Assembly: GCF_014083945.1 (NCBI RefSeq)
Contig: NZ_CP046444.1
Span: 1,178,001 to 1,242,000 of the forward strand
DNA length: 64,000 nt
Direction: 5' to 3'
Source: Granulicella sp. 5B5
GTDB taxonomy: Bacteria > Acidobacteriota > Terriglobia > Terriglobales > Acidobacteriaceae
Position numbers and translations under genes: made by a program. How positions within the stretch are numbered: the stretch's first letter is position 1; each line of letters opens with the position of its first letter. Positions 1 to 64,000 of this stretch are shown in pieces. The notes under the pieces were generated by a model. That model had not been told where the DNA came from and did no database searches. It saw nothing but the letters and a program-made list of their open reading frames with translations.

Positions 1-276
1 ACTCGCCTGCCTCAACTGGTGATGATCGATCAAATCGGCCTTGTCCATCAGGAACGACGCCACATGGCTCTCCGGCCCCAGCCGCAGCGCCTCCGTCAGC
101 CGCAGCACCTCGTCACCCAGGTTCTTGTGGATCAGGTGCAGCGCGCCCACGCCCACGGCAGCAAAAAACACAAACTTCGTCAGCTTGAACAGTCCCACCA
201 ACAGAAGCCCCTGCGCATGGTCCTCGCGGCTACCCAGCCGCGCGAGTTCATCTTTCACCGTCATCTCGCAACCCAT
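1..276 (-). CDS. DUF2127-like membrane protein, N-terminal part (runs off the window)
   Basis: The first 92 codons are visible on the minus strand, starting at 276 or at the in-frame ATG at 264. The protein begins with a short polar stretch (MTVKDELARLGSREDHAQG) followed by a hydrophobic segment, LLLVGLFKLTKFVFFAAVGV, then an amphipathic stretch with the pattern LHLIHKNLGDEVLRL. This resembles the start of the predicted-membrane-protein family DUF2127, whose function is unknown. A GGCGGAG sequence abuts the first ATG and favours the second as the real start. The C-terminal part lies outside the window, so length and topology cannot be judged. Confidence 0.65.
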   Translation of the reverse strand, partial: MGCEMTVKDELARLGSREDHAQGLLLVGLFKLTKFVFFAAVGVGALHLIHKNLGDEVLRLTEALRLGPESHVASFLMDKADLIDHHQLRQAS

Positions 277-560
277 CTCCGCCGGCAATATATGTGGATA
301 GCTCAAGTCCCTCAATCCCCTGCAACCGATTCAAGAGACCTCTCTCCGCTTTGTCAACGTTACCAGCGCCTGCAGGTTCCCAACGTACTACCTCACCCCA
401 TCGTCAGGTCTTCCATAAGACGCCAACCCCTCACAGAACGTTATTCCCCACCCTCAACCTCATTCCAGCACCAGCTTCACCATCGCAAAAACAAGAGGAC
501 GACCCTTCACGTGGCCGCCGCTTCTTCTACTCCCTATTCCCTACTCCCTATTCCCTGCAC
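277..560. other. Intergenic stretch with a CCCTATTCCCT repeat
   Basis: No gene is seen. The right end (529-558) is a copy of the short pyrimidine repeat TACTCCCTATTCCCT that recurs beside eight genes in this window. It directly follows the dxs stop codon on the minus strand. Confidence 0.5.
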
Positions 561-2430
561 TTAAACTCCCACCGCCCTCTTCAGATGCGGTCTTACTCTC
601 TCCAACGCAGCCTCCGCCGTCACGCCATACTTCGCGCGCAGCGCCTCCGGCTTGCCATGCTCGATGAACTGGTCCGGCCATCCCACCCGCACGACTGGTA
701 TCTCCATCTCCGCCGTGCTCAGGCACTCCAGCACCACAGACCCAAACCCGCCCGCGAGCACATGGTCCTCCATCGTCACCACCACACCGCACCGCCGCGC
801 ATACCGCGTCACGCACTCCTCATCCAGAGGCTTCGCAAAGCGCGCATTCACCAGCGCAACACTCTGCCCTTCTGCTGCGAGCAGCTTCGCCAGCCGCTGC
901 CCTTCGGCCACCATATTGCCCAGCGCAAAGATCGCGACATCGCTGCCGTCCTGCAGCACCTCAGCACGGCCAATTTCCAGCGCCACCGGCTGCGCCTTCA
1001 GCGCCACGCCCGGCCCCGTCCCACGCGGATACCGTATCGCGCTCGGCCCTCATGCTGCAGCGCCGTGTACATCATGTCCTGCAGCTCATCCTCATCCTTC
1101 GGGCTCATGTGGATCAGGTTCGGAACCCCACGCAGATAGCTGATATCGAACAGCCCATGATGCGTCGGCCCATCATCGCCGCTCAGCCCGCCGCGGTCCA
1201 TGCAGAACACTACCGGCAGCTCCTGCAGCGCCACATCATGCACAATCTGGTCAAACGCCCGCTGCAAAAACGTCGAGTAGATCGCGCAGAACGGCCTGTA
1301 TCCCTTCGTCGCCATCCCGGCAGCAAACAACACGGCATGTTCTTCCGCGATGCCCACATCGAAGTACCGCGTCGGATGGTGCGGCCGGAACAGATCGAGC
1401 GCCGTCCCATTCGGCATCGCCGCCGTAATCGCAACCACCTTGTCGTTCGTATCCGCGAGCTTCGTCAAGCTCTCCGCAAAAATCTCCGAGTACGTCTTCT
1501 GCGCCGCCGGTTTCGTAGCTCCCGTCTCCGGATCGAACGCGCCCAGCCCATGAAACTTCTTCTGCTGCTCCATCGCCGGCTGAAAGCCGCGACCCTTCTG
1601 TGTCAACGCATGTAGCACCACGGGCTTGTTCACGTTCTTCAAAAACTTGAACGTCTCAATCAGAGCCGGCAGGTTATGCCCATCCACCGGCCCGTAGTAC
1701 TCCAGCCCAAACTCCTCGAAGATCATGCCACGGCCCACAATGCCCTTGGCCGCCTCTTCCGCCTTCTTCGCGATATGCAGCGCCGCCTTGCCGCCGAACT
1801 TTTCCAGCAGCCCCGTCGCGCGGTCATGCAGATTCACATACGTCGGGTTGGTCGCAATCTTGTGGAAGTACTCCGCAATCGCCCCACATTCTTGTCGATC
1901 GACCACTCATTGTCGTTCAGGATCACCAGCATCTGCTTTGTCTGCGCGATGTTGTTCAGCGCCTCAAAACTGATCCCGTTCGTAAATGCCGCATCGCCGC
2001 ACAAGGCAACGATCTTCTCGTTGCCGTCGCTCATATCGCGGGCGACAGCCATGCCCAGCGCCGCACTCAGCGCCGTCCCCGCATGACCGGCCCCAAAGCT
2101 GTCATGCTCACTTTCCGTGCGCAGCATAAAGCCATTCAGCCCACCCGGCTGCCGGATCGTCTCAAACCGTTCCTCGCGTCCCGTCAGCAGCTTATGCACA
2201 TAGCACTGGTGGCTCACATCGAACACAAAGCTGTCCTGCGGTGTATCGAACACATAGTGCATCGCGATGGTCAGCTCGACCACGCCGAGGTTCGGCCCAA
2301 TGTGTCCGCCGGTCTTCGCGACGCCCTGAATCAGCCGCTCGCGAATCTCCTCAGCCAGCCGTTCCAGCTCAACCATCCCCAGCTTCTTTATATCCGCCGG
2401 CGATTTAATCCTGCCCAAATACTCGCTCAA
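561..2430 (-). CDS. dxs: 1-deoxy-D-xylulose-5-phosphate synthase, interrupted by two single-base gaps
   Basis: Thiamine-diphosphate enzyme joining pyruvate and glyceraldehyde 3-phosphate, the first step of the MEP isoprenoid route. Three consecutive reading frames together give the whole family from MSEYLGRIKSPADIKKLG to the C-terminal transketolase domain. The ThDP-binding region (GDAAFTNGISFEALNN), the central pyrimidine-binding region (GIAEEHAVLFAAGMA) and the C-terminal domain are all recognisable. The first break is at the C-run 1882-1885: one more base restores NVGAIAEYF. The second is at 1045-1046: one more base restores HEGPSAIRYPRG. Repaired, it would be about 623 residues, normal for Dxs. 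Conservation up to both breaks suggests sequence error; a true pseudogene is the alternative. Confidence 0.9.
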
Positions 2431-2627
2431 AGTAACTCACTCATTCGTTCCAATCCCAGCCTGTCGCATTGCGCCATAACCGCGCGCACAGCGCCATCAA
2501 ACCAGTGTATCAATCACCGTACGCCCGCGTATGCACAGCACTTTCGCGCAATCAAACCGTGATGCGTGCACTCCTTTGACTAAGAAGACGAATTTCATCC
2601 GCCCCTGGATTACCGGCGCGTCACATC

Positions 2628-2693
2628 CAGGTACCCTCACACCTCAGCGTCGGGTCTCATAGAGCCAAAGTGAAAGGAGGGCTTTAGCCCCGG
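2628..2693. repeat. Family-A palindromic repeat, copy 1
   Basis: It ends in GGGCTTTAGCCCCGG (from 2679). The upstream half shares CAGGTACCC and TCGGGTCTCATA, in the same order and spacing, with the copy inside rsmI at 48607-48687, so the two are clearly homologous. Confidence 0.75.
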
Positions 2694-2814
2694 AGCCATC
2701 TACTTCGGCACCACAAACCCCTTCGCCACATCCCCCTGCAGCACACGCATCCGCATGGCCTCCATCCTCTCACGCGCCTCTTTTCTTATTTGTCATTGTC
2801 ATATTTTCTTGTTT

Positions 2815-2836
2815 GTCATTCCCGTAGGGAATCTGC
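2815..2836. repeat. Family-C repeat, copy 1
   Basis: GTCATTCCCG, one variable base, then AGGGAATCTGC. The ATTCCC/GGGAAT arms can form a short hairpin. Other copies lie at 6303 and 30854. Confidence 0.7.
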
Positions 2837-2928
2837 GTTTCGTTCAGACCAGCTCAAATGCTGGGGACGAACACATCCTTGCACCACCCACATTGCCCCC
2901 ACACTCATTTGCGCTTAGGATGTCCCAC

Positions 2929-4041
2929 ATGAAAAACCGGGGCCTTGCACTCACCGCTTTCTTCTTCGCCGCCACGCTTGCCACAGCCACGCTCGTTCCG
3001 GCCGCCCACGCCCAGGCCACCATCCTTCCGCTCTGGCCTCACGCCACGCCCGAGCCGCCACAGACCACCGAACCCGAGATCGACACCACCAAGCCCACCG
3101 ACGCGCTCTTCAACGGCAAGCGCTCCCAGCGGCTCACCAACGTCACCGTTCCGACCATCAGCGTCTACCCGGCGCCTCCCAGCAACAACACCGGCGTCGC
3201 CGCGCTCGTCTTCCCCGGCGGCGGCTACGTCCGTCTCGCCTGGAACGGCGAAGGCACCGACACCTGCGACTGGCTCAACCACATCGGCGTCACCTGCCTC
3301 CTCGTCAAGTACCGCGTCCCCCAGCCCACCGGAGCTGCCGGCCACTACCCCGCCGATCCCTCCGACCTCGAAGACGCGCAGCAGGCCATGCGTCTCGCCC
3401 GCGCCCACGCCGCCGAGTGGCACATCAACGCCGAACGCATCGGCGTCATCGGCTTCTCCGCTGGCGGCAACCTCGCCGTCCTCCTCAGCACGCACCCCGA
3501 CGACGTCCACGTCCTCTCCACTCCCGCCGCACCCGACGTCCCCACCATCAACGGCACACCGCGCCCGGCCAAGCCCGCCTTCGCCATCATCGGCTACCCG
3601 GCCTACCTCGCTGTTCCGCCTGCTGAAACCGAGCTCGATTCCGTCTACACCCCCAACAAGTTCACCCCGCCAACCTTCCTCATCCAGGCTGAAAACGACA
3701 AGAACTACGGCCGCAACGCCCTCGTCTACTACCGCGCCCTCATGGACGCCCACGTCCCCGCCGAGCTCCACTACTTCGCCACCGGCGGCCACGGCTTCGG
3801 CATCGACCCATCGCACACACCCGAGGAGCACTGGACTCATCTCGCCACCTTCTGGATGCACACCACCGGCATCCTCCCCAGCGAACCCCATCACGAGCCC
3901 CACAGCCCCGGCCCCGGCCTTGGCTCTTCACCCTCCAACGGCCAGGCCCAGCCCTGCACCATGGACACACTGCCACCCCAATCCCCCAACCACCCCGCCC
4001 ACCCCAACCCTAACAACACCGACAACCCCTGCCCACAGTAG
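2929..4041 (+). CDS. Secreted alpha/beta hydrolase (acyl or acetyl esterase type)
   Basis: Probable exported serine esterase of 370 residues. The N-terminus (MKNRGLALTAFFFAATL...AHAQ) is a signal peptide ending near AHA-QA. The oxyanion strand is seen as FPGGGYVRLAW, the nucleophile elbow as GFSAGGNLA, a likely acidic residue in QAENDKNYG, and the catalytic His in GGHGFG. This order is typical of the BD-FAE/xylan-esterase-like alpha/beta hydrolases. The last 50 residues are a Pro/His/Asn-rich tail without recognisable domain. Start 2929 is chosen because AGGA lies nine bases upstream and the signal peptide begins there; an in-frame ATG at 2920 is possible. Substrate is unknown; deacetylation of a plant polysaccharide is inference. 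Confidence 0.85.
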   Translation: MKNRGLALTAFFFAATLATATLVPAAHAQATILPLWPHATPEPPQTTEPEIDTTKPTDALFNGKRSQRLTNVTVPTISVYPAPPSNNTGVAALVFPGGGYVRLAWNGEGTDTCDWLNHIGVTCLLVKYRVPQPTGAAGHYPADPSDLEDAQQAMRLARAHAAEWHINAERIGVIGFSAGGNLAVLLSTHPDDVHVLSTPAAPDVPTINGTPRPAKPAFAIIGYPAYLAVPPAETELDSVYTPNKFTPPTFLIQAENDKNYGRNALVYYRALMDAHVPAELHYFATGGHGFGIDPSHTPEEHWTHLATFWMHTTGILPSEPHHEPHSPGPGLGSSPSNGQAQPCTMDTLPPQSPNHPAHPNPNNTDNPCPQ

Positions 4042-4050
4042 TTGCCTGTT

Positions 4051-4106
4051 TTCCTTTGCGTCCTTTGCGGGCCTTTCCTTTGCGCCCTTTGCGTGAACGC
4101 TTTTAC
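4051..4106. repeat. Family-E repeat (CTTTGCG type), copy 1
   Basis: Variants of CCTTTGCG occur four times, ending in GCGTGAACGCTTTTACC. It is followed by GCGATGCGCGAAGCGCGAGC, also seen near 63627. Related copies lie at 25622, 41287 and 51662. Confidence 0.6.
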
Positions 4107-4165
4107 CGCAGCGATGCGCGAAGCGCGAGCGTACCCCTTGACAAGCCAATTACAATAAAAGAAGC

Positions 4166-4196
4166 AAAGACCCCGCCCAGGCGGGGTCTTCTCCTT
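4166..4196. terminator. Rho-independent terminator-like hairpin
   Basis: AAGACCCCGCC, loop CAG, GGCGGGGTCTT, then a T-rich tail (CTCCTTT). It lies downstream of the alpha/beta hydrolase on the plus strand and could also serve the convergent symporter gene. Confidence 0.75.
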
Positions 4197-4250
4197 TAAA
4201 GCTCTTCCTCAACCGAAGCCAGGTAACCACCAAACCGGTTACGAGCCTAA

Positions 4251-4293
4251 CTCCAATCCGCTGCGGATCATAGCCCCAAAACCAGGGAGGGTG
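4251..4293. repeat. Family-F repeat, copy 1
   Basis: Includes CGGATCATAGCCCCAAAACC and a GGGAGGGT end. A second copy is at 43405-43447. Both copies directly follow the stop codon of a minus-strand gene (4294 here, 43467 there). Confidence 0.7.
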
Positions 4294-5592
4294 CTACACC
4301 TCCGCACCCTCCAGCACCACCTCACTCGGAGGCTCAGTCCCAAACGTCCCCTCCCACTTCGCCACCACCGCGCTCGCCAGGCAGTTCCCCACCACGTTCA
4401 CCGTCGTCCGCGCCATATCCATCAGCACATCGACGCCAAGGATCATCGCCACCGGCTCCAGCGGAAGATGGAACGTCGACGCCGTCGCCAGTAGCACCAC
4501 CAGCATCGCCCGCGGAACCCCAGCGATGCCCTTGCTCGTCAGCATCAGTGTCACCATCATCGTCAGCTGCTCGCCAATCGTCAGATGGATGCCCCCGGCC
4601 TGCGCCACAAAAACACTCGCAATCGCCAGGTACAGCGTCGACCCATCGAGATTGAAGCTGTACCCCGCCGGAATCACGAACGCCACAATCCTCCGCGGCA
4701 CACCCAGCGCCTCCATCTGCTCCATCGCACTTGGTAGCGCAGCTTCGCTCGTCGAGGTCGCAAACGCAATCGTCGCCGGCTCCGCCACCGCTTTCAGGAA
4801 CCGCCGTACCGGCACCCGGAACACCAGCATCACCGGCACCAGCACCAGCACACCAAACGCCACCAGCGAGCCATACAGCGTCAGCAACAGCTTGCCCAGG
4901 TTCACCAGCACACCCAGCCCGCTGTGCCCCACGGTATAGGCCATCGCCCCCGCCACTGCCAGCGGCGATAGATACATCACGATGTTCGTGAACTTGAACA
5001 TCACTTCGCTCAGGCTCTCCAGCAGGGTCACGATCGGCGCACGCTTCTCCGCACTCAACAACGACAGCGCAATCCCGAAGAACACCGCAAACACCGCCAC
5101 CTGCAGAATCTGCCCCTCCGCAATGCTCTTCGCAATGTTCTCCGGAAAGATGTGCAGCAGAAACTCGTCCCACCGCGTCGGAGCAACCACGGCACTCTGC
5201 ACCACCGGCGCCCCCGTCAACACAACGCCAACACCGGCTTTGCTCACGTTGATCGCGATCAGCCCAATCGCCAGCGCCAGCGTCGTCACCACCTCGAAGT
5301 ACACCAGCGCCTTCACGCCGATCCTCCCTACGCTCTTCAGGTCGCCATGCCCTGCAATCCCCACCACCAGCGTCGACAGGATCAGCGGAGCAACGATCGT
5401 CTTGATCAGCCGCAGAAAGATGTCCGAAAACACCCGCAGCTCCACCGCCACTCTCGGCGCATCGAGCCCCAGCTCCGCGCCCGCCACCATCGCCACAAAG
5501 ATCCACGGCGTCAGGCTCCGCCGCCGCCATGCAAACGCCGCCAGCGCAAGCACCACCGCGCACCGCACCACTATCCAAAACACATGCGTCAT
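4294..5592 (-). CDS. Dicarboxylate/amino acid:cation symporter (DAACS family)
   Basis: Integral inner-membrane secondary transporter of the GltP/DctA family, about 432 residues. The family hallmarks are in order: FLRLIKTIVAPLILSTLVVGI (helix 2-3 region), the serine-rich re-entrant loop as ATSTSEAALPSAMEQMEALG, FVIPAGYSFNLDGSTLYLA in helix 7, and the helix-8 region with DVLMDMARTTVNVVGN, which carries cation and carboxylate ligands. Glutamate, aspartate or C4-dicarboxylates are plausible substrates, but the sequence alone does not decide. Start at 5592 is favoured because the protein then opens with a hydrophobic helix; no strong Shine-Dalgarno is seen, and a start at 5634 is possible. It runs divergently from the gene at 5653. 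Confidence 0.9.
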   Translation of the reverse strand: MTHVFWIVVRCAVVLALAAFAWRRRSLTPWIFVAMVAGAELGLDAPRVAVELRVFSDIFLRLIKTIVAPLILSTLVVGIAGHGDLKSVGRIGVKALVYFEVVTTLALAIGLIAINVSKAGVGVVLTGAPVVQSAVVAPTRWDEFLLHIFPENIAKSIAEGQILQVAVFAVFFGIALSLLSAEKRAPIVTLLESLSEVMFKFTNIVMYLSPLAVAGAMAYTVGHSGLGVLVNLGKLLLTLYGSLVAFGVLVLVPVMLVFRVPVRRFLKAVAEPATIAFATSTSEAALPSAMEQMEALGVPRRIVAFVIPAGYSFNLDGSTLYLAIASVFVAQAGGIHLTIGEQLTMMVTLMLTSKGIAGVPRAMLVVLLATASTFHLPLEPVAMILGVDVLMDMARTTVNVVGNCLASAVVAKWEGTFGTEPPSEVVLEGAEV

Positions 5593-5652
5593 GCAGCGAA
5601 GGATACCAGCCCACGCCGCTGGATGATCCTGCAACCACGTACAATCTCACCC

Positions 5653-6240
5653 ATGAGTCGCATGGCCAGCAAGCTGCTCCGCTCCCTCCCGCTCGTCGCC
5701 GCAACGCTTTTACTCGCACCGCTCGCCGCAGCCCAGTCCCCCACGCAGCTGTCCGGCATCAACCCGCCGTCCGCGGACCCACTCAGCAAGGGCCCAACGC
5801 TCAGCCCGCTCACCATGCCCACCATCACCCCCGGCGAGCTCGAGCTCATCAAGCTCGAAGGCGAGTTCTCTGACGCCGTCGCCAAAGGCGGCGGCAAGGC
5901 CTTCGCCTCCTGGTTCGCCGACGACGGCATCACCCTCTCCAACGGCAAGCCTCCCGTCCGCGGACGCGACGCGATCGCCGCCGTCGCCACCTGGAACCCC
6001 GTGGACTACCAGCTCACCTGGTACGCCGAAGGCGCCCAGATGGGCCCCAACTCGCTCTCCGGCTTCACCTGGGGACACTACACCTCAACCGCCAAAGACA
6101 AGAACGGCCAGCCCGTCTCTCTCTCCGGCCGCTACATCACCGTCTGGAAGAAAGTGAAAGGCCAGTGGAAGGTCGCCCTCGACGCCAGCGCCGACGACGT
6201 CCCTGCCGCCGGCGACTGCTGCGCCCTGCCCAAGCCCTGA
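5653..6240 (+). CDS. Secreted NTF2-like (DUF4440/SnoaL-type) protein
   Basis: Protein of 195 residues with a signal peptide (LLRSLPLVAATLLLAPLAAA, cleavage near AAAQ). The mature part fits the DUF4440 cone fold: a long helix GELELIKLEGEFSDAVAKGG, then ASWFADDGITLSNGKPPVRG with the usual Asp-Asp-Gly turn, then beta strands ending SGRYITVWKKVKGQWKVALD. Members of this fold act as small-molecule enzymes or binding proteins; no catalytic set can be assigned. The gene is divergent from the symporter with about 60 bases between starts. Two cysteines near the C-terminus (GDCCALP) are unusual but unexplained. Confidence 0.8.
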   Translation: MSRMASKLLRSLPLVAATLLLAPLAAAQSPTQLSGINPPSADPLSKGPTLSPLTMPTITPGELELIKLEGEFSDAVAKGGGKAFASWFADDGITLSNGKPPVRGRDAIAAVATWNPVDYQLTWYAEGAQMGPNSLSGFTWGHYTSTAKDKNGQPVSLSGRYITVWKKVKGQWKVALDASADDVPAAGDCCALPKP

Positions 6241-6241
6241 C

Positions 6242-6281
6242 GTTTGCTCGCAGTTGCATTTGTTTGCTCGCAGTTGCATTT
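6242..6281. repeat. Tandem 20-bp repeat, two copies
   Basis: GTTTGCTCGCAGTTGCATTT is repeated exactly at 6242-6261 and 6262-6281, directly upstream of a family-C repeat. Confidence 0.85.
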
Positions 6282-6302
6282 TTTGTAGTTGCTTTTCTTG
6301 TT

Positions 6303-6324
6303 GTCATTCCCGAAGGGAATCTGC
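6303..6324. repeat. Family-C repeat, copy 2, abutting a start codon
   Basis: GTCATTCCCGAAGGG then AATCTGC ends four bases before the ATG at 6329. Its AAGGG is the only Shine-Dalgarno-like sequence for that gene, so the repeat may supply the ribosome binding site. Confidence 0.7.
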
Positions 6325-6328
6325 TTCT

Positions 6329-6832
6329 ATGCCCGACACCGCTCTCCACCCCGACGTCCGCATCGGCCACGTCCACCTCCGCGTCGCCGACCTCGACCGC
6401 GCCCTCGCCTTCTACCACGGCGTCCTCGGCTTCGAGATCACACAGCGCATGGGCAACTCCGCCGCGTTCCTCTCTGCGGGCGGCTACCACCATCACATCG
6501 GCATCAACACCTGGGAGAGCCTCGGCGGCCAGCCACCGCCGCCCGGCTCCACCGGCCTCTACCACCTCGCCATCCTCTACCCCACCCGCGCCGAGCTCGG
6601 CAACGCGCTCCAGCGTCTTATCCACGCGAAGATCCAGCTCGACGGCGCCGCCGACCACGGTGTCAGCGAAGCTCTCTACCTCCGCGACCCCGATAACAAC
6701 GGCGTCGAGCTCTACTGGGACCGCCCCAGATCCGACTGGCCCCACGAAGCCAGCGGCAGCATCGCCATGTTCACCCGTCCACTTGACCTCCACGCTCTTC
6801 TCGCAGCTGCCAAACAAGCAAACGGCGAATGA
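6329..6832 (+). CDS. Glyoxalase/VOC-fold protein (ring-cleavage dioxygenase type)
   Basis: Protein of 167 residues with the paired beta-alpha-beta-beta-beta modules of the vicinal oxygen chelate superfamily. Module one opens with GHVHLRVADLDRALAFYHGVLGFE. A later strand gives GLYHLAILYPTRAELGNAL, and the C-terminal metal strand is RDPDNNGVELYWDRP. His14 (or His16), His79 and Glu127 are the likely metal ligands, as in extradiol dioxygenases and CatE-like proteins. The substrate cannot be read from the sequence. It is preceded by a tandem repeat and a family-C repeat that touches its start region. Confidence 0.85.
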   Translation: MPDTALHPDVRIGHVHLRVADLDRALAFYHGVLGFEITQRMGNSAAFLSAGGYHHHIGINTWESLGGQPPPPGSTGLYHLAILYPTRAELGNALQRLIHAKIQLDGAADHGVSEALYLRDPDNNGVELYWDRPRSDWPHEASGSIAMFTRPLDLHALLAAAKQANGE

Positions 6833-6932
6833 ACCGCTGAGATCGCCCATCGCAGTAGCAAGCCTCCAGCGACGGTGATACCGTTATCACGCCGAAACTT
6901 GCACGGTCCAACAAACCTGGGAGATCGTTCCA

Positions 6933-8453
6933 ATGCGTCTCGCTGTCCTCGCCGCCGCCCTCTGCTTCGCCGCCGTCCCCACCCTCCACGCTGAACTCCG
7001 CCTCCCCAACGCGCTCTCCGACCACGCCGTCCTGCAGCGCGACCGCCCAATCCACATCTGGGGCTGGGCCACGCCCGGCGCGCACCTCACCGCACACTTC
7101 CACGGCCAAACAGTCCTCGCTGTAGCCAACGACCTCGGCCAGTTCAACCTCTATCTCACCCCCGAGCACGCCGGCGGCCCCTACACCCTCACCCTCTCCG
7201 GCGACGGCCCCGAGAAGACCCTCACCGATCTCCTCGTCGGCGACGTCTGGCTCGCCTCCGGACAAAGCAACATGGAGTTCCCGCTCGCCGGCTTCACCGG
7301 TGCGCCGCTCAAAGACATGGCGCACGAGATCGCCGCCGCCAACAACCCTAAGCTCCGTCTCCTCCGCGTCGACCACAAGACCTCCGACTTCCCCGTCAAC
7401 GATGTCTCCGGCACCTGGAAGCTCTGCACCCCTGAAACTGCCAAGGACTTCTCTGCCGTCGCCTACTTCTTCGGCCGCGCCATCGCCGCTCACGAAGACG
7501 TCCCCATCGGACTCATCGACTCCACCTGGGGCGGCACACCCGCCGACTCCTGGACCAGCCTCGACACCCTCGGCACCGACCCCGCGCTGCTCCCCGCCTT
7601 CGCCAGCCGCGCCCGCTTCGCCAACGAGCAGACCGACCTCGACGCCACCATCGCCGCCGAAAAACAGGCCGACGCCGCAGCCAAAGCTGCCGGCAAACCC
7701 GCGCCCACGCACCCCTGGCACCCGTTTGGAGACTCCTGGTTCCCCGCCAGCCTCTACAACGGCATGATCGCCCCGCTCACGCCGCTCACCATTAGGGGCT
7801 TCCTCTGGTATCAGGGCGAGACTAACTCCGCGCTCGACCGCGCCCCCTACTACGGCAGCCTCTTCAGCGCTCTCATCGGCGACTGGCGCGCCCACTTCGC
7901 CCAGGGCAACCTTCCATTCCTCTACGTCCAGATCTCCAGCTTCAACTCTCCCAGCGAAGACTGGGGCACCGTCCGCGATGCGCAGCGCCGCACCCTGGCC
8001 GTCGCCAACACTGCCATGGCGACCACGCTCGATATCGGCCTCGCCGGCAACGTGCATCCCCCCGACAAGCAGACCGTCGCCGCCCGCCTCGTCCTCGGCG
8101 CACGCGACCTCGCCTACGGCGAACACATCCCCGACAGCGGCCCGCTCTTCCGCCAGGCCACCACCGAGCTCTCCTCCGACGGCAGGATCTCACTCCGCGT
8201 CTGGTTCGATCACGCCGACGGCCTCTCCACGCACGGCTCCCCGCTCAACGGCTTTGAGATCGCCGGTGCCGACCACCACTTCATTCCCGCCGAAGCGAAG
8301 ATCGAAGGCGACACCATCGTCGTCTCCGCGCCCTCCATCAGCAAGCCGGTCTACGTGCGCTACGGCTGGATGGGCGTCGTCACCGGTTGGCTCTACAACG
8401 CCGACGGTCTGCCCGCACCCACCTTCACCTCTGAGCAGAACCTGTTACGCTGA
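6933..8453 (+). CDS. Secreted sialate O-acetylesterase (SGNH-type)
   Basis: Exported esterase of 506 residues removing O-acetyl groups from sialic acids or other sugars. A signal peptide (MRLAVLAAALCFAAVPTLHA) is followed by a beta-sandwich domain and the SGNH esterase domain. The nucleophile serine is in WLASGQSNMEFPL, the glycine/asparagine blocks are in GFLWYQGETNS, and the catalytic His is in GNVHPPDKQTVAARL. Length and block order match sialate O-acetylesterases of Bacteroidetes and Acidobacteria. A LacI regulator follows 63 bases downstream on the same strand and may control it. Acetylated hemicellulose is an alternative substrate. Confidence 0.9.
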   Translation: MRLAVLAAALCFAAVPTLHAELRLPNALSDHAVLQRDRPIHIWGWATPGAHLTAHFHGQTVLAVANDLGQFNLYLTPEHAGGPYTLTLSGDGPEKTLTDLLVGDVWLASGQSNMEFPLAGFTGAPLKDMAHEIAAANNPKLRLLRVDHKTSDFPVNDVSGTWKLCTPETAKDFSAVAYFFGRAIAAHEDVPIGLIDSTWGGTPADSWTSLDTLGTDPALLPAFASRARFANEQTDLDATIAAEKQADAAAKAAGKPAPTHPWHPFGDSWFPASLYNGMIAPLTPLTIRGFLWYQGETNSALDRAPYYGSLFSALIGDWRAHFAQGNLPFLYVQISSFNSPSEDWGTVRDAQRRTLAVANTAMATTLDIGLAGNVHPPDKQTVAARLVLGARDLAYGEHIPDSGPLFRQATTELSSDGRISLRVWFDHADGLSTHGSPLNGFEIAGADHHFIPAEAKIEGDTIVVSAPSISKPVYVRYGWMGVVTGWLYNADGLPAPTFTSEQNLLR

Positions 8454-8516
8454 GGGGTAGCCCTCACAACTGACAACGCAACACGCCCATCTCATGGCGT
8501 TGAAGGAGAACGATTC

Positions 8517-9524
8517 ATGGCTGCAACAGTGCGTATGCGCGACGTCGCCAGGCTCGCTGGCGTCAGCACCATGACCGTCTCGCGCGTGCTCAACGACACC
8601 CCCAACGTCACCGACGCCATGCGCAAGCGCGTCAACGACGCCATCGCCGAGCTTCGCTACCAGCCCAACGAGGTCGCGCGTTCCCTCCGCGCCCGCCGCT
8701 CCCGCCAGATCGGCATCCTCGTCCCCTATCTCTCCGACCCCTTCTTCGCCATCTGCGCGAATGCCATCAGCACCGCTGCCCGTCAGCGTTCCTACTCCGT
8801 CGTCCTCTCCACCTCCAACGAAGACCTGCAGACCGAGCGCGACGAAGTCAGCCGCATGTTAGGCCGTAACGTCGAAGGCCTCATCATCATCCCTGCACAA
8901 CCCACATCCGGCAGGTCACCGCTCCTCGCGCCCGAGTTCAAGGACCTTCCCATCGTCACCCTCGACCGCCCCATCGCCGGCGCTAAGTTCGACAGCCTCC
9001 TCGTCGAAAACGAACGCGGCGCCTGCATCGGCACCGAACACCTCATCAAGCTCGGCCACAAACGTATCGCCTACATCGGTCTCTCCGACGACCTCTACAC
9101 CATGAAGATGCGTCACAAGGGCTACACCGCCGCGATGGCCGCCTCCCGCCTGCGTCCCGAGCCCATCCACGTCACACGCAACCTTCCAGATACTCTCATC
9201 GCCATCAAGAAACTCCTCGCCTCACGCAGACCGCCCACCGCGCTCTTCTGCGCCAACAACCTCACCACGCGCCACGTGCTGCACAGCCTGCAGTCGATGT
9301 GCATCCATCCCCCATCACCCATCGCGCTCGTCGGCTTCGACGACTTCGAGACCGCCGACCTCATCACTCCCGGCATCACCGTCGTCCGCCAGCCCGAAGA
9401 GCTCCTCGGCCGCACCGCAGCCGAAGTCCTCTTCACGCGCCTCAACGAAACACGCCCCAAGCCAGCCAAAGTCACCACACTCCCCGTCGAGCTCATCATC
9501 CGCGGCTCCTGCGGAGCCGCCTGA
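8517..9524 (+). CDS. LacI-family transcriptional regulator
   Basis: DNA-binding regulator of 335 residues. The N-terminal helix-turn-helix is RMRDVARLAGVSTMTVSRVL with a hinge helix LRYQPNEVARSLRARRS. The rest is a periplasmic-binding-protein-like sensor core (QIGILVPYLSDPFFAICANA ... IALVGFDDFE). A good ribosome binding site (GAAGGAGAACGATTC) precedes the ATG. It lies just after the sialate O-acetylesterase, so control of sugar-ester utilisation is a reasonable inference; the effector is unknown. An inverted pair CAACGC/GCGTTG in the short gap upstream could be an operator or a hairpin. Confidence 0.92.
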   Translation: MAATVRMRDVARLAGVSTMTVSRVLNDTPNVTDAMRKRVNDAIAELRYQPNEVARSLRARRSRQIGILVPYLSDPFFAICANAISTAARQRSYSVVLSTSNEDLQTERDEVSRMLGRNVEGLIIIPAQPTSGRSPLLAPEFKDLPIVTLDRPIAGAKFDSLLVENERGACIGTEHLIKLGHKRIAYIGLSDDLYTMKMRHKGYTAAMAASRLRPEPIHVTRNLPDTLIAIKKLLASRRPPTALFCANNLTTRHVLHSLQSMCIHPPSPIALVGFDDFETADLITPGITVVRQPEELLGRTAAEVLFTRLNETRPKPAKVTTLPVELIIRGSCGAA

Positions 9525-9995
9525 AAGAACGCCTCACGACCTTCCACAGAACGCCCCAGTTTTGCACTTGCCCGCACAGGTTGGCGAAGCCTAATGTCCC
9601 TTCATCGGTTGAGCGAGCAGTGAGTCGGATTTGAATCACTGGCACCGCCGAAGGGATGAGCGACAGGCGAAAGCCGGAAGCCGCCCTTTGGTATCGCTGG
9701 AGAAACAGGGAAGACAACGGACGGAAGTTGACCGCAGGCAAAGCCGAAGAAGCTGACCCAAAGGCGCAAGCTGGAGGGCAGCCCGGAGGCAAATCGGAGG
9801 CCCCGCCGCAAGACGCGAGTCGAGCGGTGATCCAAAGAGAATCCGCAAACGAAGCTCCTTCGGTGCGCACCGGAGAGCGACCCAACGGAAGAGCCAATAA
9901 TGCCCAACAGCCAACCATCACAGCGACCTTAGCCATAAACGATAGCCGCCAGAGACTCAGGTCCCTGGCGGCTTCGTACTTTGCGGCACTCTCGG
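9525..9995. other. Unassigned 471-base stretch with structured left part
   Basis: No recognised gene. At 9597-9656 there are nested inverted repeats: outer TCCCTTC/GAAGGGA and inner CAGTGA/TCACTG. The segment 9657-9945 is strongly purine-rich on the plus strand and open in several frames, which gives overlapping low-complexity ORFs without known motifs. The ORF beginning at 9656 is highly charged (YRWRNREDNGRK...) and cannot be confirmed as coding. A hairpin AGCCGCCAG/CTGGCGGCT at about 9949-9979 precedes the RDD gene end. Confidence 0.5.
9597..9656. other. Nested hairpin element, possible ncRNA or repeat
   Basis: Outer arms TCCCTTC (9597-9603) and GAAGGGA (9650-9656) enclose inner arms CAGTGA (9618-9623) and TCACTG (9636-9641). 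The CCCTTCATCG start resembles the border of the repeat at 22857, so this may be a decayed family-A relative. Confidence 0.4.
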
Positions 9996-10661
9996 CTAAA
10001 TCGTATCCGGCGGCGGATTCAACGCACCATCAGGAATCAGCGGATGCGAAAGCCTGTGCTGCAGCGCCTGGTAACTGCGCTCCGTCACCACAATCGTCTC
10101 TGCCAGCCGGTCCTGCGCGCACCTCCGGTATGGGTGGATAAAGAACTGCACGAACCCGAATCCACCCTCCAGCGCTGCCGCGCCATACCCCAGCGCCCGC
10201 TCCACGCAATGCCAGAAGCTCAGGTGTCGATGCATCACCGAGACAACGCGGATCTTCGTCAGCCGCTTGCCCGGTGTCCTGCCCTTTCCGTGCCACAGCA
10301 AAATGCCGAAGTAGAGAATCGGAATGGCAACATCGTTCACAATCTTTAGCAGCTCGTTATGCTCGAGCTTCTCCAGTTCGACATTGTCCTTGCTACCGCT
10401 CGCGTCCTCACCGATCTTGAAGTTAAAGTTCTTGCTGTTGCCCTGACGATGCAGCAGCTCCGTCACGCCCGGCACAGGCTTCCCACGCAGATGCAGCACT
10501 TCGAGATAGCCCATTCCAAACAGCGTCGCAAGCACGCTAAACAGAATCGTCAGCACGATCGAGTCGACGCCAAACGCAATCGCCCGCTGCCAGAACCCGG
10601 CCAGCTCAATGCCATCCAGCTCCTGCAGCCACTCCGTCTCTCGAGCAGAAAAGGTTCGCAT
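9996..10661 (-). CDS. RDD family membrane protein
   Basis: Predicted inner-membrane protein of 221 residues. It shows the family signature: an Arg and Asp in the first membrane segment (ELAGFWQRAIAFGVDSIVLTI), a second hydrophobic segment (VAIPILYFGILLW), the cytoplasmic GRTPGKRLTKIRVV motif, and a late Asp in AQDRLAETIVV. RDD proteins are mostly of unknown function; some act as ion exchangers. An insertion of about 50 polar residues between the first two helices (RQGNSKNFNFKIGEDASGS...) is longer than usual. It lies downstream of rpoC on the same strand, separated by a strong hairpin. Confidence 0.85.
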   Translation of the reverse strand: MRTFSARETEWLQELDGIELAGFWQRAIAFGVDSIVLTILFSVLATLFGMGYLEVLHLRGKPVPGVTELLHRQGNSKNFNFKIGEDASGSKDNVELEKLEHNELLKIVNDVAIPILYFGILLWHGKGRTPGKRLTKIRVVSVMHRHLSFWHCVERALGYGAAALEGGFGFVQFFIHPYRRCAQDRLAETIVVTERSYQALQHRLSHPLIPDGALNPPPDTI

Positions 10662-10675
10662 GGCAAAAGTGTAAC

Positions 10676-10723
10676 GGCAAACAGCAAGGGCAGACTCTTT
10701 CGAGTCTGCCCTTGCTGTTTGCC
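10676..10723 (-). terminator. Terminator-like hairpin after rpoC
   Basis: A perfect 22-base-pair stem, GGCAAACAGCAAGGGCAGAC plus TC, with a TTTC loop, lies between rpoC and the RDD gene. It probably ends the rpoBC transcript. No clean U-tract follows on the minus strand, so read-through or RNA-stability roles are possible. Confidence 0.8.
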
Positions 10724-10758
10724 TTTGTGCGAAGCGCGTGTGGCCGTGCGCCCAGCAC

Positions 10759-13700
10759 TTACTCGGCGGCCATCTCTTCCTGCTCGCCTTCCATGCGCAT
10801 CTGTTCCAGTTCGCGCTCTTCGGCTTCGATCGCCGCAGTGACCTCCTGCTGCACCTGCGCTGCCGCCTCTTCCAGCTCTGGAGAGAGCTGAACGTTGCGG
10901 TAGTACTCCATGCCGGTACCGGCAGGGATCAGGCGACCCACGATCACGTTCTCCTTCAGACCGCGCAGCGTATCCACCGAGCCGTTGATGGAAGCCTCGG
11001 TCAGCACACGCGTCGTCTCCTGGAAGCTCGCCGCCGAGATGAAGCTGTCGGTCGACAGGGACGCCTTCGTGATGCCCAGCAGCAGCGGACGTCCGATGGC
11101 CGGACGGCCACCTTCGATCAGCACGCGCTGGTTCTCTGCGTTGAAACGGAAGCGGTCGATCTGCTGCTCGAGCAGGAAGCTCGTATCGCCGACCTCTTCC
11201 ACCTTCACCCAACGCAGCATCTGCCGAACGATCGTCTCGATGTGCTTGTCCGAGATCGACACGCCCTGCAGCCGGTAGACTTCCTGGATCTCGTTCACCA
11301 GGTACATCTGCAGCTCGCGCTCGCCCAGCACCTCAAGGATGTCGTGAGGATTACGCGGTCCATCGATCAGTGCATCGCCGGCGCGCAGACGCTCGCCTTC
11401 CTGCACGTTGATGTACACACCGCGAGGCACGCTGTACTCCTCTTCCTGCCCGTTGTCCGCGGTCACGTACACCTTGCGCTGGCCCTTGCTGACATCGCCA
11501 AAGCGAACCACACCGTCGATCTTCGAGATGATCGCCGGATCACGCGGCTTGCGTGCCTCGAACAGCTCAACCACGCGCGGCAGACCGCCCGTGATGTCCT
11601 TGGTGCGGGTCGTCTCGCGCGGGATCTTCGCCAGCACATCGCCCGGCGTGACCTCGTCGCCATCCTGCACCATCAGGTGAGCACGCGAAGGCATCAGGTA
11701 CCGCTTGTTGCCCTTCGCACTCTTGATGATGATCGTCGGCTGACGCTTCTCATCCGAGGAGTCGGCGACGACAAGGCGCGAAAGCCCGGTCACTTCGTCG
11801 ATCTCTTCGTTCAGCGTCAGACCTTCCTGCAGGTCCTTGAACTGCACCGTACCGGCGATCTCCGTCAGGATCGAGAACGTGTACGGGTCCCACTCGCCGA
11901 TCACATCGCCGAGCTTCACCGCCTGTCCGTCCTCCACCTTCAGCTTCGCGCCGTACACGATCGAGTAGCGCTCCTTCTCACGGCCCTTCGCATCGATGAT
12001 CGCGATTGAACCATTACGGTTGAAGGCCACGAGTCCGCCTTCCTTCGAGCGAACGGTCACAAGGTTGATGAACACCACCTTGCCATCGTTCTTCGCCTCA
12101 AGGTGCGAGGACTCAGCCGCACGCGACGCTGTACCACCCACGTGGAACGTACGCATCGTCAGCTGCGTGCCCGGCTCGCCGATCGACTGCGCCGCGATCA
12201 CACCCACGGCCTCGCCCATCTCGACCATCTTGCCCGAGCCCAGGTTGCGGCCGTAGCAAAGGATGCAGCATCCGCGCTTCGACTCGCAGGTCAGCACCGA
12301 GCGGATCTTCACCTTCTCGATACCGGCAGCCTGCACCGCGCTTGCCTTCTCCTCGTCGATCTCTTCGTTCACATCGACGATGACCTTGCCCTCGAAGTCC
12401 TTCAGCTTTTCGAGCGACACGCGGCCGATGATGCGGTCACGCAGCGGCTCGATCGTCTCGCCGGCCTCGATGATCGGCATCACATAGATGCCTTCCACCG
12501 TGCCGCAATCCAGCTCCGAGATGATCACGTCCTGCGCTACGTCGACCAGGCGGCGAGTCAGGTAGCCCGAGTCCGCCGTCTTCAGCGCCGTATCCGCAAG
12601 CCCCTTACGAGCGCCGTGCGTCGAGATGAAGTACTGCAGAACGGTGAGGCCTTCACGGAAGTTCGCCGTGATCGGCGTCTCGATGATCTCGCCCGAAGGC
12701 TTGGCCATCAGTCCGCGCATACCGCTCAGCTGACGAATCTGCTGCTTCGAACCACGCGCACCGGAGTCGGCCATGATGTAGATCGGGTTCATGGTCCCTT
12801 CCTTGTCCGCGCGCTTCATGTTGTTGAACATGTCGTCGGCCACGCGCTCGGTCACACCGGACCACATCTGCGTCACCTTGTTCGACCGCTCCAGGTTCGT
12901 GATCGAGCCATCCAGGTACTGCTGCTGCATCGCAATGACCTGCTTCTCAGCCTCATGCACCACGGTGTACTTCGAATCGGGAATGACCATGTCATCCAGG
13001 CCAACCGAGAGTCCCGAACGCGTCGCGTACTGGAAGCCCAGTTCCTTGATCTTGTCCAGCGCATGCACCGTCACCTCGAGCCCGAGGTTCAGGTACAGGT
13101 AGTTGATCAGCTGTCCGATGCCCTTCTTCTTCATTAGGCCGTTCACATACGGCATGCCCTCGGGCAGCGAATCGTTCAAAATCGCGCGGCCCACGGTCGT
13201 GCTGATGAACTGCTTGTTGAACTCGACAGCCTCCGTGTGCAGGATGTCCTGATCGTCATACGCAACGGTCATGTCGAGCACGGGGCCGGTGTAGCGCAGA
13301 CGGATCGGCGTCAGCGTCTCCACCTGCTTGGCCTCGAGCGCCATCAGCACTTCATCGATGTTGGCGAATGTGCGGCCTTCGCCCTTCGCCGCAACCTTTG
13401 CCTTGGTCAGGTAGTACAGACCCAGCACGAGATCCTGCGTCGGCACCGTGATCGGGTTGCCGCTCGCCGGCGAGAGGATGTTGTGCGATGCCAGCATCAG
13501 CACCGAAGCCTCGATCTGCGCCTCGGGGCTCAGCGGAATGTGTACCGCCATCTGGTCACCGTCGAAGTCGGCGTTGAACGCCGTGCAGACGAGCGGGTGA
13601 ATCTTGATGGCCTTGCCTTCCACAAGCACCGGCTCAAACGCCTGGATACCCAGACGATGCAGCGTCGGCGCGCGGTTCAGCAGCACAGGATGGTCCTTGA

Positions 13701-14949
13701 TGACCTCTTCAAGAATGTCCCAGACGATCGACTCCTGCTGCTCCACCATCTCCTTGGCCTGCTTGATGGTCGTGCAGTGGCCCGTCTGCTCCAGGCGGTG
13801 ATAGATAAACGGCTTGAACAACTCGAGCGCCATCTTCTTCGGCAGGCCGCACTGGTGCAGCTTCAGTTCAGGACCAACCACGATCACCGAACGTCCCGAG
13901 TAGTCCACGCGCTTGCCGAGCAGGTTCTGACGGAACCGGCCCTGCTTGCCCTTCAGCGTATCCGAGAGCGACTTCAGCGGACGGTTGTTCGCACCGCGCA
14001 GCACGCGGCCGCGGCGGCCGTTATCGAACAGCGCGTCCACAGCCTCCTGCAGCATGCGCTTTTCGTTGCGCACAATGACCTCAGGAGCATGAAGATCCAT
14101 GAGCTTCTTGAGGCGGTTATTGCGGTTGATCACGCGGCGATACAGATCGTTCAGATCGGACGTCGCGAAGCGGCCACCATCCAGCGGCACCAGCGGGCGC
14201 AGCTCAGGTGGGATCACCGGGATCACATCCAGGATCATCCACTGCGGCTTATTGTCCGAGCGCTTGAACGCCTCAACAACCTTCAGCCGCTTGGCATACT
14301 TCAGCTTCTTCTGCAGCGAGGTCTCGGTCTTCATGCGCTCGCGCAGCTCGATGGAAAGCTCCTGCACCTCAACGCGCTTCAACAGCTCCTTGATGGCCTC
14401 AGCGCCCATCATCGCCTTGAAGCCCGAAGGCCGGTACTGCTGGTCGAGCTCGCGGAAGCGGTTCTCGTCCTTGATCACCTCGCGCTCCTTCACAGGCGCG
14501 TCGCCGGGATCGACCACAACGTAGCTCTCGAAGTACAGCACAGCCTCGAGCTCGCGCAGCGAGATGTCCAGCAGGTGGCCGATACGCGAAGGCAGGCCCT
14601 TGAAGAACCATACGTGCGAGCACGGCGAAGCCAGCTCGATATGACCGAGCCGCTCACGGCGAACCTTGCTCAACGTCACTTCAACGCCGCACTTGTCGCA
14701 GATCACGCCACGGTGCTTCATGCGCTTGTACTTGCCGCACAGGCACTCCCAGTCGGTGATCGGTCCAAAGATCCGCGCGCAGAAAAGGCCGTCACGCTCA
14801 GGCTTGAACGTACGGTAGTTGATGGTCTCCGGCTTGGTGACCTCGCCATGCGACCACGAGCGGATCTTCTCGGGGCTGGCCAGTTGAATCTTGATGGAAT
14901 CGAAGTCCGTGATCGGACCGGTTGCTTCAAAGGGGCTTGAACGGAACAT
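10759..14949 (-). CDS. rpoC: RNA polymerase beta' subunit
   Basis: Large catalytic subunit of RNA polymerase, 1396 residues from the chosen start. The N-terminal zinc site is [20 protein letters not shown], the active-site metal loop is [12 protein letters not shown], and the second zinc site is [15 protein letters not shown]. The C-terminus ends in an acidic Glu/Met-rich tail. Start 14949 ([20 protein letters not shown]) is preferred because GGAGAG lies about ten bases upstream and it matches the usual start of the protein; the frame stays open to 15018. It follows rpoB after 228 bases, a longer gap than in many bacteria, with no obvious second promoter. Confidence 0.98.
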
Positions 14950-15177
14950 GGTTTTTGTCTCTCCGTTTGCAGTGCCTAGCTCGATGCCAACTTTTTGCTT
15001 CGCCCTGTCGCTACTCAAAGGGCCTGTTGCGAGCTTCGCTGCTGTTTTCTTGGTGCTCTTCTTTCGGACTTCCCTGCGCTCGTCTGCAGGTCATCCGTCA
15101 ATCTCTTCTCTTCGCCTGTCCGCCGCCGGCCCTTGCCATTACTCAAGCTCAGGACCGGCTGCGAACTAACGCATTAC

Positions 15178-19671
<4,494 letters not shown>

Positions 19672-20506
19672 GCTCTCTCCTTGCCGGTCGTGGGTTAGGC
19701 GCCGGCCGCTTGGTTCGAGGGCCCGGCAACTTTCGCCGCCGGGGAGAAGGTCCCCGCAGTTTACGGGGCCCTCTCATTGGACTGATGTGTGCGCCTGTTC
19801 CGGCTGCATCTCTCCTCGCAGAGATACAACCTGAAGCGCTTGATACTTCAACCCCAGCGAAGCATTCTGCGGGGTAAAAACGGGTCGAAACCTTTTCTTC
19901 ACCGCGGCCATCCAGCGGACTGGAATTGCACAAGGCCCCAGCTGCTACAAATTGAAAAGCCGCTACAACATCTAAACGACGTTCAAAAACGAACGTCCCA
20001 CGCGCCCCGGCTCGCACTTCTGCGGGGCTGTGGGAAAATCTTCTGGCCTACGGTTGCGCCTTGCTGGCAAAGACGACGAAAGCGCCCTGCCGGGAGCAAT
20101 GCCCGGAGAGCGCGAATGCGCACTTCAAGTTGGACGTCAAACAGAAACTGTGGATAGTCGCCGCCCTTTAGGTACCCGGCCAAGGCCCTAAGAGTTTGCC
20201 GCTTGTCGCACGTTTCACCTTGCGGGCCCGCCGCTCGAACCGCAAGATGGCCGGCTCCATAACCTGCTTCGCATTGCCAGGATGAACCGGATTACTACAC
20301 CTGATACGTACTTGAATCGTGTTCGCAGCTCAAAAGCTGCTCAAGATTTTGGAGTGCCGCCTGGCCTTTGTGCCCTTTAGCTTTGAACTTCAAAGCTGCT
20401 TCCACTGCGCGTCAAGGCAGAGGCGGATATCCCCACTCAAGAGGATACCGCACTCTGCCTTCCTGCGCAACTGGATAGCACACCGGGTGTACCAGCCAGT
20501 ACGGAA
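19672..20506. other. Long rplL-rpoB spacer with processing-type hairpins
   Basis: No gene is seen. In E. coli the equivalent spacer holds an attenuator and an RNase III site. Here a stem of about 19 pairs with small bulges lies at 20414-20461 (arms AAGGCAGAG and CTCTGCCTT outermost), and a perfect GCAGCT-CAAA-AGCTGC hairpin lies at 20325-20340. Confidence 0.6.
20414..20461 (-). promoter_or_regulatory. rplL-rpoB spacer hairpin (RNase III-like or attenuator)
   Basis: The outer arms AAGGCAGAG/CTCTGCCTT pair perfectly, and the inner GCGGATATCC/GGATACCGCA pair with a bulge. On the minus strand no T-tract follows, which favours an RNA-processing site over a terminator. Confidence 0.5.
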
Positions 20507-20881
20507 CTACTTGATCTCGACCGTCGCGATGCCGTCGAACTTCTTGGCGATTGCCGCCGCGTCGTCCTTCGAGATGTTCTCCTTCAAGGGCTTGGGAGCG
20601 CCGTCGACCAGGTCCTTGGCTTCCTTCAGCCCAAGAGCGGTGACTTCGCGTACTGCCTTGATGGTGTTGATCTTGTTCGCGCCGGCATCCTTCAGGATGA
20701 CCGTGAACTCGGTCTTCTCTTCCGCTGCCGGGGCAGCCGCGCCGCCGCCAGCCGCAGGGGCCGCAGCCACAGCCGCAGCCGCAGAAACGCCGAGGCGCTC
20801 CTCAAGCTTCTTCACCAACTCCGACGCCTCGAGCAGGCTGAGGCTAACGATCTGATCTTCCAACTGCTGCAAATCCGCCAT
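20507..20881 (-). CDS. rplL: 50S ribosomal protein L7/L12
   Basis: Acidic stalk protein of 124 residues that recruits translation factors. The N-terminal dimerisation helix ([26 protein letters not shown]) is followed by an Ala/Gly/Pro hinge and the globular domain [20 protein letters not shown] ... [18 protein letters not shown]. Start 20881 ([10 protein letters not shown]) is chosen for the GGAGA six bases upstream; the frame continues four codons further up. It follows rplJ after about 140 bases. Confidence 0.98.
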
Positions 20882-21023
20882 GATGTTCTCCATTGATTAC
20901 TACAAAATTTGATACTGCCGATTCATACTCCCAAAGCCATCTTCCGCCTCAGGTTGCCGCAGCCTCTTCGAGTTTCCGTTGCGCCCAGACTGCGCACTCG
21001 AAAAGATCCGCGACGAAACTTGG

Positions 21024-21731
21024 TTAGCCTTCCGCCGGCTCGGTGTTCGCCGCTTCGCCAGCCTGCGATGCCGTGCCGTTCTCCGGCTGTGCCGCACCGG
21101 AAGGCTGCTCGCCGGCCGCCGACTCCTCGACATGCGCTGCCGCCTCTTCGGCTGCAGGCGTCTCCGCCGCAGGGGCCTCCTCGGTCTTCGCAGCCGGAGC
21201 CGCTCCGCCGAACTTGCCCTGCTCCGCCGCCATGTTCACCACGACAGCCAGGTTCCGGCCCGTCGCGTTGATCACCGTCGCCAGACGCTGTGCCGGCGAC
21301 TGAATCAGGAACAGCAGCTTCGAGAACAGCTCTTCCTTGCCCGGCAGCTTCGCCAGCGAGTCGATCTCCGACACGTTGATCACCTTGCCGTCAACGATGC
21401 CCAGCTTGAAGGTGAACTCCGCGTTGTCCTTCACCCAGGTGCTCAGCGCCTTCGCCAGCGCCACCGGGTCGCCCGAGGTGTACGCCACCGAGCTCACGCC
21501 CTTCAGGCCCTTCAGCGCCGCCTCAACCTTGGTGCCTTCAGCCGACTTCGCAGCCAGCTTGTTCTTCACCACGTGATAGCTGCCACCCGCCTCGCGGACG
21601 ACCTTGCGCAGCTCAAAATCCTTCGACGCCGTCAATCCCTTGAAGCTGCCGATAATGGCCGAAGTCGAGCTCTCGAGCTCCTTCGCCAGCATCGCTACCT
21701 TTTCGTTCTTCTTCGCCTTGGTCAATGCCAT
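21024..21731 (-). CDS. rplJ: 50S ribosomal protein L10 with long acidic tail
   Basis: Stalk base protein of 235 residues that anchors L7/L12 dimers. The N-terminal RNA-binding domain (ALTKAKKNEKVAMLAKELES ... GSFKGLTASKDFELRKVVRE) and the central domain are normal. From about residue 175 there is a 60-residue Ala/Glu/Pro-rich tail (EEAPAAETPAAEEAAAHVEE...) beyond the usual L12-binding helix, making the protein longer than the typical 165-180. The tail looks disordered. It lies 123 bases after rplA. Confidence 0.97.
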   Translation of the reverse strand: MALTKAKKNEKVAMLAKELESSTSAIIGSFKGLTASKDFELRKVVREAGGSYHVVKNKLAAKSAEGTKVEAALKGLKGVSSVAYTSGDPVALAKALSTWVKDNAEFTFKLGIVDGKVINVSEIDSLAKLPGKEELFSKLLFLIQSPAQRLATVINATGRNLAVVVNMAAEQGKFGGAAPAAKTEEAPAAETPAAEEAAAHVEESAAGEQPSGAAQPENGTASQAGEAANTEPAEG

Positions 21732-21820
21732 GGTAGAAACCTAACCTTCGCTGCTGGCCTGTTTCACTGCCAGCCAAAATCTAAATCTCTTGAAAGCCGT
21801 GCAGGAAATCCGGGGCATCG

Positions 21821-21852
21821 CTACTCCCTACTCCCTGCTCCCTAATCCCTGC
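21821..21852. repeat. Family-D pyrimidine repeat in the rplA-rplJ gap
   Basis: CTACTCCCTACTCCCTGCTC, continuing with CCTAATCCCTGC, ends three bases before the rplA stop codon. It lies in the stretch where an L10 leader would be expected. Confidence 0.7.
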
Positions 21853-21854
21853 TC

Positions 21855-22568
21855 TTACGCCTTCGCGGCAACGTCCGCCACAGCCGCCTCAAGCTCAATG
21901 CCGGGGCCCATCGTCGAGCTCAGGATGATCCGCTTGACGTACTTGCCCTTGGCCGCCGAAGGCTTCGCCTTCACCACAGCCGAGATCACCGTCATCGCGT
22001 TCTGCTCCAGCTTCTCGATCGGGAACGACAGCTTGCCGACCGGAACATGCACCAGCGCCGTCTTGTCCGCGCGGAACTCGACCTTACCGGCCTTGATCTC
22101 AGCGATCGCCGCAGCCACATCCGTGGTCACGGTGCCCGTCTTCGGGTTCGGCATCAGGCCGCGCGGTCCCAGGACCTTGCCCAGCTTACCGACCGAGCGC
22201 ATCATGTCCGGCGTCGCGATCAGGGCATCGAAGCCAGTCCAGTTCTCTTTCTGGATCTTCTCCACCAGCTCTTCGCCGCCGAAGAACTCAGCGCCCGCAG
22301 CCTCAGCCTCGCGCACCTTGTCGCCCGAAGCGATCACAGCCACAACCTTTGACTTGCCACCCAGACCATGGGGCAGCACAACCGTCCCACGCACCATCTG
22401 GTCAGCATGCCGAGTATCCACACCCAGCCGCAGCGTCAGGTCGACGGTCTCGTCGAACTTGGCAAACTTCGCCTTCTGCAGCAGCGGAATCGCCTCGCCA
22501 ATAGCATACGGACGCTGCTCCACAAGGGCGCGCGCCTTCGCAATATTCTTGGAAACTTTCTTTGCCAT
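21855..22568 (-). CDS. rplA: 50S ribosomal protein L1
   Basis: Large-subunit L1-stalk protein of 237 residues and probable translational autoregulator. It begins [20 protein letters not shown] and carries the family signature in [25 protein letters not shown], then [20 protein letters not shown]. The normal upstream partner rplK is not adjacent: it lies about 8.4 kb away at 30970. The region upstream (22569-22952) must therefore supply a separate promoter, which I could not place with confidence. Confidence 0.98.
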
Positions 22569-22952
22569 TCTCTACCTCGTCTCCCACCCCTTCTTCTCGC
22601 AGAAGGCCCGGCTCTCGCCTGCCTCCCACGAAGGTCATGCAATCCTCCGCATGGGCGTGGTCTCGACTCGTCTGCATTGGAGTACAGACAACCTACTAAG
22701 TATGCAGGAAACCTAGACGTTTTTCAACCCTCGCGAGCTAAAAACCACCTACGAGAGCGTTTATCGAAGGGGCACGGCTTCAGCCGTGCCGACAGTACAA
22801 CACTTTTGAGTAATTTGGGCTTCAGCCCCTGAGGAGTCGGGCTAACGTGACTCATTAGCCCTTCATCGTTCAGCGGCGCATCCAACCGAATCCGAATCGG
22901 CGAGACGGTCGCGGGCAAAACCAAGGGCATCAAGGTCATGGCGACAGTTTAA
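22569..22952. other. rplA upstream region with a family-A repeat
   Basis: A gap of 384 bases between rplA and the toxin remnant, with no intact gene. It holds the family-A repeat at about 22771-22860 and must contain the rplA promoter now that rplK is distant. Confidence 0.5.
22768..22860. repeat. Family-A palindromic repeat, copy 2
   Basis: Hairpin one is GGCACGGCTTCAGCCGTGCC (22771-22790) and hairpin two is GGGCTTCAGCCC (22817-22828), about 27 bases apart, followed by CGGGCTAACGTGACTCATTA before the toxin remnant. Confidence 0.8.
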
Positions 22953-23204
22953 GCCCAACTCGGTAGGCCGCGCGTCGATACTTTGAGCGATTCGCGCCAC
23001 GCCAACATGAAAGAGCTCCGCTTCGACGCGGACGACGGTGTCTGGCGAATCGCCTTCGCGTTCGACCCTCAGCGGCATGCAATCCTGCTCATCGCCGGCG
23101 ACAAATCTGGTGGCAGCGAAAGACGCTTCTACCGCGAACTCATCCGCAAGGCCGATGAGCGTTTCGACGCTCATCTCCAGCGTCTCAAGAAAAAGGAGGC
23201 ATAA
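22953..23204 (+). pseudogene. Truncated RelE/HigB-type toxin
   Basis: C-terminal two thirds of a type II toxin. The open frame begins after a stop codon at 22950-22952 and reads AQLGRPRVDTLSDSRHANMK, then ELRFDADDGVWRIAFAFDPQ. This matches the conserved core and end of HigB-like mRNA interferases (GRPRVDTL..SRHANMKELR). The usual N-terminal 40 residues (the W..EF.....W helix region) are absent and no ATG precedes the core; a TTG at 22983 is the only plausible start. The N-terminal loss abuts a family-A repeat. It is probably inactive. The antitoxin gene follows two bases downstream. Confidence 0.75.
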
Positions 23205-23206
23205 GC

Positions 23207-23527
23207 ATGCCCACTGACATCGAAGACATCATCAAGTCCCTTCCCGCCGCCCGTCGCCGCGCCATCAAGAAGCGCGCAACCGAACTGATGGCCGAAGAAA
23301 TGACCCTGCAGGAACTCCGCCGCGCTCACGAGATGACTCAGGTCAAAATGGCAAAAAAACTCGGTGTCGCCCAGAAGCAGATATCCGAGATCGAGAAGCG
23401 TACAGACATGCACATCTCGACGCTGCGCCGCTCCATTGAGGCCCTCGGAGGCACCCTCGCTCTCGTCGCAGAATTCCCGGACCGCAAGCCCGTAAAACTC
23501 TCCGGCATCAAGGCAAAGGTCGCTTAG
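23207..23527 (+). CDS. XRE-family antitoxin (HigA-like)
   Basis: DNA-binding protein of 106 residues paired with the toxin remnant. The N-terminus is a basic amphipathic helix (SLPAARRRAIKKRATELMAE), followed by an XRE helix-turn-helix (TLQELRRAHEMTQVKMAKKL GVAQKQISEIEKR) and a short C-terminal extension (GTLALVAEFPDRKPVKL) typical of antitoxins in this position. GGAGG-like bases (AAAAAGGAGGCATAAGC) precede the ATG. With its toxin truncated it may be a relic or may regulate other loci. Confidence 0.88.
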   Translation: MPTDIEDIIKSLPAARRRAIKKRATELMAEEMTLQELRRAHEMTQVKMAKKLGVAQKQISEIEKRTDMHISTLRRSIEALGGTLALVAEFPDRKPVKLSGIKAKVA

Positions 23528-23580
23528 CCGGGCCGTTGGCAGCGGCTTCGTCTACATCGACAGGCCCACACCACCCAGCC

Positions 23581-24372
23581 CTAATTCCCCACAGGCGGCG
23601 TCAGCCGGTCAATCACAAACACCTGCACAGGATCTTTCCCACTCTCCAGCTTCAACCCAAGCTGCTCATGTAACGCCGTAAACAGCGGCGGCGGAGCATC
23701 CACGTTCGCGGACGCCACCGGCAGATCAGCGCTCCACTCCATCACCATGTCATACCGCCCCGTCAGCCCTGTCTTATCCACCACCGGCCGGCCGAGCTTA
23801 TCGGCCAGCACCACTGCCAGCTCCGGCACAGGAACATTCGTCAGCCTGAACCGCGTATCGTTCACGCTCACTCCGCTGTTGTGCCCCGTCGCCACAGTCG
23901 GCTTCAGCTTCGCCCCACCACTCGCCACCACCAGGTCATAGCTCGGCAGCACCCGGGTCTCATAGTGCCACTTCAACCCCAGGCGGTCTGCAAACAGCGC
24001 CTGCATCATCGCCCGCCGCTGCGCCACCGTCAACTCCCGCAGCCCCGCCGTATCCGCATCCAGCGTCTTCGCTTGGATATCCAGCCGCTCATGTTTCGCC
24101 CAATCCGGCAACCCCACAATCATGTCTCTCGGAACATCAAACGCACTCTCCAGAAGATTGAGCAGCGGCATGTTCTTCACATCCAGCGTATTCAGCCGCG
24201 TCCACACATGCCGGTCATCCTTCTCCATTCCGGCAGCAGCCCGTATCACCGAGACATCATAAGCAGGCAGCGCCGCATCACCTTCCGCTGCCTTCAATGC
24301 ACTCTGCGCCGACGCATGCACCGCAGCACACGCCAGCACGAGCACCAGCCCGATCATCCGCATGCGCCTCAT
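23581..24372 (-). CDS. TIGR03435/DUF3738 secreted protein
   Basis: Exported protein of 263 residues of a family strongly expanded in Acidobacteria, function unknown. A signal peptide (MRRMRMIGLVLVLACAAVHA-SA) is followed by the characteristic order: YDVSVIRAA, the block LNLLESAFDVPRDMIVGLPDW, AQRRAMMQALFADRLGLKWHYETRVLPSYDLVVA, and a C-terminal DKTGLTGRYDMVMEW ... LGLKLESGKDPVQVFVID. The next gene upstream stops within a few bases of its start region, so the two are probably co-transcribed. An alternative TTG start is at 24381. Confidence 0.9.
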   Translation of the reverse strand: MRRMRMIGLVLVLACAAVHASAQSALKAAEGDAALPAYDVSVIRAAAGMEKDDRHVWTRLNTLDVKNMPLLNLLESAFDVPRDMIVGLPDWAKHERLDIQAKTLDADTAGLRELTVAQRRAMMQALFADRLGLKWHYETRVLPSYDLVVASGGAKLKPTVATGHNSGVSVNDTRFRLTNVPVPELAVVLADKLGRPVVDKTGLTGRYDMVMEWSADLPVASANVDAPPPLFTALHEQLGLKLESGKDPVQVFVIDRLTPPVGN

Positions 24373-24382
24373 CGCATCCAAA

Positions 24383-25375
24383 CTAGCACCCCGTAATTCC
24401 AGCCTCCCCCAGACACTTCTTCAGCCCCTGCATACTCCGCCGCGTCGAGTTCTCCGAGATCTCCGCCTGCGTCTTCCCCTCGCCGCCATGCCAATGCGTC
24501 TCCAGGCTTACCGCATGGTGGTACCCATCGCGCTTCAGCGCCTTGAACTGCCTCACCCAGTCCACCAGGCCCACATCCACCGGCTCCCACTCAAACGGAT
24601 GCGCCTTCCCCGGCGTCCGGATCGCGTTCTTGCAGTGCACATGCCCAATCCGCTTCTTAGGCAGCGCATCATAGTCATTCGGATACGGCACGTCCCCCGC
24701 AAACGTCACCGAGTTCCCTGGGTCCCAGTTCAGCATAAAGTTCTTGTTCGGAATCTCCGCCAGCACCTTCGCCGCCTCCACACCCGATCCCGTATTACAC
24801 GCCATCTCGTTCTCCAGCAGCAGAACGATGTCGTCCTTCGCGCACCGCTCCGCCGCCTCCACCAGCTTCCGGTTGATCTCCGCGCGATACGGCTTCTCGT
24901 CCGCCAGCCGCCAGAAGTCGAAGCAACGAATGCGGTCGGTCCCAAAGCTCTTCGTCAACCGGACCAGCGTCTCCAGCAGCTCGGCCTGCTCCTTGTACGT
25001 AAAGTCCGCATGGAACTCGTCATGGTGCGGGCTCTCCTTCGACAGCGGCGCGCCCGGCAGGTCCACCTTGTACAGCGGGCTCGCCAGGTCCGTCACCCGC
25101 AGATTGTACTTCGCCAGGATCCCCTTCGCCTTATCGACTTCCGCGCCGCTCAACTGCGCCAGCGTCTTCCCCCACAGGCTCCGCAACTCAATCCAGTGCA
25201 GCCCAAAGTCCACCGACGCTACATGGCACGCATGCTCAAAGTCCGGCCCAATCTCATCATTGATCACCGACAACCGAAACGGGCACCCATCCTGCGCCCA
25301 CATCCCACGAGCCGACAACGCCGCCGCAGCCGCCCCGGCACCCACCACAAACTCCCTACGCGATACCGCCATCAC
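24383..25375 (-). CDS. Tat-exported sugar phosphate isomerase/epimerase-like TIM-barrel protein
   Basis: Protein of 330 residues with a twin-arginine signal (SRREFVVGAGAAAAALSA), indicating export of a folded, probably metal-containing enzyme. The body fits the xylose-isomerase-like AP-endonuclease-2 family: LSVINDEIGPDFEHACHVA, WIELRSLWGK, LENEMACNTGSG with a metal-binding Glu, NWDPGNSVTF, GHVHCKNAI and VSLETHWHGG near the end. These correspond to the Glu/Asp/His/Glu metal set. The substrate is unknown; a ketose or inositol derivative is likely. The downstream DUF3738 gene starts within about 10 bases. Confidence 0.88.
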   Translation of the reverse strand: MMAVSRREFVVGAGAAAAALSARGMWAQDGCPFRLSVINDEIGPDFEHACHVASVDFGLHWIELRSLWGKTLAQLSGAEVDKAKGILAKYNLRVTDLASPLYKVDLPGAPLSKESPHHDEFHADFTYKEQAELLETLVRLTKSFGTDRIRCFDFWRLADEKPYRAEINRKLVEAAERCAKDDIVLLLENEMACNTGSGVEAAKVLAEIPNKNFMLNWDPGNSVTFAGDVPYPNDYDALPKKRIGHVHCKNAIRTPGKAHPFEWEPVDVGLVDWVRQFKALKRDGYHHAVSLETHWHGGEGKTQAEISENSTRRSMQGLKKCLGEAGITGC

Positions 25376-25554
25376 TCCTCCTCCTGCAACGGATACCTTT
25401 TCCGTCGCGCTCCGAACTTATTCAACCGCACAAGACTGCCGTCTCAACCAAAACACTGTCAACCCCCACCCTCACCCCAAACCACCTCAACTCCAACAAA
25501 CCAAACCCCAAAACCCCCACAAAACAAATACAACTTCTCCGTCTGCACCACCTA

Positions 25555-25624
25555 TACTGAAAGTAGGGTAGAGCCTCCGCAGCCGTGGCTACTGAAAGTA
25601 GGGTAGAGCCTCCGCAGCCGTGGC
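25555..25624. repeat. Perfect 35-bp tandem duplication
   Basis: Units 25555-25589 and 25590-25624 are identical, starting TACTGAAAGTAGGGTAGAGC and ending GCAGCCGTGGC. No protein is encoded across it. Confidence 0.9.
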
Positions 25625-25668
25625 GAAACTTGGCTCACTTCGCGCACTTTGCGTGAGCGCCTTTTGCC
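25622..25668. repeat. Family-E repeat, copy 2
   Basis: GGCGAAACTTGGCTCACTTC, then GCGCACTTTGCGTGAGCG. Closely similar to the copies at 41287 and 51662. Confidence 0.75.
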
Positions 25669-25825
25669 ATCTGCCCGCCACTCTGCGACGCCTGGGACCA
25701 CTAACCCCAATCTTTCCCATATCATACCCGTAACCATATACAGAATCAGCCGCTTACCCCTAGGGTCACCCCGTAACCCGCTGATTCCACTAGATCCCTC
25801 CGCTACATAGGGAGGGGGAGAGGTA

Positions 25826-26128
25826 TCACCCGCGCCCACGCTTCCAGTCACGCCAGTCCTCAGCTGTCATCTCCCAAATCTCCGCCGGCAGCGTCCCACT
25901 CACAAACTCCTTCTCCTCCAGCCCCACCAGCAGCATCCCGGTTCTCGCGGAGATCCCTCGCGACCGCACATTGCCCACCGCCTTCTGCGTCCGCAGCACC
26001 GTAAACCCCAATACCTCGAACCAGAACCCATTCACCGCCGCCCAGCTTGCCACCGCTAAATCCGCCAGAATCAACACCGCAAAAATCCCCTTGACAGCCG
26101 CCAGCCACCAGCCTAATCTCACCTCCAT
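25826..26128 (-). CDS. Small protein with one membrane segment, function unknown
   Basis: A 100-residue frame beginning MEVRLGWWLAAVKGIFAVLI with a clear hydrophobic stretch to about residue 30. A charged second half follows (RSRGISARTGMLLVGLEEKE) and a Trp-rich end (EIWEMTAEDWRDWKRGRG). Codon use (G-ending) is like other genes here. Its ATG at 26128 lies only 12 bases from the divergent radical SAM start at 26141, so the two genes would share overlapping leader or promoter sequence, which lowers confidence. I do not recognise a family. Confidence 0.5.
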   Translation of the reverse strand: MEVRLGWWLAAVKGIFAVLILADLAVASWAAVNGFWFEVLGFTVLRTQKAVGNVRSRGISARTGMLLVGLEEKEFVSGTLPAEIWEMTAEDWRDWKRGRG

Positions 26129-26140
26129 TGAGGCGAAGAC

Positions 26141-27277
26141 ATGGCGAAAATACAATCTACCTCCGAAACCCTCTTCCCCATCCTCGACCAGTCCCCAGTC
26201 GGTCTCGCCCGCCTCGCCGCCGAAGCCACCCACGCCGACGACGGACACCTCATCGAGTTCAAGGCCATGCAGTCCCGCTCCATCCTCAACAAGTCCGTCT
26301 CCAAGCGCCAGCTCTCCCTCGCCTGGTCCATCAATCCCTACCGAGGCTGCGAGTTCGGCTGCAAGTACTGCTACGCCCGCTACACCCACGAGTTCCTCCA
26401 ACCCACCCCCATCACCACCCCGCCTAAAGGCACCTACGACGCCCCCCAGCAGCCTTGGGCCCTCGCCTTCGAGCGCGAAATCTATCTCAAAGAAAACGCC
26501 GCCTGGCTCCTCGAGCAGGAGCTCCGCGCCATCGGCAGCAACCTCGCCAAACACCACGACGAGATCGCCATCGGAACCGCCACAGACCCCTACCAACCGA
26601 TAGAGCGCCGCGTCGGCATCACGCGCTCTATCCTCGAAGTCTTCGCCAAGCAGGAAGGCCTCCGCATCGGCCTCATCACCAAGTCCAGCCTCATCACCCG
26701 CGACATCGACCTCTTCAAACAGATCGCCGCGCGCAACACGCTCGTCCTGCACATCACCATCACCACCGCCGACCGCGAGCTCGCCCGCAAGCTCGAACCC
26801 CGCGCGCCGCGCCCCGATCTCCGCTTCGACGCCGTCCGCAAGCTGCGCGAGGCCGGCCTCACCGCCGGCGTCCTCTGCTCGCCGCTCCTGCCCGGCATCA
26901 ACGATAGTTTGCAGTCGCTCGACGCCGTTGCGAGCCGTGCTGCCGCAGCGGGTGCTAGCTTCCTGGGAGCCCACCCGCTGTTCTTGAAGTCGTGTTCGCG
27001 TCCTACGTTCCTGAGCTTCGTTCGCGAACACTTCCCCGCCCTCGTCGCCGACTACCAGCGCCGCTACGCCACCGAGGACTTCGCCTCAACCGACTACCGC
27101 AACAAGATGTCCTCCCGCGCCACCCTCGTCTGCCGCACCCACGGCCTCGGCGAGCGCTCCACCGATGCTCTGCTTACCCGCGTCACCGGCCGTCACATCT
27201 ACGCCGAGCCACGCAAACAGCCCAAACCCGTCACACCCCAACAACCCGCACAAGCCACCCTCTTCGCCGCCAGCTAG
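26141..27277 (+). CDS. Radical SAM protein (SplB/PA0069-like)
   Basis: Iron-sulfur enzyme of 378 residues. The cluster motif is seen as NPYRGCEFGCKYCYARYTHE (CX3CX2C), giving the [4Fe-4S] ligands for S-adenosylmethionine cleavage. Downstream blocks include EIAIGTATDPYQPIERRVGI TR, GLITKSSLITRDIDL and LHITITTADRELARKLEPRA. This spacing fits the PA0069/Rv2578c-like radical SAM group related to spore photoproduct lyase, whose reaction is not known. It converges on the LysR gene with a four-base overlap of the two ends. Confidence 0.9.
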   Translation: MAKIQSTSETLFPILDQSPVGLARLAAEATHADDGHLIEFKAMQSRSILNKSVSKRQLSLAWSINPYRGCEFGCKYCYARYTHEFLQPTPITTPPKGTYDAPQQPWALAFEREIYLKENAAWLLEQELRAIGSNLAKHHDEIAIGTATDPYQPIERRVGITRSILEVFAKQEGLRIGLITKSSLITRDIDLFKQIAARNTLVLHITITTADRELARKLEPRAPRPDLRFDAVRKLREAGLTAGVLCSPLLPGINDSLQSLDAVASRAAAAGASFLGAHPLFLKSCSRPTFLSFVREHFPALVADYQRRYATEDFASTDYRNKMSSRATLVCRTHGLGERSTDALLTRVTGRHIYAEPRKQPKPVTPQQPAQATLFAAS

Positions 27278-28200
27278 AGAGCAAGCCGCCCACTCGCCCA
27301 CAGCAGCCGTTCGCGCAGCCAGCTATGCGCCGGGTCGGAGCTCAACCGCGGATGCCATACCGCCTGAAACGAAAACGGCGCAATCTCCACTGGAGCCTCC
27401 ATCACCCGCAGCTCCGGATTCGCACGTGCCAACTGCGCCATCGACGACGTCACCGTCAGCACCAGCTGCGTCTGCGGCACACACGTCATCGCCACACCGA
27501 AGTACGGCACACGCATCGCCCAGCGCCGCCGCCGACCAACCGCAGCAACACGCTTATCAGGAATCGACTGCACCACATCATCGAATGAAACCGCGATATG
27601 CTCCGCGTCGAGATACCGCTCCAGGCTCATCCGTTTCTGCTTCGCAAACCTGCTGCCGCTCCAAACAACGCAATAGAACCGCTCCTGGTACAGCGTCGCC
27701 GTCTGCAGATGGCGCGGCACCAGCATCTCGTCATTGGATAGCGCGATATCCAGTCTTCCCTGATCAAGCTCCGCATTGGCATTCAGGTTCCACGACACGA
27801 ACGTCATCTCAACGCGCGGCGCCTTCGGCAGAACATCGCGGCACAGGATCGGACAGAGCGCCGTCGCCACATTGTCTGGCGCAGCAATCCGAAACCGCGC
27901 CTCCTCCTTCTCCGCCGAGAACTGCGGTCGTCCAATCAGGCCCTCGATCTTAGGCAGCAGCACGTTCAGCTTCTCCTGCAGCCGCACACCCACCGGCGTC
28001 AGGCTGTAGCCCTTGGAGCCCCGTATCAGCAGGTCATCCTCAAACAGCGCACGCAGGCGGTCCAGCGTGCGGCTGGCCGCCGACTGGCTCAACAGCAGCC
28101 GGTTCGCAGCCGCCGTCACGCTGAGCTCCTCAGCAAACACGGCGAACGCGACGAGCAGGTTCAAATCTATCTGACGAAGTTGCTTCCAACGCAAGTTCAT
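27274..28200 (-). CDS. LysR-family transcriptional regulator
   Basis: Regulator of 308 residues. The N-terminal winged helix-turn-helix reads DLNLLVAFAVFAEELSVTAA ANRLLLSQSAASRTLDRLRALFEDDLLIRG, followed by a type-2 periplasmic-binding effector domain. It is divergent from the SDR gene at 28285 with an 84-base gap, the typical arrangement in which a LysR protein controls both genes. A 15-base palindrome sits immediately upstream of its start codon (28202-28216). Confidence 0.93.
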   Translation of the reverse strand: MNLRWKQLRQIDLNLLVAFAVFAEELSVTAAANRLLLSQSAASRTLDRLRALFEDDLLIRGSKGYSLTPVGVRLQEKLNVLLPKIEGLIGRPQFSAEKEEARFRIAAPDNVATALCPILCRDVLPKAPRVEMTFVSWNLNANAELDQGRLDIALSNDEMLVPRHLQTATLYQERFYCVVWSGSRFAKQKRMSLERYLDAEHIAVSFDDVVQSIPDKRVAAVGRRRRWAMRVPYFGVAMTCVPQTQLVLTVTSSMAQLARANPELRVMEAPVEIAPFSFQAVWHPRLSSDPAHSWLRERLLWASGRLAL

Positions 28201-28201
28201 A

Positions 28202-28216
28202 ATGCATAGTATGCAT
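28202..28216. promoter_or_regulatory. Putative LysR operator palindrome
   Basis: ATGCATAGTATGCAT is a perfect palindrome around one central base, placed two bases upstream of the LysR ATG in the divergent LysR/SDR gap. Autoregulation is inferred. Confidence 0.5.
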
Positions 28217-28284
28217 GGATCGCATGATGATCTGCACCCATCCCATACACGCGAACAGAATTCGCAACTCAGGAGGGTACAGTC

Positions 28285-29004
28285 ATGGCAGCAAACACAT
28301 TGGATTCCAAGCGCGTCATCGTCATCGGAGGCACCTCAGGCTTCGGCATTGCGACGGCACGTGCCGCAGCGTTAGCAGGCGCAAAGGTCACCATTGGCTC
28401 ACGCAGCCAGGCCAACATCGACAAGGCCCTCGCCACTCTGCCCAGGGGCGTCGAAGGCACCATCATCGACGCCTCCGACGAAGCCAGCATGGCCAGCACC
28501 TTCAAGCGCATCGGCGGCCTCGACCACCTCGTCTACACCGCCGGCGACGCTCTGCCCATGCAGATCGCCACCACCGAAGACGCGCGCAAGGTCTTCGAGG
28601 TCCGCTTCTGGGGCGCATACACCGCAGCCAAAGCCGCGTTCCCCTTCATTCATCCCGGCGGCTCGATCACACTCACCAACGGCATCGTCGGCGCCAGGCC
28701 GTGGAAGGGCTGGGCAGCCGTCGGAGCCGGTGCTGGCGCGCTCGAATCCCTCACCCGCGGCCTTGCGTTGGAGATGGCGCCCATCCGCGTCAACGCCGTC
28801 TGCGCCGGAGTCATCCGCACCGCGCTCTGGGACAACATGTCCGAAGCCGACCGCCAGGCCTTCTACGACCAGCAGGCCAAGGCGCTCCCCGTCGGCCGCA
28901 TCGGCGAAGGCGAGGATGTCGCGCAGACCTATCTCTACCTCATGCAATCCGGCTTCACCACCGGACAGATGGTCGTCATCGACGGCGGCGCGCTGATCGC
29001 TTAG
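28285..29004 (+). CDS. Atypical short-chain dehydrogenase/reductase lacking the YxxxK pair
   Basis: Rossmann-fold protein of 239 residues. The cofactor motif is VIVIGGTSGFGIATA, the LVYTAG strand replaces NNAG, and the end is TTGQMVVIDGGALIA, all as in SDR enzymes. Where the catalytic Tyr and Lys should stand the sequence is WAAVGAGAGALESLTRG, with Val146 and Ala150 in the usual positions. It belongs to a subgroup of SDR proteins with altered active sites, so classical dehydrogenase activity is doubtful. A strong ribosome binding site (AGGAGGGTACAGTC) precedes the ATG. Divergent from and probably controlled by the LysR protein. Confidence 0.88.
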   Translation: MAANTLDSKRVIVIGGTSGFGIATARAAALAGAKVTIGSRSQANIDKALATLPRGVEGTIIDASDEASMASTFKRIGGLDHLVYTAGDALPMQIATTEDARKVFEVRFWGAYTAAKAAFPFIHPGGSITLTNGIVGARPWKGWAAVGAGAGALESLTRGLALEMAPIRVNAVCAGVIRTALWDNMSEADRQAFYDQQAKALPVGRIGEGEDVAQTYLYLMQSGFTTGQMVVIDGGALIA

Positions 29005-29025
29005 GCCTGCAACAGGGACGTCGCC

Positions 29026-29961
29026 TTACCCACGCAGCAGCGCCTCAATCTCGGCGCGCTGCGGCATGGAGGGTGCCGTCCCCGCGCGTGTCACGGAAAT
29101 CCCCGCAGTCGCACACCCAAACCGCACAGCTTCACTCAGCGCCTTGCCTTCCAGCAAAGCCGCAGCAAAGCCGCCACAGAACGCATCACCCGCACCCGTC
29201 GTCTCCACCACCGGCCCGGCATGGAACGCCGGCACAAACACCGGCTCCCCTCCGCGCGCACAAGCTATCGCGCCACGCTCACCCAGCGTCAGGATCACCA
29301 CCTTCGGCCCACGCTCCAGCAACGCACGAGCACACACCTCAGCCTGTTCCACAGTCTCCACCGGCAACCCCGTCAACAGGGCAGCCTCGCTCTCATTCGG
29401 GGTCAGGTAATCCACTAGCGACAGCATCTCTTCACTCAGCGGCACCGCAGGCGCAGGGTTCAGAATCGTCGTCACGCCCGCAGCGCGCGCAATCTCCAAC
29501 CCACGCTGCACCGTCGCCAGCGGAAGCTCCAGCTGCACCAGCAGCACCTTCGCCCCGCGAATCGCCTCAGCCATGCGGTCCACATCCTCCGGCGTCAGCG
29601 TATAGCACGCACCCGGCACCACCACAATCGCATTGTTCCCACTCACCTCATCAATCAGAATCGCCGCCGACCCCGTTGGCACACCACCCACATCCACCAG
29701 CGAAGCCTCTACGCCGGCAGCCTCCCATGTCGCATGTGCGATCTGCCCAAATGCGTCGTCTCCCACTCGCGATGCTATCCTCACCCGCGCACCGCTCCCC
29801 TGCAGCGCCCTCGCCGCAGCCACCGCCTGGTTCGACCCCTTGCCACCCGGCCCCAGCGCCAACCCGCTGCCCAGCACCGTCTCACCCCACGCCGGCAAAC
29901 GTCCCATCCGAAACGCAACATCCGCCACAAAACTTCCCAACACCACTATCGTCTTCGCCAT
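29026..29961 (-). CDS. rbsK: Ribokinase-like PfkB carbohydrate kinase
   Basis: Cytoplasmic sugar kinase of 311 residues. The N-terminal substrate motif is GLALGPGGKGSNQAVAAARA (PfkB signature 1), then NPAPAVPLSEEMLSLVDYLTPNESEA and the ATP/anion-hole signature TTGAGDAFCGGFAAALLEGK with the catalytic Asp. The order matches ribokinase closely. It converges with the SDR gene and is divergent from DUF3050, about 70 bases apart. No ribose transporter is nearby, so the physiological sugar is uncertain. Confidence 0.88.
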   Translation of the reverse strand: MAKTIVVLGSFVADVAFRMGRLPAWGETVLGSGLALGPGGKGSNQAVAAARALQGSGARVRIASRVGDDAFGQIAHATWEAAGVEASLVDVGGVPTGSAAILIDEVSGNNAIVVVPGACYTLTPEDVDRMAEAIRGAKVLLVQLELPLATVQRGLEIARAAGVTTILNPAPAVPLSEEMLSLVDYLTPNESEAALLTGLPVETVEQAEVCARALLERGPKVVILTLGERGAIACARGGEPVFVPAFHAGPVVETTGAGDAFCGGFAAALLEGKALSEAVRFGCATAGISVTRAGTAPSMPQRAEIEALLRG

Positions 29962-30031
29962 CGCCTACTCAGCATACGGAAACTCTTCGATAACCGCATC
30001 CGCCTGAGACACCATTCGCGATAATAGAGTT

Positions 30032-30823
30032 GTGAACGCAATCGCAACACCCACCACCATCGACGCCCTCGAGTCCCGCATCGCCCCGCTGCGCAGCCGC
30101 CTCACCAGCCATCCGCTCTACGCCAGCATCCGCACGCCGCAGCACCTGCGCTTCTTCATGCAGTCGCACGTCTTCGCTGTATGGGACTTCATGTCCATCC
30201 TCAAGGCTCTACAGTCCGCACTCACCTGCGTCACCGTGCCCTGGCTGCCATCGGCCTTCCCTGAAAGCCGCCGCTTCATCAACGAGATCGTACTCGGCGA
30301 AGAGAGCGACCAGTTCGAAGGCCGCGCCATCAGCCACTTCGAACTCTACCTCGAAGCCATGCACGAAGCCGGCGCCGACACCTCTCCCATCCGCAATCTA
30401 CTCGCCTCACTCACCACCCAACCTGGCTCGCTCTCCGTCAACGACGTCGCGCTCAACATCCCCGCAATCCCCATCGCCGCCCGCGCCTTCATGAGCTCCA
30501 CCTTCCACGTCATCCGCTCCGGCAACCTCGCCGCCATGGCCGCGGCCTTCACCTTCGGTCGCGAAGACGTCATCCCCGACATGTTCCGCCACCTCGTCCG
30601 CGACCTCAACACCCAGCACTCCGGCGCCTTCGCCAAGTACATCTGGTACCTCGAGCGCCACATCGAAGTCGACGGCGAAGACCACGGCCCACTCTCTCTC
30701 CGCATGGTCGCCGACCTCTGCGGCAGCAACGAGGCTCTCTGGGAAACAGCCGCGACCGCAGCCGAATCCGCCATCGCCGCCCGCATCGCACTCTGGGACG
30801 GCATCCTCTCCCAGCTGAACTAA
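30032..30823 (+). CDS. DUF3050 family protein (heme-oxygenase-like fold)
   Basis: Protein of 263 residues starting at a GTG codon. The sequence has the conserved blocks of DUF3050: LTSHPLYASIRTPQHLRFFM QSHVFAVWDFMSILKALQ, NEIVLGEESDQFEGRAISHFELYLEAMHEAG, and a C-terminal FTFGREDVIPDMFRHLVRDL with YLERHIEVDGEDHGPLSLRM. The recurring His/Glu residues in helices suggest a diiron or heme-oxygenase-like helical bundle; the reaction is unknown. It ends just before a family-C repeat and a shared terminator with rplK. Confidence 0.85.
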   Translation: MNAIATPTTIDALESRIAPLRSRLTSHPLYASIRTPQHLRFFMQSHVFAVWDFMSILKALQSALTCVTVPWLPSAFPESRRFINEIVLGEESDQFEGRAISHFELYLEAMHEAGADTSPIRNLLASLTTQPGSLSVNDVALNIPAIPIAARAFMSSTFHVIRSGNLAAMAAAFTFGREDVIPDMFRHLVRDLNTQHSGAFAKYIWYLERHIEVDGEDHGPLSLRMVADLCGSNEALWETAATAAESAIAARIALWDGILSQLN

Positions 30824-30853
30824 ATGAAAGAGCTGAGCATTGCTCTTTTGTTT

Positions 30854-30875
30854 GTCATTCCCGCAGGGAATCTGC
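30854..30875. repeat. Family-C repeat, copy 3
   Basis: GTCATTCCCGCAGGG then AATCTGC, 31 bases after the DUF3050 stop. Confidence 0.7.
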
Positions 30876-30907
30876 TTCTCGCCCGGAGCGCCACCAAACT
30901 TCAACAG

Positions 30908-30953
30908 AAAAAGGCTGGAAGAGCGCCATCAGCGCCTCTTCCAGCCTTTTCTT
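30908..30953. terminator. Bidirectional terminator between DUF3050 and rplK
   Basis: AAAAGGCTGGAAGAG, then an inner GCGC pair and its complement CTCTTCCAGCCTTTT, flanked by A- and T-rich runs on both sides. It serves rplK on the minus strand and DUF3050 on the plus strand. Confidence 0.9.
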
Positions 30954-30969
30954 ACCTCTTCGTTACCGC

Positions 30970-31407
30970 TTACGCTACGACGTCGATACCCATCGAACGG
31001 GCAGTACCGCGGATCGTCTTCGCAGCCGCCTCAACGGTGGTCGCGTTCATGTCCGGCATCTTCACCTTGGCGATCTCCAGGATCTGCTTCTCGGTGACCT
31101 TGCCCTTCTTGTCCTTGTTCGGCGTGCCCGAGCCCTTCTCGATGCCCGCGGCCTTCAGCAGCAGCACGGGCGCCGGGGGCGTCTTCGTGATGAAGCTGAA
31201 CGTGCGGTCCGCATAGACCGTAATCACAACCGGAACGGTCATGCCGGCCACGGCGGGGTCCTTGCTCGTGCGCTCGTTGAACTGCTTGCAGAACTCCATG
31301 ATGTTGACCTGCGCCTGACCGAGCGCGGGACCGACCGGCGGTGCCGGCGTCGCCTTGCCCGCCGTAATCTGCAGCTTGACGTACCCTGTTACCTTCTTCG
31401 GTGCCAT
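30970..31407 (-). CDS. rplK: 50S ribosomal protein L11
   Basis: Protein of 145 residues of the GTPase-associated centre. It begins [20 protein letters not shown] and continues [27 protein letters not shown], with the C-terminal rRNA-binding domain ending ARSMGIDVV. It is followed on its strand by a strong terminator instead of rplA, so the usual rplK-rplA coupling is lost. It lies about 225 bases after nusG. Confidence 0.98.
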
Positions 31408-31596
31408 TGTCCTTATCCTTCTTTATGCCGCGGGCTCTGCTCAGCAGGCCACGCGCGATTTTTCAAACATCAGTAGCGAAGTCTTATCTGTCTTCTCACT
31501 ACTGTCTACTGTCTGTTTCTCGGGAGTTAGAAGGTCCGGTGAAGCGGCCGGGCTGCGTCTCCCAAAACTTTCGGGCGTTCGTGGATCAGGCGGTTT

Positions 31597-31631
31597 CTAC
31601 TCCCTATTCCCTGCTCCTCATTCCCTGCTTT
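31597..31631. repeat. Family-D pyrimidine repeat in the nusG-rplK gap
   Basis: TACTCCCTATTCCCTGCTCC, continuing TCATTCCCTGC, directly precedes the nusG stop codon position. Confidence 0.7.
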
Positions 31632-31633
31632 TA

Positions 31634-32290
31634 CTACTCTTCCGACTTCTCTACATTCGCGAACGAGACCTCGGTCGGCGTCGGCCTTCCGAAAATAGAC
31701 ACCATCACCTTCAGCGTCTGCTTGTCCTCGTTCACATCGTCGACAGCGCCGTTGAAGTTCGCAAACGGTCCATCGGTAATCCGTACCTGCTCGCCCTTGG
31801 CAAACTTGAGCTTGAGCTTCGGCTTTTCCTTGGTCACGTCGCTGCGGTTCAGCATCGCGTTGACCTCAGCCTCGCTCAGTGCGTTTGGCTGGTCGCCCGT
31901 CTGCAGAAAGCCCGTCACGCGCGGTGTGTTCTTCACCACGTGCCACAGCTCGTTGTCGAGCGCCATCTCCACAAACACATAGCCCGGCAGAAACACACGG
32001 TCGATCGTGTACTTCTTGCCGTTACGCATCTCGGTCGTCGGCTCGGTCGGGATCTCAATGCGGCCCACGCGGTCTTCCAGGTGGTACGCCCGCACGCGGC
32101 TCTCCAGCGACTCCTTCACCTTGCGCTCAAACCCCGAGTACGCGTGAATGATGTACCACTTGAAGTTCTCGTTCACCGGCGCAGCTTCCACAGGTGCGTC
32201 CTCAGGGGGCAGCGGAATGCCCTCACCCTCGACCGACTCTGCTACCAGCTCTTCTGCCTCGAGATTCTCGTTGTTCAACTCGTCTGCCAT
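31634..32290 (-). CDS. nusG: Transcription termination/antitermination factor NusG
   Basis: Protein of 218 residues. An acidic N-terminal extension of about 40 residues (ELNNENLEAEELVAESVEGE...) precedes the NGN domain (FKWYIIHAYSGFERKVKESL, RVFLPGYVFVEMALDNELWH). The KOW domain follows (KGEQVRITDGPFANFNGAVD) and then the C-terminal strand TPTEVSFANVEKSEE. The extension is longer than in E. coli NusG and is probably disordered. It follows secE on the same strand. Confidence 0.97.
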   Translation of the reverse strand: MADELNNENLEAEELVAESVEGEGIPLPPEDAPVEAAPVNENFKWYIIHAYSGFERKVKESLESRVRAYHLEDRVGRIEIPTEPTTEMRNGKKYTIDRVFLPGYVFVEMALDNELWHVVKNTPRVTGFLQTGDQPNALSEAEVNAMLNRSDVTKEKPKLKLKFAKGEQVRITDGPFANFNGAVDDVNEDKQTLKVMVSIFGRPTPTEVSFANVEKSEE

Positions 32291-32350
32291 ATATATATCG
32301 CTATACCTTTGCGCATCGCTTCAAGCGAAGCAAGGAACTATTCACAACTC

Positions 32351-32371
32351 ACTACTACCTATTCCCTGCTC
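32351..32371. repeat. Family-D pyrimidine repeat in the secE-nusG gap
   Basis: ACTACTACCTATTCCCTGCT lies seven bases from the secE stop codon. Confidence 0.6.
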
Positions 32372-32377
32372 TCAGTG

Positions 32378-32632
32378 CTACTTGGTCATGTGCAGGAACC
32401 ACTTATCCAGACTGTTCCCAATCACAAAATCCACCAGCGCAAAGTAGCCGGCAAACAGGAACACCGTCACCAGCACAACAATCGTCGTCGACTGCACCTC
32501 GGTGCGCGACGGCGTCGTCACCTTGTGCATCTCCTGCCGCGTGTCCTTCACAAACTGCGTAAGCCGTTCAAACGGCCCCAGCGCGCGCTGTACGGGTGTT
32601 ACCGGTTCATTGGTTTCAATTGCGGTTGACAT
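32378..32632 (-). CDS. secE: Preprotein translocase subunit SecE
   Basis: Small inner-membrane protein of 84 residues that clamps SecY. The conserved amphipathic helix is LTQFVKDTRQEMHKVTTPSR TEV, followed by one transmembrane helix (TTIVVLVTVFLFAGYFALVD). This is the single-helix form common outside the gamma-proteobacteria. Start 32632 (MSTAIETNEP) has GGAG about eight bases upstream. It lies between tRNA-Trp and nusG, the usual position. Confidence 0.95.
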   Translation of the reverse strand: MSTAIETNEPVTPVQRALGPFERLTQFVKDTRQEMHKVTTPSRTEVQSTTIVVLVTVFLFAGYFALVDFVIGNSLDKWFLHMTK

Positions 32633-32746
32633 CCTACTGCTCCTGAACTGCAAACCAGCGTCTTGCTGGGTACTGCCGGCACTGCTTCCGCAATGCCTTT
32701 CATCGGGCCCGACCACTCCGGCGGCCTTCGGCAACCGGAGAAGATA

Positions 32747-32822
32747 TGGCAGGGGAGCTCGGATTCGAACCGAGAAGTTCGGTTTTGGAGACCGACAGTT
32801 TAACCGTTGAGCTTACTCCCCT
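32747..32822 (-). tRNA. tRNA-Trp (CCA)
   Basis: Acceptor stem AGGGGAG/CTCCCCT with encoded CCA, T-arm GGTTCGAATCC and anticodon loop TCCAAAA, giving anticodon CCA. Placed between rpmG and secE as in many bacterial tuf-secE regions. Confidence 0.97.
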
Positions 32823-32880
32823 GTACATCAGAGAGAAGGATTCGGGATCAGGATTGGAAGAGCCGAGTTTCGTGCTCTTC

Positions 32881-32911
32881 CTACTCCCTATTCCCTACTC
32901 CCTACTCCCTG
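32881..32911. repeat. Family-D pyrimidine repeat after rpmG
   Basis: CTACTCCCTATTCCCTACTC, continuing CCTACTCCCTGC, directly downstream of the rpmG stop codon. Confidence 0.7.
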
Positions 32912-33061
32912 CTACTTGGTTTCCTTATGCGGCGTGTGCTTGCGGCACGTGTTGCAGAACTTCTTGAACTCCAGACGGCCGGTCGTCGTCTTCTTGTTCT
33001 TCGTGGTTGAGTAGTTCCGGTTCTTGCAATCGGGGCACTGCAGGGTTACGATCTCGCGCAT
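32912..33061 (-). CDS. rpmG: 50S ribosomal protein L33
   Basis: Small ribosomal protein of 49 residues, [20 protein letters not shown], then [27 protein letters not shown]. It has the zinc-binding (C+) form with CPDC and CNTC pairs. Start 33061 is chosen by homology; AGGA lies about eight bases upstream, and the frame stays open further upstream without family similarity. Confidence 0.96.
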
Positions 33062-33299
33062 TAGGACATCCTCTCTTGTGTGGCCAACCACCTCGGTTGA
33101 CAAGCAGCATATCGGCCTTACAACCGGCACGCCGCAACGCAGGGCTTATGGGCCCCTGCTGCCCTATTCCTGAAATTGTTGGTACGGGAGAACCGAGCGG
33201 TCAGGCACACGCTCGCTCTCATCCATTATCCACGAAAACCGCGATTAATAAAAGCCACGCTCCCGGACAATTTGTCAAAATGCCGGGGCGGCTAATCTT

Positions 33300-33677
33300 C
33301 TACGCCTTCTGCCGCTTCTTGGCTGAGTTCTTCGCCCTTCTCGCCTCATCCGCCAGCTGAATATCATGCGCCCGCACAATCGACGCAATCAGCCCCGGAT
33401 ACCGCTGCTCCATCTCCGTGCACCGCGACGTATTGTGCATCTCCACGCCCCGCCGCTCGCCTCGAATGAGCCCAGCCTCCCGCAGAATCCTGAAGTGTTG
33501 CGAAAGCGTCGACTTCGGAATCGGCGTCTCCTTCAAATGCAGAAACGCCGAGCAGTTCTGCGAGCAGTCCTGCGCCACAATCTCCGCATAGATCGCCACC
33601 CGCACCGGGTCCGACAGCGCATGCAGGATCGCCTCCACCGGCACATCTTTCACGTCGGGATGAAACAGCGGCCTCAT
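33300..33677 (-). CDS. ArsR-family winged-helix regulator
   Basis: Transcriptional repressor-type protein of 125 residues. The winged helix is seen as PVEAILHALSDPVRVAIYAE IVAQ ... PKSTLSQHFRILREAGLIRGERRGVEMHN. Cysteines in QDCSQNCSAF are not the classical ArsR metal box, so the signal is unknown. It is divergent from the SDR gene at 33843. The gap between them holds a perfect 11-base inverted repeat, its likely operator. The pair lies between tuf and rpmG, a place normally free of other genes. Confidence 0.88.
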   Translation of the reverse strand: MRPLFHPDVKDVPVEAILHALSDPVRVAIYAEIVAQDCSQNCSAFLHLKETPIPKSTLSQHFRILREAGLIRGERRGVEMHNTSRCTEMEQRYPGLIASIVRAHDIQLADEARRAKNSAKKRQKA

Positions 33678-33710
33678 GCTTCCCTCTATCCTATCGAGCA
33701 TTCACACAAT

Positions 33711-33741
33711 TTCAATAGTTCATATTTTCCGAACTATTGAA
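33711..33741. promoter_or_regulatory. Putative ArsR operator
   Basis: Perfect arms TTCAATAGTTC (33711-33721) and GAACTATTGAA (33731-33741) with a nine-base AT-rich spacer, in the ArsR/SDR divergent gap. Confidence 0.7.
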
Positions 33742-33842
33742 TCTAAGAACAAACACACCTCATCCGATGCTCCAGAAGGCACCAGGAACCAACTCCCGCC
33801 GGGCGGGACGGCGACCCGGCCTTCATCAAAAGGAGATTCACC

Positions 33843-34574
33843 ATGGGTAAGCTCGACGGGAAAGTAGCAGTCATCACAGCCGCCACCTCCGGCATGGCCC
33901 TCGCCACCGCCAAACTCTTCGTAGAAGAAGGTGCCTACGTCTTCATCACCGGCCGTCGTCAGGACAAGCTCGACGAAGCCGTCAAAGCCATCGGCAAAAA
34001 CGTCACCGGCATCCAGGGCGATGCCGCCAACCTCGCCGACCTCGACCGCCTCTACGCCACCGTCAAGAAGGAAAAGGGCAAGATTGACATCCTCTTCGCC
34101 AGCGCCGGCCAGGGCGAGTTCGCGAAGATCGGCGAAGTCACCGAGAAGCACTTCGACGACACCTTCAACCTCAATGTCCGCGGCACGCTCTTCACCGTGC
34201 AGAAGGCCCTGCCTCTCTTCGCCGACGGCGGCTCCATCATCATGAACGGCTCCATCGCCAGCATCAAAGGCTTCCCTGCGTTTGGCGTCTACGCTGCCAG
34301 CAAGGCCGCCGTCCGCTCGTTCGCGCGCACCTGGCTCAACGACCTCAAGGACCGCAAGATCCGCGTCAACGTCCTCAGCCCCGGCACCATCGACACTCCA
34401 ATTCTCGATCCCCTCGGAGCCGAGGCAAAAGCCAACTTCGCATCGATGGTCCCGCGCGGCACCATCGGTCGTCCTGAAGAGATCGCAACCGTCGCCCTCT
34501 TCCTTGGTTCCGACGACTCCAGCTTCATCAACGGCGTCGAGCTCTTCGTCGACGGCGGCACAGCGCAGATCTAA
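33843..34574 (+). CDS. Short-chain dehydrogenase/reductase
   Basis: Classical SDR oxidoreductase of 243 residues. NAD(P) motif [20 protein letters not shown] (TAxxSGM variant of TGxxxGIG), catalytic Ser in [10 protein letters not shown], the YAASKAAV active-site pair, and [13 protein letters not shown]-terminal DGGTAQI is typical. A strong ribosome binding site (AAAAGGAGATTCACC) precedes the ATG. Divergent from an ArsR regulator with a palindromic operator between, so expression is probably repressor-controlled. Substrate unknown; such ArsR-SDR pairs are often linked to electrophile or quinone stress, which is inference. Confidence 0.93.
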
Positions 34575-34607
34575 CTTGGATCTAACCTGCCTTTGCGAGC
34601 ACAACAA

Positions 34608-34640
34608 AGCGGCGAGCCTCTCGGCTCGCCGCTATTGTTT
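34608..34640. terminator. Terminator hairpin between SDR and tuf
   Basis: AGCGGCGAGCC, loop TCTC, GGCTCGCCGCT, then ATTGTTTGCGTTTT. It probably serves the SDR gene and, on the other strand, tuf. Confidence 0.85.
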
Positions 34641-34689
34641 GCGTTTTGGCATTGACGCGCGAAGCGCGTCTCCCGCCACCACGCAGTGG

Positions 34690-35877
34690 TTACTTGATGA
34701 TCTCGGTAATAGTCCCAGCGCCGACAGTGCGACCACCCTCACGGATAGCGAACCGCAGACCCTTCTCCATAGCGACCGGGGTATGCAGCGTGATCTCCAG
34801 AGCGATGTTGTCGCCCGGCATCACCATCTCCGTACCTTCCGGCAGCTTCGCCGACCCGGTCACGTCCGTCGTACGGAAGTAGAACTGCGGGCGATAGCCG
34901 TTGAAGAACGGTGTATGACGGCCGCCCTCCTCCTTCGACAGCACATAGATCTCGCCCTTGAACTGCGTGTGCGGCTTGATCGATCCCGGCTTCGCCAGCA
35001 CCATGCCGCGCTCCACATCTTCCTTCGCGATACCGCGCAGCAACAGACCAGCGTTGTCGCCCGCCAGACCTTCGTCCAGCTGCTTCTTGAACATCTCCAC
35101 GCCCGTCACAACCGTCTTCTGCGTGTCGCGGAAGCCGACGATCTCGGCATCCTCGCCGACCTTGATCTTGCCGCGCTCGATACGGCCCGTCACCACGGTG
35201 CCGCGGCCCGAGATCGAGAAGATGTCTTCGATCGGCATCAGGAACGGCAGGTCCACAAGACGGTCCGGCTGCGGCACGTTCTTGTCCACCGCCTCCATCA
35301 GCTCGTCGATCTTCTCTTCCCACTGCGCTTCGCCGTTCAGTGCACCCAGCGCCGAACCACGGATCACCGGAACGTCATCGCCCGGGAAGTCGTACTTCGA
35401 CAGCAGCTCGCGCACTTCCATCTCGACCAGGTCGATCAGCTCGGTATCTTCCACCGCATCGCACTTGTTCAGGAACACCACGATGTACGGCACGCCAACC
35501 TGGCGGGCCAGAAGCACATGCTCCTTGGTCTGCGGCATCGGGCCGTCCGTGGCCGCGACGACGAGAATCGCCCCGTCCATCTGGGCCGCACCTGTGATCA
35601 TGTTCTTGATGTAATCCGCGTGGCCCGGGCAATCGACGTGCGCATAGTGACGGTTCGCCGTCTCATACTCCACGTGCGAGGTCGAGATCGTGATACCGCG
35701 CTCGCGCTCCTCAGGAGCGTTGTCGATCGTATCGAACGAACGGAAGCTGTTCTTCGGGTTGTGCTTGGACAGCACCTTCGTGATCGCCGCCGTCAACGTC
35801 GTCTTCCCATGGTCAATATGACCAATCGTTCCCACGTTCACATGCGGCTTGCTGCGATCAAACTTTTCCTTCGCCAT
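34690..35877 (-). CDS. tuf: Elongation factor Tu
   Basis: Translation GTPase of 395 residues that delivers aminoacyl-tRNA. G-motifs are in order: [11 protein letters not shown] (P-loop), RGITI (switch I), DCPGHADY (G3), NKCD (G4) and SAL (G5). Domains 2 and 3 run to [14 protein letters not shown]. It lies downstream of a tRNA cluster as in the thrU-tyrU-glyT-thrT-tufB arrangement, with one small unknown gene between. Confidence 0.99.
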
Positions 35878-35987
35878 GACGACTCACTTTCTCCTGATGG
35901 ATCTAAAACACAAAACTCACTTGCAGAAATGTACTCGATAAACATGTATCGAGGATGGAATCGAATGCTACCCGAGCTGCGGCTCGC

Positions 35988-36341
35988 CTAGTAATAGGCG
36001 TACAGCTTGAAGTACTTATCGCGCAGCATAATCTCCACCTGCTCCAGCGACGCGAGATAGAGCTCGCGCACCAGCGCCTGGTCACCCACCGGCAGCTTCG
36101 CATACTGCGCGGCTGTCTCCGGGCCGAGTTTGCCGGCCTTCGCCACAGCCTCGAACTCGCGGATGCGCAGCCCTGCGCGCACCAGCGACTTCAGAAAGCT
36201 CTCCACATTCGCCGCGGAAAACTTGCTCTCAATCGAGCCCTTGACCGCAGCAAATGTGGCAGCATCGCCAATCGCCACTGCCGGACGCTCATACAGCGCT
36301 GTCGTTGTGTCTACTTGATATCCTGAGTTTGTCTGCGCCAT
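35988..36341 (-). CDS. Unknown helical protein between tRNA-Gly and tuf
   Basis: Protein of 117 residues starting MAQTNSGYQVDTTTALYERP. It is predicted almost entirely helical (AATFAAVKGSIESKFSAANV ESFLKSLVRAGLRIREFEAV) and ends LRDKYFKLYAYY. No signal peptide, membrane segment or known motif is visible. Its position between a tRNA and tuf, co-directional with both, suggests high expression and a possible translation- or stress-related role, but that is inference. Confidence 0.7.
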   Translation of the reverse strand: MAQTNSGYQVDTTTALYERPAVAIGDAATFAAVKGSIESKFSAANVESFLKSLVRAGLRIREFEAVAKAGKLGPETAAQYAKLPVGDQALVRELYLASLEQVEIMLRDKYFKLYAYY

Positions 36342-36384
36342 GGTCGGTCCGATCCCTGCATCTCTTACTTGAGCATCTGGAGTC

Positions 36385-36459
36385 TGGAGCGGGAGACGGG
36401 AATCGAACCCGCGACCAACAGCTTGGAAGGCTGTGACTCTACCACTGAGTTACTCCCGC
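36385..36459 (-). tRNA. tRNA-Gly (TCC)
   Basis: Acceptor arms GCGGGAG/CTCCCGC, encoded CCA, T-arm GGTTCGAATCC, anticodon loop CTTCCAA giving TCC. Confidence 0.97.
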
Positions 36460-36487
36460 CCGCGGTCGAAACCAAACCTCAAAAATC

Positions 36488-36562
<75 letters not shown>

Positions 36563-36581
36563 GTCGTACATCTCTTCTACT

Positions 36582-36755
36582 CTATCGCGATCGCAGCCAT
36601 GTCAACACGGTACGAAACGCGAAAAACCCGATCAGCAGCCAGGCCAGCTGTTGAAATCGACCCGGCTCCATCGTTCGCCACACCAGCACGGCGACTACCG
36701 CAAATACCGTCAGCGAGACAACCAGCCTACCGTTGCCCGCGGGAGTCATGTTCAT
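36582..36755 (-). CDS. 57-residue two-helix membrane protein inside the tRNA cluster
   Basis: A short frame starting MNMTPAGNGRLVVSLTVFAV with two hydrophobic segments (about residues 11-25 and 36-52), separated by WRTMEPGRFQQ and ending TWLRSR. GGGAG lies five bases upstream of the ATG, a good ribosome binding site. It lies between tRNA-Tyr and tRNA-Thr(GGT) and in their direction. No family is recognised. The positive C-terminus predicts both ends in the cytoplasm. Confidence 0.65.
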   Translation of the reverse strand: MNMTPAGNGRLVVSLTVFAVVAVLVWRTMEPGRFQQLAWLLIGFFAFRTVLTWLRSR

Positions 36756-36780
36756 GCGGCTCCCTCGCTCGCTTCAAAAA

Positions 36781-36867
36781 TGGTGCACAGGGGAGGATTC
36801 GAACCTCCGTAGCGCAAAGCGCGGCAGATTTACAGTCTGCTGCCATTAACCACTCGGCCACCTGTGC
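36781..36867 (-). tRNA. tRNA-Tyr (GTA)
   Basis: Long variable arm (class II), acceptor arms GCACAGG/CCTGTGC, encoded CCA, anticodon loop CTGTAAA giving GTA. Confidence 0.97.
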
Positions 36868-37045
36868 ATTCCCGACTGCCAACCGCAACCGCCCTTACTG
36901 GAAAACGACCAGCTCAACCCGTAGCAAACCAGCGCGATGACCTCTCACGCAGATCGGTATTGCCCAGATTGTGCATGGTGAACCTTGCAAGACGGTAACA
37001 ACTGGCAGGTACAACCAAACTACGCGTGCCGTCAGGATTGAAATC

Positions 37046-37121
37046 TGGAGCTGGCGAAGGGATTTGAACCCCCGACCGCCTGATTACAAATCAGGTGCTC
37101 TACCAGCTGAGCTACGCCAGC
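37046..37121 (-). tRNA. tRNA-Thr (TGT)
   Basis: Acceptor arms GCTGGCG/CGCCAGC, encoded CCA, anticodon loop TTTGTAA giving TGT. First gene of the tRNA-tuf cluster; divergent from the gene at 37247. Confidence 0.97.
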
Positions 37122-37246
37122 CCAAACAACACACGCACACGCCCGCCGCAACCGCTCGAACGCATACAACGACTCTACCACAGCAGTCCCCTCTGCGAAA
37201 CCCGGCCATCTGCCCCTCTGACACCTCGCGGTGATAGCATTTGCCC

Positions 37247-38137
37247 ATGCACCACTGGCGCATGACTCTGCGGCGCGCCGCCGCCTCGGTCTTCATCTCG
37301 CTGGCCCTCCTGGTACTCGCCACGACCGTCCACGCTCAGGCACCCGCCCTGCAGGACGGCCCCCTCACCGCCAACACCGACACCACCCGCGTCCACCTCG
37401 TCACCAACGACGACATCCTCCGCATGGCCAAAGCCGGCCTCTCCGACGACGTGCTCATCGAAACCATCCAGACCAAGCCCGGCCACTACGACACCACGCC
37501 CGACGACCTCATCGCACTCAAAACCGCCGGCCTCTCCGACCGCGTCATCTCCGCCATGGAGGTCCACGGAACCGGCCTCTCCCAGCACCCGCCCCACTCC
37601 GCAGCCACCGGCACATTCGCGCCCAACACTCTTCCCCCCGGCGTCGACGAGATCGGGGTCTACTACAAAGTCATCAAAGGCAACCACGCCGGCGAGTACA
37701 TGCCGCTGCAAACCGAGCGCGTCGTCTTCCGCTCCAGCGGCACTCTCAAGAGCGTCCTCTCCCAGGGCATCCTCGACAAGGACACCAACGGCTACATCGA
37801 AGGCCCCAAATCTCCGCTAGTCCTAGCCACAGGCACCGAGCTCCTCCTCTACACCCCCTCTGGCACCGACGCCGACGAGTACTTCTTCCTCCGCCTTCGC
37901 GGCAACAAGAGCCACCGCGAGTTCCGTACCCTCACCGGCGGTCTTCTCCATGAAACCGCCGGCCCTGGCCATGACGAGCTCCTCTTCACTCCCAAAAAGA
38001 TCGGCACGCGTCTCTACACCTACACCGTCCCCATCGACATCGAAAAGGGCGAGTACGGCGTCCTCCCACCCGGCTCCGCCAACACGCAGGGCATCGCCGG
38101 CAACAGCAAAATCTTCACCTTCGCCATCCCCGAATAG
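37247..38137 (+). CDS. Secreted protein of unknown function
   Basis: Protein of 296 residues with a signal peptide (RRAAASVFISLALLVLATTV HA-QA). The next part, HLVTNDDILRMAKAGLSDDV LIETI ... ALKTAGLSDRVISAMEV, contains two copies of a short helix pair (ILxMxKAGLSDxVI) common in acidobacterial exported proteins. The C-terminal two thirds are beta-rich (VYYKVIKGNHAGEYMPLQTE, LHETAGPGHDELLFTPKKIG). No enzyme motif is seen; a binding or surface role is possible. Confidence 0.75.
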   Translation: MHHWRMTLRRAAASVFISLALLVLATTVHAQAPALQDGPLTANTDTTRVHLVTNDDILRMAKAGLSDDVLIETIQTKPGHYDTTPDDLIALKTAGLSDRVISAMEVHGTGLSQHPPHSAATGTFAPNTLPPGVDEIGVYYKVIKGNHAGEYMPLQTERVVFRSSGTLKSVLSQGILDKDTNGYIEGPKSPLVLATGTELLLYTPSGTDADEYFFLRLRGNKSHREFRTLTGGLLHETAGPGHDELLFTPKKIGTRLYTYTVPIDIEKGEYGVLPPGSANTQGIAGNSKIFTFAIPE

Positions 38138-38204
38138 TTTTAGCATTGTCATCCTAAGCGCAGCGAAGCACCCGCTGCACACCACCAACGCACCACTCGC
38201 CGAA

Positions 38205-38239
38205 CCCTATTCCCTACTCCCTGTTCCCTATTCCCTGCC
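38205..38239. repeat. Family-D pyrimidine repeat before the gene at 38243
   Basis: CCCTATTCCCTACTCCCTGT, continuing TCCCTATTCCCTGCC, ends only a few bases before the ATG at 38243, so it occupies the ribosome binding site region. Confidence 0.7.
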
Positions 38240-38242
38240 TTT

Positions 38243-39355
38243 ATGCGCAAGCGCAAGCTCATCCCCCTTGTCATCGCCATCGCCGTCTTCGCGGCTCTTG
38301 GTGTCATGCTCTATCTCCGTGCCGAGGCCCCACCTGAAGCCGCCCGCCTGCTGCCCGAATCCGACGCGATCCTCTACGTCAACCTCAAGCCGCTCCGCGC
38401 CGCCACGCACTTTGACAAGTCCCCCATCACCCGCAGCGCCGACTTCCAGCACTTCATCGACGCCACCGGCATCGTTCCCGAGCGCGACATCGACTCCGCC
38501 GCCTTCGCGCTCCACAAGGTCCCCGTCCTCCTCGGCTCCGGTACAGGCGCCCCCATCCACGCCTCCGACATCTTCTCCTCCGAGGTCTTCATCGGCCGCT
38601 TCGACGGCGAACGCCTCGCTAAATATCTCGCCTCCGTGGCCTCCTCGCGGGAGACCTACGCCGGCCGCACCGTCTACACCATCCCCGTCGACGGCCAGTC
38701 CCTCCGCGTCGCGCAGCTCGCCTACGACACCATCGCCGTCTCCAACATGCCCACCGCCGAGCAGATTCACTCCATGCTCGACCGCTCCCGCGCCTCCGCC
38801 CTCGGCACGCCCGGCTGCTCTCTCCTCGCCGCCCGCTTCCACGACGTCCCGTTGCTCTCCCAGGCCTGGGGCGTCGGCCACATCGGCCTTCCCTTCAGCC
38901 ACAACGGCGACATCACCGTCCTCGGCGTCGCCCTCCCACTCCCCGCCGACTCCGACCTCGTCGCCAGCCTCCGCTACACCCCTGCCGAGCGCGTCCTCTC
39001 CGGCGGAGCCGTCCAGCTCCGCGTCGAAGAGATCGCACCCGACCCCACCTCCGCCGAGACCACCGTCCAATCTCTCTCGGTCATCCTCGGCCTCCTCCGC
39101 GGCCTCGACAGCGCTACCGCCGACCCCACCACGCCACACACCCCCAGTGACACCGCTCTCCGCCAGGTCATCGCCTCCACCCACATCGAGCAGCACAGTC
39201 AGCGAGCCGTCCTCACCGCCACCGCCACACTCGACCAGGTCAAAGCCCTCTTCAGCGCCCACGACCCCGCCGCCGAACAACCCCCAGCCACCGACGACAC
39301 CCCGCCACCACCGTGCAACGTCCCCGGCAAAAACAAAAAGCCCAACATCTGCTGA
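38243..39355 (+). CDS. Membrane-anchored protein of unknown function
   Basis: Protein of 370 residues with an N-terminal anchor (MRKRKLIPLVIAIAVFAALG VMLYL), so the bulk is periplasmic. Blocks such as LLPESDAILYVNLKPLRAAT HF, VFIGRFDGERLAKYLA and YAGRTVYTIPVDGQSLRVAQLAYDTIAVSN resemble the DUF3352-like family of exported lipid- or peptide-binding-type proteins, but the match is weak. The C-terminal end is Pro/Asn-rich with two cysteines. The start codon directly follows a family-D repeat and no Shine-Dalgarno is visible. Confidence 0.7.
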   Translation: MRKRKLIPLVIAIAVFAALGVMLYLRAEAPPEAARLLPESDAILYVNLKPLRAATHFDKSPITRSADFQHFIDATGIVPERDIDSAAFALHKVPVLLGSGTGAPIHASDIFSSEVFIGRFDGERLAKYLASVASSRETYAGRTVYTIPVDGQSLRVAQLAYDTIAVSNMPTAEQIHSMLDRSRASALGTPGCSLLAARFHDVPLLSQAWGVGHIGLPFSHNGDITVLGVALPLPADSDLVASLRYTPAERVLSGGAVQLRVEEIAPDPTSAETTVQSLSVILGLLRGLDSATADPTTPHTPSDTALRQVIASTHIEQHSQRAVLTATATLDQVKALFSAHDPAAEQPPATDDTPPPPCNVPGKNKKPNIC

Positions 39356-39407
39356 TAGCACAAGGATTTCCCACGACCTTGCGCCTCCCATGCTCTATAC
39401 GGCTTCG

Positions 39408-39515
39408 AAGGGCACGAGCTGGAAGGGTAGAAGCTTTGAAGGGTACGAGCTTTAGCTCGTACGTCAGAATCCCTTTGGTAAGACAGGGGGCTTCAGCCCC
39501 GGAGGGAGCAGCTCC
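39408..39515. repeat. Family-A palindromic repeat, copy 3
   Basis: Hairpin one is GTACGAGCTTTAGCTCGTAC (39443-39462); hairpin two is GGGGGCTTCAGCCCCGG (39486-39502), followed by AGGGAGCAG as in copy 8. The left flank has a degenerate duplicate (GAAGGGTAGAAGC). Confidence 0.8.
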
Positions 39516-39605
39516 ATTCCACTCTCTGAAACGTTTCAACCACCTCTAGCCACCCACTCTGGCCATAGGCGATAATCTCCGCAAGAGCTTTTCAGGAGAT
39601 CCCGC

Positions 39606-41087
39606 ATGCCGAAGTCCCTCCCCCTCTTCGCCCTCTTCGCCTTGGCCGCTCCACTGCTCGCGCAGCAGCCTCTGCTCACCGGCCAGTCCGCGTTCACGGA
39701 CTGGAACCAGCAGTCCCCCGGCGTCCGCCACAAGATCACCCTCTCCGACCTCCCGCAACCCAAGCCAGCCGAGGCCGTCAACAACACCGCGCACATCATC
39801 CCGCGCCCTGAAGGCGCCTGGCCCCAGGCCCCCGCAGGCTTCAAGGTCACGCTCTACGCCGGTGGCGACGCCAAGCCCATGCAGCGCGCCGACAACGTCG
39901 AGCACATGCACCTCTCCGGCGGCACCTTCACCGAACCCCGCCTCATCCGCACCGCGCCCAACGGCGACCTCTTCCTCGCCGACTCCGGCGCCGGCAAGAT
40001 CATGGTCCTCCGCGGCGTCACTCCCGACGGCAAGGCCGAGCACATCGAAACCTTCGCCTCCGGCCTCGACCACCCCTTCGGCATCGCCTTCTGGCCCGCG
40101 CACGACCCAAAGTGGCTCTACATCGGCAACGCCACCACCGTCGTCCGCTTCCCGTATCACTCCGGCGACCTCAAGGCCACGGCCGCGCCTGAGACCATCG
40201 TCCCCGACGTTCCCGGCTACGCGCAGCTCACCGGCGGCGGCCACTGGACCCGCGACGTCATCTTCCGTGACGGCAAGCTGCTCATCTCCGTCGGCTCCGG
40301 CTCCAACGTCGACGACGCCGACACCCACCCCCGCGAGTTCCACCGCGCAGACGTCCTCGAGTACACCCCCGACGGCAAGTTCATCGAGGTCTACGCCCAC
40401 GGCATCCGCAACTGCGTCGGCGAGGCCGTCAACCCCATCACCGACTCTCTCTGGTGCTCCACCAACGAGCGCGACAACCTCGGCAACCACCTCGTCCCCG
40501 ACTACGTCACCAGCGTCCCCGAAGGCGGCTTCTTCGGCTGGCCCTGGTACTACATGGGCGGCCACGAGGACCCGCGCTTACCCCAGCCCTGCGCCGACGG
40601 CACCGGCCCCAACCCGCAGCGCACCAAGCCCCTCACCGAGGACGAAGCTAAAAACTGCAAGCGCGCCGACCTGTCCAAACAGGTCCGCACACCTGACGTC
40701 CTCGTCCAGCCCCACATGGCCTCGCTTGAAATGCTCTTCTACCCAACCATCGGCGACCTCGAAGCCCGCGAGCACCACGTACAGAACGGTCTCCACGAGT
40801 CCCGCGTACCCACCTCCATCTTCCCCGAGCACTTCCGCGGCGACGCCTTCGCCGCCGAGCACGGCTCTTGGAACCGCCTCAACCGCGCCGGCTACGAGGT
40901 CATCTCCATCCCCATGCACGACGGCCACGCCACCGGCGAGTACGACGACTTCCTCACCGGCTTCGTCACCAAGGACGGCAAAGTCTGGGGCCGCCCCGTC
41001 GGCGTCACCGTCGGCAACGACGGCTCCCTCTTCGTCACCGACGACGCCACCCGCTCCGTCTGGCGCGTAGCCTACGTCGGCAAGTAA
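39606..41087 (+). CDS. Secreted sorbosone dehydrogenase-like (PQQ-type beta-propeller) protein
   Basis: Exported protein of 493 residues with a signal peptide (LPLFALFALAAPLLA-QQ). It has the six-bladed propeller blocks of the L-sorbosone/glucose dehydrogenase family: GFKVTLYAGG, EPRLIRTAPNGDLFLADSGA, LDHPFGIAFWP, GHWTRDVIFRDGKLLISVGS GSNVDD, VYAHGIRNCVGEAVNPITDS LWCSTNERDNLGNHLVPDY and EHGSWNRLNRAGYEV. The GGHWTRD and ERDNLG segments are where PQQ and calcium ligands usually sit. It probably oxidises a sugar or alcohol in the periplasm; the substrate is unknown. Confidence 0.88.
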   Translation: MPKSLPLFALFALAAPLLAQQPLLTGQSAFTDWNQQSPGVRHKITLSDLPQPKPAEAVNNTAHIIPRPEGAWPQAPAGFKVTLYAGGDAKPMQRADNVEHMHLSGGTFTEPRLIRTAPNGDLFLADSGAGKIMVLRGVTPDGKAEHIETFASGLDHPFGIAFWPAHDPKWLYIGNATTVVRFPYHSGDLKATAAPETIVPDVPGYAQLTGGGHWTRDVIFRDGKLLISVGSGSNVDDADTHPREFHRADVLEYTPDGKFIEVYAHGIRNCVGEAVNPITDSLWCSTNERDNLGNHLVPDYVTSVPEGGFFGWPWYYMGGHEDPRLPQPCADGTGPNPQRTKPLTEDEAKNCKRADLSKQVRTPDVLVQPHMASLEMLFYPTIGDLEAREHHVQNGLHESRVPTSIFPEHFRGDAFAAEHGSWNRLNRAGYEVISIPMHDGHATGEYDDFLTGFVTKDGKVWGRPVGVTVGNDGSLFVTDDATRSVWRVAYVGK

Positions 41088-41119
41088 CACTGCCAGCAAG
41101 TAATCTCACCCCCAACGAC

Positions 41120-41155
41120 AAAGCCGTCATGCCACCCCGGCATGACGGCTTTTCC
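41120..41155 (+). terminator. Terminator after the sorbosone dehydrogenase-like gene
   Basis: AAAGCCGTCATGCC, short loop, GGCATGACGGCTTT, then TT. A strong 14-pair stem. Confidence 0.88.
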
Positions 41156-41169
41156 ATGTCCCCCCACAT

Positions 41170-41229
41170 TGTCATCTCGACCGAAGCATGACAGCTTCAC
41201 CGTCATGCATAGCGGAGAGACCTGCAGTT
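41170..41229. repeat. Family-B repeat, copy 1
   Basis: TGTCATCTCGACCGAAGC, then an inner hairpin with arms GCATGAC/GTCATGC, then AGCGGAGAGACCTGCA. Outer sequences are conserved and the inner stem varies between copies. Confidence 0.85.
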
Positions 41230-41286
41230 GTACCACCACATACGTCTACCCGCGCTGCTTCAACCGCCCACAGCACCACCGCAACC

Positions 41287-41336
41287 GTGGCGAAACGTGG
41301 CGTTAAACTTCGCGCACTTTGCGGGAAGCTCTTCGC
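41287..41336. repeat. Family-E repeat, copy 3, overlapping the TetR gene end
   Basis: GTGGCGAAACGTGGCGTTAA then ACTTCGCGCACTTTGCGGG. It overlaps the last codons of the TetR gene (stop at 41303). Confidence 0.7.
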
Positions 41337-41953
41337 CGCACGCGGCTTGGGGTAGAAGCGCGCTTCGACACCGCGCGCGAACCAGCAATGAGAATATCGA
41401 CGAGGCGACGAGCGCTCGGCTCCCAGCCAGGCAAAGCCGTCGTATGGAAGATCCCCACGAGAGCACGAACGAAGTCGTTGGGATCGGTGTCGGAGCGAAG
41501 ATCGCCACTGGCGACGGCACGCTTCACCGAGGCGACAAAGGCAGTATGGATGAGCGAGCGCGAGCCTTCGATCAGTCGCATCGAACCGCCGGCCACAGTA
41601 TCCATCGCAGGAATAATGAGCGTCTTGGCAGCGACGTGGTCGATGAACAACAGCATCCACGCGCGCAGTGCCTCAAGCGGCGGCATCTTGGCGGCAAAGC
41701 GCTGCTCGGCGGCGGCGAGCCTTTCAACCTCACTGCGGTAGACAGCTTCGATAAGAGCATCGCGCGTAGGAAAGTGGCGATAGAGCGTGCCCGCCCCCAC
41801 TCCCGCCTGGCGAACGATATCGTCCAGACTGGCCGCAGCGCCGTCGCGCGTAAAAACCTCCTTGGCGACCTCCAGAATGCGCTCCCGGTTGCGCTGCGCA
41901 TCCGCGCGGGGTTTGCGGGCGAGCGGAGGTGGCGAAAGCTTCTTTTTCGGCAT
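41303..41953 (-). CDS. TetR-family transcriptional regulator
   Basis: Repressor-type protein of 216 residues. The N-terminal helix-turn-helix reads RERILEVAKEVFTRDGAAAS LDDIVRQAGVGAGTLYRHFP TRDALIEAVY, followed by an all-helical ligand domain. The C-terminal tail (VSKRASTPSRVRRRASRKVR) is unusually basic, and its codons overlap a family-E repeat, so the tail may have been created by it. It is divergent from the NAD-binding gene at 42101, and the gap holds two CGGAGA-type palindromes. Confidence 0.92.
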   Translation of the reverse strand: MPKKKLSPPPLARKPRADAQRNRERILEVAKEVFTRDGAAASLDDIVRQAGVGAGTLYRHFPTRDALIEAVYRSEVERLAAAEQRFAAKMPPLEALRAWMLLFIDHVAAKTLIIPAMDTVAGGSMRLIEGSRSLIHTAFVASVKRAVASGDLRSDTDPNDFVRALVGIFHTTALPGWEPSARRLVDILIAGSRAVSKRASTPSRVRRRASRKVREV

Positions 41954-41979
41954 AAGCAAGTTTACAGAAAGTTTTTTGC

Positions 41980-42027
41980 AACCGGAGACATCCTCCGGTT
42001 ATCTTACTATGCGGAGACTGTCTCCGC
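41980..42027. promoter_or_regulatory. Two putative TetR operators
   Basis: Site one (41980-42000) has arms AACCGGA and TCCGGTT around GACATCC. Site two (42011-42027) is GCGGAGACTGTCTCCGC, a perfect palindrome around one base. Both share CGGAGA and lie in the divergent TetR/SDR gap. Confidence 0.75.
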
Positions 42028-42100
42028 TTATGGGCGGGGACAAAAATATCGATTTTCGGTGCGGGTCCAGGCCGCGCCCTAACAGCAAAAGGAGATGACC

Positions 42101-42988
42101 ATGAGAGTATTTGTGACCGGATCGACGGGATTTATAGGGACGGAACTGGTGAAGGAGTTGATCGCGGCAGGGCACCAGGTGCGCGGGCTAACCCGCAGCG
42201 ATGCCGGCGTGGAACAGTTGATGGCGGCAGGCGCCGAGGTGCATCGCGGCAACCTCGAGGACCTGGACAGTCTGCGCAGCGGAGCGGCGGGGATGGATGC
42301 CGTGGTGAACCTGGCGTTCAACCATGACTGGTCGAACTTTGCGCAGAGCGCAGCCGACGAGATCAAGGCGATTGAGACTCTGGCTTCAGTGCTCGAGCCG
42401 GGCAAGCGGCTAGTGGTCACCTCAGGGACCGGGCTGGCCAGCGGCGCCCCGGGTCACCTGCGCGTGGAGAGCGATCCCCCGGCAAGCAATCCGGCGGTTC
42501 CACGCAGGCCGGAACAGACGGCGCAGGCGGTGGCGGCAAAGGGGTTGCATGTGGCGATTGTGCGTCTGCCGCAGGTGCATGACACACGCAAGCAGGGGCT
42601 GGTAACGAGGGTGATTCAGATGTCGCGCGAGAAGGGCGTTTCGACGTATATAGGCGACGGAGCGAACCGCTGGGCTGCTGCACCTCTGAAGGATGTGGCG
42701 CACCTGTACCGGCTGGCGGTCGAGAAAACCGACCCCGGCCTGACCACCTATCACGCGGTGCAGGAAGAAGGCGTGTCGCTGCGGGACATCGCGGAGACGA
42801 TCGGCAAAGGGCTGAAGGTGCCAGTGGTTTCTATCCCGCCCGAAAAAGCCGTCGAGCACTTCGGGCCGTTCTTCGGCCACTTTGTAGGAACGGATATGCC
42901 GGCTTCGAGCGAGTGGACGCGCAAAACGCTGGGGTGGGACCCGACCGGACCGGGGCTGATCGAGGATCTGTCCAACATGAAGTACTGA
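42101..42988 (+). CDS. NAD(P)-binding extended SDR-type protein
   Basis: Protein of 295 residues with the dinucleotide motif MRVFVTGSTGFIGTELVKEL. It follows the extended/NmrA-like SDR pattern (GMDAVVNLAFNHDW, LVVTSGTGLASG, VRLPQVHDTRKQGLV) and ends with a substrate-side region YIGDGANRWAAAPLKDVAHL YRLAVEK. No intact YxxxK is obvious. Start 42101 is chosen because AAGGAG lies six bases upstream; the in-frame ATG at 42095 overlaps the ribosome binding site. Probably controlled by the divergent TetR protein. Substrate unknown. Confidence 0.88.
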   Translation: MRVFVTGSTGFIGTELVKELIAAGHQVRGLTRSDAGVEQLMAAGAEVHRGNLEDLDSLRSGAAGMDAVVNLAFNHDWSNFAQSAADEIKAIETLASVLEPGKRLVVTSGTGLASGAPGHLRVESDPPASNPAVPRRPEQTAQAVAAKGLHVAIVRLPQVHDTRKQGLVTRVIQMSREKGVSTYIGDGANRWAAAPLKDVAHLYRLAVEKTDPGLTTYHAVQEEGVSLRDIAETIGKGLKVPVVSIPPEKAVEHFGPFFGHFVGTDMPASSEWTRKTLGWDPTGPGLIEDLSNMKY

Positions 42989-43132
42989 CGATCTCCGTCG
43001 AAGACGTACGACCGGCAGAATGCGAGGCTCCTGGGTGTTCCGGGGCCTCGTTGTCTTTGCATGGCCGGACAGCCACATCTGAGAAATGCTCTAGGGAGAT
43101 TCTGATTAATATAAGTGTCTTTGGGAGGAAGC

Positions 43133-43186
43133 AGGGGTCTTCAGACCCCTGAATTCCCGGCAAAATTTAGTCGGGCTTTAGCCCCG
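43133..43186. repeat. Family-A palindromic repeat, copy 4
   Basis: Hairpin one AGGGGTCTTCAGACCCCT, hairpin two GGGCTTTAGCCC followed by CGGAGG. Confidence 0.8.
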
Positions 43187-43404
43187 GAGGACTTGTTCCT
43201 AGCTCACATCCGCACGGTCAATCAGGACTCAGCACTTGACACTCCACGTACAATAGAAGCAGGCAAAAGAAGACAGCGCGGCCACCACCGGGCTCTTCTC
43301 TCCACCGGCCCAGCGCCGGGCACTACGCTTCCATTTTGACAATCCGACAAGCACCTACAATCTGCCCGACAGCTTTTCGCCGCAGTAGACAGTACCACCG
43401 CTAA

Positions 43405-43447
43405 CCCCAATCGGCTGCGGATCATAGCCCCAAAACCGGGGGAGGGT
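43405..43447. repeat. Family-F repeat, copy 2
   Basis: CGGATCATAGCCCCAAAACC, then GGGGGAGGGT, just after the M23 peptidase stop codon on the minus strand. Confidence 0.7.
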
Positions 43448-43466
43448 CACGCGCCCAGCCAGTAGA

Positions 43467-44462
43467 TTACCGGCCTGTACCGGTTCCGCCCAGCTGCGCC
43501 ATCGTCGTCTGCAAATAGCGGTGCGGATTCACCGCCGTCCCGTGGATGTCCACCTCATAGTGCAGGTGCGATCCGGTAGCGCGGCCCGAGTGGCCCACAT
43601 ACCCGATCACCTCGCCCTTCACCACCACCTGGCCTTCAATCACGTTGAATCCCTGCAGGTGGCCATAGACCGTCACGATCCCGTTTCCGTGGTCGATCTC
43701 GATCTCATTCCCATAGCCGCCGCCGTTGCTCGCCTTGATCACGCGCCCATTCGCCGGAGCATGGACCGGCGTCCCATCCGGGCTGCCGATATCGACGCCC
43801 TTGTGGAACTCACCCTCGCCGTTGCCCAGCACCGGGTCTTCGCGCTCGCCAAACCCCGAGTTAATCGGTCCCATGATCGGCCACATGTCCGGCACAGTCG
43901 GCCCAGCCGGCTCGAAGTCCGCCGAAGCGAAGTCGCCCAGCTCCGCGCGCACGCCCAGCGCAGAGTTCGACTGCGCCGCCAGCGCCACCGTCAGCCCGTT
44001 GCTCGCCGTGTTCTGCAGCGCCAGGAACGTGTTCACCGACCGGTAGTAGCTGTCATCGCTGAACGACGAGTCGTCCTTCAGCGGGGCCTTCGCCACCTCC
44101 GCAGCCGCCGAAGCCTTCGCCTTGCCGACATGGATGTGCGTCAGCCTCCCGGCCGTCAGCCCATAGATCGCCGAAACCTCGCTCGCCAGCGATCCCAGGC
44201 TCGCCGCCTGGACGTCTTTCTCGTGCGCGGTCGTCTCCAGGTGTTGATAATCCTTGCGCGTCATCGCCAACTCTTCGCGCAGATGGTTCACCGCCTGGGC
44301 CTTGGCCACCATCCGGGCATACGAACCCGCCAGCCCGGCGATGGTGAACATGCCCGTCACCGCCGCGGCCAGAAACAGGTAGACGTAGCGCATCGGGATG
44401 GAGACGCGCTCCACCGCACCGTCCTGCGCCTGCGAAATGTACACGAAATAATGCTTACGCAC
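43467..44462 (-). CDS. Membrane-anchored M23 peptidase
   Basis: Envelope protein of 331 residues. An N-terminal cytoplasmic stretch is followed by one transmembrane helix (YVYLFLAAAVTGMFTIAGLA), a coiled-coil region (NHLREELAMTRKDYQHLETT AHEKD) and a C-terminal LytM domain. The zinc ligands of a lysostaphin-type endopeptidase are present: EFHKGVDIGSPDG (HxxxD) and GSHLHYEV (HxH). It probably cleaves peptidoglycan crosslinks or activates another hydrolase. The domain is complete, so activity is likely. Confidence 0.92.
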   Translation of the reverse strand: MRKHYFVYISQAQDGAVERVSIPMRYVYLFLAAAVTGMFTIAGLAGSYARMVAKAQAVNHLREELAMTRKDYQHLETTAHEKDVQAASLGSLASEVSAIYGLTAGRLTHIHVGKAKASAAAEVAKAPLKDDSSFSDDSYYRSVNTFLALQNTASNGLTVALAAQSNSALGVRAELGDFASADFEPAGPTVPDMWPIMGPINSGFGEREDPVLGNGEGEFHKGVDIGSPDGTPVHAPANGRVIKASNGGGYGNEIEIDHGNGIVTVYGHLQGFNVIEGQVVVKGEVIGYVGHSGRATGSHLHYEVDIHGTAVNPHRYLQTTMAQLGGTGTGR

Positions 44463-44693
44463 GAGTCACGCTGCCTCTGGGCCTGAAATCTTCACCCTTC
44501 GCAGCCGTCGTGCTGTGCTGGGCGAGGCTGCAACCGGACTGAAAGACACGGCTGGCAGCGGAGCTTGCATTCGTCGGCACTCCCGGGAAGACGTACACCC
44601 AACGTGCCATCCTTCCTATGCTAATCGACGTACCGAAACGGTACAAGGCTCCATTCCGGGGGCCATCCCCCCAACCGGGGTATCCTGAACCAC

Positions 44694-45707
44694 GTGCCCC
44701 GCAAGTCACACAACGCGCCTGCCTCCGGCGAGCTCGCCCTCATCGCCCGCATCCGCGAGGCCGCTAAAGCCCGCCACAAGCACCTCCGCCTCGGTATCGG
44801 CGACGACTGCGCCATCCTCGCCCCGCCACCCGGCCATGAAATCCTCGTCACCACCGACTTCTCCCTCGAAGGCCGCCACTTCCGCCGCGAGTGGCACCCC
44901 GCCCGCTCCATCGGCCACCGGGCCCTCGCCCGCGGCCTCTCCGACCTCGCCGCCATGGGGGCCACCCCGCTCGCCGCCTTCCTCTCCCTGGCGCTCCCGC
45001 GCAGCGCCAACAAACCCATCTGGATCAACAACTTCCTCGACGGCCTCCTCACCCTCGCCGCCGCTGCCAAAACCCCGCTCGCCGGCGGTGACACCTCCGA
45101 ATCCCCCTCCGACAACATCCTCGCCGACATCGTCCTCCTCGGCTCCGCTCCAGCCAGCCGCTCACTCCGCCGCAGCACCGCCCGCCCCGGCGACCTCCTC
45201 TACGTCACCGGCGCCCTCGGCGGTGCCGCCACCGAACTCGCCACCCTCGCCCTCAATCCTCGCCGCTACCGCAACGCCAGCCCCACCGGCGACCACCCAC
45301 ACCTCTACCCGCAGCCCCGCCTCACCATCGGCCAGACCCTGCTCCGCCGTCAACTCGCCACCGCCTGCATCGACATCTCCGACGGTCTCTCCACCGACCT
45401 CGCCCACCTCTGCACCGAGTCTGGCGTAGCAGCCGAGATTCAGGCCGCCAGGCTTCCCTTACACCGCCTTACCAAGCCCCTACCGCCCTCCGAAGCCTTC
45501 CACAACGCTCTCCACGGCGGCGAGGACTACGAGCTCCTCTTCACCGCCCGCCCCCAAACCCGCATTCCACGCTTCATCGAAGGCGTCCCCATTACCCCGA
45601 TTGGCGTCATCCATCACTCTCGCAAAGCCGTCCCACAGGTTACGCTGGTTCAGGCCGCCGGAGACCGCATTCCGCTCCAGCCCCAGGGCTGGCAGCACCT
45701 ACTCTAG
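44694..45707 (+). CDS. thiL: Thiamine-monophosphate kinase
   Basis: Cytoplasmic ATP-dependent kinase of 337 residues making thiamine diphosphate. It starts at a GTG codon. Motifs in order: LRLGIGDDCAILAPPP, VTTDFSLEGRHF, HRALARGLSDLAAMGATPLA AFLSLALP, GGDTSES, VTGALGGAA, CIDISDGLSTDLAHLC and LHGGEDYELLF, all characteristic of ThiL. No TPP riboswitch is seen upstream. A hypothetical gene follows 37 bases later on the same strand. Confidence 0.95.
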   Translation: MPRKSHNAPASGELALIARIREAAKARHKHLRLGIGDDCAILAPPPGHEILVTTDFSLEGRHFRREWHPARSIGHRALARGLSDLAAMGATPLAAFLSLALPRSANKPIWINNFLDGLLTLAAAAKTPLAGGDTSESPSDNILADIVLLGSAPASRSLRRSTARPGDLLYVTGALGGAATELATLALNPRRYRNASPTGDHPHLYPQPRLTIGQTLLRRQLATACIDISDGLSTDLAHLCTESGVAAEIQAARLPLHRLTKPLPPSEAFHNALHGGEDYELLFTARPQTRIPRFIEGVPITPIGVIHHSRKAVPQVTLVQAAGDRIPLQPQGWQHLL

Positions 45708-45744
45708 CTGGCGCCAGAAACAACTCATCGCAAAAGGCAGACTC

Positions 45745-46323
45745 ATGGGCTCCTCGCAAGAAGGCTTCCTCTACAACTGGACCGCGACCACCCTCGCCAA
45801 GCCGCCCCTCATCGCTCCGGCCCGCAACTACATCTATCCAGTCCCTGTCCCCGGCGAAGAGGCCGCCATCAACCGCGGCGCTCTGCTCATCGACGTCAAA
45901 CCTATGTTCGGCGGCAACTTCCTCGCCACCTGTGCACTCGGTTTCCGCGACCACCATCTGCCCACCGGCGTCTTCGCCTGCCCACGTCCCGACGATCTCC
46001 TCGCCGTCGCCGGCGGCTACGCCTACCTCATCGACACCCTCAACCCTGAGCGCAGCCTCCACCTGCCCATCCGCCCCGTCACCCAGATCGTCGCGGCCCC
46101 CGCCAACGGCCTGCTCTTCGTCGCGGGCTTCCACACCGTCGCCGCCATCGGGCCCAACGGCCTCCGCTGGCAGAGCGGACGCGTCACCTGGGAGGGCGTC
46201 ACCCTCTCCGGCGTCCGCGAAGGCCGCCTTCACGGCACCGGCTGGAACCTCCACACCGACGCCGAAGTCCCCTTCACCATCGACCTCGAATCCGGTGCCC
46301 ACGAGGGCGGCGGGTTCTCCTAA
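45745..46323 (+). CDS. Unknown protein downstream of thiL
   Basis: Protein of 192 residues beginning MGSSQEGFLYNWTATTLAKP. It is beta-rich with repeats like FGGNFLATCALGFRDHHLPT, DLLAVAGGYAYLIDTLNPER and GLLFVAGFHTVAAIGPNGLR, suggesting a small propeller-like or beta-sandwich domain. No signal peptide is seen. AAAAGGCAG lies upstream of the ATG. Co-directional with thiL, 37 bases apart. No family is recognised. Confidence 0.75.
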   Translation: MGSSQEGFLYNWTATTLAKPPLIAPARNYIYPVPVPGEEAAINRGALLIDVKPMFGGNFLATCALGFRDHHLPTGVFACPRPDDLLAVAGGYAYLIDTLNPERSLHLPIRPVTQIVAAPANGLLFVAGFHTVAAIGPNGLRWQSGRVTWEGVTLSGVREGRLHGTGWNLHTDAEVPFTIDLESGAHEGGGFS

Positions 46324-46331
46324 ACGCAGCT

Positions 46332-46892
46332 CTACCCCACTCCGTAAAAGCTCAACGCCGCATCGCCTTGCTGAAGCACCCGGCCTCTCTGCAGCGCACC
46401 ATAGCGTTCCTCCAGCGGCTGTTTCTTCGCATGTTCCGCGACCACCACCGCACCATCCGAAAGCATTACGCGATGGTTCAGCCCGAGGAACCCGAGTGTG
46501 CTCGCATACTCCTCAGCAGCCTCATACGGCGGGTCGAGAAAGACAATCTCCGCCGAGCGTCCCTTGCTCAGTAACGTCTCCAGCAGTCTGCGGACACCCC
46601 GTTCTTCCACAGCAAACCCACCGGATATCTTCAGGCTTTGCAGATTCGCCCGGATCGCGCTTACAGCCGCCGGGGCCTTCTCCGCAAACCAGCAGAACTC
46701 CGCGCCCCGGCTCAGGGCCTCGATTCCCACAGCACCGGAGCCCGCATAGAGATCCACAAACCTCGCCCCCTCCACGCGCAGGCTCAACACGTTGAACAAT
46801 GTCTCGCGCAAACGGTCACTGGTCGGCCGCGTAGCCATGCCCTTCGGCGCCTGCAGCGCGCGCGACCGATACTCCCCTGCTATCACTCGCAT
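46332..46892 (-). CDS. rsmD: 16S rRNA (guanine-N2-)-methyltransferase RsmD
   Basis: Methylates G966 of 16S rRNA, 186 residues. Family start MRVIAGEYRSRALQAPKGMA, the RPTSDRLRETLFNVL block, the SAM-binding motif FVDLYAGSGAVGIEALSRGA, and the catalytic FLDPPY are all present. Start 46892 is chosen by family match; the frame stays open another 15 codons upstream. Convergent with the hypothetical gene at 45745 and divergent from the gene at 46975. Confidence 0.95.
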   Translation of the reverse strand: MRVIAGEYRSRALQAPKGMATRPTSDRLRETLFNVLSLRVEGARFVDLYAGSGAVGIEALSRGAEFCWFAEKAPAAVSAIRANLQSLKISGGFAVEERGVRRLLETLLSKGRSAEIVFLDPPYEAAEEYASTLGFLGLNHRVMLSDGAVVVAEHAKKQPLEERYGALQRGRVLQQGDAALSFYGVG

Positions 46893-46974
46893 CGTCTCCT
46901 CCGACGGTATCAGTTCCGGCTCTGAAGAACACTGCAACCTGTCCGCCGCCCCACTCGCACCCTACAATACTCAA

Positions 46975-48099
46975 ATGCTGCGATCGTCACTCCCCATCGG
47001 CACCTTCTTCGGCGTCGAGGTCCGGGTACACCTCTCGTTCCCTCTCCTGCTCGTGCTCGCCCTCTCGCTTTCTGCCTACTTCACTCAGGGCCTCGGTCGC
47101 GGATTCGCCCTCTGGCTCGCCCTCTGTTTCGCCGTCCTTGTCCGTGAAGCCGCCCGCGCCATCGCCGCCGCCTACGCCGGTCTCCACCTGCGCGCCATCT
47201 ATCTGTTGCCCGTCGGCGGAGTCATGGCCTTCAGCTCCTCCGATGGCGCATCCCTACACGCCACCGGTTCCGGCCGCCGCAACACTCGCTGGGTCACCCT
47301 CAGCGGTCCCATCGCAAACTTCGCGACAGGCCTCTTCATCCTCGCCTTCAGCCTCAGCATCGCCCCACAGGCATCGCTCCTGGCCCAACCCTGGATCAGC
47401 CTAGGCCACATCCTGCGCAGCATGCTCTGGACGCAGATCCTTCTCGGCGGCATCAGCCTCCTGCCGGCCTCCGCCATGCCCACGCGCCAACTCCTGCGCA
47501 CCGCACCGCAGAACGCCGGCAAGTCCGCCGCCTCCCGCAAGCCCATGCTGAGTTTCGGCACCGGCATGGCTATTGCGATGATCTTGGCAGGAGTTCTCAT
47601 CCCTTATCTCTACTGGCTCGTCGCACTTGGTGTCTTCCTTCTGCTCTACCTCCAGGTCACCAAAACACAGACCAAAGCCGGTGCCGACGCCGACACCATC
47701 CTCGTCCGCGAGGTGATGCTCACTGAGTACACTCTGCTCTCCAGCTCCGAGACGCTCCGCGACGCCCTCGACCGCACCATCCACAGCCTGCACGACATCT
47801 TCCCCGTCGTCCGCGGCGAACGCCTCGTCGGCTCCATCACCCGCCAAACCATCGCCGAGCGGCTGCTCTCTGGCGGCGACAGCTACCTTCAGGGCGCCAT
47901 GACCCGCAAAGTCCCTCTTGCCGCGCCTGATGAAAAGCTCGTCGATGTCCTCCGCCGCGTCTCTCTGCAAGGAACAGGCGAGTTCATCCCCGTCATCGAG
48001 GACGACCGCATGATCGGCATCCTCTCGCACCAGTCCCTCGGCCGCGCCGTTCAGCAGGTCAAGCTGCTCCGCCCGGCCCCGTCACAGCAGTCCTACTAA
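46975..48099 (+). CDS. Site-2-protease-like membrane protein with CBS domains and degenerate active site
   Basis: Membrane protein of 374 residues with the topology of M50 family zinc proteases: a hydrophobic start (FPLLLVLALSLSAYF), the LWLALCFAVLVREAARAIAA helix, the LPVGGVMAF loop, and further helices. The metal motif HExxH is replaced by R57-E58-A-A-R61, and the second motif (LDGG) by ASAMPTRQLL, so zinc binding should be lost. A C-terminal pair of CBS domains follows (ILVREVMLTEYTLLSSSETL, GEFIPVIEDDRMIGILSHQS), likely sensing a nucleotide. It overlaps closely with rsmI, whose GTG start is five bases downstream. Confidence 0.88.
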   Translation: MLRSSLPIGTFFGVEVRVHLSFPLLLVLALSLSAYFTQGLGRGFALWLALCFAVLVREAARAIAAAYAGLHLRAIYLLPVGGVMAFSSSDGASLHATGSGRRNTRWVTLSGPIANFATGLFILAFSLSIAPQASLLAQPWISLGHILRSMLWTQILLGGISLLPASAMPTRQLLRTAPQNAGKSAASRKPMLSFGTGMAIAMILAGVLIPYLYWLVALGVFLLLYLQVTKTQTKAGADADTILVREVMLTEYTLLSSSETLRDALDRTIHSLHDIFPVVRGERLVGSITRQTIAERLLSGGDSYLQGAMTRKVPLAAPDEKLVDVLRRVSLQGTGEFIPVIEDDRMIGILSHQSLGRAVQQVKLLRPAPSQQSY

Positions 48100-48103
48100 G
48101 TCC

Positions 48104-49077
48104 GTGCCCGAAGACCCACAACTCGCTCCCGGCCTCTATCTCGTCGCCACGCCCATCGGGAACCTTGAGGACATCACCCTCCGCGCCCTCCGCGTGCTCC
48201 GCTCCGTCGACCGCATCGCCTGCGAGGACACCCGCACCACCGCCAAGCTTCTCTCCCACTTCGGCATCAGCACGCCCACCCTCAGCTACCACCTGCACAA
48301 TGAGCACTCCCGCGCCGCCGAGCTCGTCGAAGCCCTCAAGTCCGGCCAGCGCATCGCCATCGTCTCCGACGCCGGCATCCCTGGCATCGCCGACCCCGGC
48401 GCGGCCATCGCCGCCGAAGCCATCGACGCCGGCATCCCCGTCTATCCCATACCCGGTGCCAACGCCGCCCTCAGCGCGCTCATCGCCAGCGGCCTCTCCA
48501 CCGAAAGCTTCACCTTCCACGGCTTCCTGCCCTCCAAAGAGGGCCAGCGTCGCACCACCCTCGAAGCCCTCCGCAACTCGCTCCATCGTCCCAGCAACAA
48601 TCAGGCGCCCCCGGTGACAATCAGGTACCCCGAGGCTTCAGCCTCGGGTCTCATATCCCTGCGGAAAAAATAAGGGGCTTTAGCCCCGGCGCACCCACCA
48701 CCCACATCTTCTACGAGACCCCGCACCGCATCCTCGGCGCTCTCGAAGACATCATCGCCATCTTCGGGCCACAGCACCGCATCGCCCTCTCGCGCGAACT
48801 CACCAAGCTCCACGAAGAGCACCTTCGCGGCCCCGCCCAGGAAGTCCTCGCAACTCTCTCCGCCCGCCCCACCGTGCGCGGAGAGATGGTCCTGCTCCTC
48901 GACGGCACTCCCGTCACCACCACAGACGCATCACAGCCGCTCAACCTCGCCACCGAGGTGCAGACGCTGATGAAGACCCAAAATCTCTCTGAAAAAGACG
49001 CCCTCAAGCAGGTCGCCAAACAGCGCGGTATCGGCAAAAGCGAAGCTTACCGCGAGTACCAGCGCCACCGTCGCTAG
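48104..49077 (+). CDS. rsmI: 16S rRNA (cytidine-2'-O)-methyltransferase RsmI, with an inserted repeat
   Basis: Methylates C1402 of 16S rRNA. It starts at a GTG codon. The N-terminal part is canonical: GLYLVATPIGNLEDITLRAL, RIACEDTRTTAKLLSHFGI, IVSDAGIPGIADPGA, FTFHGFLPSKEGQR. Then, after LRNSLHRPSNNQ, a family-A repeat enters the coding sequence and the frame stops at 48671-48673. The rest resumes in another frame at THIFYETPHRILGAL and runs to EAYREYQRHRR. One extra A in the six-A run 48665-48670 would open the frame straight through the repeat, giving 324 residues with a 29-residue insertion. So this is either an in-frame element plus sequencing error or a broken gene. Confidence 0.88.
48604..48689. 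repeat. Family-A palindromic repeat, copy 5, inside rsmI
   Basis: An 86-base insertion in rsmI containing CCGAGGCTTCAGCCTCGG and GGGGCTTTAGCCCC hairpins. Its CAGGTACCC and TCGGGTCTCATA blocks match the copy at 2628-2693. Confidence 0.85.
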
Positions 49078-49078
49078 T

Positions 49079-49498
49079 CTACGCGCGCCCCTTCACCCGG
49101 TCATACACATAGGTATCACTGGTCGTGCCCATCGCCTGGTTATACAGAACCTCCACGCCAGCCGCGTACTTCAGCTCTTCGTTGAACTGGTGAATCTCAC
49201 GCAACTGGTCCGCCGTCGCCGGGATTTCCAGCTTGCTTGTCTTCAAAAACTTCTGGTATCCGCGGTCCAGCAGCCGTGCAATCTCCCCGCCTAGCAACCA
49301 GCCACTCTGTGTCATCACGCGCACCGGCGTACCCGCCTCCGTGGTCGGAGCTATCTCCGCGGCGCAGTGCCCCTTGCTCACGCGATAGGCGCCCGCGGCA
49401 CGATTTGCACCCTCCGTCGCCGGACTCACATCAAATCGTTCACTGCCCAGGGCAGCCAGCACTTCATTGAACGTCGGAATCTTCTTTGTCTTGGCCAT
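49079..49498 (-). CDS. Unknown conserved-looking protein
   Basis: Protein of 139 residues starting MAKTKKIPTFNEVLAALGSE. It has an N-terminal helical stretch, a middle region with a single Cys-containing block (KGHCAAEIAPTTEAGTPVRV) and a C-terminal LREIHQFNEELKYAAGVEVL YNQAMGT. No signal, membrane segment or known motif. Convergent with rsmI; the stop codons are one base apart. No function assigned. Confidence 0.75.
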   Translation of the reverse strand: MAKTKKIPTFNEVLAALGSERFDVSPATEGANRAAGAYRVSKGHCAAEIAPTTEAGTPVRVMTQSGWLLGGEIARLLDRGYQKFLKTSKLEIPATADQLREIHQFNEELKYAAGVEVLYNQAMGTTSDTYVYDRVKGRA

Positions 49499-49646
49499 CG
49501 TCTCTATCAGAACTCTCTGCCCCTTTGGGGGTGGGCGTCTCGGGGCTTCCGCCCTCACAATCAGGTTAAACTAGTTCCACTGTCGCACACCGTCGCACTC
49601 CGCTTCAATCGACCACCCGATACCACTTCAGCGAGGACCCCTCCAG

Positions 49647-50108
49647 ATGAAAGCCCTAAGCTATAAGCTTTTGACCCTCATCGACGCCGCCGGCCCGATA
49701 TTCGCTCAGGTCGATGAACACGCCAGCCTCCAGCCTCTTCACTCCGGCGGCTGGTCGCGCAAGCAGTTGGTCGGCCACCTTATCGACTCGGCCTCCAACA
49801 ACCACCAGCGCTTCGTCCGCGCCAGCCTCCAGCCGCAGCTCAACTTCCCCGGCTATGACCAGAACGGCAACGTCCGCGTGCAGCACTTTCAGCACGCATC
49901 CTGGTCCATGCTCGTCTCTCTCTGGCACTCGTACAATCAGTTCCTGGCGCACGTCATCGCACATCTGCCGGAGTCCAAGCTTCAGACCGCCTGTCGTATC
50001 GGCGTAGAAAACCCCGTCACACTCGAGTTCCTCGCGACCGACTACGTCACGCACCTCTCACACCATCTCGCCCAAATGGGCGTAGCCACTACGAACGAAC
50101 CCTCATGA
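49647..50108 (+). CDS. DinB-family protein
   Basis: Four-helix bundle protein of 153 residues in the DinB/YfiT superfamily. Typical features are a first helix (YKLLTLIDAAGPIFAQV), WSRKQLVGHLIDSASNNHQR with a metal-binding His, and a late HLSHHLAQMG motif giving two further His ligands. Family members include metal-dependent thiol-S-transferases such as bacillithiol enzymes, and some DNA-damage-induced proteins. Its ATGA overlap with the next gene (CysM-like) indicates co-transcription and hints at sulfur metabolism. Confidence 0.83.
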   Translation: MKALSYKLLTLIDAAGPIFAQVDEHASLQPLHSGGWSRKQLVGHLIDSASNNHQRFVRASLQPQLNFPGYDQNGNVRVQHFQHASWSMLVSLWHSYNQFLAHVIAHLPESKLQTACRIGVENPVTLEFLATDYVTHLSHHLAQMGVATTNEPS

Positions 50109-51097
50109 TCTCAGCTCCCGCAAAGCAACTCGGCACCACCCTTCTCGAGCGCATCGGCAACACTCCGCTCGTTCGCCTCGACAAACTCTCTGCGCATCTG
50201 CCCGGCGCCGTCCGCATCTACGGCAAAGCCGAGTGGCTCAACCCCGGCGGCAGCGTCAAAGACCGCGCCGCCTCCAACATCGTCAAGACGGCCATCGCCG
50301 AAGGCAAGCTCGAACCCAACAGCAGCCGCAAAATCCTGCTCGACGCCACCAGCGGCAACACCGGCATCGCCTACGCCATGCTCGGCGCGGCACTTGGCTT
50401 CCCTGTGCAACTCTGCATGCCCGCCAACGTCTCCGTCGAGCGCAAGCGCATCCTCGCCGCCTACGGCGCAGAGGTCACCTTCACCGACCCCGCCGACGGC
50501 TCCGACGGCGCCATCCGCAAAGTGAAGGAAGTCGCCGCCACCGATCCCGATCGCTTCTTCTACGCCGACCAGTATGGCAACGACAACAACTGGCGCGCCC
50601 ACTACAACACCACCGGCAACGAGATCTGGCAGCAGACCGAAGGCACCGTCACCCACTTCGTCTCCGCTCTCGGCACCTCCGGCACCTTCATGGGCACCAC
50701 CCGCCGCCTCAAGGAACTAAACCCGGCCATCCAGTGCGTCTCCATGCAGCCGGACTCGCCCTTCAACGGCCTCGAGGGCCTCAAGCACATGGCCACCGCC
50801 ATCGTCCCTCCCATCTACGACCCCAACCTCGCCGACTGGAACATCGACATGGCCACCGAGCGCGCCTACGCGATGGCCAAATGGCTAGGCCGCAACCAGG
50901 GCATCCTCATCGGAGTCTCCGCCGCCGCCGCCGTCTGCGCCGCTCTTGAAGTCGCTGAAGGCGAAGCCGCCCTCGGCCGCGAAGCCACCATCGTCACCAT
51001 CCTCTGCGACTCCGCGGACAAGTACCTCAGCGAACGCTTCTGGGCCGACCCCATCGCCGCCGACATCGCCCTCCACGCCAAACTCGGAGGCCGCTAG
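50105..51097 (+). CDS. cysM: CysM-type cysteine synthase (O-phosphoserine/O-acetylserine sulfhydrylase)
   Basis: PLP enzyme of 330 residues, fold type II. The PLP lysine is Lys52 in WLNPGGSVKDRAA; the LDATSGNTGIAYAML loop binds substrate; GTSGTFMG binds phosphate. The C-terminal IVPPIYDPNLADW and ISAAA-like SAAAAV region is as in cysteine synthases. It overlaps DinB by four bases and is followed by a JAMM protease, a MoaD-like carrier and a MoeZ-like E1, exactly the partners of the CysM-CysO pathway of actinobacteria, in which protein thiocarboxylate is the sulfur donor. That role is inferred from context. Confidence 0.92.
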   Translation: MISAPAKQLGTTLLERIGNTPLVRLDKLSAHLPGAVRIYGKAEWLNPGGSVKDRAASNIVKTAIAEGKLEPNSSRKILLDATSGNTGIAYAMLGAALGFPVQLCMPANVSVERKRILAAYGAEVTFTDPADGSDGAIRKVKEVAATDPDRFFYADQYGNDNNWRAHYNTTGNEIWQQTEGTVTHFVSALGTSGTFMGTTRRLKELNPAIQCVSMQPDSPFNGLEGLKHMATAIVPPIYDPNLADWNIDMATERAYAMAKWLGRNQGILIGVSAAAAVCAALEVAEGEAALGREATIVTILCDSADKYLSERFWADPIAADIALHAKLGGR

Positions 51098-51124
51098 GCT
51101 CAGCTCTCGCAACTTTTCAGTTTT

Positions 51125-51191
51125 GAAGGGGACGGGCTTCAGCCCGTCCGTCAACCCGGCCCGATGAAAGGGGCTTTAGCCCCGGAAGGCT
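51125..51191. repeat. Family-A palindromic repeat, copy 6
   Basis: Hairpin one GGACGGGCTTCAGCCCGTCC (51130-51149), hairpin two GGGGCTTTAGCCCC (51170-51183). It lies just upstream of the JAMM protease gene. Confidence 0.88.
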
Positions 51192-51208
51192 GCCCCGCAA
51201 AGGAAACC

Positions 51209-51679
51209 ATGCCCCTCATCATCCCGCAATCCCTCTACGACCAGCTCCGCGCCCACGGCGAAGAAACCTACCCCAACGAGTGCTGCGGCATCATGCTAGG
51301 CACCGCTGACGGCGACCAACTCACCGTCGCCGCTCTCCTCCGCGCCGGCAACACCCGCACCGACAGCGCCCACAACCGCTACAACATCGCTCCGCAGGAG
51401 CTCATCGCCGCCCAGCGCCAGGGCCGCAAGCTCGGCCTCGACATCGTCGGCTTCTACCACTCCCACCCCGACCACCCCGCCCAATGGTCCCCCACCGACT
51501 TCGCCGAAGCCCACTGGTTCGGCTGCGCCTACGTCATCACCTCCGTAGACGGCGACAAAACCACCGGCCACGCCCAAATCACCAACAGCTTCCTCCTCAC
51601 CGGCACCACCGAAGACGACAAAGCCTTCGCCGACCAACCCATCGAGATCACCGAGAATGCCGTCGCGAAACTTGGCTAA
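51209..51679 (+). CDS. mec: JAMM/MPN+ metalloprotease (Mec-like)
   Basis: Zinc protease of 156 residues of the JAB1/MPN superfamily. The metal and catalytic set is complete: Glu24 in NECCG, His84 and His86 in HSHPDHP, Ser94 and Asp97 in WSPTD. In the CysO pathway such an enzyme releases cysteine from the carrier after the Gly-Gly, and in Wolinella a relative trims the carrier's C-terminus. Here it sits beside a carrier with an extended tail. The last codons (VAKLG, then stop) come from a family-E repeat overlapping the gene end. AAAGGAAACC precedes the ATG. Confidence 0.9.
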   Translation: MPLIIPQSLYDQLRAHGEETYPNECCGIMLGTADGDQLTVAALLRAGNTRTDSAHNRYNIAPQELIAAQRQGRKLGLDIVGFYHSHPDHPAQWSPTDFAEAHWFGCAYVITSVDGDKTTGHAQITNSFLLTGTTEDDKAFADQPIEITENAVAKLG

Positions 51680-51709
51680 CTTCGCGAACTTTGCGGGAGA
51701 GCTTTTGCA
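51662..51709. repeat. Family-E repeat, copy 4, overlapping the JAMM stop codon
   Basis: GTCGCGAAACTTGGCTAACT then TCGCGAACTTTGCGGGAGAGC. The TAA inside it is the JAMM gene stop. Confidence 0.75.
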
Positions 51710-51747
51710 TCCTCCCCCACGCTCTCTACATCGGAGATAATAGACAT

Positions 51748-52044
51748 ATGCAGATTCACATCCCCACCCCGCTGCGCGCCTTCACCGACAAGCAGGCCAC
51801 GGTCTCGGTTGAAGCCGCCACCGTCACCGAAGCGCTCAACACGCTCACCACAACCTTCCCGGCCATGCAGCAGCACCTCTTCACCCCGGAAGGCAAGCTG
51901 CGCTCCTTCGTCAACGTCTATCTCAACGACGAGGACGTCCGCTATCTCCCCGCAGGCGACGCCACCGCCGTCACCGCCAACGACGAGCTCACCATCATCC
52001 CTTCCATCGCCGGCGGCGCCGACTGCCTTTGTTGTTGCCTCTAG
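51748..52044 (+). CDS. cysO: Sulfur-carrier protein (CysO/ThiS/MoaD-like) with Cys-rich C-terminal tail
   Basis: Ubiquitin-fold protein of 98 residues. It starts MQIHIPTPLRAFTDKQATVS and continues with LRSFVNVYLNDEDVRYLPAG DATAVTANDELTIIPSIAGG. This block closely follows CysO, which normally ends in the Gly-Gly that is adenylated and thiocarboxylated. Here Gly89-Gly90 is followed by eight more residues, ADCLCCCL, four of them cysteine. The tail would have to be removed before activation, and the neighbouring JAMM protease is the obvious candidate. GGAGA precedes the ATG. A frameshift at the end is possible but no nearby stop appears in the other frames. Confidence 0.88.
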   Translation: MQIHIPTPLRAFTDKQATVSVEAATVTEALNTLTTTFPAMQQHLFTPEGKLRSFVNVYLNDEDVRYLPAGDATAVTANDELTIIPSIAGGADCLCCCL

Positions 52045-52081
52045 CGCAACAGGCGGTCTGACGCTCCCGTCCCGCCACTCT

Positions 52082-53272
52082 CTACTCCGAAAAGATAAAC
52101 AGCATCACCCCATGTCCGGGGAAGGTCTCGTTCAGCACCCGAATGTGGCCAAGGTCCTTGCCTGCCCAGACATCATGCACCTTCGCGCCCTTCGGGAACC
52201 CAATCGCCGCGAACTCCACCGGAATATCCCGCCCCGACACCGAAGCATTCACCATCGCCACAGCCGTCCTGTGCCCGCTCAGCGGCCGCTCCCACACGCT
52301 GAAGTCCCCCAGCTGCAGCACGCGGTCGCCGCCCTTGCCCAGCTTGTCCTGGTCAATCGCAATCACCTCGCGGTTCATCAGGATCGCCTTGTCCGCCTCC
52401 GTCATCTTGCTCAAATCATTCCCCGCCAGCAGCGGAGCCCCCAGCACCGCCCACAGACTCATGTGCGTGCGATACTCCTCAGTGTTCATCCCGCCATTGC
52501 CAACCTCCAGCATGTCGGGGTCGTTCCAATGCCCAGGCGACGTGTACTTGCCCAGCCCCACCTGCCCATACGCAATATTCAGCATCCGCTGATATGTGTC
52601 GTTGATGTCATCCGTCGTCCGCCACATCGTCGCGCCAACACCCGGCCCGAACTTCCACGGCTCATCCATGCCGTACTGGCACAGGCTGTACACAATCGGC
52701 CGCCCCGTCGCCTTCAGCGCATCGCCCATCTTCTTGTAGGCCGCGATCATGAACTTGTACTCCGCCATCGGGTCTTCCGGATGCGCCGCCCTCACCGCAC
52801 GCATGTCGTCCTGCATCGAGCACAGGTCATACTTCAGAAAATCAACGCCCCACGCCGCATACATCTTCGCATCCTGCGCCTCATGCCCCAGGCTACCCTC
52901 ATAGCCTCCACAAGTCTTCGCGCCCGGCGAAGAATAAATCCCAAACTTCAGCCCCTTCGAGTGGATGTAATCCCCCAGCGCCTTCATATCCGGAAACCGC
53001 TCGTTCGGATGCAGCACCCCCGCGGCATCGCGCTTACCCTGCCACGTATCGTCGACGTTCACATACACATACCCCGCATCGCGCATCCCCGAGCTCACCA
53101 ACTCATCGGCAGCCTCGCGCACATCGGCGTCTGTCACATGGTTCGCAAAGTGGTTCCAGCTGTTCCACCCCATCGGCGGCAGCAGCGCAGCAGCCGGTTC
53201 TTTCACAGCCGTCTGCCCACTCGCCGAAACCCCAATCGCAGCCATAACCAACGCCATCACAAGATTCCGCAA
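52082..53272 (-). CDS. Secreted GH27 alpha-galactosidase
   Basis: Exported glycosidase of 396 residues with a signal peptide (VMALVMAAIGVSASG). The GH27 barrel shows PPMGWNSWNHF, YVYVNVDDTWQG, FGIYSSPGAKTCGGYEGS, and the nucleophile Asp149 in DFLKYDLC; Asp222 in WRTTDDI is the likely acid/base. The C-terminal beta domain (FSVWERPLSGHRTAVAMVNA) is complete. It should release alpha-linked galactose from oligosaccharides or galactomannan. It is inserted on the opposite strand between the CysO-like gene and the MoeZ-like gene, splitting the sulfur module. Confidence 0.95.
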   Translation of the reverse strand: MRNLVMALVMAAIGVSASGQTAVKEPAAALLPPMGWNSWNHFANHVTDADVREAADELVSSGMRDAGYVYVNVDDTWQGKRDAAGVLHPNERFPDMKALGDYIHSKGLKFGIYSSPGAKTCGGYEGSLGHEAQDAKMYAAWGVDFLKYDLCSMQDDMRAVRAAHPEDPMAEYKFMIAAYKKMGDALKATGRPIVYSLCQYGMDEPWKFGPGVGATMWRTTDDINDTYQRMLNIAYGQVGLGKYTSPGHWNDPDMLEVGNGGMNTEEYRTHMSLWAVLGAPLLAGNDLSKMTEADKAILMNREVIAIDQDKLGKGGDRVLQLGDFSVWERPLSGHRTAVAMVNASVSGRDIPVEFAAIGFPKGAKVHDVWAGKDLGHIRVLNETFPGHGVMLFIFSE

Positions 53273-53424
53273 AGCACTCTCCTCAGTGACTCGATGTCCC
53301 TGAGGAATCTATCACCTGGGCTGCTCCCTTGCCCACCACAGGTACACTGGAGGACGGCAGCCACGCGCCTGCGTCGAATCTTTCCTCCATCGCAGCGCAT
53401 CTCCATCTAGTCAGGAATTTCTAT

Positions 53425-54645
53425 ATGCCAGCCACACTCGATCATCCCGCCCTCCCCGCGCTCTCCAACGAAGAGATCGCCCGCTACTCGCGCCACCTCA
53501 TCCTTCCCGAGGTCGGCTACGAAGGCCAGCAGAAGCTCAAGGCCGCCAAAGTCCTCTGCGTCGGCACCGGAGGCCTCGGCGCGCCGCTCGCGCTCTATCT
53601 CACCGCCGCGGGCATCGGCACCATCGGGCTTGTAGATTTTGATGTCGTCGACGAGTCCAACCTGCAGCGCCAGATCATCCACTCGCAGTCCACCGTCGGC
53701 AAGCTCAAGGTCGACTCGGCCGAGCAGATGCTCAAGGGCCTCAACAAGAACGTCAACGTCATCAAGCACAACACCATGCTGACGTCCGCCAACGCCCTCG
53801 AGATCTTCAAGGACTACGACGTCATTGCCGACGGCACCGACAACTTCCAGACCCGCTACCTCGTCAACGACGCCTGCGTCCTCACCGGCAAGCCCAACGC
53901 CTACGGCAGCATCTTCCGCTTCGAGGGCCAGGCATCCGTCTTCGCCACTGAGGAAGGACCCTGCTACCGCTGCCTCTACCCCGAGCCGCCACCGCCGGGC
54001 CTCGTCCCGTCATGCGCAGAGGGCGGAGTCCTCGGAATCCTCCCCGGCCTCGTCGGCGTCATCCAGGCCACCGAGGTCATCAAACTGATCCTCGGAATCG
54101 GCGAGCCCCTCATCGGTCGCCTGCTCTTAGTCGACGCACTCGGCATGAACTTCCGCCAGCTCAAGCTACGCAAGAACCCCGACTGCCCCGCCTGCGGCAC
54201 GCACGAGATCAAGGAACTCATCGACTACGACCAGTTCTGCGGCATCGAAAAGCCCGCAGCCGTCGGCCCGCTCGAAGTCAGCAGCCACGGTAACGTCGAC
54301 GCATCGGCAAGCAGCGTCGACGGCATCCCGCAGATCACCGTCGAAGAGCTCAAGCGCAAGCGTGACGCGCACGAAGACTTCTTCCTGCTCGACGTCCGCG
54401 AACCGCACGAGGTCCCCATCGCCTCGCTCGGCGCGCCACTCATCCCCGTCGGTTCCATCGAGGCTCGCGCGAACGAGATCGCCGACCACAAGAACGACGA
54501 GGTCATCGTCCACTGCCGCTCCGGCGCCCGCAGCCAGAAGGCCGCACTCGCCCTCAAGGCAGCAGGCTTCACCAACGTCAAAAACCTCGCTGGCGGCATC
54601 CTCGCCTGGGCCGACAAAATCGACCCCACCATGCCCAAGTACTAG
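53425..54645 (+). CDS. moeZ: MoeZ/MoeB-type E1-like adenylyltransferase-sulfurtransferase
   Basis: Activating enzyme of 406 residues for sulfur-carrier proteins. N-terminal E1-like domain: GTGGLGAPLALYLTAAGIGT, DFDVVDESNLQRQIIH, thiol Cys197 in PSCAEGG, and zinc cysteines 180/183 and 254/257. C-terminal rhodanese domain from about residue 300, with active Cys364 in VHCRSGARS. This fusion is the MoeZ type that adenylates and sulfurates CysO or MoaD. AGGAA lies eight bases before the chosen ATG. With CysM, the JAMM protease and the carrier it completes a cysteine-forming module; molybdopterin or thiazole roles are alternatives. Confidence 0.94.
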   Translation: MPATLDHPALPALSNEEIARYSRHLILPEVGYEGQQKLKAAKVLCVGTGGLGAPLALYLTAAGIGTIGLVDFDVVDESNLQRQIIHSQSTVGKLKVDSAEQMLKGLNKNVNVIKHNTMLTSANALEIFKDYDVIADGTDNFQTRYLVNDACVLTGKPNAYGSIFRFEGQASVFATEEGPCYRCLYPEPPPPGLVPSCAEGGVLGILPGLVGVIQATEVIKLILGIGEPLIGRLLLVDALGMNFRQLKLRKNPDCPACGTHEIKELIDYDQFCGIEKPAAVGPLEVSSHGNVDASASSVDGIPQITVEELKRKRDAHEDFFLLDVREPHEVPIASLGAPLIPVGSIEARANEIADHKNDEVIVHCRSGARSQKAALALKAAGFTNVKNLAGGILAWADKIDPTMPKY

Positions 54646-54763
54646 CGCGAATAACTGGCGTACTGGCAAACTGGAGCGCTGGCAACTGGCAATCAAACCC
54701 TCAGCCCATGCATGGCGACCTCATGCATGGGCTGACGATCATCACCCGCTCAAACCAATCTCG

Positions 54764-55156
54764 ATGCCAACACCCACCGCAGAATCCCTCATCCGCGCCA
54801 CCCGCGACCGTTCCAACCGCGGTATCGCCGAGCTCAACCTACACATCGTCGCCGAATCACTCGACAAAGACTTCCTCGTCATCGTCGGCGACGGCACACT
54901 ACTCCCCACACGCGACACCTACCTCGAAGCCTTCAAAGCCGAATTCGCCGCCCCGGCGCGCGTTCGTTACACGCGCACACCCGACACCATCGCCGTCTCC
55001 ACCTCCCACCCACTCGCCTCCGAGCAGGGCCGCTGGACCGCCACACTCCCCGACGGAACCGTCACCCACTCCGGCACCTACTCCGCCATATGGCGTCGCA
55101 CCTCATCCGGCTGGAAGCTCCGTTCCGAATTCTTCGTCACGCTCACTCAGAGCTGA
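54764..55156 (+). CDS. DUF4440/NTF2-like protein
   Basis: Cytoplasmic protein of 130 residues with the NTF2 cone fold: a first long helix (ESLIRATRDRSNRGIAELNL), the strand HIVAESLDKDFLVIVGDGTL, and beta strands ending RRTSSGWKLRSEFFVTLTQ. The Asp/His pairs usual for SnoaL-type enzymes are not clear, so function is unknown. It lies 118 bases after moeZ on the same strand. Confidence 0.75.
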   Translation: MPTPTAESLIRATRDRSNRGIAELNLHIVAESLDKDFLVIVGDGTLLPTRDTYLEAFKAEFAAPARVRYTRTPDTIAVSTSHPLASEQGRWTATLPDGTVTHSGTYSAIWRRTSSGWKLRSEFFVTLTQS

Positions 55157-55219
55157 GAGTAACTCAGATGGTCACCAAGCGATACGCTGTGTTGCTGGCA
55201 TAAATTCGTCCAGCCCGAA

Positions 55220-55363
55220 CTAAATAACCTTCAGCAACAGCAGAATAAGAACAATAGTCAGGATGAGGCTCAGTCCGCCCCCGCCATAATAGCCGAAGCC
55301 AGGCCCCATCCGATAACCACCAAAGCCAAATAGCAAGATCAAAATGATAAGCAGGATAATCAT
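55220..55363 (-). CDS. DUF3309-like tiny hydrophobic protein
   Basis: A 47-residue protein, MIILLIILILLFGFGGYRMG, then PGFGYYGGGGLSLILTIVLI LLLLKVI. Two hydrophobic helices flank a Gly/Tyr-rich turn, the pattern of DUF3309 proteins, which are of unknown function. A GGAAAG lies about 16 bases upstream of the ATG, so the ribosome binding site is uncertain. Confidence 0.7.
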   Translation of the reverse strand: MIILLIILILLFGFGGYRMGPGFGYYGGGGLSLILTIVLILLLLKVI

Positions 55364-55456
55364 GTCGTGTCCGTCTTTCCGAACGAATTGTGATCAATGC
55401 GTCAAGTAGATGGATGCAGTTCCGGCAAAGTTGGTGGGATGACACCCATGACAAAG

Positions 55457-55490
55457 GCGCGTGCAATCTTCGCACGCGCTCTGTTTGGCA
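55457..55490. terminator. Terminator-like hairpin after hom
   Basis: GCGCGTGC, loop AATCTTC, GCACGCGC, then TCTGTTTGG. It lies between the DUF3309-like gene and hom; the T-rich tail is on the plus strand, so its assignment is uncertain. Confidence 0.6.
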
Positions 55491-55530
55491 GTCTCTGCGG
55501 CCATTGCTGGCCTATCTGGTCTCCAGCTCG

Positions 55531-56811
55531 CTAGTCCGTATCCTTGTCATCCACCACAAGAATCTGCAGGCACAGCGGCGTCTCCACCATAAACGGCATC
55601 TTAGCCATCTCGGCAACTGCATTGGCTAGCATCACGCTCGAACAAGGCTCCGTCGTCACCACAAACGGCAGTCTCTCGGCCGCGTGTCCATGGTGCTGCA
55701 AAATCGAGTCGATGTTCACCTCATGCTTCGCCAGCGCCCCGGCAATCGCCGCCACAATCCCCGGCTGGTCGGCCACAATAAATCGCAGGTAGTGTGGCGC
55801 AACCACATCCCCGGACACCGCAACCTTCTTCGCCGGCAGCCGAACCTGCACACTCTTCTCCGCAACCGACCGCACATCGCTCATCACCGCAACCGCCGTC
55901 GGGTGCCCGCCCGCGCCATGCCCACTGAACACCACATCGCCGCCGAATTTGCCGCTCGTCACAACCATGTTCTGCGTCCCATGCGAAAACGCAATCGGCG
56001 AGCTCTTCGGCACCAGCATCGGCCCCACCCGCGCGCTCACACCCTCTTCCTTCAGCGAAGCCTGCGCTACCTGCCGCACCGTGCACCCCAGCTCCTTCGC
56101 ATACGCAAAGTCAATCGCAGAGATCGTCGAGATCGTCTGCGCCGGCACCTCATCCGGATTGATCTCCGCATGCAGCGCCAACCGCGCCAGCACACACAGC
56201 TTCGCGCGCGCATCATAGCCATCCACATCCGCTGAAGGATCAGCCTCCGCATACCCCGCGGCCTGCGCCTTCTTCAGCACCTCGCCATAGTCCGCGCCGC
56301 TCTCCATCGAGCTCAAAATAAAATTGCAAGTCCCATTCACAATCCCGCTGATGCGCGTAATCCTGTCGCCGCTCAGCCCCTGCGCAATCCCCGGAATCAC
56401 CGGCACGCCACCCGCCACTGCGGCATTGTACAGCAACTGCACGCCCTTCTCCGCAGCCAGCGCAAACAACTCCGCGCCACGATACGCAATCAACTGCTTA
56501 TTCGCCGTCACCACATGCTTGCCAGCACTCAGCGCAGCCCGCAGCCAACCTTCAGCCGGATCGAGCCCACCCATCAGCTCCACAACGACATCCACATCCG
56601 CTGCCGTCAACACCTCATCCACGTTATCGGTCCACACCGCACTCGACGGCACAAACTTAGCACGCTCGCTTGTCCGCTTCCGCTCCACCCCGCGGTTGAA
56701 CACACGCGTAATCTCCACACCCGCTTCCGGAGTAGCAGCAACAACCTCAGCAAACGAACTTCCAACCGTCCCAAATCCCAACAATCCAACTCGCAGCATC
56801 TTGTTCGCCAT
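55531..56811 (-). CDS. hom: Homoserine dehydrogenase
   Basis: NAD(P)-dependent oxidoreductase of 426 residues converting aspartate semialdehyde to homoserine, feeding threonine and methionine. Motifs: LRVGLLGFGTVGSSFAEV, VVELMGG, the catalytic TANKQLIAYRG, YNAAVAGGVPVIPGIAQGLS, and GYAEADPSADVDGYDARAKL. A C-terminal ACT domain (FIVADQPGIVAAIAGALAKH) indicates allosteric control, usually by threonine. Start 56811; an alternative ATG is at 56799 (MLRVGLLG). It is preceded by a family-A repeat. Confidence 0.96.
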   Translation of the reverse strand: MANKMLRVGLLGFGTVGSSFAEVVAATPEAGVEITRVFNRGVERKRTSERAKFVPSSAVWTDNVDEVLTAADVDVVVELMGGLDPAEGWLRAALSAGKHVVTANKQLIAYRGAELFALAAEKGVQLLYNAAVAGGVPVIPGIAQGLSGDRITRISGIVNGTCNFILSSMESGADYGEVLKKAQAAGYAEADPSADVDGYDARAKLCVLARLALHAEINPDEVPAQTISTISAIDFAYAKELGCTVRQVAQASLKEEGVSARVGPMLVPKSSPIAFSHGTQNMVVTSGKFGGDVVFSGHGAGGHPTAVAVMSDVRSVAEKSVQVRLPAKKVAVSGDVVAPHYLRFIVADQPGIVAAIAGALAKHEVNIDSILQHHGHAAERLPFVVTTEPCSSVMLANAVAEMAKMPFMVETPLCLQILVVDDKDTD

Positions 56812-56842
56812 TCTGAATCCTTTAGCCTGATTAGCTTTGATA

Positions 56843-56902
56843 GGTCGAGACTTCAGTCCCGCCGTTCGACACCTGAGAACAACGGGCTTTAGCCCCGGAG
56901 GG
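56843..56902. repeat. Family-A palindromic repeat, copy 7
   Basis: A degenerate first hairpin (GAGACTTCAGTC) and a second hairpin GGGCTTTAGCCC (56884-56895), then CGGAGGGA. Confidence 0.75.
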
Positions 56903-56907
56903 AATGC

Positions 56908-57384
56908 TTAATACTCCACCTTCTTGTCACTCTCAATCCACGCCGCAAACGCGGCCCACGCCTCGGCAGGCATCAGGTTCACAATCGGCAACGCCCGCTC
57001 ACCAAGCGGCTTCTTCATCTCGTCATACAGAAACGCATCGTCGAACCCGGCCTTCGCCGCATCAGCAGCCACACAGCCGTAATAAATCTTCGAGCATCGC
57101 GCCCAGTACGACGCAGCCAGACACATCGGGCAGGGCTCGCAACTCGTATACAGCTCGCAGCCCTCCAGCGAAAACGTCTCCAGCGCCTTGCAAGCAGCGC
57201 GGATCGCCATCACCTCCGCATGGGCCGTCGGATCATGGCTGGCGGTCACCTGGTTCGCACCCGTAGCAATCACCTTGCCGTCCTTCACAATCACCGCGCC
57301 AAACGGCCCACCGCGCCCACTCATCACATTCTCAATCGCAAGCTGAATCGCCTGCATCATGAACTCTGGATTCCCTTGCGCCAT
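56908..57384 (-). CDS. guaD: Guanine deaminase-like nucleobase deaminase
   Basis: Zinc deaminase of 158 residues of the cytidine-deaminase fold. Zinc site: PTAHAEVMAIRAAC (His and catalytic Glu) and CEPCPMCLAASYWA (PCxxC). The GGPFGAVIVKDGKVIATGAN block is as in guanine deaminase of Bacillus. The last residues (ESDKKVEY) are the conserved C-terminal tail. Its position divergent from allantoinase, at the edge of a ureide cluster, supports guanine to xanthine conversion; tRNA adenosine deaminase (TadA) is a less likely alternative. Confidence 0.85.
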   Translation of the reverse strand: MAQGNPEFMMQAIQLAIENVMSGRGGPFGAVIVKDGKVIATGANQVTASHDPTAHAEVMAIRAACKALETFSLEGCELYTSCEPCPMCLAASYWARCSKIYYGCVAADAAKAGFDDAFLYDEMKKPLGERALPIVNLMPAEAWAAFAAWIESDKKVEY

Positions 57385-57391
57385 CGTTATA

Positions 57392-57420
57392 CCTATTCCC
57401 TACTCACTATTCCCTGCTTT
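57392..57420. repeat. Family-D pyrimidine repeat before allB
   Basis: CCTATTCCCTACTCACTATT then CCCTGCTTT, ten bases before the allantoinase ATG. Confidence 0.65.
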
Positions 57421-57429
57421 AATACCTTC

Positions 57430-58857
57430 ATGGTACATGCTCTGCGCTCCAGCCGAGTAGTCACACCACACGGCGAACTCGACGCCACTATCATCATCGA
57501 AGACGGCATCATCACCGCCGTCCATCCCAACGCGCATCTCGAATCCCGCACCACGCATCTTCCAACGGAAGACCTCGGCAACATCGCATTACTCCCCGGT
57601 CTCGTCGACGCACACACCCACATCAACGAGCCCGGCCGCACCGACTGGGAAGGCTTCGCCACCGCCACGCGTGCAGCAGCAGCCGGCGGCTTCACCACCG
57701 TCGTCGACATGCCCCTCAACTGCCTCCCAGAGACCACCACAGTCGCCGCCCTCGAGCTCAAGCGCGAGGCAGCAAGCAAACAGGCTTATGTTGACTACGC
57801 CCTCTGGGGCGGCTGCGTCGACGGCAACCAACTCCACCTCGAGCCCCTCGCGCGCGCCGGAGTCGCCGGCTTCAAAGCCTTCCTCATCTACCCCGGCTGC
57901 GACGGCTTCACCTCCATCGACCGCCACAACCTCGAGCGCGCCCTCCCGCACATCGCAGCAACAGGCCTTCCACTCCTAGTCCATGCCGAGCTTGAACCCA
58001 GCATCGCCGCCGCCATCGCACATCTCAACGCGACCGGCGCCGACTGGACAAAGTATTCCACCTACCTCGCCTCACGTCCAGACCAAGCCGAGCTCGAAGC
58101 CATCGGCATGCTCATCGACCTCTGCCGCCAGCACCGCTTCCATCTGCACATCGTGCACCTCTCCACCATGCAGGCGCTGCCCATGCTCGCCGCTGCGCGC
58201 GCCGAAGGCCTGCCCATCACCGTCGAGACCTGCCCACACTACCTGCACTGCGCCGCAGAAGACATCCCCGACAACGGCGTCCTCTTCAAGTGCGCGCCAC
58301 CTATCCGCAGCGCCGCCAACCGCGAGGCCCTCTGGTCCGCGCTTAAAGACGGCCTCATCGACCTCATCGCCACCGACCACTCACCCTGCCCGCCAGAGAT
58401 GAAGCGCCTCACCGCAACACAACTCGGCGAAGAACCCGGCCGTTTCGACGAGGCCTGGGGCGGCATCGCCTCACTCTCCACCGCGCTTCCCATCCTTTGG
58501 ACAGAAGCCTCCTCGCGCGGCTGCACACTCTCGCAACTCGCGCAGTGGCTCTCACTCGCCCCCGCTAAACTCGCCGGCATCGACACCCACGTCGGCTCCA
58601 TCGAACCCGGCAAGCACGCCAACCTCGTAGCCTTCGACCCCGACGCGAGCTTCATCGTCACTCCCGACGTCCTCCACTACCGCCACAAGCTCTCGCCCTA
58701 CATGGGCGAAACCCTGCAGGGCCTCGTCCGCTCTACATGGCTCCGCGGTGAACGCATCTTCACCCGCACCGCCACCGCGCAAGGCATTCAGGATGTGTTC
58801 TCCATCACACCTCGCGGCCGCGAGTACGCGCTATCCTATCCACTCAACACCCAGTAA
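57430..58857 (+). CDS. allB: Allantoinase
   Basis: Binuclear zinc amidohydrolase of 475 residues opening allantoin to allantoate. Metal ligands in order: DAHTHINEPGRTDWEG (His62, His64), the carboxylated Lys149 in GVAGFKAFL, HAELEPS, HIVHLSTM and ATDHSPCP. ETCPHYLHCA and the LAPAKLAGI end region are typical of AllB. The family-D repeat lies just before the ATG and no clear Shine-Dalgarno is seen. First plus-strand gene of the ureide cluster. Confidence 0.94.
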   Translation: MVHALRSSRVVTPHGELDATIIIEDGIITAVHPNAHLESRTTHLPTEDLGNIALLPGLVDAHTHINEPGRTDWEGFATATRAAAAGGFTTVVDMPLNCLPETTTVAALELKREAASKQAYVDYALWGGCVDGNQLHLEPLARAGVAGFKAFLIYPGCDGFTSIDRHNLERALPHIAATGLPLLVHAELEPSIAAAIAHLNATGADWTKYSTYLASRPDQAELEAIGMLIDLCRQHRFHLHIVHLSTMQALPMLAAARAEGLPITVETCPHYLHCAAEDIPDNGVLFKCAPPIRSAANREALWSALKDGLIDLIATDHSPCPPEMKRLTATQLGEEPGRFDEAWGGIASLSTALPILWTEASSRGCTLSQLAQWLSLAPAKLAGIDTHVGSIEPGKHANLVAFDPDASFIVTPDVLHYRHKLSPYMGETLQGLVRSTWLRGERIFTRTATAQGIQDVFSITPRGREYALSYPLNTQ

Positions 58858-58861
58858 GATG

Positions 58862-58920
58862 TGTCATCTCGACCGAAGCATGACAGCTTCACCGTCATGC
58901 GCAGCGGAGAGACCTGCATT
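58862..58920. repeat. Family-B repeat, copy 2, between allB and uraD
   Basis: TGTCATCTCGACCGAAGC, hairpin arms GCATGAC/GTCATGC, then GCGGAGAGACCTGCATT. It starts five bases after the allB stop codon. Confidence 0.88.
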
Positions 58921-58943
58921 TCGCGATGCTTGCAGAGGAACCG

Positions 58944-59459
58944 ATGCCCGACAACCCCACCCTCGCCACCTGGAACACCCTCGACGAGCACTCTGCCGCC
59001 GACGCCATCCTTCCCTGCAACGGCTCGCGAGCCTGGGCCGAAAACATGGCTGCCCTCCGCCCCTTCGAAACCGTCTTCGACCTCACCTGCACCGCCGACC
59101 GTGTCTGGACCAGCCTTTCCGAATCCGACTGGCAGCAAGCCTTCGACTCCCACCCCCGCATCGGCGAGCAGCACGCCAAATCCGCAACTGCGACCAGCCT
59201 CGCATTCTCATCCGCCGAACAATCCGCCGCCAACCCCAACGACGCCATCCGGGCCGAACTCGCCGCCGCCAACCGCGACTACGACGCAAAGTTCGGCCAC
59301 ATCTTCATCGTCTGCGCCACCGGCAAATCCGCAGCAGAGATGCTAGCCATCCTCCGCCACCGCCTCCACAACGACCCCGCCACCGAGCTCCGCGAAGCAG
59401 CCGAACAGCAACGCCAGATCACACAAATCCGCCTCCGCAAGTGGCTCGCCACTCCATAG
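58944..59459 (+). CDS. uraD: 2-oxo-4-hydroxy-4-carboxy-5-ureidoimidazoline decarboxylase
   Basis: OHCU decarboxylase of 171 residues giving S-allantoin. The helical fold is recognised by LPCNGSRAWAENMAALRPFE, the FDSHPRIGEQHAK substrate block, EQSAANPNDAIRAELAAANR DYDAKFGHIFIVCATGKSAA EML and the RLHNDPATELREAAEQQRQI end. Start 58944 has AGAGGAACCG upstream; an in-frame ATG at 58926 is weaker. Separated from allB by a family-B repeat. Confidence 0.94.
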   Translation: MPDNPTLATWNTLDEHSAADAILPCNGSRAWAENMAALRPFETVFDLTCTADRVWTSLSESDWQQAFDSHPRIGEQHAKSATATSLAFSSAEQSAANPNDAIRAELAAANRDYDAKFGHIFIVCATGKSAAEMLAILRHRLHNDPATELREAAEQQRQITQIRLRKWLATP

Positions 59460-59501
59460 CTTTTCACTAAGCTCTACCCTCTATCCTCTACACTCTGCCT
59501 T

Positions 59502-59837
59502 ATGGGACTCTCCACACACATCCTCGACACCGCCATCGGCCGCCCCGCAGCAGACGTCGCTCTGCGCCTCTCCCGCCTGCACGACAAACTATGGCACCCC
59601 CTCGGCCAGGGCATCACCGACACCGACGGCCGCTGCAAAACTCTCCTCGGCGATCACCCGCTCGAAGCCGCCACCTATCGCATCCGCTTCGACACCGGCG
59701 AGTACTTCGCCGCGCAGAAAATCCCCAGCCTCTACCCCTACGTCGAAATCACCTTCACCATCACCGACCCCACCCAGCACTACCACATCCCTCTTCTGCT
59801 CACCGCCAACGGCTACACCACCTACCGAGGCAGTTGA
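59502..59837 (+). CDS. uraH: 5-hydroxyisourate hydrolase
   Basis: Transthyretin-fold hydrolase of 111 residues. Hallmarks: LSTHILDTAIGRPAADVALR (N-terminal His), GRCKTLLGDHPLEAATYRIR F, YPYVEITFTITDPTQHYHIP LLL and the C-terminal YRGS that closes the active site. It hydrolyses 5-hydroxyisourate to OHCU, between uricase and UraD. Normal length. The 76 bases to uricase hold an ACCCGAAAC-rich stretch. Confidence 0.95.
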   Translation: MGLSTHILDTAIGRPAADVALRLSRLHDKLWHPLGQGITDTDGRCKTLLGDHPLEAATYRIRFDTGEYFAAQKIPSLYPYVEITFTITDPTQHYHIPLLLTANGYTTYRGS

Positions 59838-59913
59838 ACCCGAAACTCGAAACCCTGAACCCGAAACCCATAAGTAAAACTCGAACCGCCGCCACCTCTC
59901 TCAGGAGCCCTCG

Positions 59914-60774
59914 ATGTCTACCAAACTCGCCACCAACCGCTACGGCAAATCCCGCGTCCGCGTCATCCGCCTCACCAAGCACGCTGGCCATCACGACCTC
60001 GACGAGTGGACCGTCCAGCTTCTCCTCACCGGCGACTTCGAAACCACGCACACACTCGGCGACAACTCCAAGATCCTCCCCACCGACACGATGAAGAACA
60101 CCATCTACGTCGTCGCGCACGAGACCCAAGCCACCAGCATCGAAGGCTACGCGCAGGACCTCATCGACTACATCCTCACCCGCAACCCGCAGGTCTCCTC
60201 AGCCGAGTGCATCCTCCAATCGCATCTCTGGAAGCGCATGACCATCGACGGCCAGCCCTACCCTACCGCCTTCATGCACGGCTCCAACGAAGTCCAGACC
60301 ACGCGCATCTCCCGCAAACAAAATGCCGCGTTCGAAATCACCTCCGGCCTCGACGGCCTCTTCGTCCTCAAGACCGCGCAGTCCGGCTTCACCGGTTTCA
60401 TCAAGGACTCCCTCACCACGCTCCCCGAAACCACCGACCGCCTCTTCGGCACCGTCGTCAAAGCCGAATGGACCTACACCCCCGCCGCCATTGCCTCATC
60501 CATCGACTTCAACAAGGTCCGTACGCACCTCCGCGAAGCCATGCTCTCCACCTTTGCCCAACACAACTCCCTCAGCGTGCAGCAGACCCTCTACGCCATG
60601 GGCGAATCCGCCCTCGCGCACACCGACCTCATCGACAGCGTCTACATGCTCATGCCCAACAAGCACAACCTCCTCATCGACCTCGCCCGCTTCGACCGCA
60701 CCAACCCCAACCACATCTTCGTCCCCACCGACGAACCCCACGGCACCATCGAAGCCACCATCACCCGCGCCTGA
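59914..60774 (+). CDS. Factor-independent urate oxidase
   Basis: Cofactor-free uricase of 286 residues forming 5-hydroxyisourate from urate and O2. T-fold motifs: LATNRYGKSRVRVIRLTKHA, TMKNTIYVVAHE, HLWKRMTIDGQPYPTAFMHG, TTLPETTDRLFGTVVKAEWT Y and MLMPNKHNLLIDLARF. AGGAGCCCTCG precedes the ATG. It sits after uraH in pathway order. A xanthine dehydrogenase that would supply urate is not in the window. Confidence 0.95.
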   Translation: MSTKLATNRYGKSRVRVIRLTKHAGHHDLDEWTVQLLLTGDFETTHTLGDNSKILPTDTMKNTIYVVAHETQATSIEGYAQDLIDYILTRNPQVSSAECILQSHLWKRMTIDGQPYPTAFMHGSNEVQTTRISRKQNAAFEITSGLDGLFVLKTAQSGFTGFIKDSLTTLPETTDRLFGTVVKAEWTYTPAAIASSIDFNKVRTHLREAMLSTFAQHNSLSVQQTLYAMGESALAHTDLIDSVYMLMPNKHNLLIDLARFDRTNPNHIFVPTDEPHGTIEATITRA

Positions 60775-60863
60775 CACAACTGAATCACCTGCGACACATC
60801 AGGCATCAACCATCACTGGACCACCCAAGAAGCGTAATCTTTGCGACACAACCACCCATGATG

Positions 60864-60920
60864 TGTCATCTCGACCGGAGCGAACAGCTTTATCGTTCGC
60901 GTAGTGGAGAGACCTGCGTT
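60864..60920. repeat. Family-B repeat, copy 3, left of the GIY-YIG gene
   Basis: TGTCATCTCGACCGGAGC, hairpin arms GCGAAC/GTTCGC, then GTGGAGAGACCTGCGTT. The inner stem differs from copies 1, 2 and 5 but still pairs. Confidence 0.88.
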
Positions 60921-60940
60921 TAAGTACCACCACAACTGCT

Positions 60941-61276
60941 ATGAGCGAACACCGCTATTACGTCTACATCATGGCCAGCCGTAGCCACACGCTCTACATC
61001 GGATTCACCTCCGACATCGAAGTCCGCGTCCGCCAACACAAAGCAGGAACCCACGAAGGCTTCTCAAAGACCTACCACTGCACCCGACTCGTCTATCTCG
61101 AGCGTTTCGCCTTCGTAGAAAACGCCATCGCCCGCGAAAAGCAACTCAAGCGCTGGTCCCGCACCAAAAAACTAGCGCTCATCGAATCCCAAAATCCAAC
61201 GTGGCTAGACCTCAGCGAAGACTGGGGCAAACCCATCCCCCTCTTCCGCGAACCGGCTACACCCACGGCGGACTAA
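60941..61276 (+). CDS. GIY-YIG domain nuclease-like protein
   Basis: Protein of 111 residues with the GIY-YIG fold: YYVYIMASRSHTLYIGFTSD (Y-V-Y ... Y-I-G), Arg in EVRVRQHKAG, and the catalytic Glu in FAFVENAIAREKQLKRWSRT KKLALIE. This is the short stand-alone type common in Acidobacteria and Bacteroidetes. It lies inside a ureide cluster between uricase and allC, and is flanked by family-B repeats 20 bases upstream of its ATG and 77 bases downstream of its stop. It has no evident role in purine metabolism; a link to the repeats is inferred. Confidence 0.92.
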   Translation: MSEHRYYVYIMASRSHTLYIGFTSDIEVRVRQHKAGTHEGFSKTYHCTRLVYLERFAFVENAIAREKQLKRWSRTKKLALIESQNPTWLDLSEDWGKPIPLFREPATPTAD

Positions 61277-61353
61277 CCGTACGTCTCGCGATAAACCTGC
61301 AAGACCTGGGTAGAGGTGCGACTTCATAGGAATTTTTGCCCCCTTTACAGATG

Positions 61354-61396
61354 TGTCATCTCGACCGAAGCGAAGCGCAGTGGAGAGACCTGCGTT
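61354..61396. repeat. Family-B repeat, copy 4, right of the GIY-YIG gene (short form)
   Basis: TGTCATCTCGACCGAAGC, then directly GAAGCGCAGTGGAGAGACCT GCG, without the inner hairpin of the other copies. Confidence 0.85.
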
Positions 61397-61444
61397 TAGA
61401 ACCAACACGACATCCAGCCCTGCCATGACAAGATAGAAGTTGCG

Positions 61445-62680
61445 ATGCCCGACTCATCCACAACCCGCGCTGCCCGCATCATCGCCCGCTGCCGCGAGCT
61501 CGCGCGCATCACCGACGTCTCCAACGAGACCACGCGCCTCTTCCTCTCGCCCGCCACACGCGACGCCCACACGCTCCTCCAATGGTGGTTCCGTCAGGCG
61601 CACCTCACCACCCGCACCGACGACACCGGCTCCCTCCGCGCTGTCCGTCGTTCTGCAAAAGAAGACGCACCCACCCTCATCCTCTTCTCCCACATCGACA
61701 CCGTCCCCAACGCCGGCGCCTTCGACGGCCCACTCGGTATCCTCATCGCGCTAGCCGCCATTGAAGAGCTCCACGCCACCCCACTCCCCTTCGCCATCGA
61801 GCTCATCGCCTTCAGTGAAGAAGAGGGCGTCCGCTTCAGCTTCCCCTTCCTCTCCTCACTCGCCGCCACCGGCCAGCTCACCGCCGCCGACCTCGCCCGC
61901 ACCGACGCCAACGGCATCACCATTGCACAAGCCATCACAAACTTCGGTCTCGACCCCAACCGCATCGCCGAAACCTGCCCACTCCCCCCCAACACCTTCG
62001 CCGCCATCGAAGTCCACATCGAGCAGGGCCCCGTCCTCGAAGCCGACGACGCCTCCCTCGCCGTCGTAGAAGCCATCGTCGGCCAATCGCGCTTCGCCCT
62101 CACCTTCACCGGCCACGCCAACCACGCCGGCACCACACCCATGGCCCTGCGCCACGACGCCCTCGTCGCAGCCGCCACCTTCATCGCGGAGACCAGCACC
62201 TACGCCGCCAACTACAAGCAGCTCGTCGCCACCGTCGGCCACATTGAAGCCCTGCCCGGAGCCGTCAACGTCGTCCCCGGCACCGTCCGCCTCACGCTCG
62301 ACGTCCGCCACCCCCGCGACGAGTCCCGCCACGCCGCCGTCGCCCATCTGCTCACGCGCGCCGAAGCCGCCGCCCACCTCCACGGCTGCACCGTCGCCGC
62401 CACCCTCACCTCCGAGCAAAAGGCCGTCCCCATGGACCGCGCCCTTACCGTCCATCTCCATCAGGCAGCCGAGCGCACCGGCCACGACGCAAAATCCCTC
62501 TTCTCTGGCGCCGGCCACGACGCCATGATCCTCGCCCCGCACGTCCCCACCACCATGCTCTTCCTCCGTTCCCCCGGCGGCCTTTCGCACCACCCCGGCG
62601 AAACCGTCCGCGAACAGGACGTAGAAGCCGCCCTCGCGACTCTCCTCAACCTCCTGCTCCACCTCCACCCCCACACCTGA
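61445..62680 (+). CDS. allC: Allantoate amidohydrolase (M20 family)
   Basis: Binuclear metal amidohydrolase of 411 residues. Metal ligands: LFSHIDTVPNAGAFDGPLG (His, Asp), FSEEEGVRFSFPF (catalytic Glu and ligand), IEVHIEQGP, and a late GAGHDAMILAPHVPTTMLFL with the terminal His in LSHHPGE. The GHANHAGTTPMALRHDA dimerisation block is as in allantoate and N-carbamoyl amino acid amidohydrolases. The cluster supports allantoate to ureidoglycine; N-carbamoyl amino acid hydrolase is the alternative. Confidence 0.9.
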   Translation: MPDSSTTRAARIIARCRELARITDVSNETTRLFLSPATRDAHTLLQWWFRQAHLTTRTDDTGSLRAVRRSAKEDAPTLILFSHIDTVPNAGAFDGPLGILIALAAIEELHATPLPFAIELIAFSEEEGVRFSFPFLSSLAATGQLTAADLARTDANGITIAQAITNFGLDPNRIAETCPLPPNTFAAIEVHIEQGPVLEADDASLAVVEAIVGQSRFALTFTGHANHAGTTPMALRHDALVAAATFIAETSTYAANYKQLVATVGHIEALPGAVNVVPGTVRLTLDVRHPRDESRHAAVAHLLTRAEAAAHLHGCTVAATLTSEQKAVPMDRALTVHLHQAAERTGHDAKSLFSGAGHDAMILAPHVPTTMLFLRSPGGLSHHPGETVREQDVEAALATLLNLLLHLHPHT

Positions 62681-62685
62681 TCTTT

Positions 62686-62704
62686 CTACTCCCTATTCCC
62701 TGCC
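62686..62704. repeat. Family-D pyrimidine repeat after allC
   Basis: TACTCCCTATTCCCTGCCT, a few bases downstream of the allC stop. Confidence 0.65.
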
Positions 62705-62780
62705 TCACCGTTACCTTCGGCATCTCGCACACCAGCCCATCCCAGCGAGAATCGTCCTGTCTCCCATAGAATCACTGCAC

Positions 62781-63517
62781 ATGTTCAACCTCGGCCAAAC
62801 CCGCAGCGCCAACCAGCGCGACCACCTGCTGCTCACACCGGATACCTTCATCCGGACGCCTTTGCCCGGCCTCACCAACGGCCTCGCCATCGTGCACGTC
62901 GCCCCCGCTGCAGGCGCAGCGTTCACGCAGATGACTATCGAGCTAGCCCCTGGCGGCACGCTCACGCAAGGCCCCACGCAGCGGCTCCTTTACGTCCTCG
63001 AAGGCAAGCTCTCGCTCTCGGTAGAAGGCTCGCGTAAGCTGCACAAGCTCGCCCCGGCGGCTACGCCTACATCCCCACCGACCACACGCACACCCTCACA
63101 GCCCTCACAACCGCCCGCGTCGTTGTCATCGACAAACCCTTCCTCCCGCTCGACTCCGAACCTAACCCCGAGTTCCTCATCGGCCGCGAGCAGTACCTCC
63201 CCGCCACGCCGCTCAACGGCGACCCCGACCTCCTCGTCCGCTCGCTGCTGCCCGCATCCCTCGCCTTCGACTTCGCCTGCAACACCATGACCTACGCCCC
63301 CGGCGCGGCGCTCTCGCAGGTCGAGGTCCACTACATGGAGCACGGCCTTCTTATGCTTTCGGGCGGCGGCATCTACCGCCTCGGCGACAGCTGGTATCCC
63401 ACCACCGCAGGCGACTTCATCTGGATGGCACCCTACTGCCCACAGTGGTTCGGCGCCATCGGCAAGCAGCCCGCAAAATATCTCATCTACAAAGACTTCA
63501 ACAGACACACTCTGTAA
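62781..63517 (+). CDS. allE: (S)-Ureidoglycine aminohydrolase, interrupted by a single-base gap
   Basis: Bicupin manganese enzyme converting ureidoglycine to ureidoglycolate. The first frame (MFNLGQTRSANQRDHLLLTP ... LSLSVEGSRKLHKLAP) covers the N-terminal cupin. At the C-run 63052-63055 one extra base restores LAPGGYAYIPTDHTHTL, and the C-terminal cupin continues (LSQVEVHYMEHGLLMLSGGG IYRLGDSWYPTTAGDFIWMA PYCPQWFGA). Repaired length is 245 residues, normal for AllE. The metal residues in VEVHYMEHGLLML are intact. It follows allC and fits the pathway. Confidence 0.9.
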
Positions 63518-63562
63518 ACAGCTTTTAGCGGTACCTCATTGGATGCGTTTGCTTCACAAATG

Positions 63563-63621
63563 TGTCATCTCGACCGAAGCATCGCGGCTTCATCGCGATG
63601 CGCAGCGGAGAGACCTGCATT
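63563..63621. repeat. Family-B repeat, copy 5, after allE
   Basis: TGTCATCTCGACCGAAGC, hairpin arms GCATCGCG/CGCGATGC, then GCGGAGAGACCTGCATT. The arm sequence differs from copies 1 and 2 with matching changes on both sides. Confidence 0.88.
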
Positions 63622-63649
63622 TTGCCCCAGCGATGCGCAGCAGGCGCGA

Positions 63650-63690
63650 GCGTACCCCGGAGGGAGCAGGGGGCTTTAGCCCCGGAGACA
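63650..63690. repeat. Family-A palindromic repeat, copy 8
   Basis: CCCCGGAGGGAGCAGG, then GGGGCTTTAGCCCCGG. It lies between a family-B repeat and the partial M20 gene. Confidence 0.75.
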
Positions 63691-63713
63691 CTCTCCGTAC
63701 TACCATCAACATC

Positions 63714-64000
63714 ATGCAAGTCACCATCAACTCCGAGCGTCTCCTCAACGAGCTCCACCACCTCGCCACGCTCACCGACTGCCCACCCGCCACCGACCCC
63801 AGCTTCCCCGCACCCGCCGTCGCCGTCACGCGTATCGTCTTCACCCCGCGCGACCTCGAAGCCCGCGCCTGGCTCATCTCTCTCGCTCAAGCAGCCGGCT
63901 TCCAAACTCGCGTCGACCCCGTCGGCAACATCTTCATCCGCTGGCCGGGCTCCGACGAGGGCCTCGGCGTCGTTGGCACCGGCTCACACACCGACGCCAT
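63714..64000 (+). CDS. M20-family amidohydrolase, N-terminal part (runs off the window)
   Basis: The first 95 residues start MQVTINSERLLNELHHLATL TD and reach GTGSHTDA, the first metal-binding block (S/G-H-x-D). ARAWLISLAQAAGFQTRVDP VGNIFIRWPG is as in allantoate and ureidoglycolate amidohydrolases. It lies after allE, so ureidoglycolate amidohydrolase is the likely role, the last step to glyoxylate and ammonia; this depends on context. The gene continues beyond the window. Confidence 0.8.
   Translation, partial: MQVTINSERLLNELHHLATLTDCPPATDPSFPAPAVAVTRIVFTPRDLEARAWLISLAQAAGFQTRVDPVGNIFIRWPGSDEGLGVVGTGSHTDA

Follow-up and report, generated by a model that had tools for sequence, protein, structure and literature searches.

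The cysteine-synthesis pathway built from CysO, CysM, Mec and MoeZ employs the same four kinds of protein as those found in the window, by which we mean the whole 64,000-nt stretch of the Granulicella sp. 5B5 contig NZ_CP046444.1 that was analysed. Mycobacterial CysO ends at its Gly-Gly, whereas in the systems considered here either a tail or the E1 continues after the Gly-Gly. Two further systems, HcyS/HcyD of Wolinella and QbsE/QbsD, have carriers that are trimmed after Gly-Gly. M. tuberculosis MoaX, too, is described as being cleaved behind its Gly82, the protease responsible being unidentified (PMC4326299). As far as these accounts go, HcyS, QbsE and MoaX share with the window carrier an extension after Gly-Gly that needs removal; the extension of the window type differs, however, in its abundance of cysteine codons and in its link to how far away the next gene lies. 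Genes for ThiS/MoaD, E1-rhodanese, JAB and cysteine synthase proteins have been grouped as operon class 4c, in a listing that includes an acidobacterium (Iyer 2006, PMC1779556).

Other parallels come from the attenuation of cysteine genes. The cys operons of mycobacteria are described as having leader peptides with cysteine runs and no conserved terminator, Rho being the suggested factor (Seliverstov 2005, PMC1262725), and going by that description their cysteine codons, like those of the tail reported here, form a run near the stop, ahead of genes for cysteine synthesis. In M. smegmatis, contiguous cysteine codons reportedly control the genes downstream of them through attenuation (PMC9031893), and work on the mycobacterial cysteine-run leaders is credited to Canestrari 2020 (cited in PMC9031893 and PMC13236596). 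The mycobacterial leader, as these sources present it, is a separate short ORF, whereas its counterpart here forms the 3' end of the gene for the sulfur carrier, and a protease is at hand that could take the peptide off. The uORFC-8-2 leader of cysS in Rhodobacterales likewise combines tandem cysteine codons with a terminator and is predicted to act by ribosome-mediated attenuation; in the account given of it, however, UGC dominates, as opposed to UGU in the acidobacterial tails, the gene and phylum are different, and the genus examined here shows no clear terminator of this kind (PMC8632094).

The carrier gene of the window and its neighbours

The features of the window that concern us are these:

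50105..51097, + strand: CysM-type cysteine synthase of the PALP fold (Pfam PALP, E 1e-64)
51209..51679, + strand: JAMM/Prok-JAB metalloprotease (Prok-JAB, E 7e-24) with a complete Glu24-His84-His86-Ser94-Asp97 set
51748..52044, + strand: CysO-like ThiS/MoaD sulfur carrier precursor (ATG at 51748, stop at 52044, 98 aa)
52010..52075, + strand: stem-loop stretch spanning the tail codons and stop (fold of -30.1 kcal/mol, without a shuffle control)
52012..52017, + strand: codons of Gly89-Gly90, where the C-terminus of CysO aligns; JAMM cleavage predicted after Gly90
52018..52044, + strand: tail ADCLCCCL and stop (GCC GAC TGC CTT TGT TGT TGC CTC TAG), a proposed fused cysteine-codon leader
52082..53272, - strand: alpha-galactosidase gene, convergent with the carrier (Pfam Melibiase_2, E 5e-62)
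53425..54645, + strand: E1-like adenylyltransferase-rhodanese fusion, MoeZ-like (Pfam ThiF, E 6e-81; Rhodanese, E 5e-13)

The carrier belongs to the ThiS family (Pfam ThiS, E 9.5e-11; 58 bits against NCBIfam SAMP1, slightly below the cut-off of 60), and its ThiS/MoaD beta-grasp domain is nearest to CysO. Its best solved relative in the PDB is 3dwg_C of M. tuberculosis (E 5e-15), recorded under the name 9.5 kDa culture filtrate antigen cfp10A, which we take to be the CysO of that organism; since the final residue of 3dwg_C aligns with Gly90, all eight tail residues lie beyond the end of CysO. The carrier as encoded therefore has no free C-terminal Gly-Gly, and the initial annotation had correctly read Gly89-Gly90 as being followed by ADCLCCCL. 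The related sequences make a sequencing error an unlikely source of this tail, because the carrier of the nearest genome (G015) has the tail SAFCCPCCCL and 19 of the 23 tails of the genus contain at least two cysteines.

The partners named in that annotation are likewise present. The JAMM protein possesses the Glu, His-x-His, Ser and Asp metal-site motif, with all five residues retained in 129-130 of the 130 sequences aligned, among which is that of the window, and its gene occurs in 26 of the 28 genomes of the genus. The E1-rhodanese fusion matches both of the expected domains. The synthase is indeed of the CysM type (324.7 bits against NCBIfam cysM, under the cut-off of 394.2) and lies nearby, though outside the range that the annotation had given for the group. 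The alpha-galactosidase gene between the carrier and E1, which the annotation lacked, is also found in 2 of 20 other stretches from the genus (L114 and L128).

Viewed as an attenuator, the window tail offers a run of cysteine codons near the stop, only two of the four being TGT; this run is part of the carrier ORF rather than a short free-standing ORF, and the convergent galactosidase gene stands between it and the gene that it would control. As the E1 of the window lies 1.38 kb from the carrier, behind this convergent gene, the tail module is probably a relic here, or else an element of the 3' end. No cysteine leader was seen by eye ahead of the window E1. At 15 of the 23 loci of the genus E1 is found 112-287 nt downstream of the carrier. 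The modelled fold of 52010..52075, in which GACTGCCT pairs with AGGCGGTC and GTTGTTGC with GCGCAAC, could represent a hairpin at the 3' end, lying between the two convergent genes. Rfam returned a single chance-level match over 49500-54800 (sX13, which scored 23.5 bits where the cut-off is 50).

Extensions and cysteine codons among the relatives

The 167 carrier loci were reduced to 154 by dropping 13 near-copies (at most 6 differences in 200 nt), and counts for the genus refer to 23 of its 28 genomes, four being left out as lacking an ortholog at E 1e-22 and one as having a partial match only. The initial annotation had called for a comparison of C-termini among homologues: these do not all end at Gly-Gly, as only 4 of the 154 distinct carriers do so while 150 extend past it. 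In 37 cases the carrier runs straight into E1; among the 117 separate carriers, that of G081 reaches the contig end while entering E1-like sequence and is thus probably a 38th fusion. A JAMM gene is present in the same fetched stretch for 138 of the 150 extended carriers, as against one of the four ending at Gly-Gly. These homologues favour that part of the earlier proposal which saw the tailed carrier as a precursor; the neighbouring JAMM protease probably trims the leftover tail. The cysteines are apparently dispensable for such processing, since tails as short as a lone R, D or Y are common.

Given that the tails are highly variable and many consist of one or two residues, one might suppose that the JAMM protease removes anything after Gly-Gly, leaving the tail to drift freely, with the cysteine run being an accident. 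This is quite improbable in light of the composition of the tails: cysteine accounts for 31.2% of the 208 tail residues in the genus versus 8 of 12320 residues (0.06%) in the carrier bodies of the 154 loci, an enrichment that is not due to chance. Nor does free drift fit the codon choice, with 96 TGT and 20 TGC codons in tails having at least two cysteines, compared to 259 TGT and 1874 TGC in the gene bodies; outside the genus the tail codons are still 40 TGT to 13 TGC. It also sits poorly with the repeated change of this character, as the distribution of cysteine tails over the E1 tree requires 13 changes, of which well-supported branches force at least 10, and with the link to spacer length.

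Spacing to E1 and free-standing cysteine frames

Cysteine tails occur in 31 of 55 carriers with a carrier-E1 spacer of 60-600 nt and in only 1 of 49 with a spacer below 60 nt (Fisher 2e-10), the corresponding figures outside the genus being 15 of 38 and 1 of 47; with relatedness controlled, the link keeps its direction and is not significant (median p 0.25, or 0.06 when free ORFs are included). Five relatives devoid of a cysteine tail have a short free-standing ORF containing cysteine codons between carrier and E1 (MLMCCHPRMCCGSCRCCR, MKNKVNPRIVGCCRPSRL, MSVAFMNRRMTRPARCCRPCCC, MTATVTDKLAPTVCHTACACCCLLCRL and MPAGLTTRMPLLSTCCCCCPLCCCR). Four of these begin 3-5 nt past the carrier stop, as if translationally coupled to the carrier, and four contain TGTTGTCGC, the very sequence that forms the ending of 14 of the 23 tails of the genus; their TGT bias is weaker than that of the tails (18 TGT, 10 TGC). 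By a loose criterion such ORFs are seen in 5 of 37 spacers versus 1.02 expected from shuffles (antisense 2), and those with at least four cysteines in 4 of 37 versus 0.235 expected (P 1.1e-4), both tests being restricted to the carrier-E1 spacer, a choice made after L053 and L069 were seen. Among the loci with no cysteine tail and a spacer of 100-160 nt, 8 of 13 have no free cysteine ORF by the criterion used.

A rival reading is an RNA or DNA element, in which TGTTGTCGC would act together with a downstream GCGAGAAC as a hairpin or binding site, cysteine being a by-product of the reading frame. The TGT bias agrees with such an element; moreover, GCGAGAAC follows soon after the stop in 10 of the 23 loci of the genus, at a variable distance, and could pair with GTTGTCGC save for one mismatch. 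However, this partner is missing from the TGT-rich tails of L026, L035, L037, L048 and L080, and the reading frame also speaks against it. The operons of the 110 loci annotated first, together with their surroundings, hold 18 TGT-runs: 11 are inside carriers, all in the cysteine frame, six fall elsewhere than in the four genes, each in the cysteine frame of a short ORF that has a start codon, and one lies within CysM in another frame. As each of the 17 runs that belong to a tail or fall beyond the four genes is thus read as cysteine, we reject a pure DNA or RNA motif as the main reading and regard it as rather unlikely.

The initial annotation had further suggested possible regulation by metal or redox state through the cysteines of the tail; on this view they would coordinate metal or pair up as disulfides and thereby gate trimming by the JAMM protease. 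The intact metal site of the protease and the prevalence of tails with two or more cysteines in the genus agree with such a gate. On the other hand, a function at the protein level does not predict a bias towards TGT, comparable cysteine runs exist in separate ORFs unattached to the carrier, the cysteine-rich tails range from 3 to 21 residues without fixed cysteine spacing, and tails are almost never cysteine-rich where E1 is close. Together with the common R, D or Y tails, these features leave regulation by metal or redox state unsupported, and we judge it unlikely.

The reading that we favour, with a probability of roughly 0.6, is that the tail is a cysteine-codon leader, i.e. an attenuator, which has fused in frame with the carrier gene at its end; in the relatives of the window carrier the codon run is most likely a cysteine sensor in the mRNA. 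To complete the carrier, ribosomes have to translate several cysteine codons, chiefly the uncommon TGT, right before the spacer to the E1-rhodanese gene. We infer that a short supply of charged tRNA-Cys would stall them at the tail and alter how strongly the gene downstream is expressed, with the altered E1 expression leading to more thiocarboxylate for cysteine synthesis. The JAMM protease, itself a member of the pathway, would be expected to cleave behind Gly-Gly, and the additional residues would be harmless because it would remove them. What the sequences themselves display is the tail, its codon bias, its link to spacer length, the free cysteine ORFs that relatives carry in the corresponding position and the two terminator-bearing leaders of homologous operons; stalling, the direction of control, the RNA step in this genus and the JAMM cut are deduced from these. 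More tentatively, at somewhat short of even odds, the working protein may double as the leader peptide of its own operon, such that translation of the carrier reports charged tRNA-Cys and sets the supply of E1; sensor codons would then have been placed repeatedly behind Gly-Gly because the protease of the pathway is expected to cut there.

If the fused-leader reading is true, the odd, fast-changing tail of a ubiquitin-like carrier is a regulatory device read at the level of codons rather than a part of the protein, and the protease that frees Gly-Gly allows sensor codons to be housed in a coding sequence without burdening its product. The reading would also extend cysteine attenuation from the mycobacterial cys operons and Rhodobacterales cysS to the Acidobacteriota, and would furnish a search rule for further cases, namely a TGT-rich cysteine tail coupled with a long spacer.

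Leaders, terminators and the RNA step

Sequestration of the Shine-Dalgarno sequence by the cysteine run was rejected, there being no consistent effect over 35 loci modelled with no ribosome, with a ribosome on the first cysteine codon and with one at the stop: at the 30 tail loci modelled access was alike whether the ribosome was stalled (0.52) or terminating (0.53), and the modelled access at the five free-ORF loci (0.38 and 0.42) was not in the expected direction. Intrinsic terminators show only a weak excess in the tail-E1 spacers (5 of 30 versus 1.9 expected); as they are not clearly enriched, a Rho-dependent step would be the better guess for the genus. The excess of C over G after the stop, which counts in favour of the fused leader, was +0.145 (n=32) versus -0.001 (n=25; p 2.6e-6), with p 0.0025 outside the genus.

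Strong cysteine-rich frames showed no sense-strand excess in 936 kb (22 sense, 28 antisense), and a loose-criteria count upstream of the four genes gave cysteine-rich ORFs in 5 sense and 6 antisense regions. Elsewhere in the genome, the 60 of 128 listed pattern hits covered as loci yielded no clear polycysteine leader; the candidates by pattern were L146, L171, L177, L183, L189 and L193, along with one on the strand opposite the carrier, and the one taken further, L171, turned out to be a gene-end terminator. Five of the leader peptides, compared with NCBIfam, had no match. Candidate leaders upstream of CysM are without a Shine-Dalgarno match at the spacing used, and two appear leaderless.

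Two more distant homologous operons (L091 and L105) have a cysteine leader peptide followed by a terminator hairpin. In L105, a leader of 34 aa with 10 cysteines and a 14-pair terminator lie upstream of CysM. In L091, the leader MCCCRRTWDGSPAVAFVS comes with a near-perfect antiterminator (duplex of -29.1 kcal/mol) and a terminator (-26.1 kcal/mol, then T7). In the full-length RNA at equilibrium the terminator wins at any ribosome position (0.73 versus 0.00), and the antiterminator is visible in nascent RNA only, where its modelled probability is 0.91 when free, 0.99 with a ribosome on the cysteine codons and 0.00 with a ribosome at the leader stop.

Tailed carriers and the precursor question

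The window holds the four genes of the cluster, interrupted by a galactosidase gene on the opposite strand:

50105-51097, + strand: CysM-type synthase
51209-51679, + strand: JAMM metalloprotease, metal-site residues present
51748-52044, + strand: CysO-like carrier, best match M. tuberculosis CysO
52082-53272, - strand: alpha-galactosidase, between carrier and E1
53425-54645, + strand: E1-rhodanese fusion

This type of cluster is already known: class 4c of Iyer 2006 joins a ThiS/MoaD protein with an E1-rhodanese, a JAB protein and a cysteine synthase, and counts an acidobacterium among its members (PMC1779556). The JAMM metal-site residues named in the initial annotation are all present in the window protein and conserved across the alignment, in 129-130 of its 130 sequences. 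Among solved structures, M. tuberculosis CysO is the best match of the carrier, and the alignment reaches Gly90, the final residue of the CysO chain; past it the gene encodes ADCLCCCL and then a stop. The tail is real, and the earlier observation of a cysteine-rich stretch behind Gly-Gly was correct, as such tails recur in the genus. An orthologous carrier (E 1e-22 or better) occurs in 24 of the 28 genus genomes, the window's own included; two or more cysteines are found in 19 of the 23 tails read, and 16 of the 23 have CCR as their last residues. Cysteine makes up 31.2% of genus tail residues versus 8 of 12320 residues in the carrier bodies of all 154 loci. The genome also encodes a second carrier of the ThiS family (L195 739-2498, near 3.484 Mb), which has the C-terminus GG-CFADGD and lies directly 3' of a PLP-dependent enzyme, which by eye resembles a threonine synthase (Pfam gives PALP only).

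After removal of 13 near-copies from 167 loci, we compared 154 distinct carriers. Only four end at Gly-Gly, three of which have no JAMM gene in the compared stretch; two of these (G032 and G094) also lack CysM and E1 there and perhaps represent a different type of carrier. A JAMM gene accompanies 138 of the 150 longer carriers; among the 12 exceptions, L053 and L104 are at contig ends, and the genomes G015 (the nearest), G018 and G016 carry the gene elsewhere, either on a different contig or on that of the carrier, 4 kb or 11 kb upstream of it. JAMM enzymes trim Wolinella HcyS and Pseudomonas QbsE after Gly-Gly. The co-occurrence fits, short of proof, with such trimming, and to this extent the proposal that the carrier is made as a precursor is plausible, with cleavage itself a prediction. 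One-residue tails (R, D, Y) are common, and cysteines are therefore not needed for trimming. In 37 of the 154 the carrier continues into the E1-rhodanese without a stop, and cleavage past Gly-Gly would split the two proteins; the other 117 are separate, one of them probably a fusion cut by a contig end. On the E1 tree this fusion switches state 14 times.

Cysteine codons, leaders and free-standing ORFs

We favor, with a probability of about 0.6, a reading of the tail as a cysteine-codon attenuator that was fused onto the carrier and would be trimmed off the product. The tails with at least two cysteines use TGT 96 and TGC 20 times, versus 259 and 1874 in the four gene bodies (85 and 12 versus 169 and 1355 in a first count; 40 and 13 in tails outside the genus), all counts being uncorrected for relatedness of the loci. 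The metal- or redox-regulated tail of the initial annotation predicts no particular codon and sits poorly with this bias. A nucleotide motif, on the other hand, could call for one codon, but its reading frame should then vary. The operons of 110 loci and their surroundings contain 18 TGT-runs: the 11 that fall in carrier tails all keep the Cys frame, and so do the six outside the four genes, each of which belongs to a short ORF that has a start codon. The remaining one, inside CysM, is in a non-Cys frame. In one E1 clade (L203, L226, L227, L048, L078) the carrier ends in QCICS, RCVCS, RCICS or RCICR about 148-170 nt upstream of E1, possibly an independent cysteine-codon tail; the C-x-C pair is encoded by TGT in L048 and L078, the two members with codons read.

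Two loci have a cysteine leader with a terminator upstream of the cysM-JAMM-carrier-E1 operon, both of which may represent a new family of RNAs or leader peptides:

L091, 3411-3533: cysteine leader and terminator
L105, 3275-3438: cysteine leader and terminator

CysM of L091 is preceded by the leader MCCCRRTWDGSPAVAFVS, whose 3' part is computed to pair with the 5' arm of the terminator (14 pairs, -29.1 kcal/mol), itself a hairpin of 12 pairs with seven T behind it. For nascent RNA ending at the 5' arm, the antiterminator probability is 0.91 in the absence of a ribosome, 0.99 when a ribosome occupies the Cys codons and 0.00 when it has reached the leader stop; once the RNA is full-length, the terminator prevails at computed equilibrium in all three states. 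This terminator was missed by the general pattern scan, probably because its stem extends into the T run; our own terminator scan found it. L105 has a 34-residue leader with 10 cysteines, then a 14-pair hairpin (fold z-score -5.4) and AAATTTTT, upstream of CysM, with a weaker competing duplex (-14.1 kcal/mol).

Five loci whose carrier lacks a Cys tail (in G049, G036, G041 and G055, and L053) have a separate cysteine-containing ORF in the spacer before E1. The sequence TGTTGTCGC, with which 14 of the 23 genus tails end, is present in four of these ORFs, and four of the five start 3-5 nt past the carrier stop, as if translationally coupled to the carrier. Loss of that stop in the right frame would turn such an ORF into a fused tail. 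In carrier-E1 spacers of 40-700 nt, a loose criterion finds such ORFs in five of 37 without a Cys tail (1.02 expected; the antisense strand gives two), and a requirement of four or more cysteines leaves four (dinucleotide shuffles predict 0.235); the 32 spacers behind a Cys tail yield one (1.15 expected) and none, respectively. Further runs lie upstream of the carrier in L028 (five cysteines) and upstream of CysM in L042 and L045 (four cysteines, in a GTG ORF six bases past TATAAT). Neither cysteine leader peptides nor the cutting of carriers after Gly-Gly is new; what would be new, as far as searches of one open library show, is the combination of the two within a single gene, and the presence of cysteine attenuators in Acidobacteriota.

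The downstream spacer and the window copy

Where carrier and E1 are 60-600 nt apart, 31 of 55 loci have a Cys tail, versus one of 49 where the spacer is shorter (15 of 38 versus one of 47 when the genus is left out). On the E1 tree (138 rows) Cys tails require 13 changes, and well-supported branches force no fewer than 10 of these; tree-independent pairs point in the same direction in an underpowered test (median p 0.25; 0.06 counting free ORFs). In the 60 nt beginning 15 nt past the carrier stop, the excess of C over G is +0.145 with a Cys tail (n = 32) versus -0.001 without (n = 25), a difference also seen outside the genus (p = 0.0025), as would be expected of a Rho-binding stretch. Rho was suggested for mycobacterial Cys leaders by Seliverstov 2005, on the strength of pyrimidine-rich motifs and the absence of conserved hairpins (PMC1262725). 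Intrinsic terminators in tail-E1 spacers (5 of 30; 1.9 expected) and modelled ribosome-site masking found little support. Seven loci (L116, L117, L121, L124, L125, L132, L133) share a near-palindrome in the carrier-E1 spacer, GAGCATCTGYTC (GACATCTGTTC in L133), about 50-75 nt past the carrier stop, possibly an operator or a hairpin.

In the window, as in G015 and G012 (whose tail has one cysteine only), the galactosidase gene separates the tail from E1, and the Cys run there may therefore be a relic or part of a predicted 3'-end hairpin covering the carrier stop (-30.1 kcal/mol); hence we base the functional claim on the family rather than on the window copy. The window E1 is nearest to that of L034, and a well-supported tree set includes G015 and excludes the window. 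The carriers of the window and G015 are nearest kin, unlike their E1s (the window compared with L114), a discordance for which recombination around the galactosidase gene is a possible explanation.
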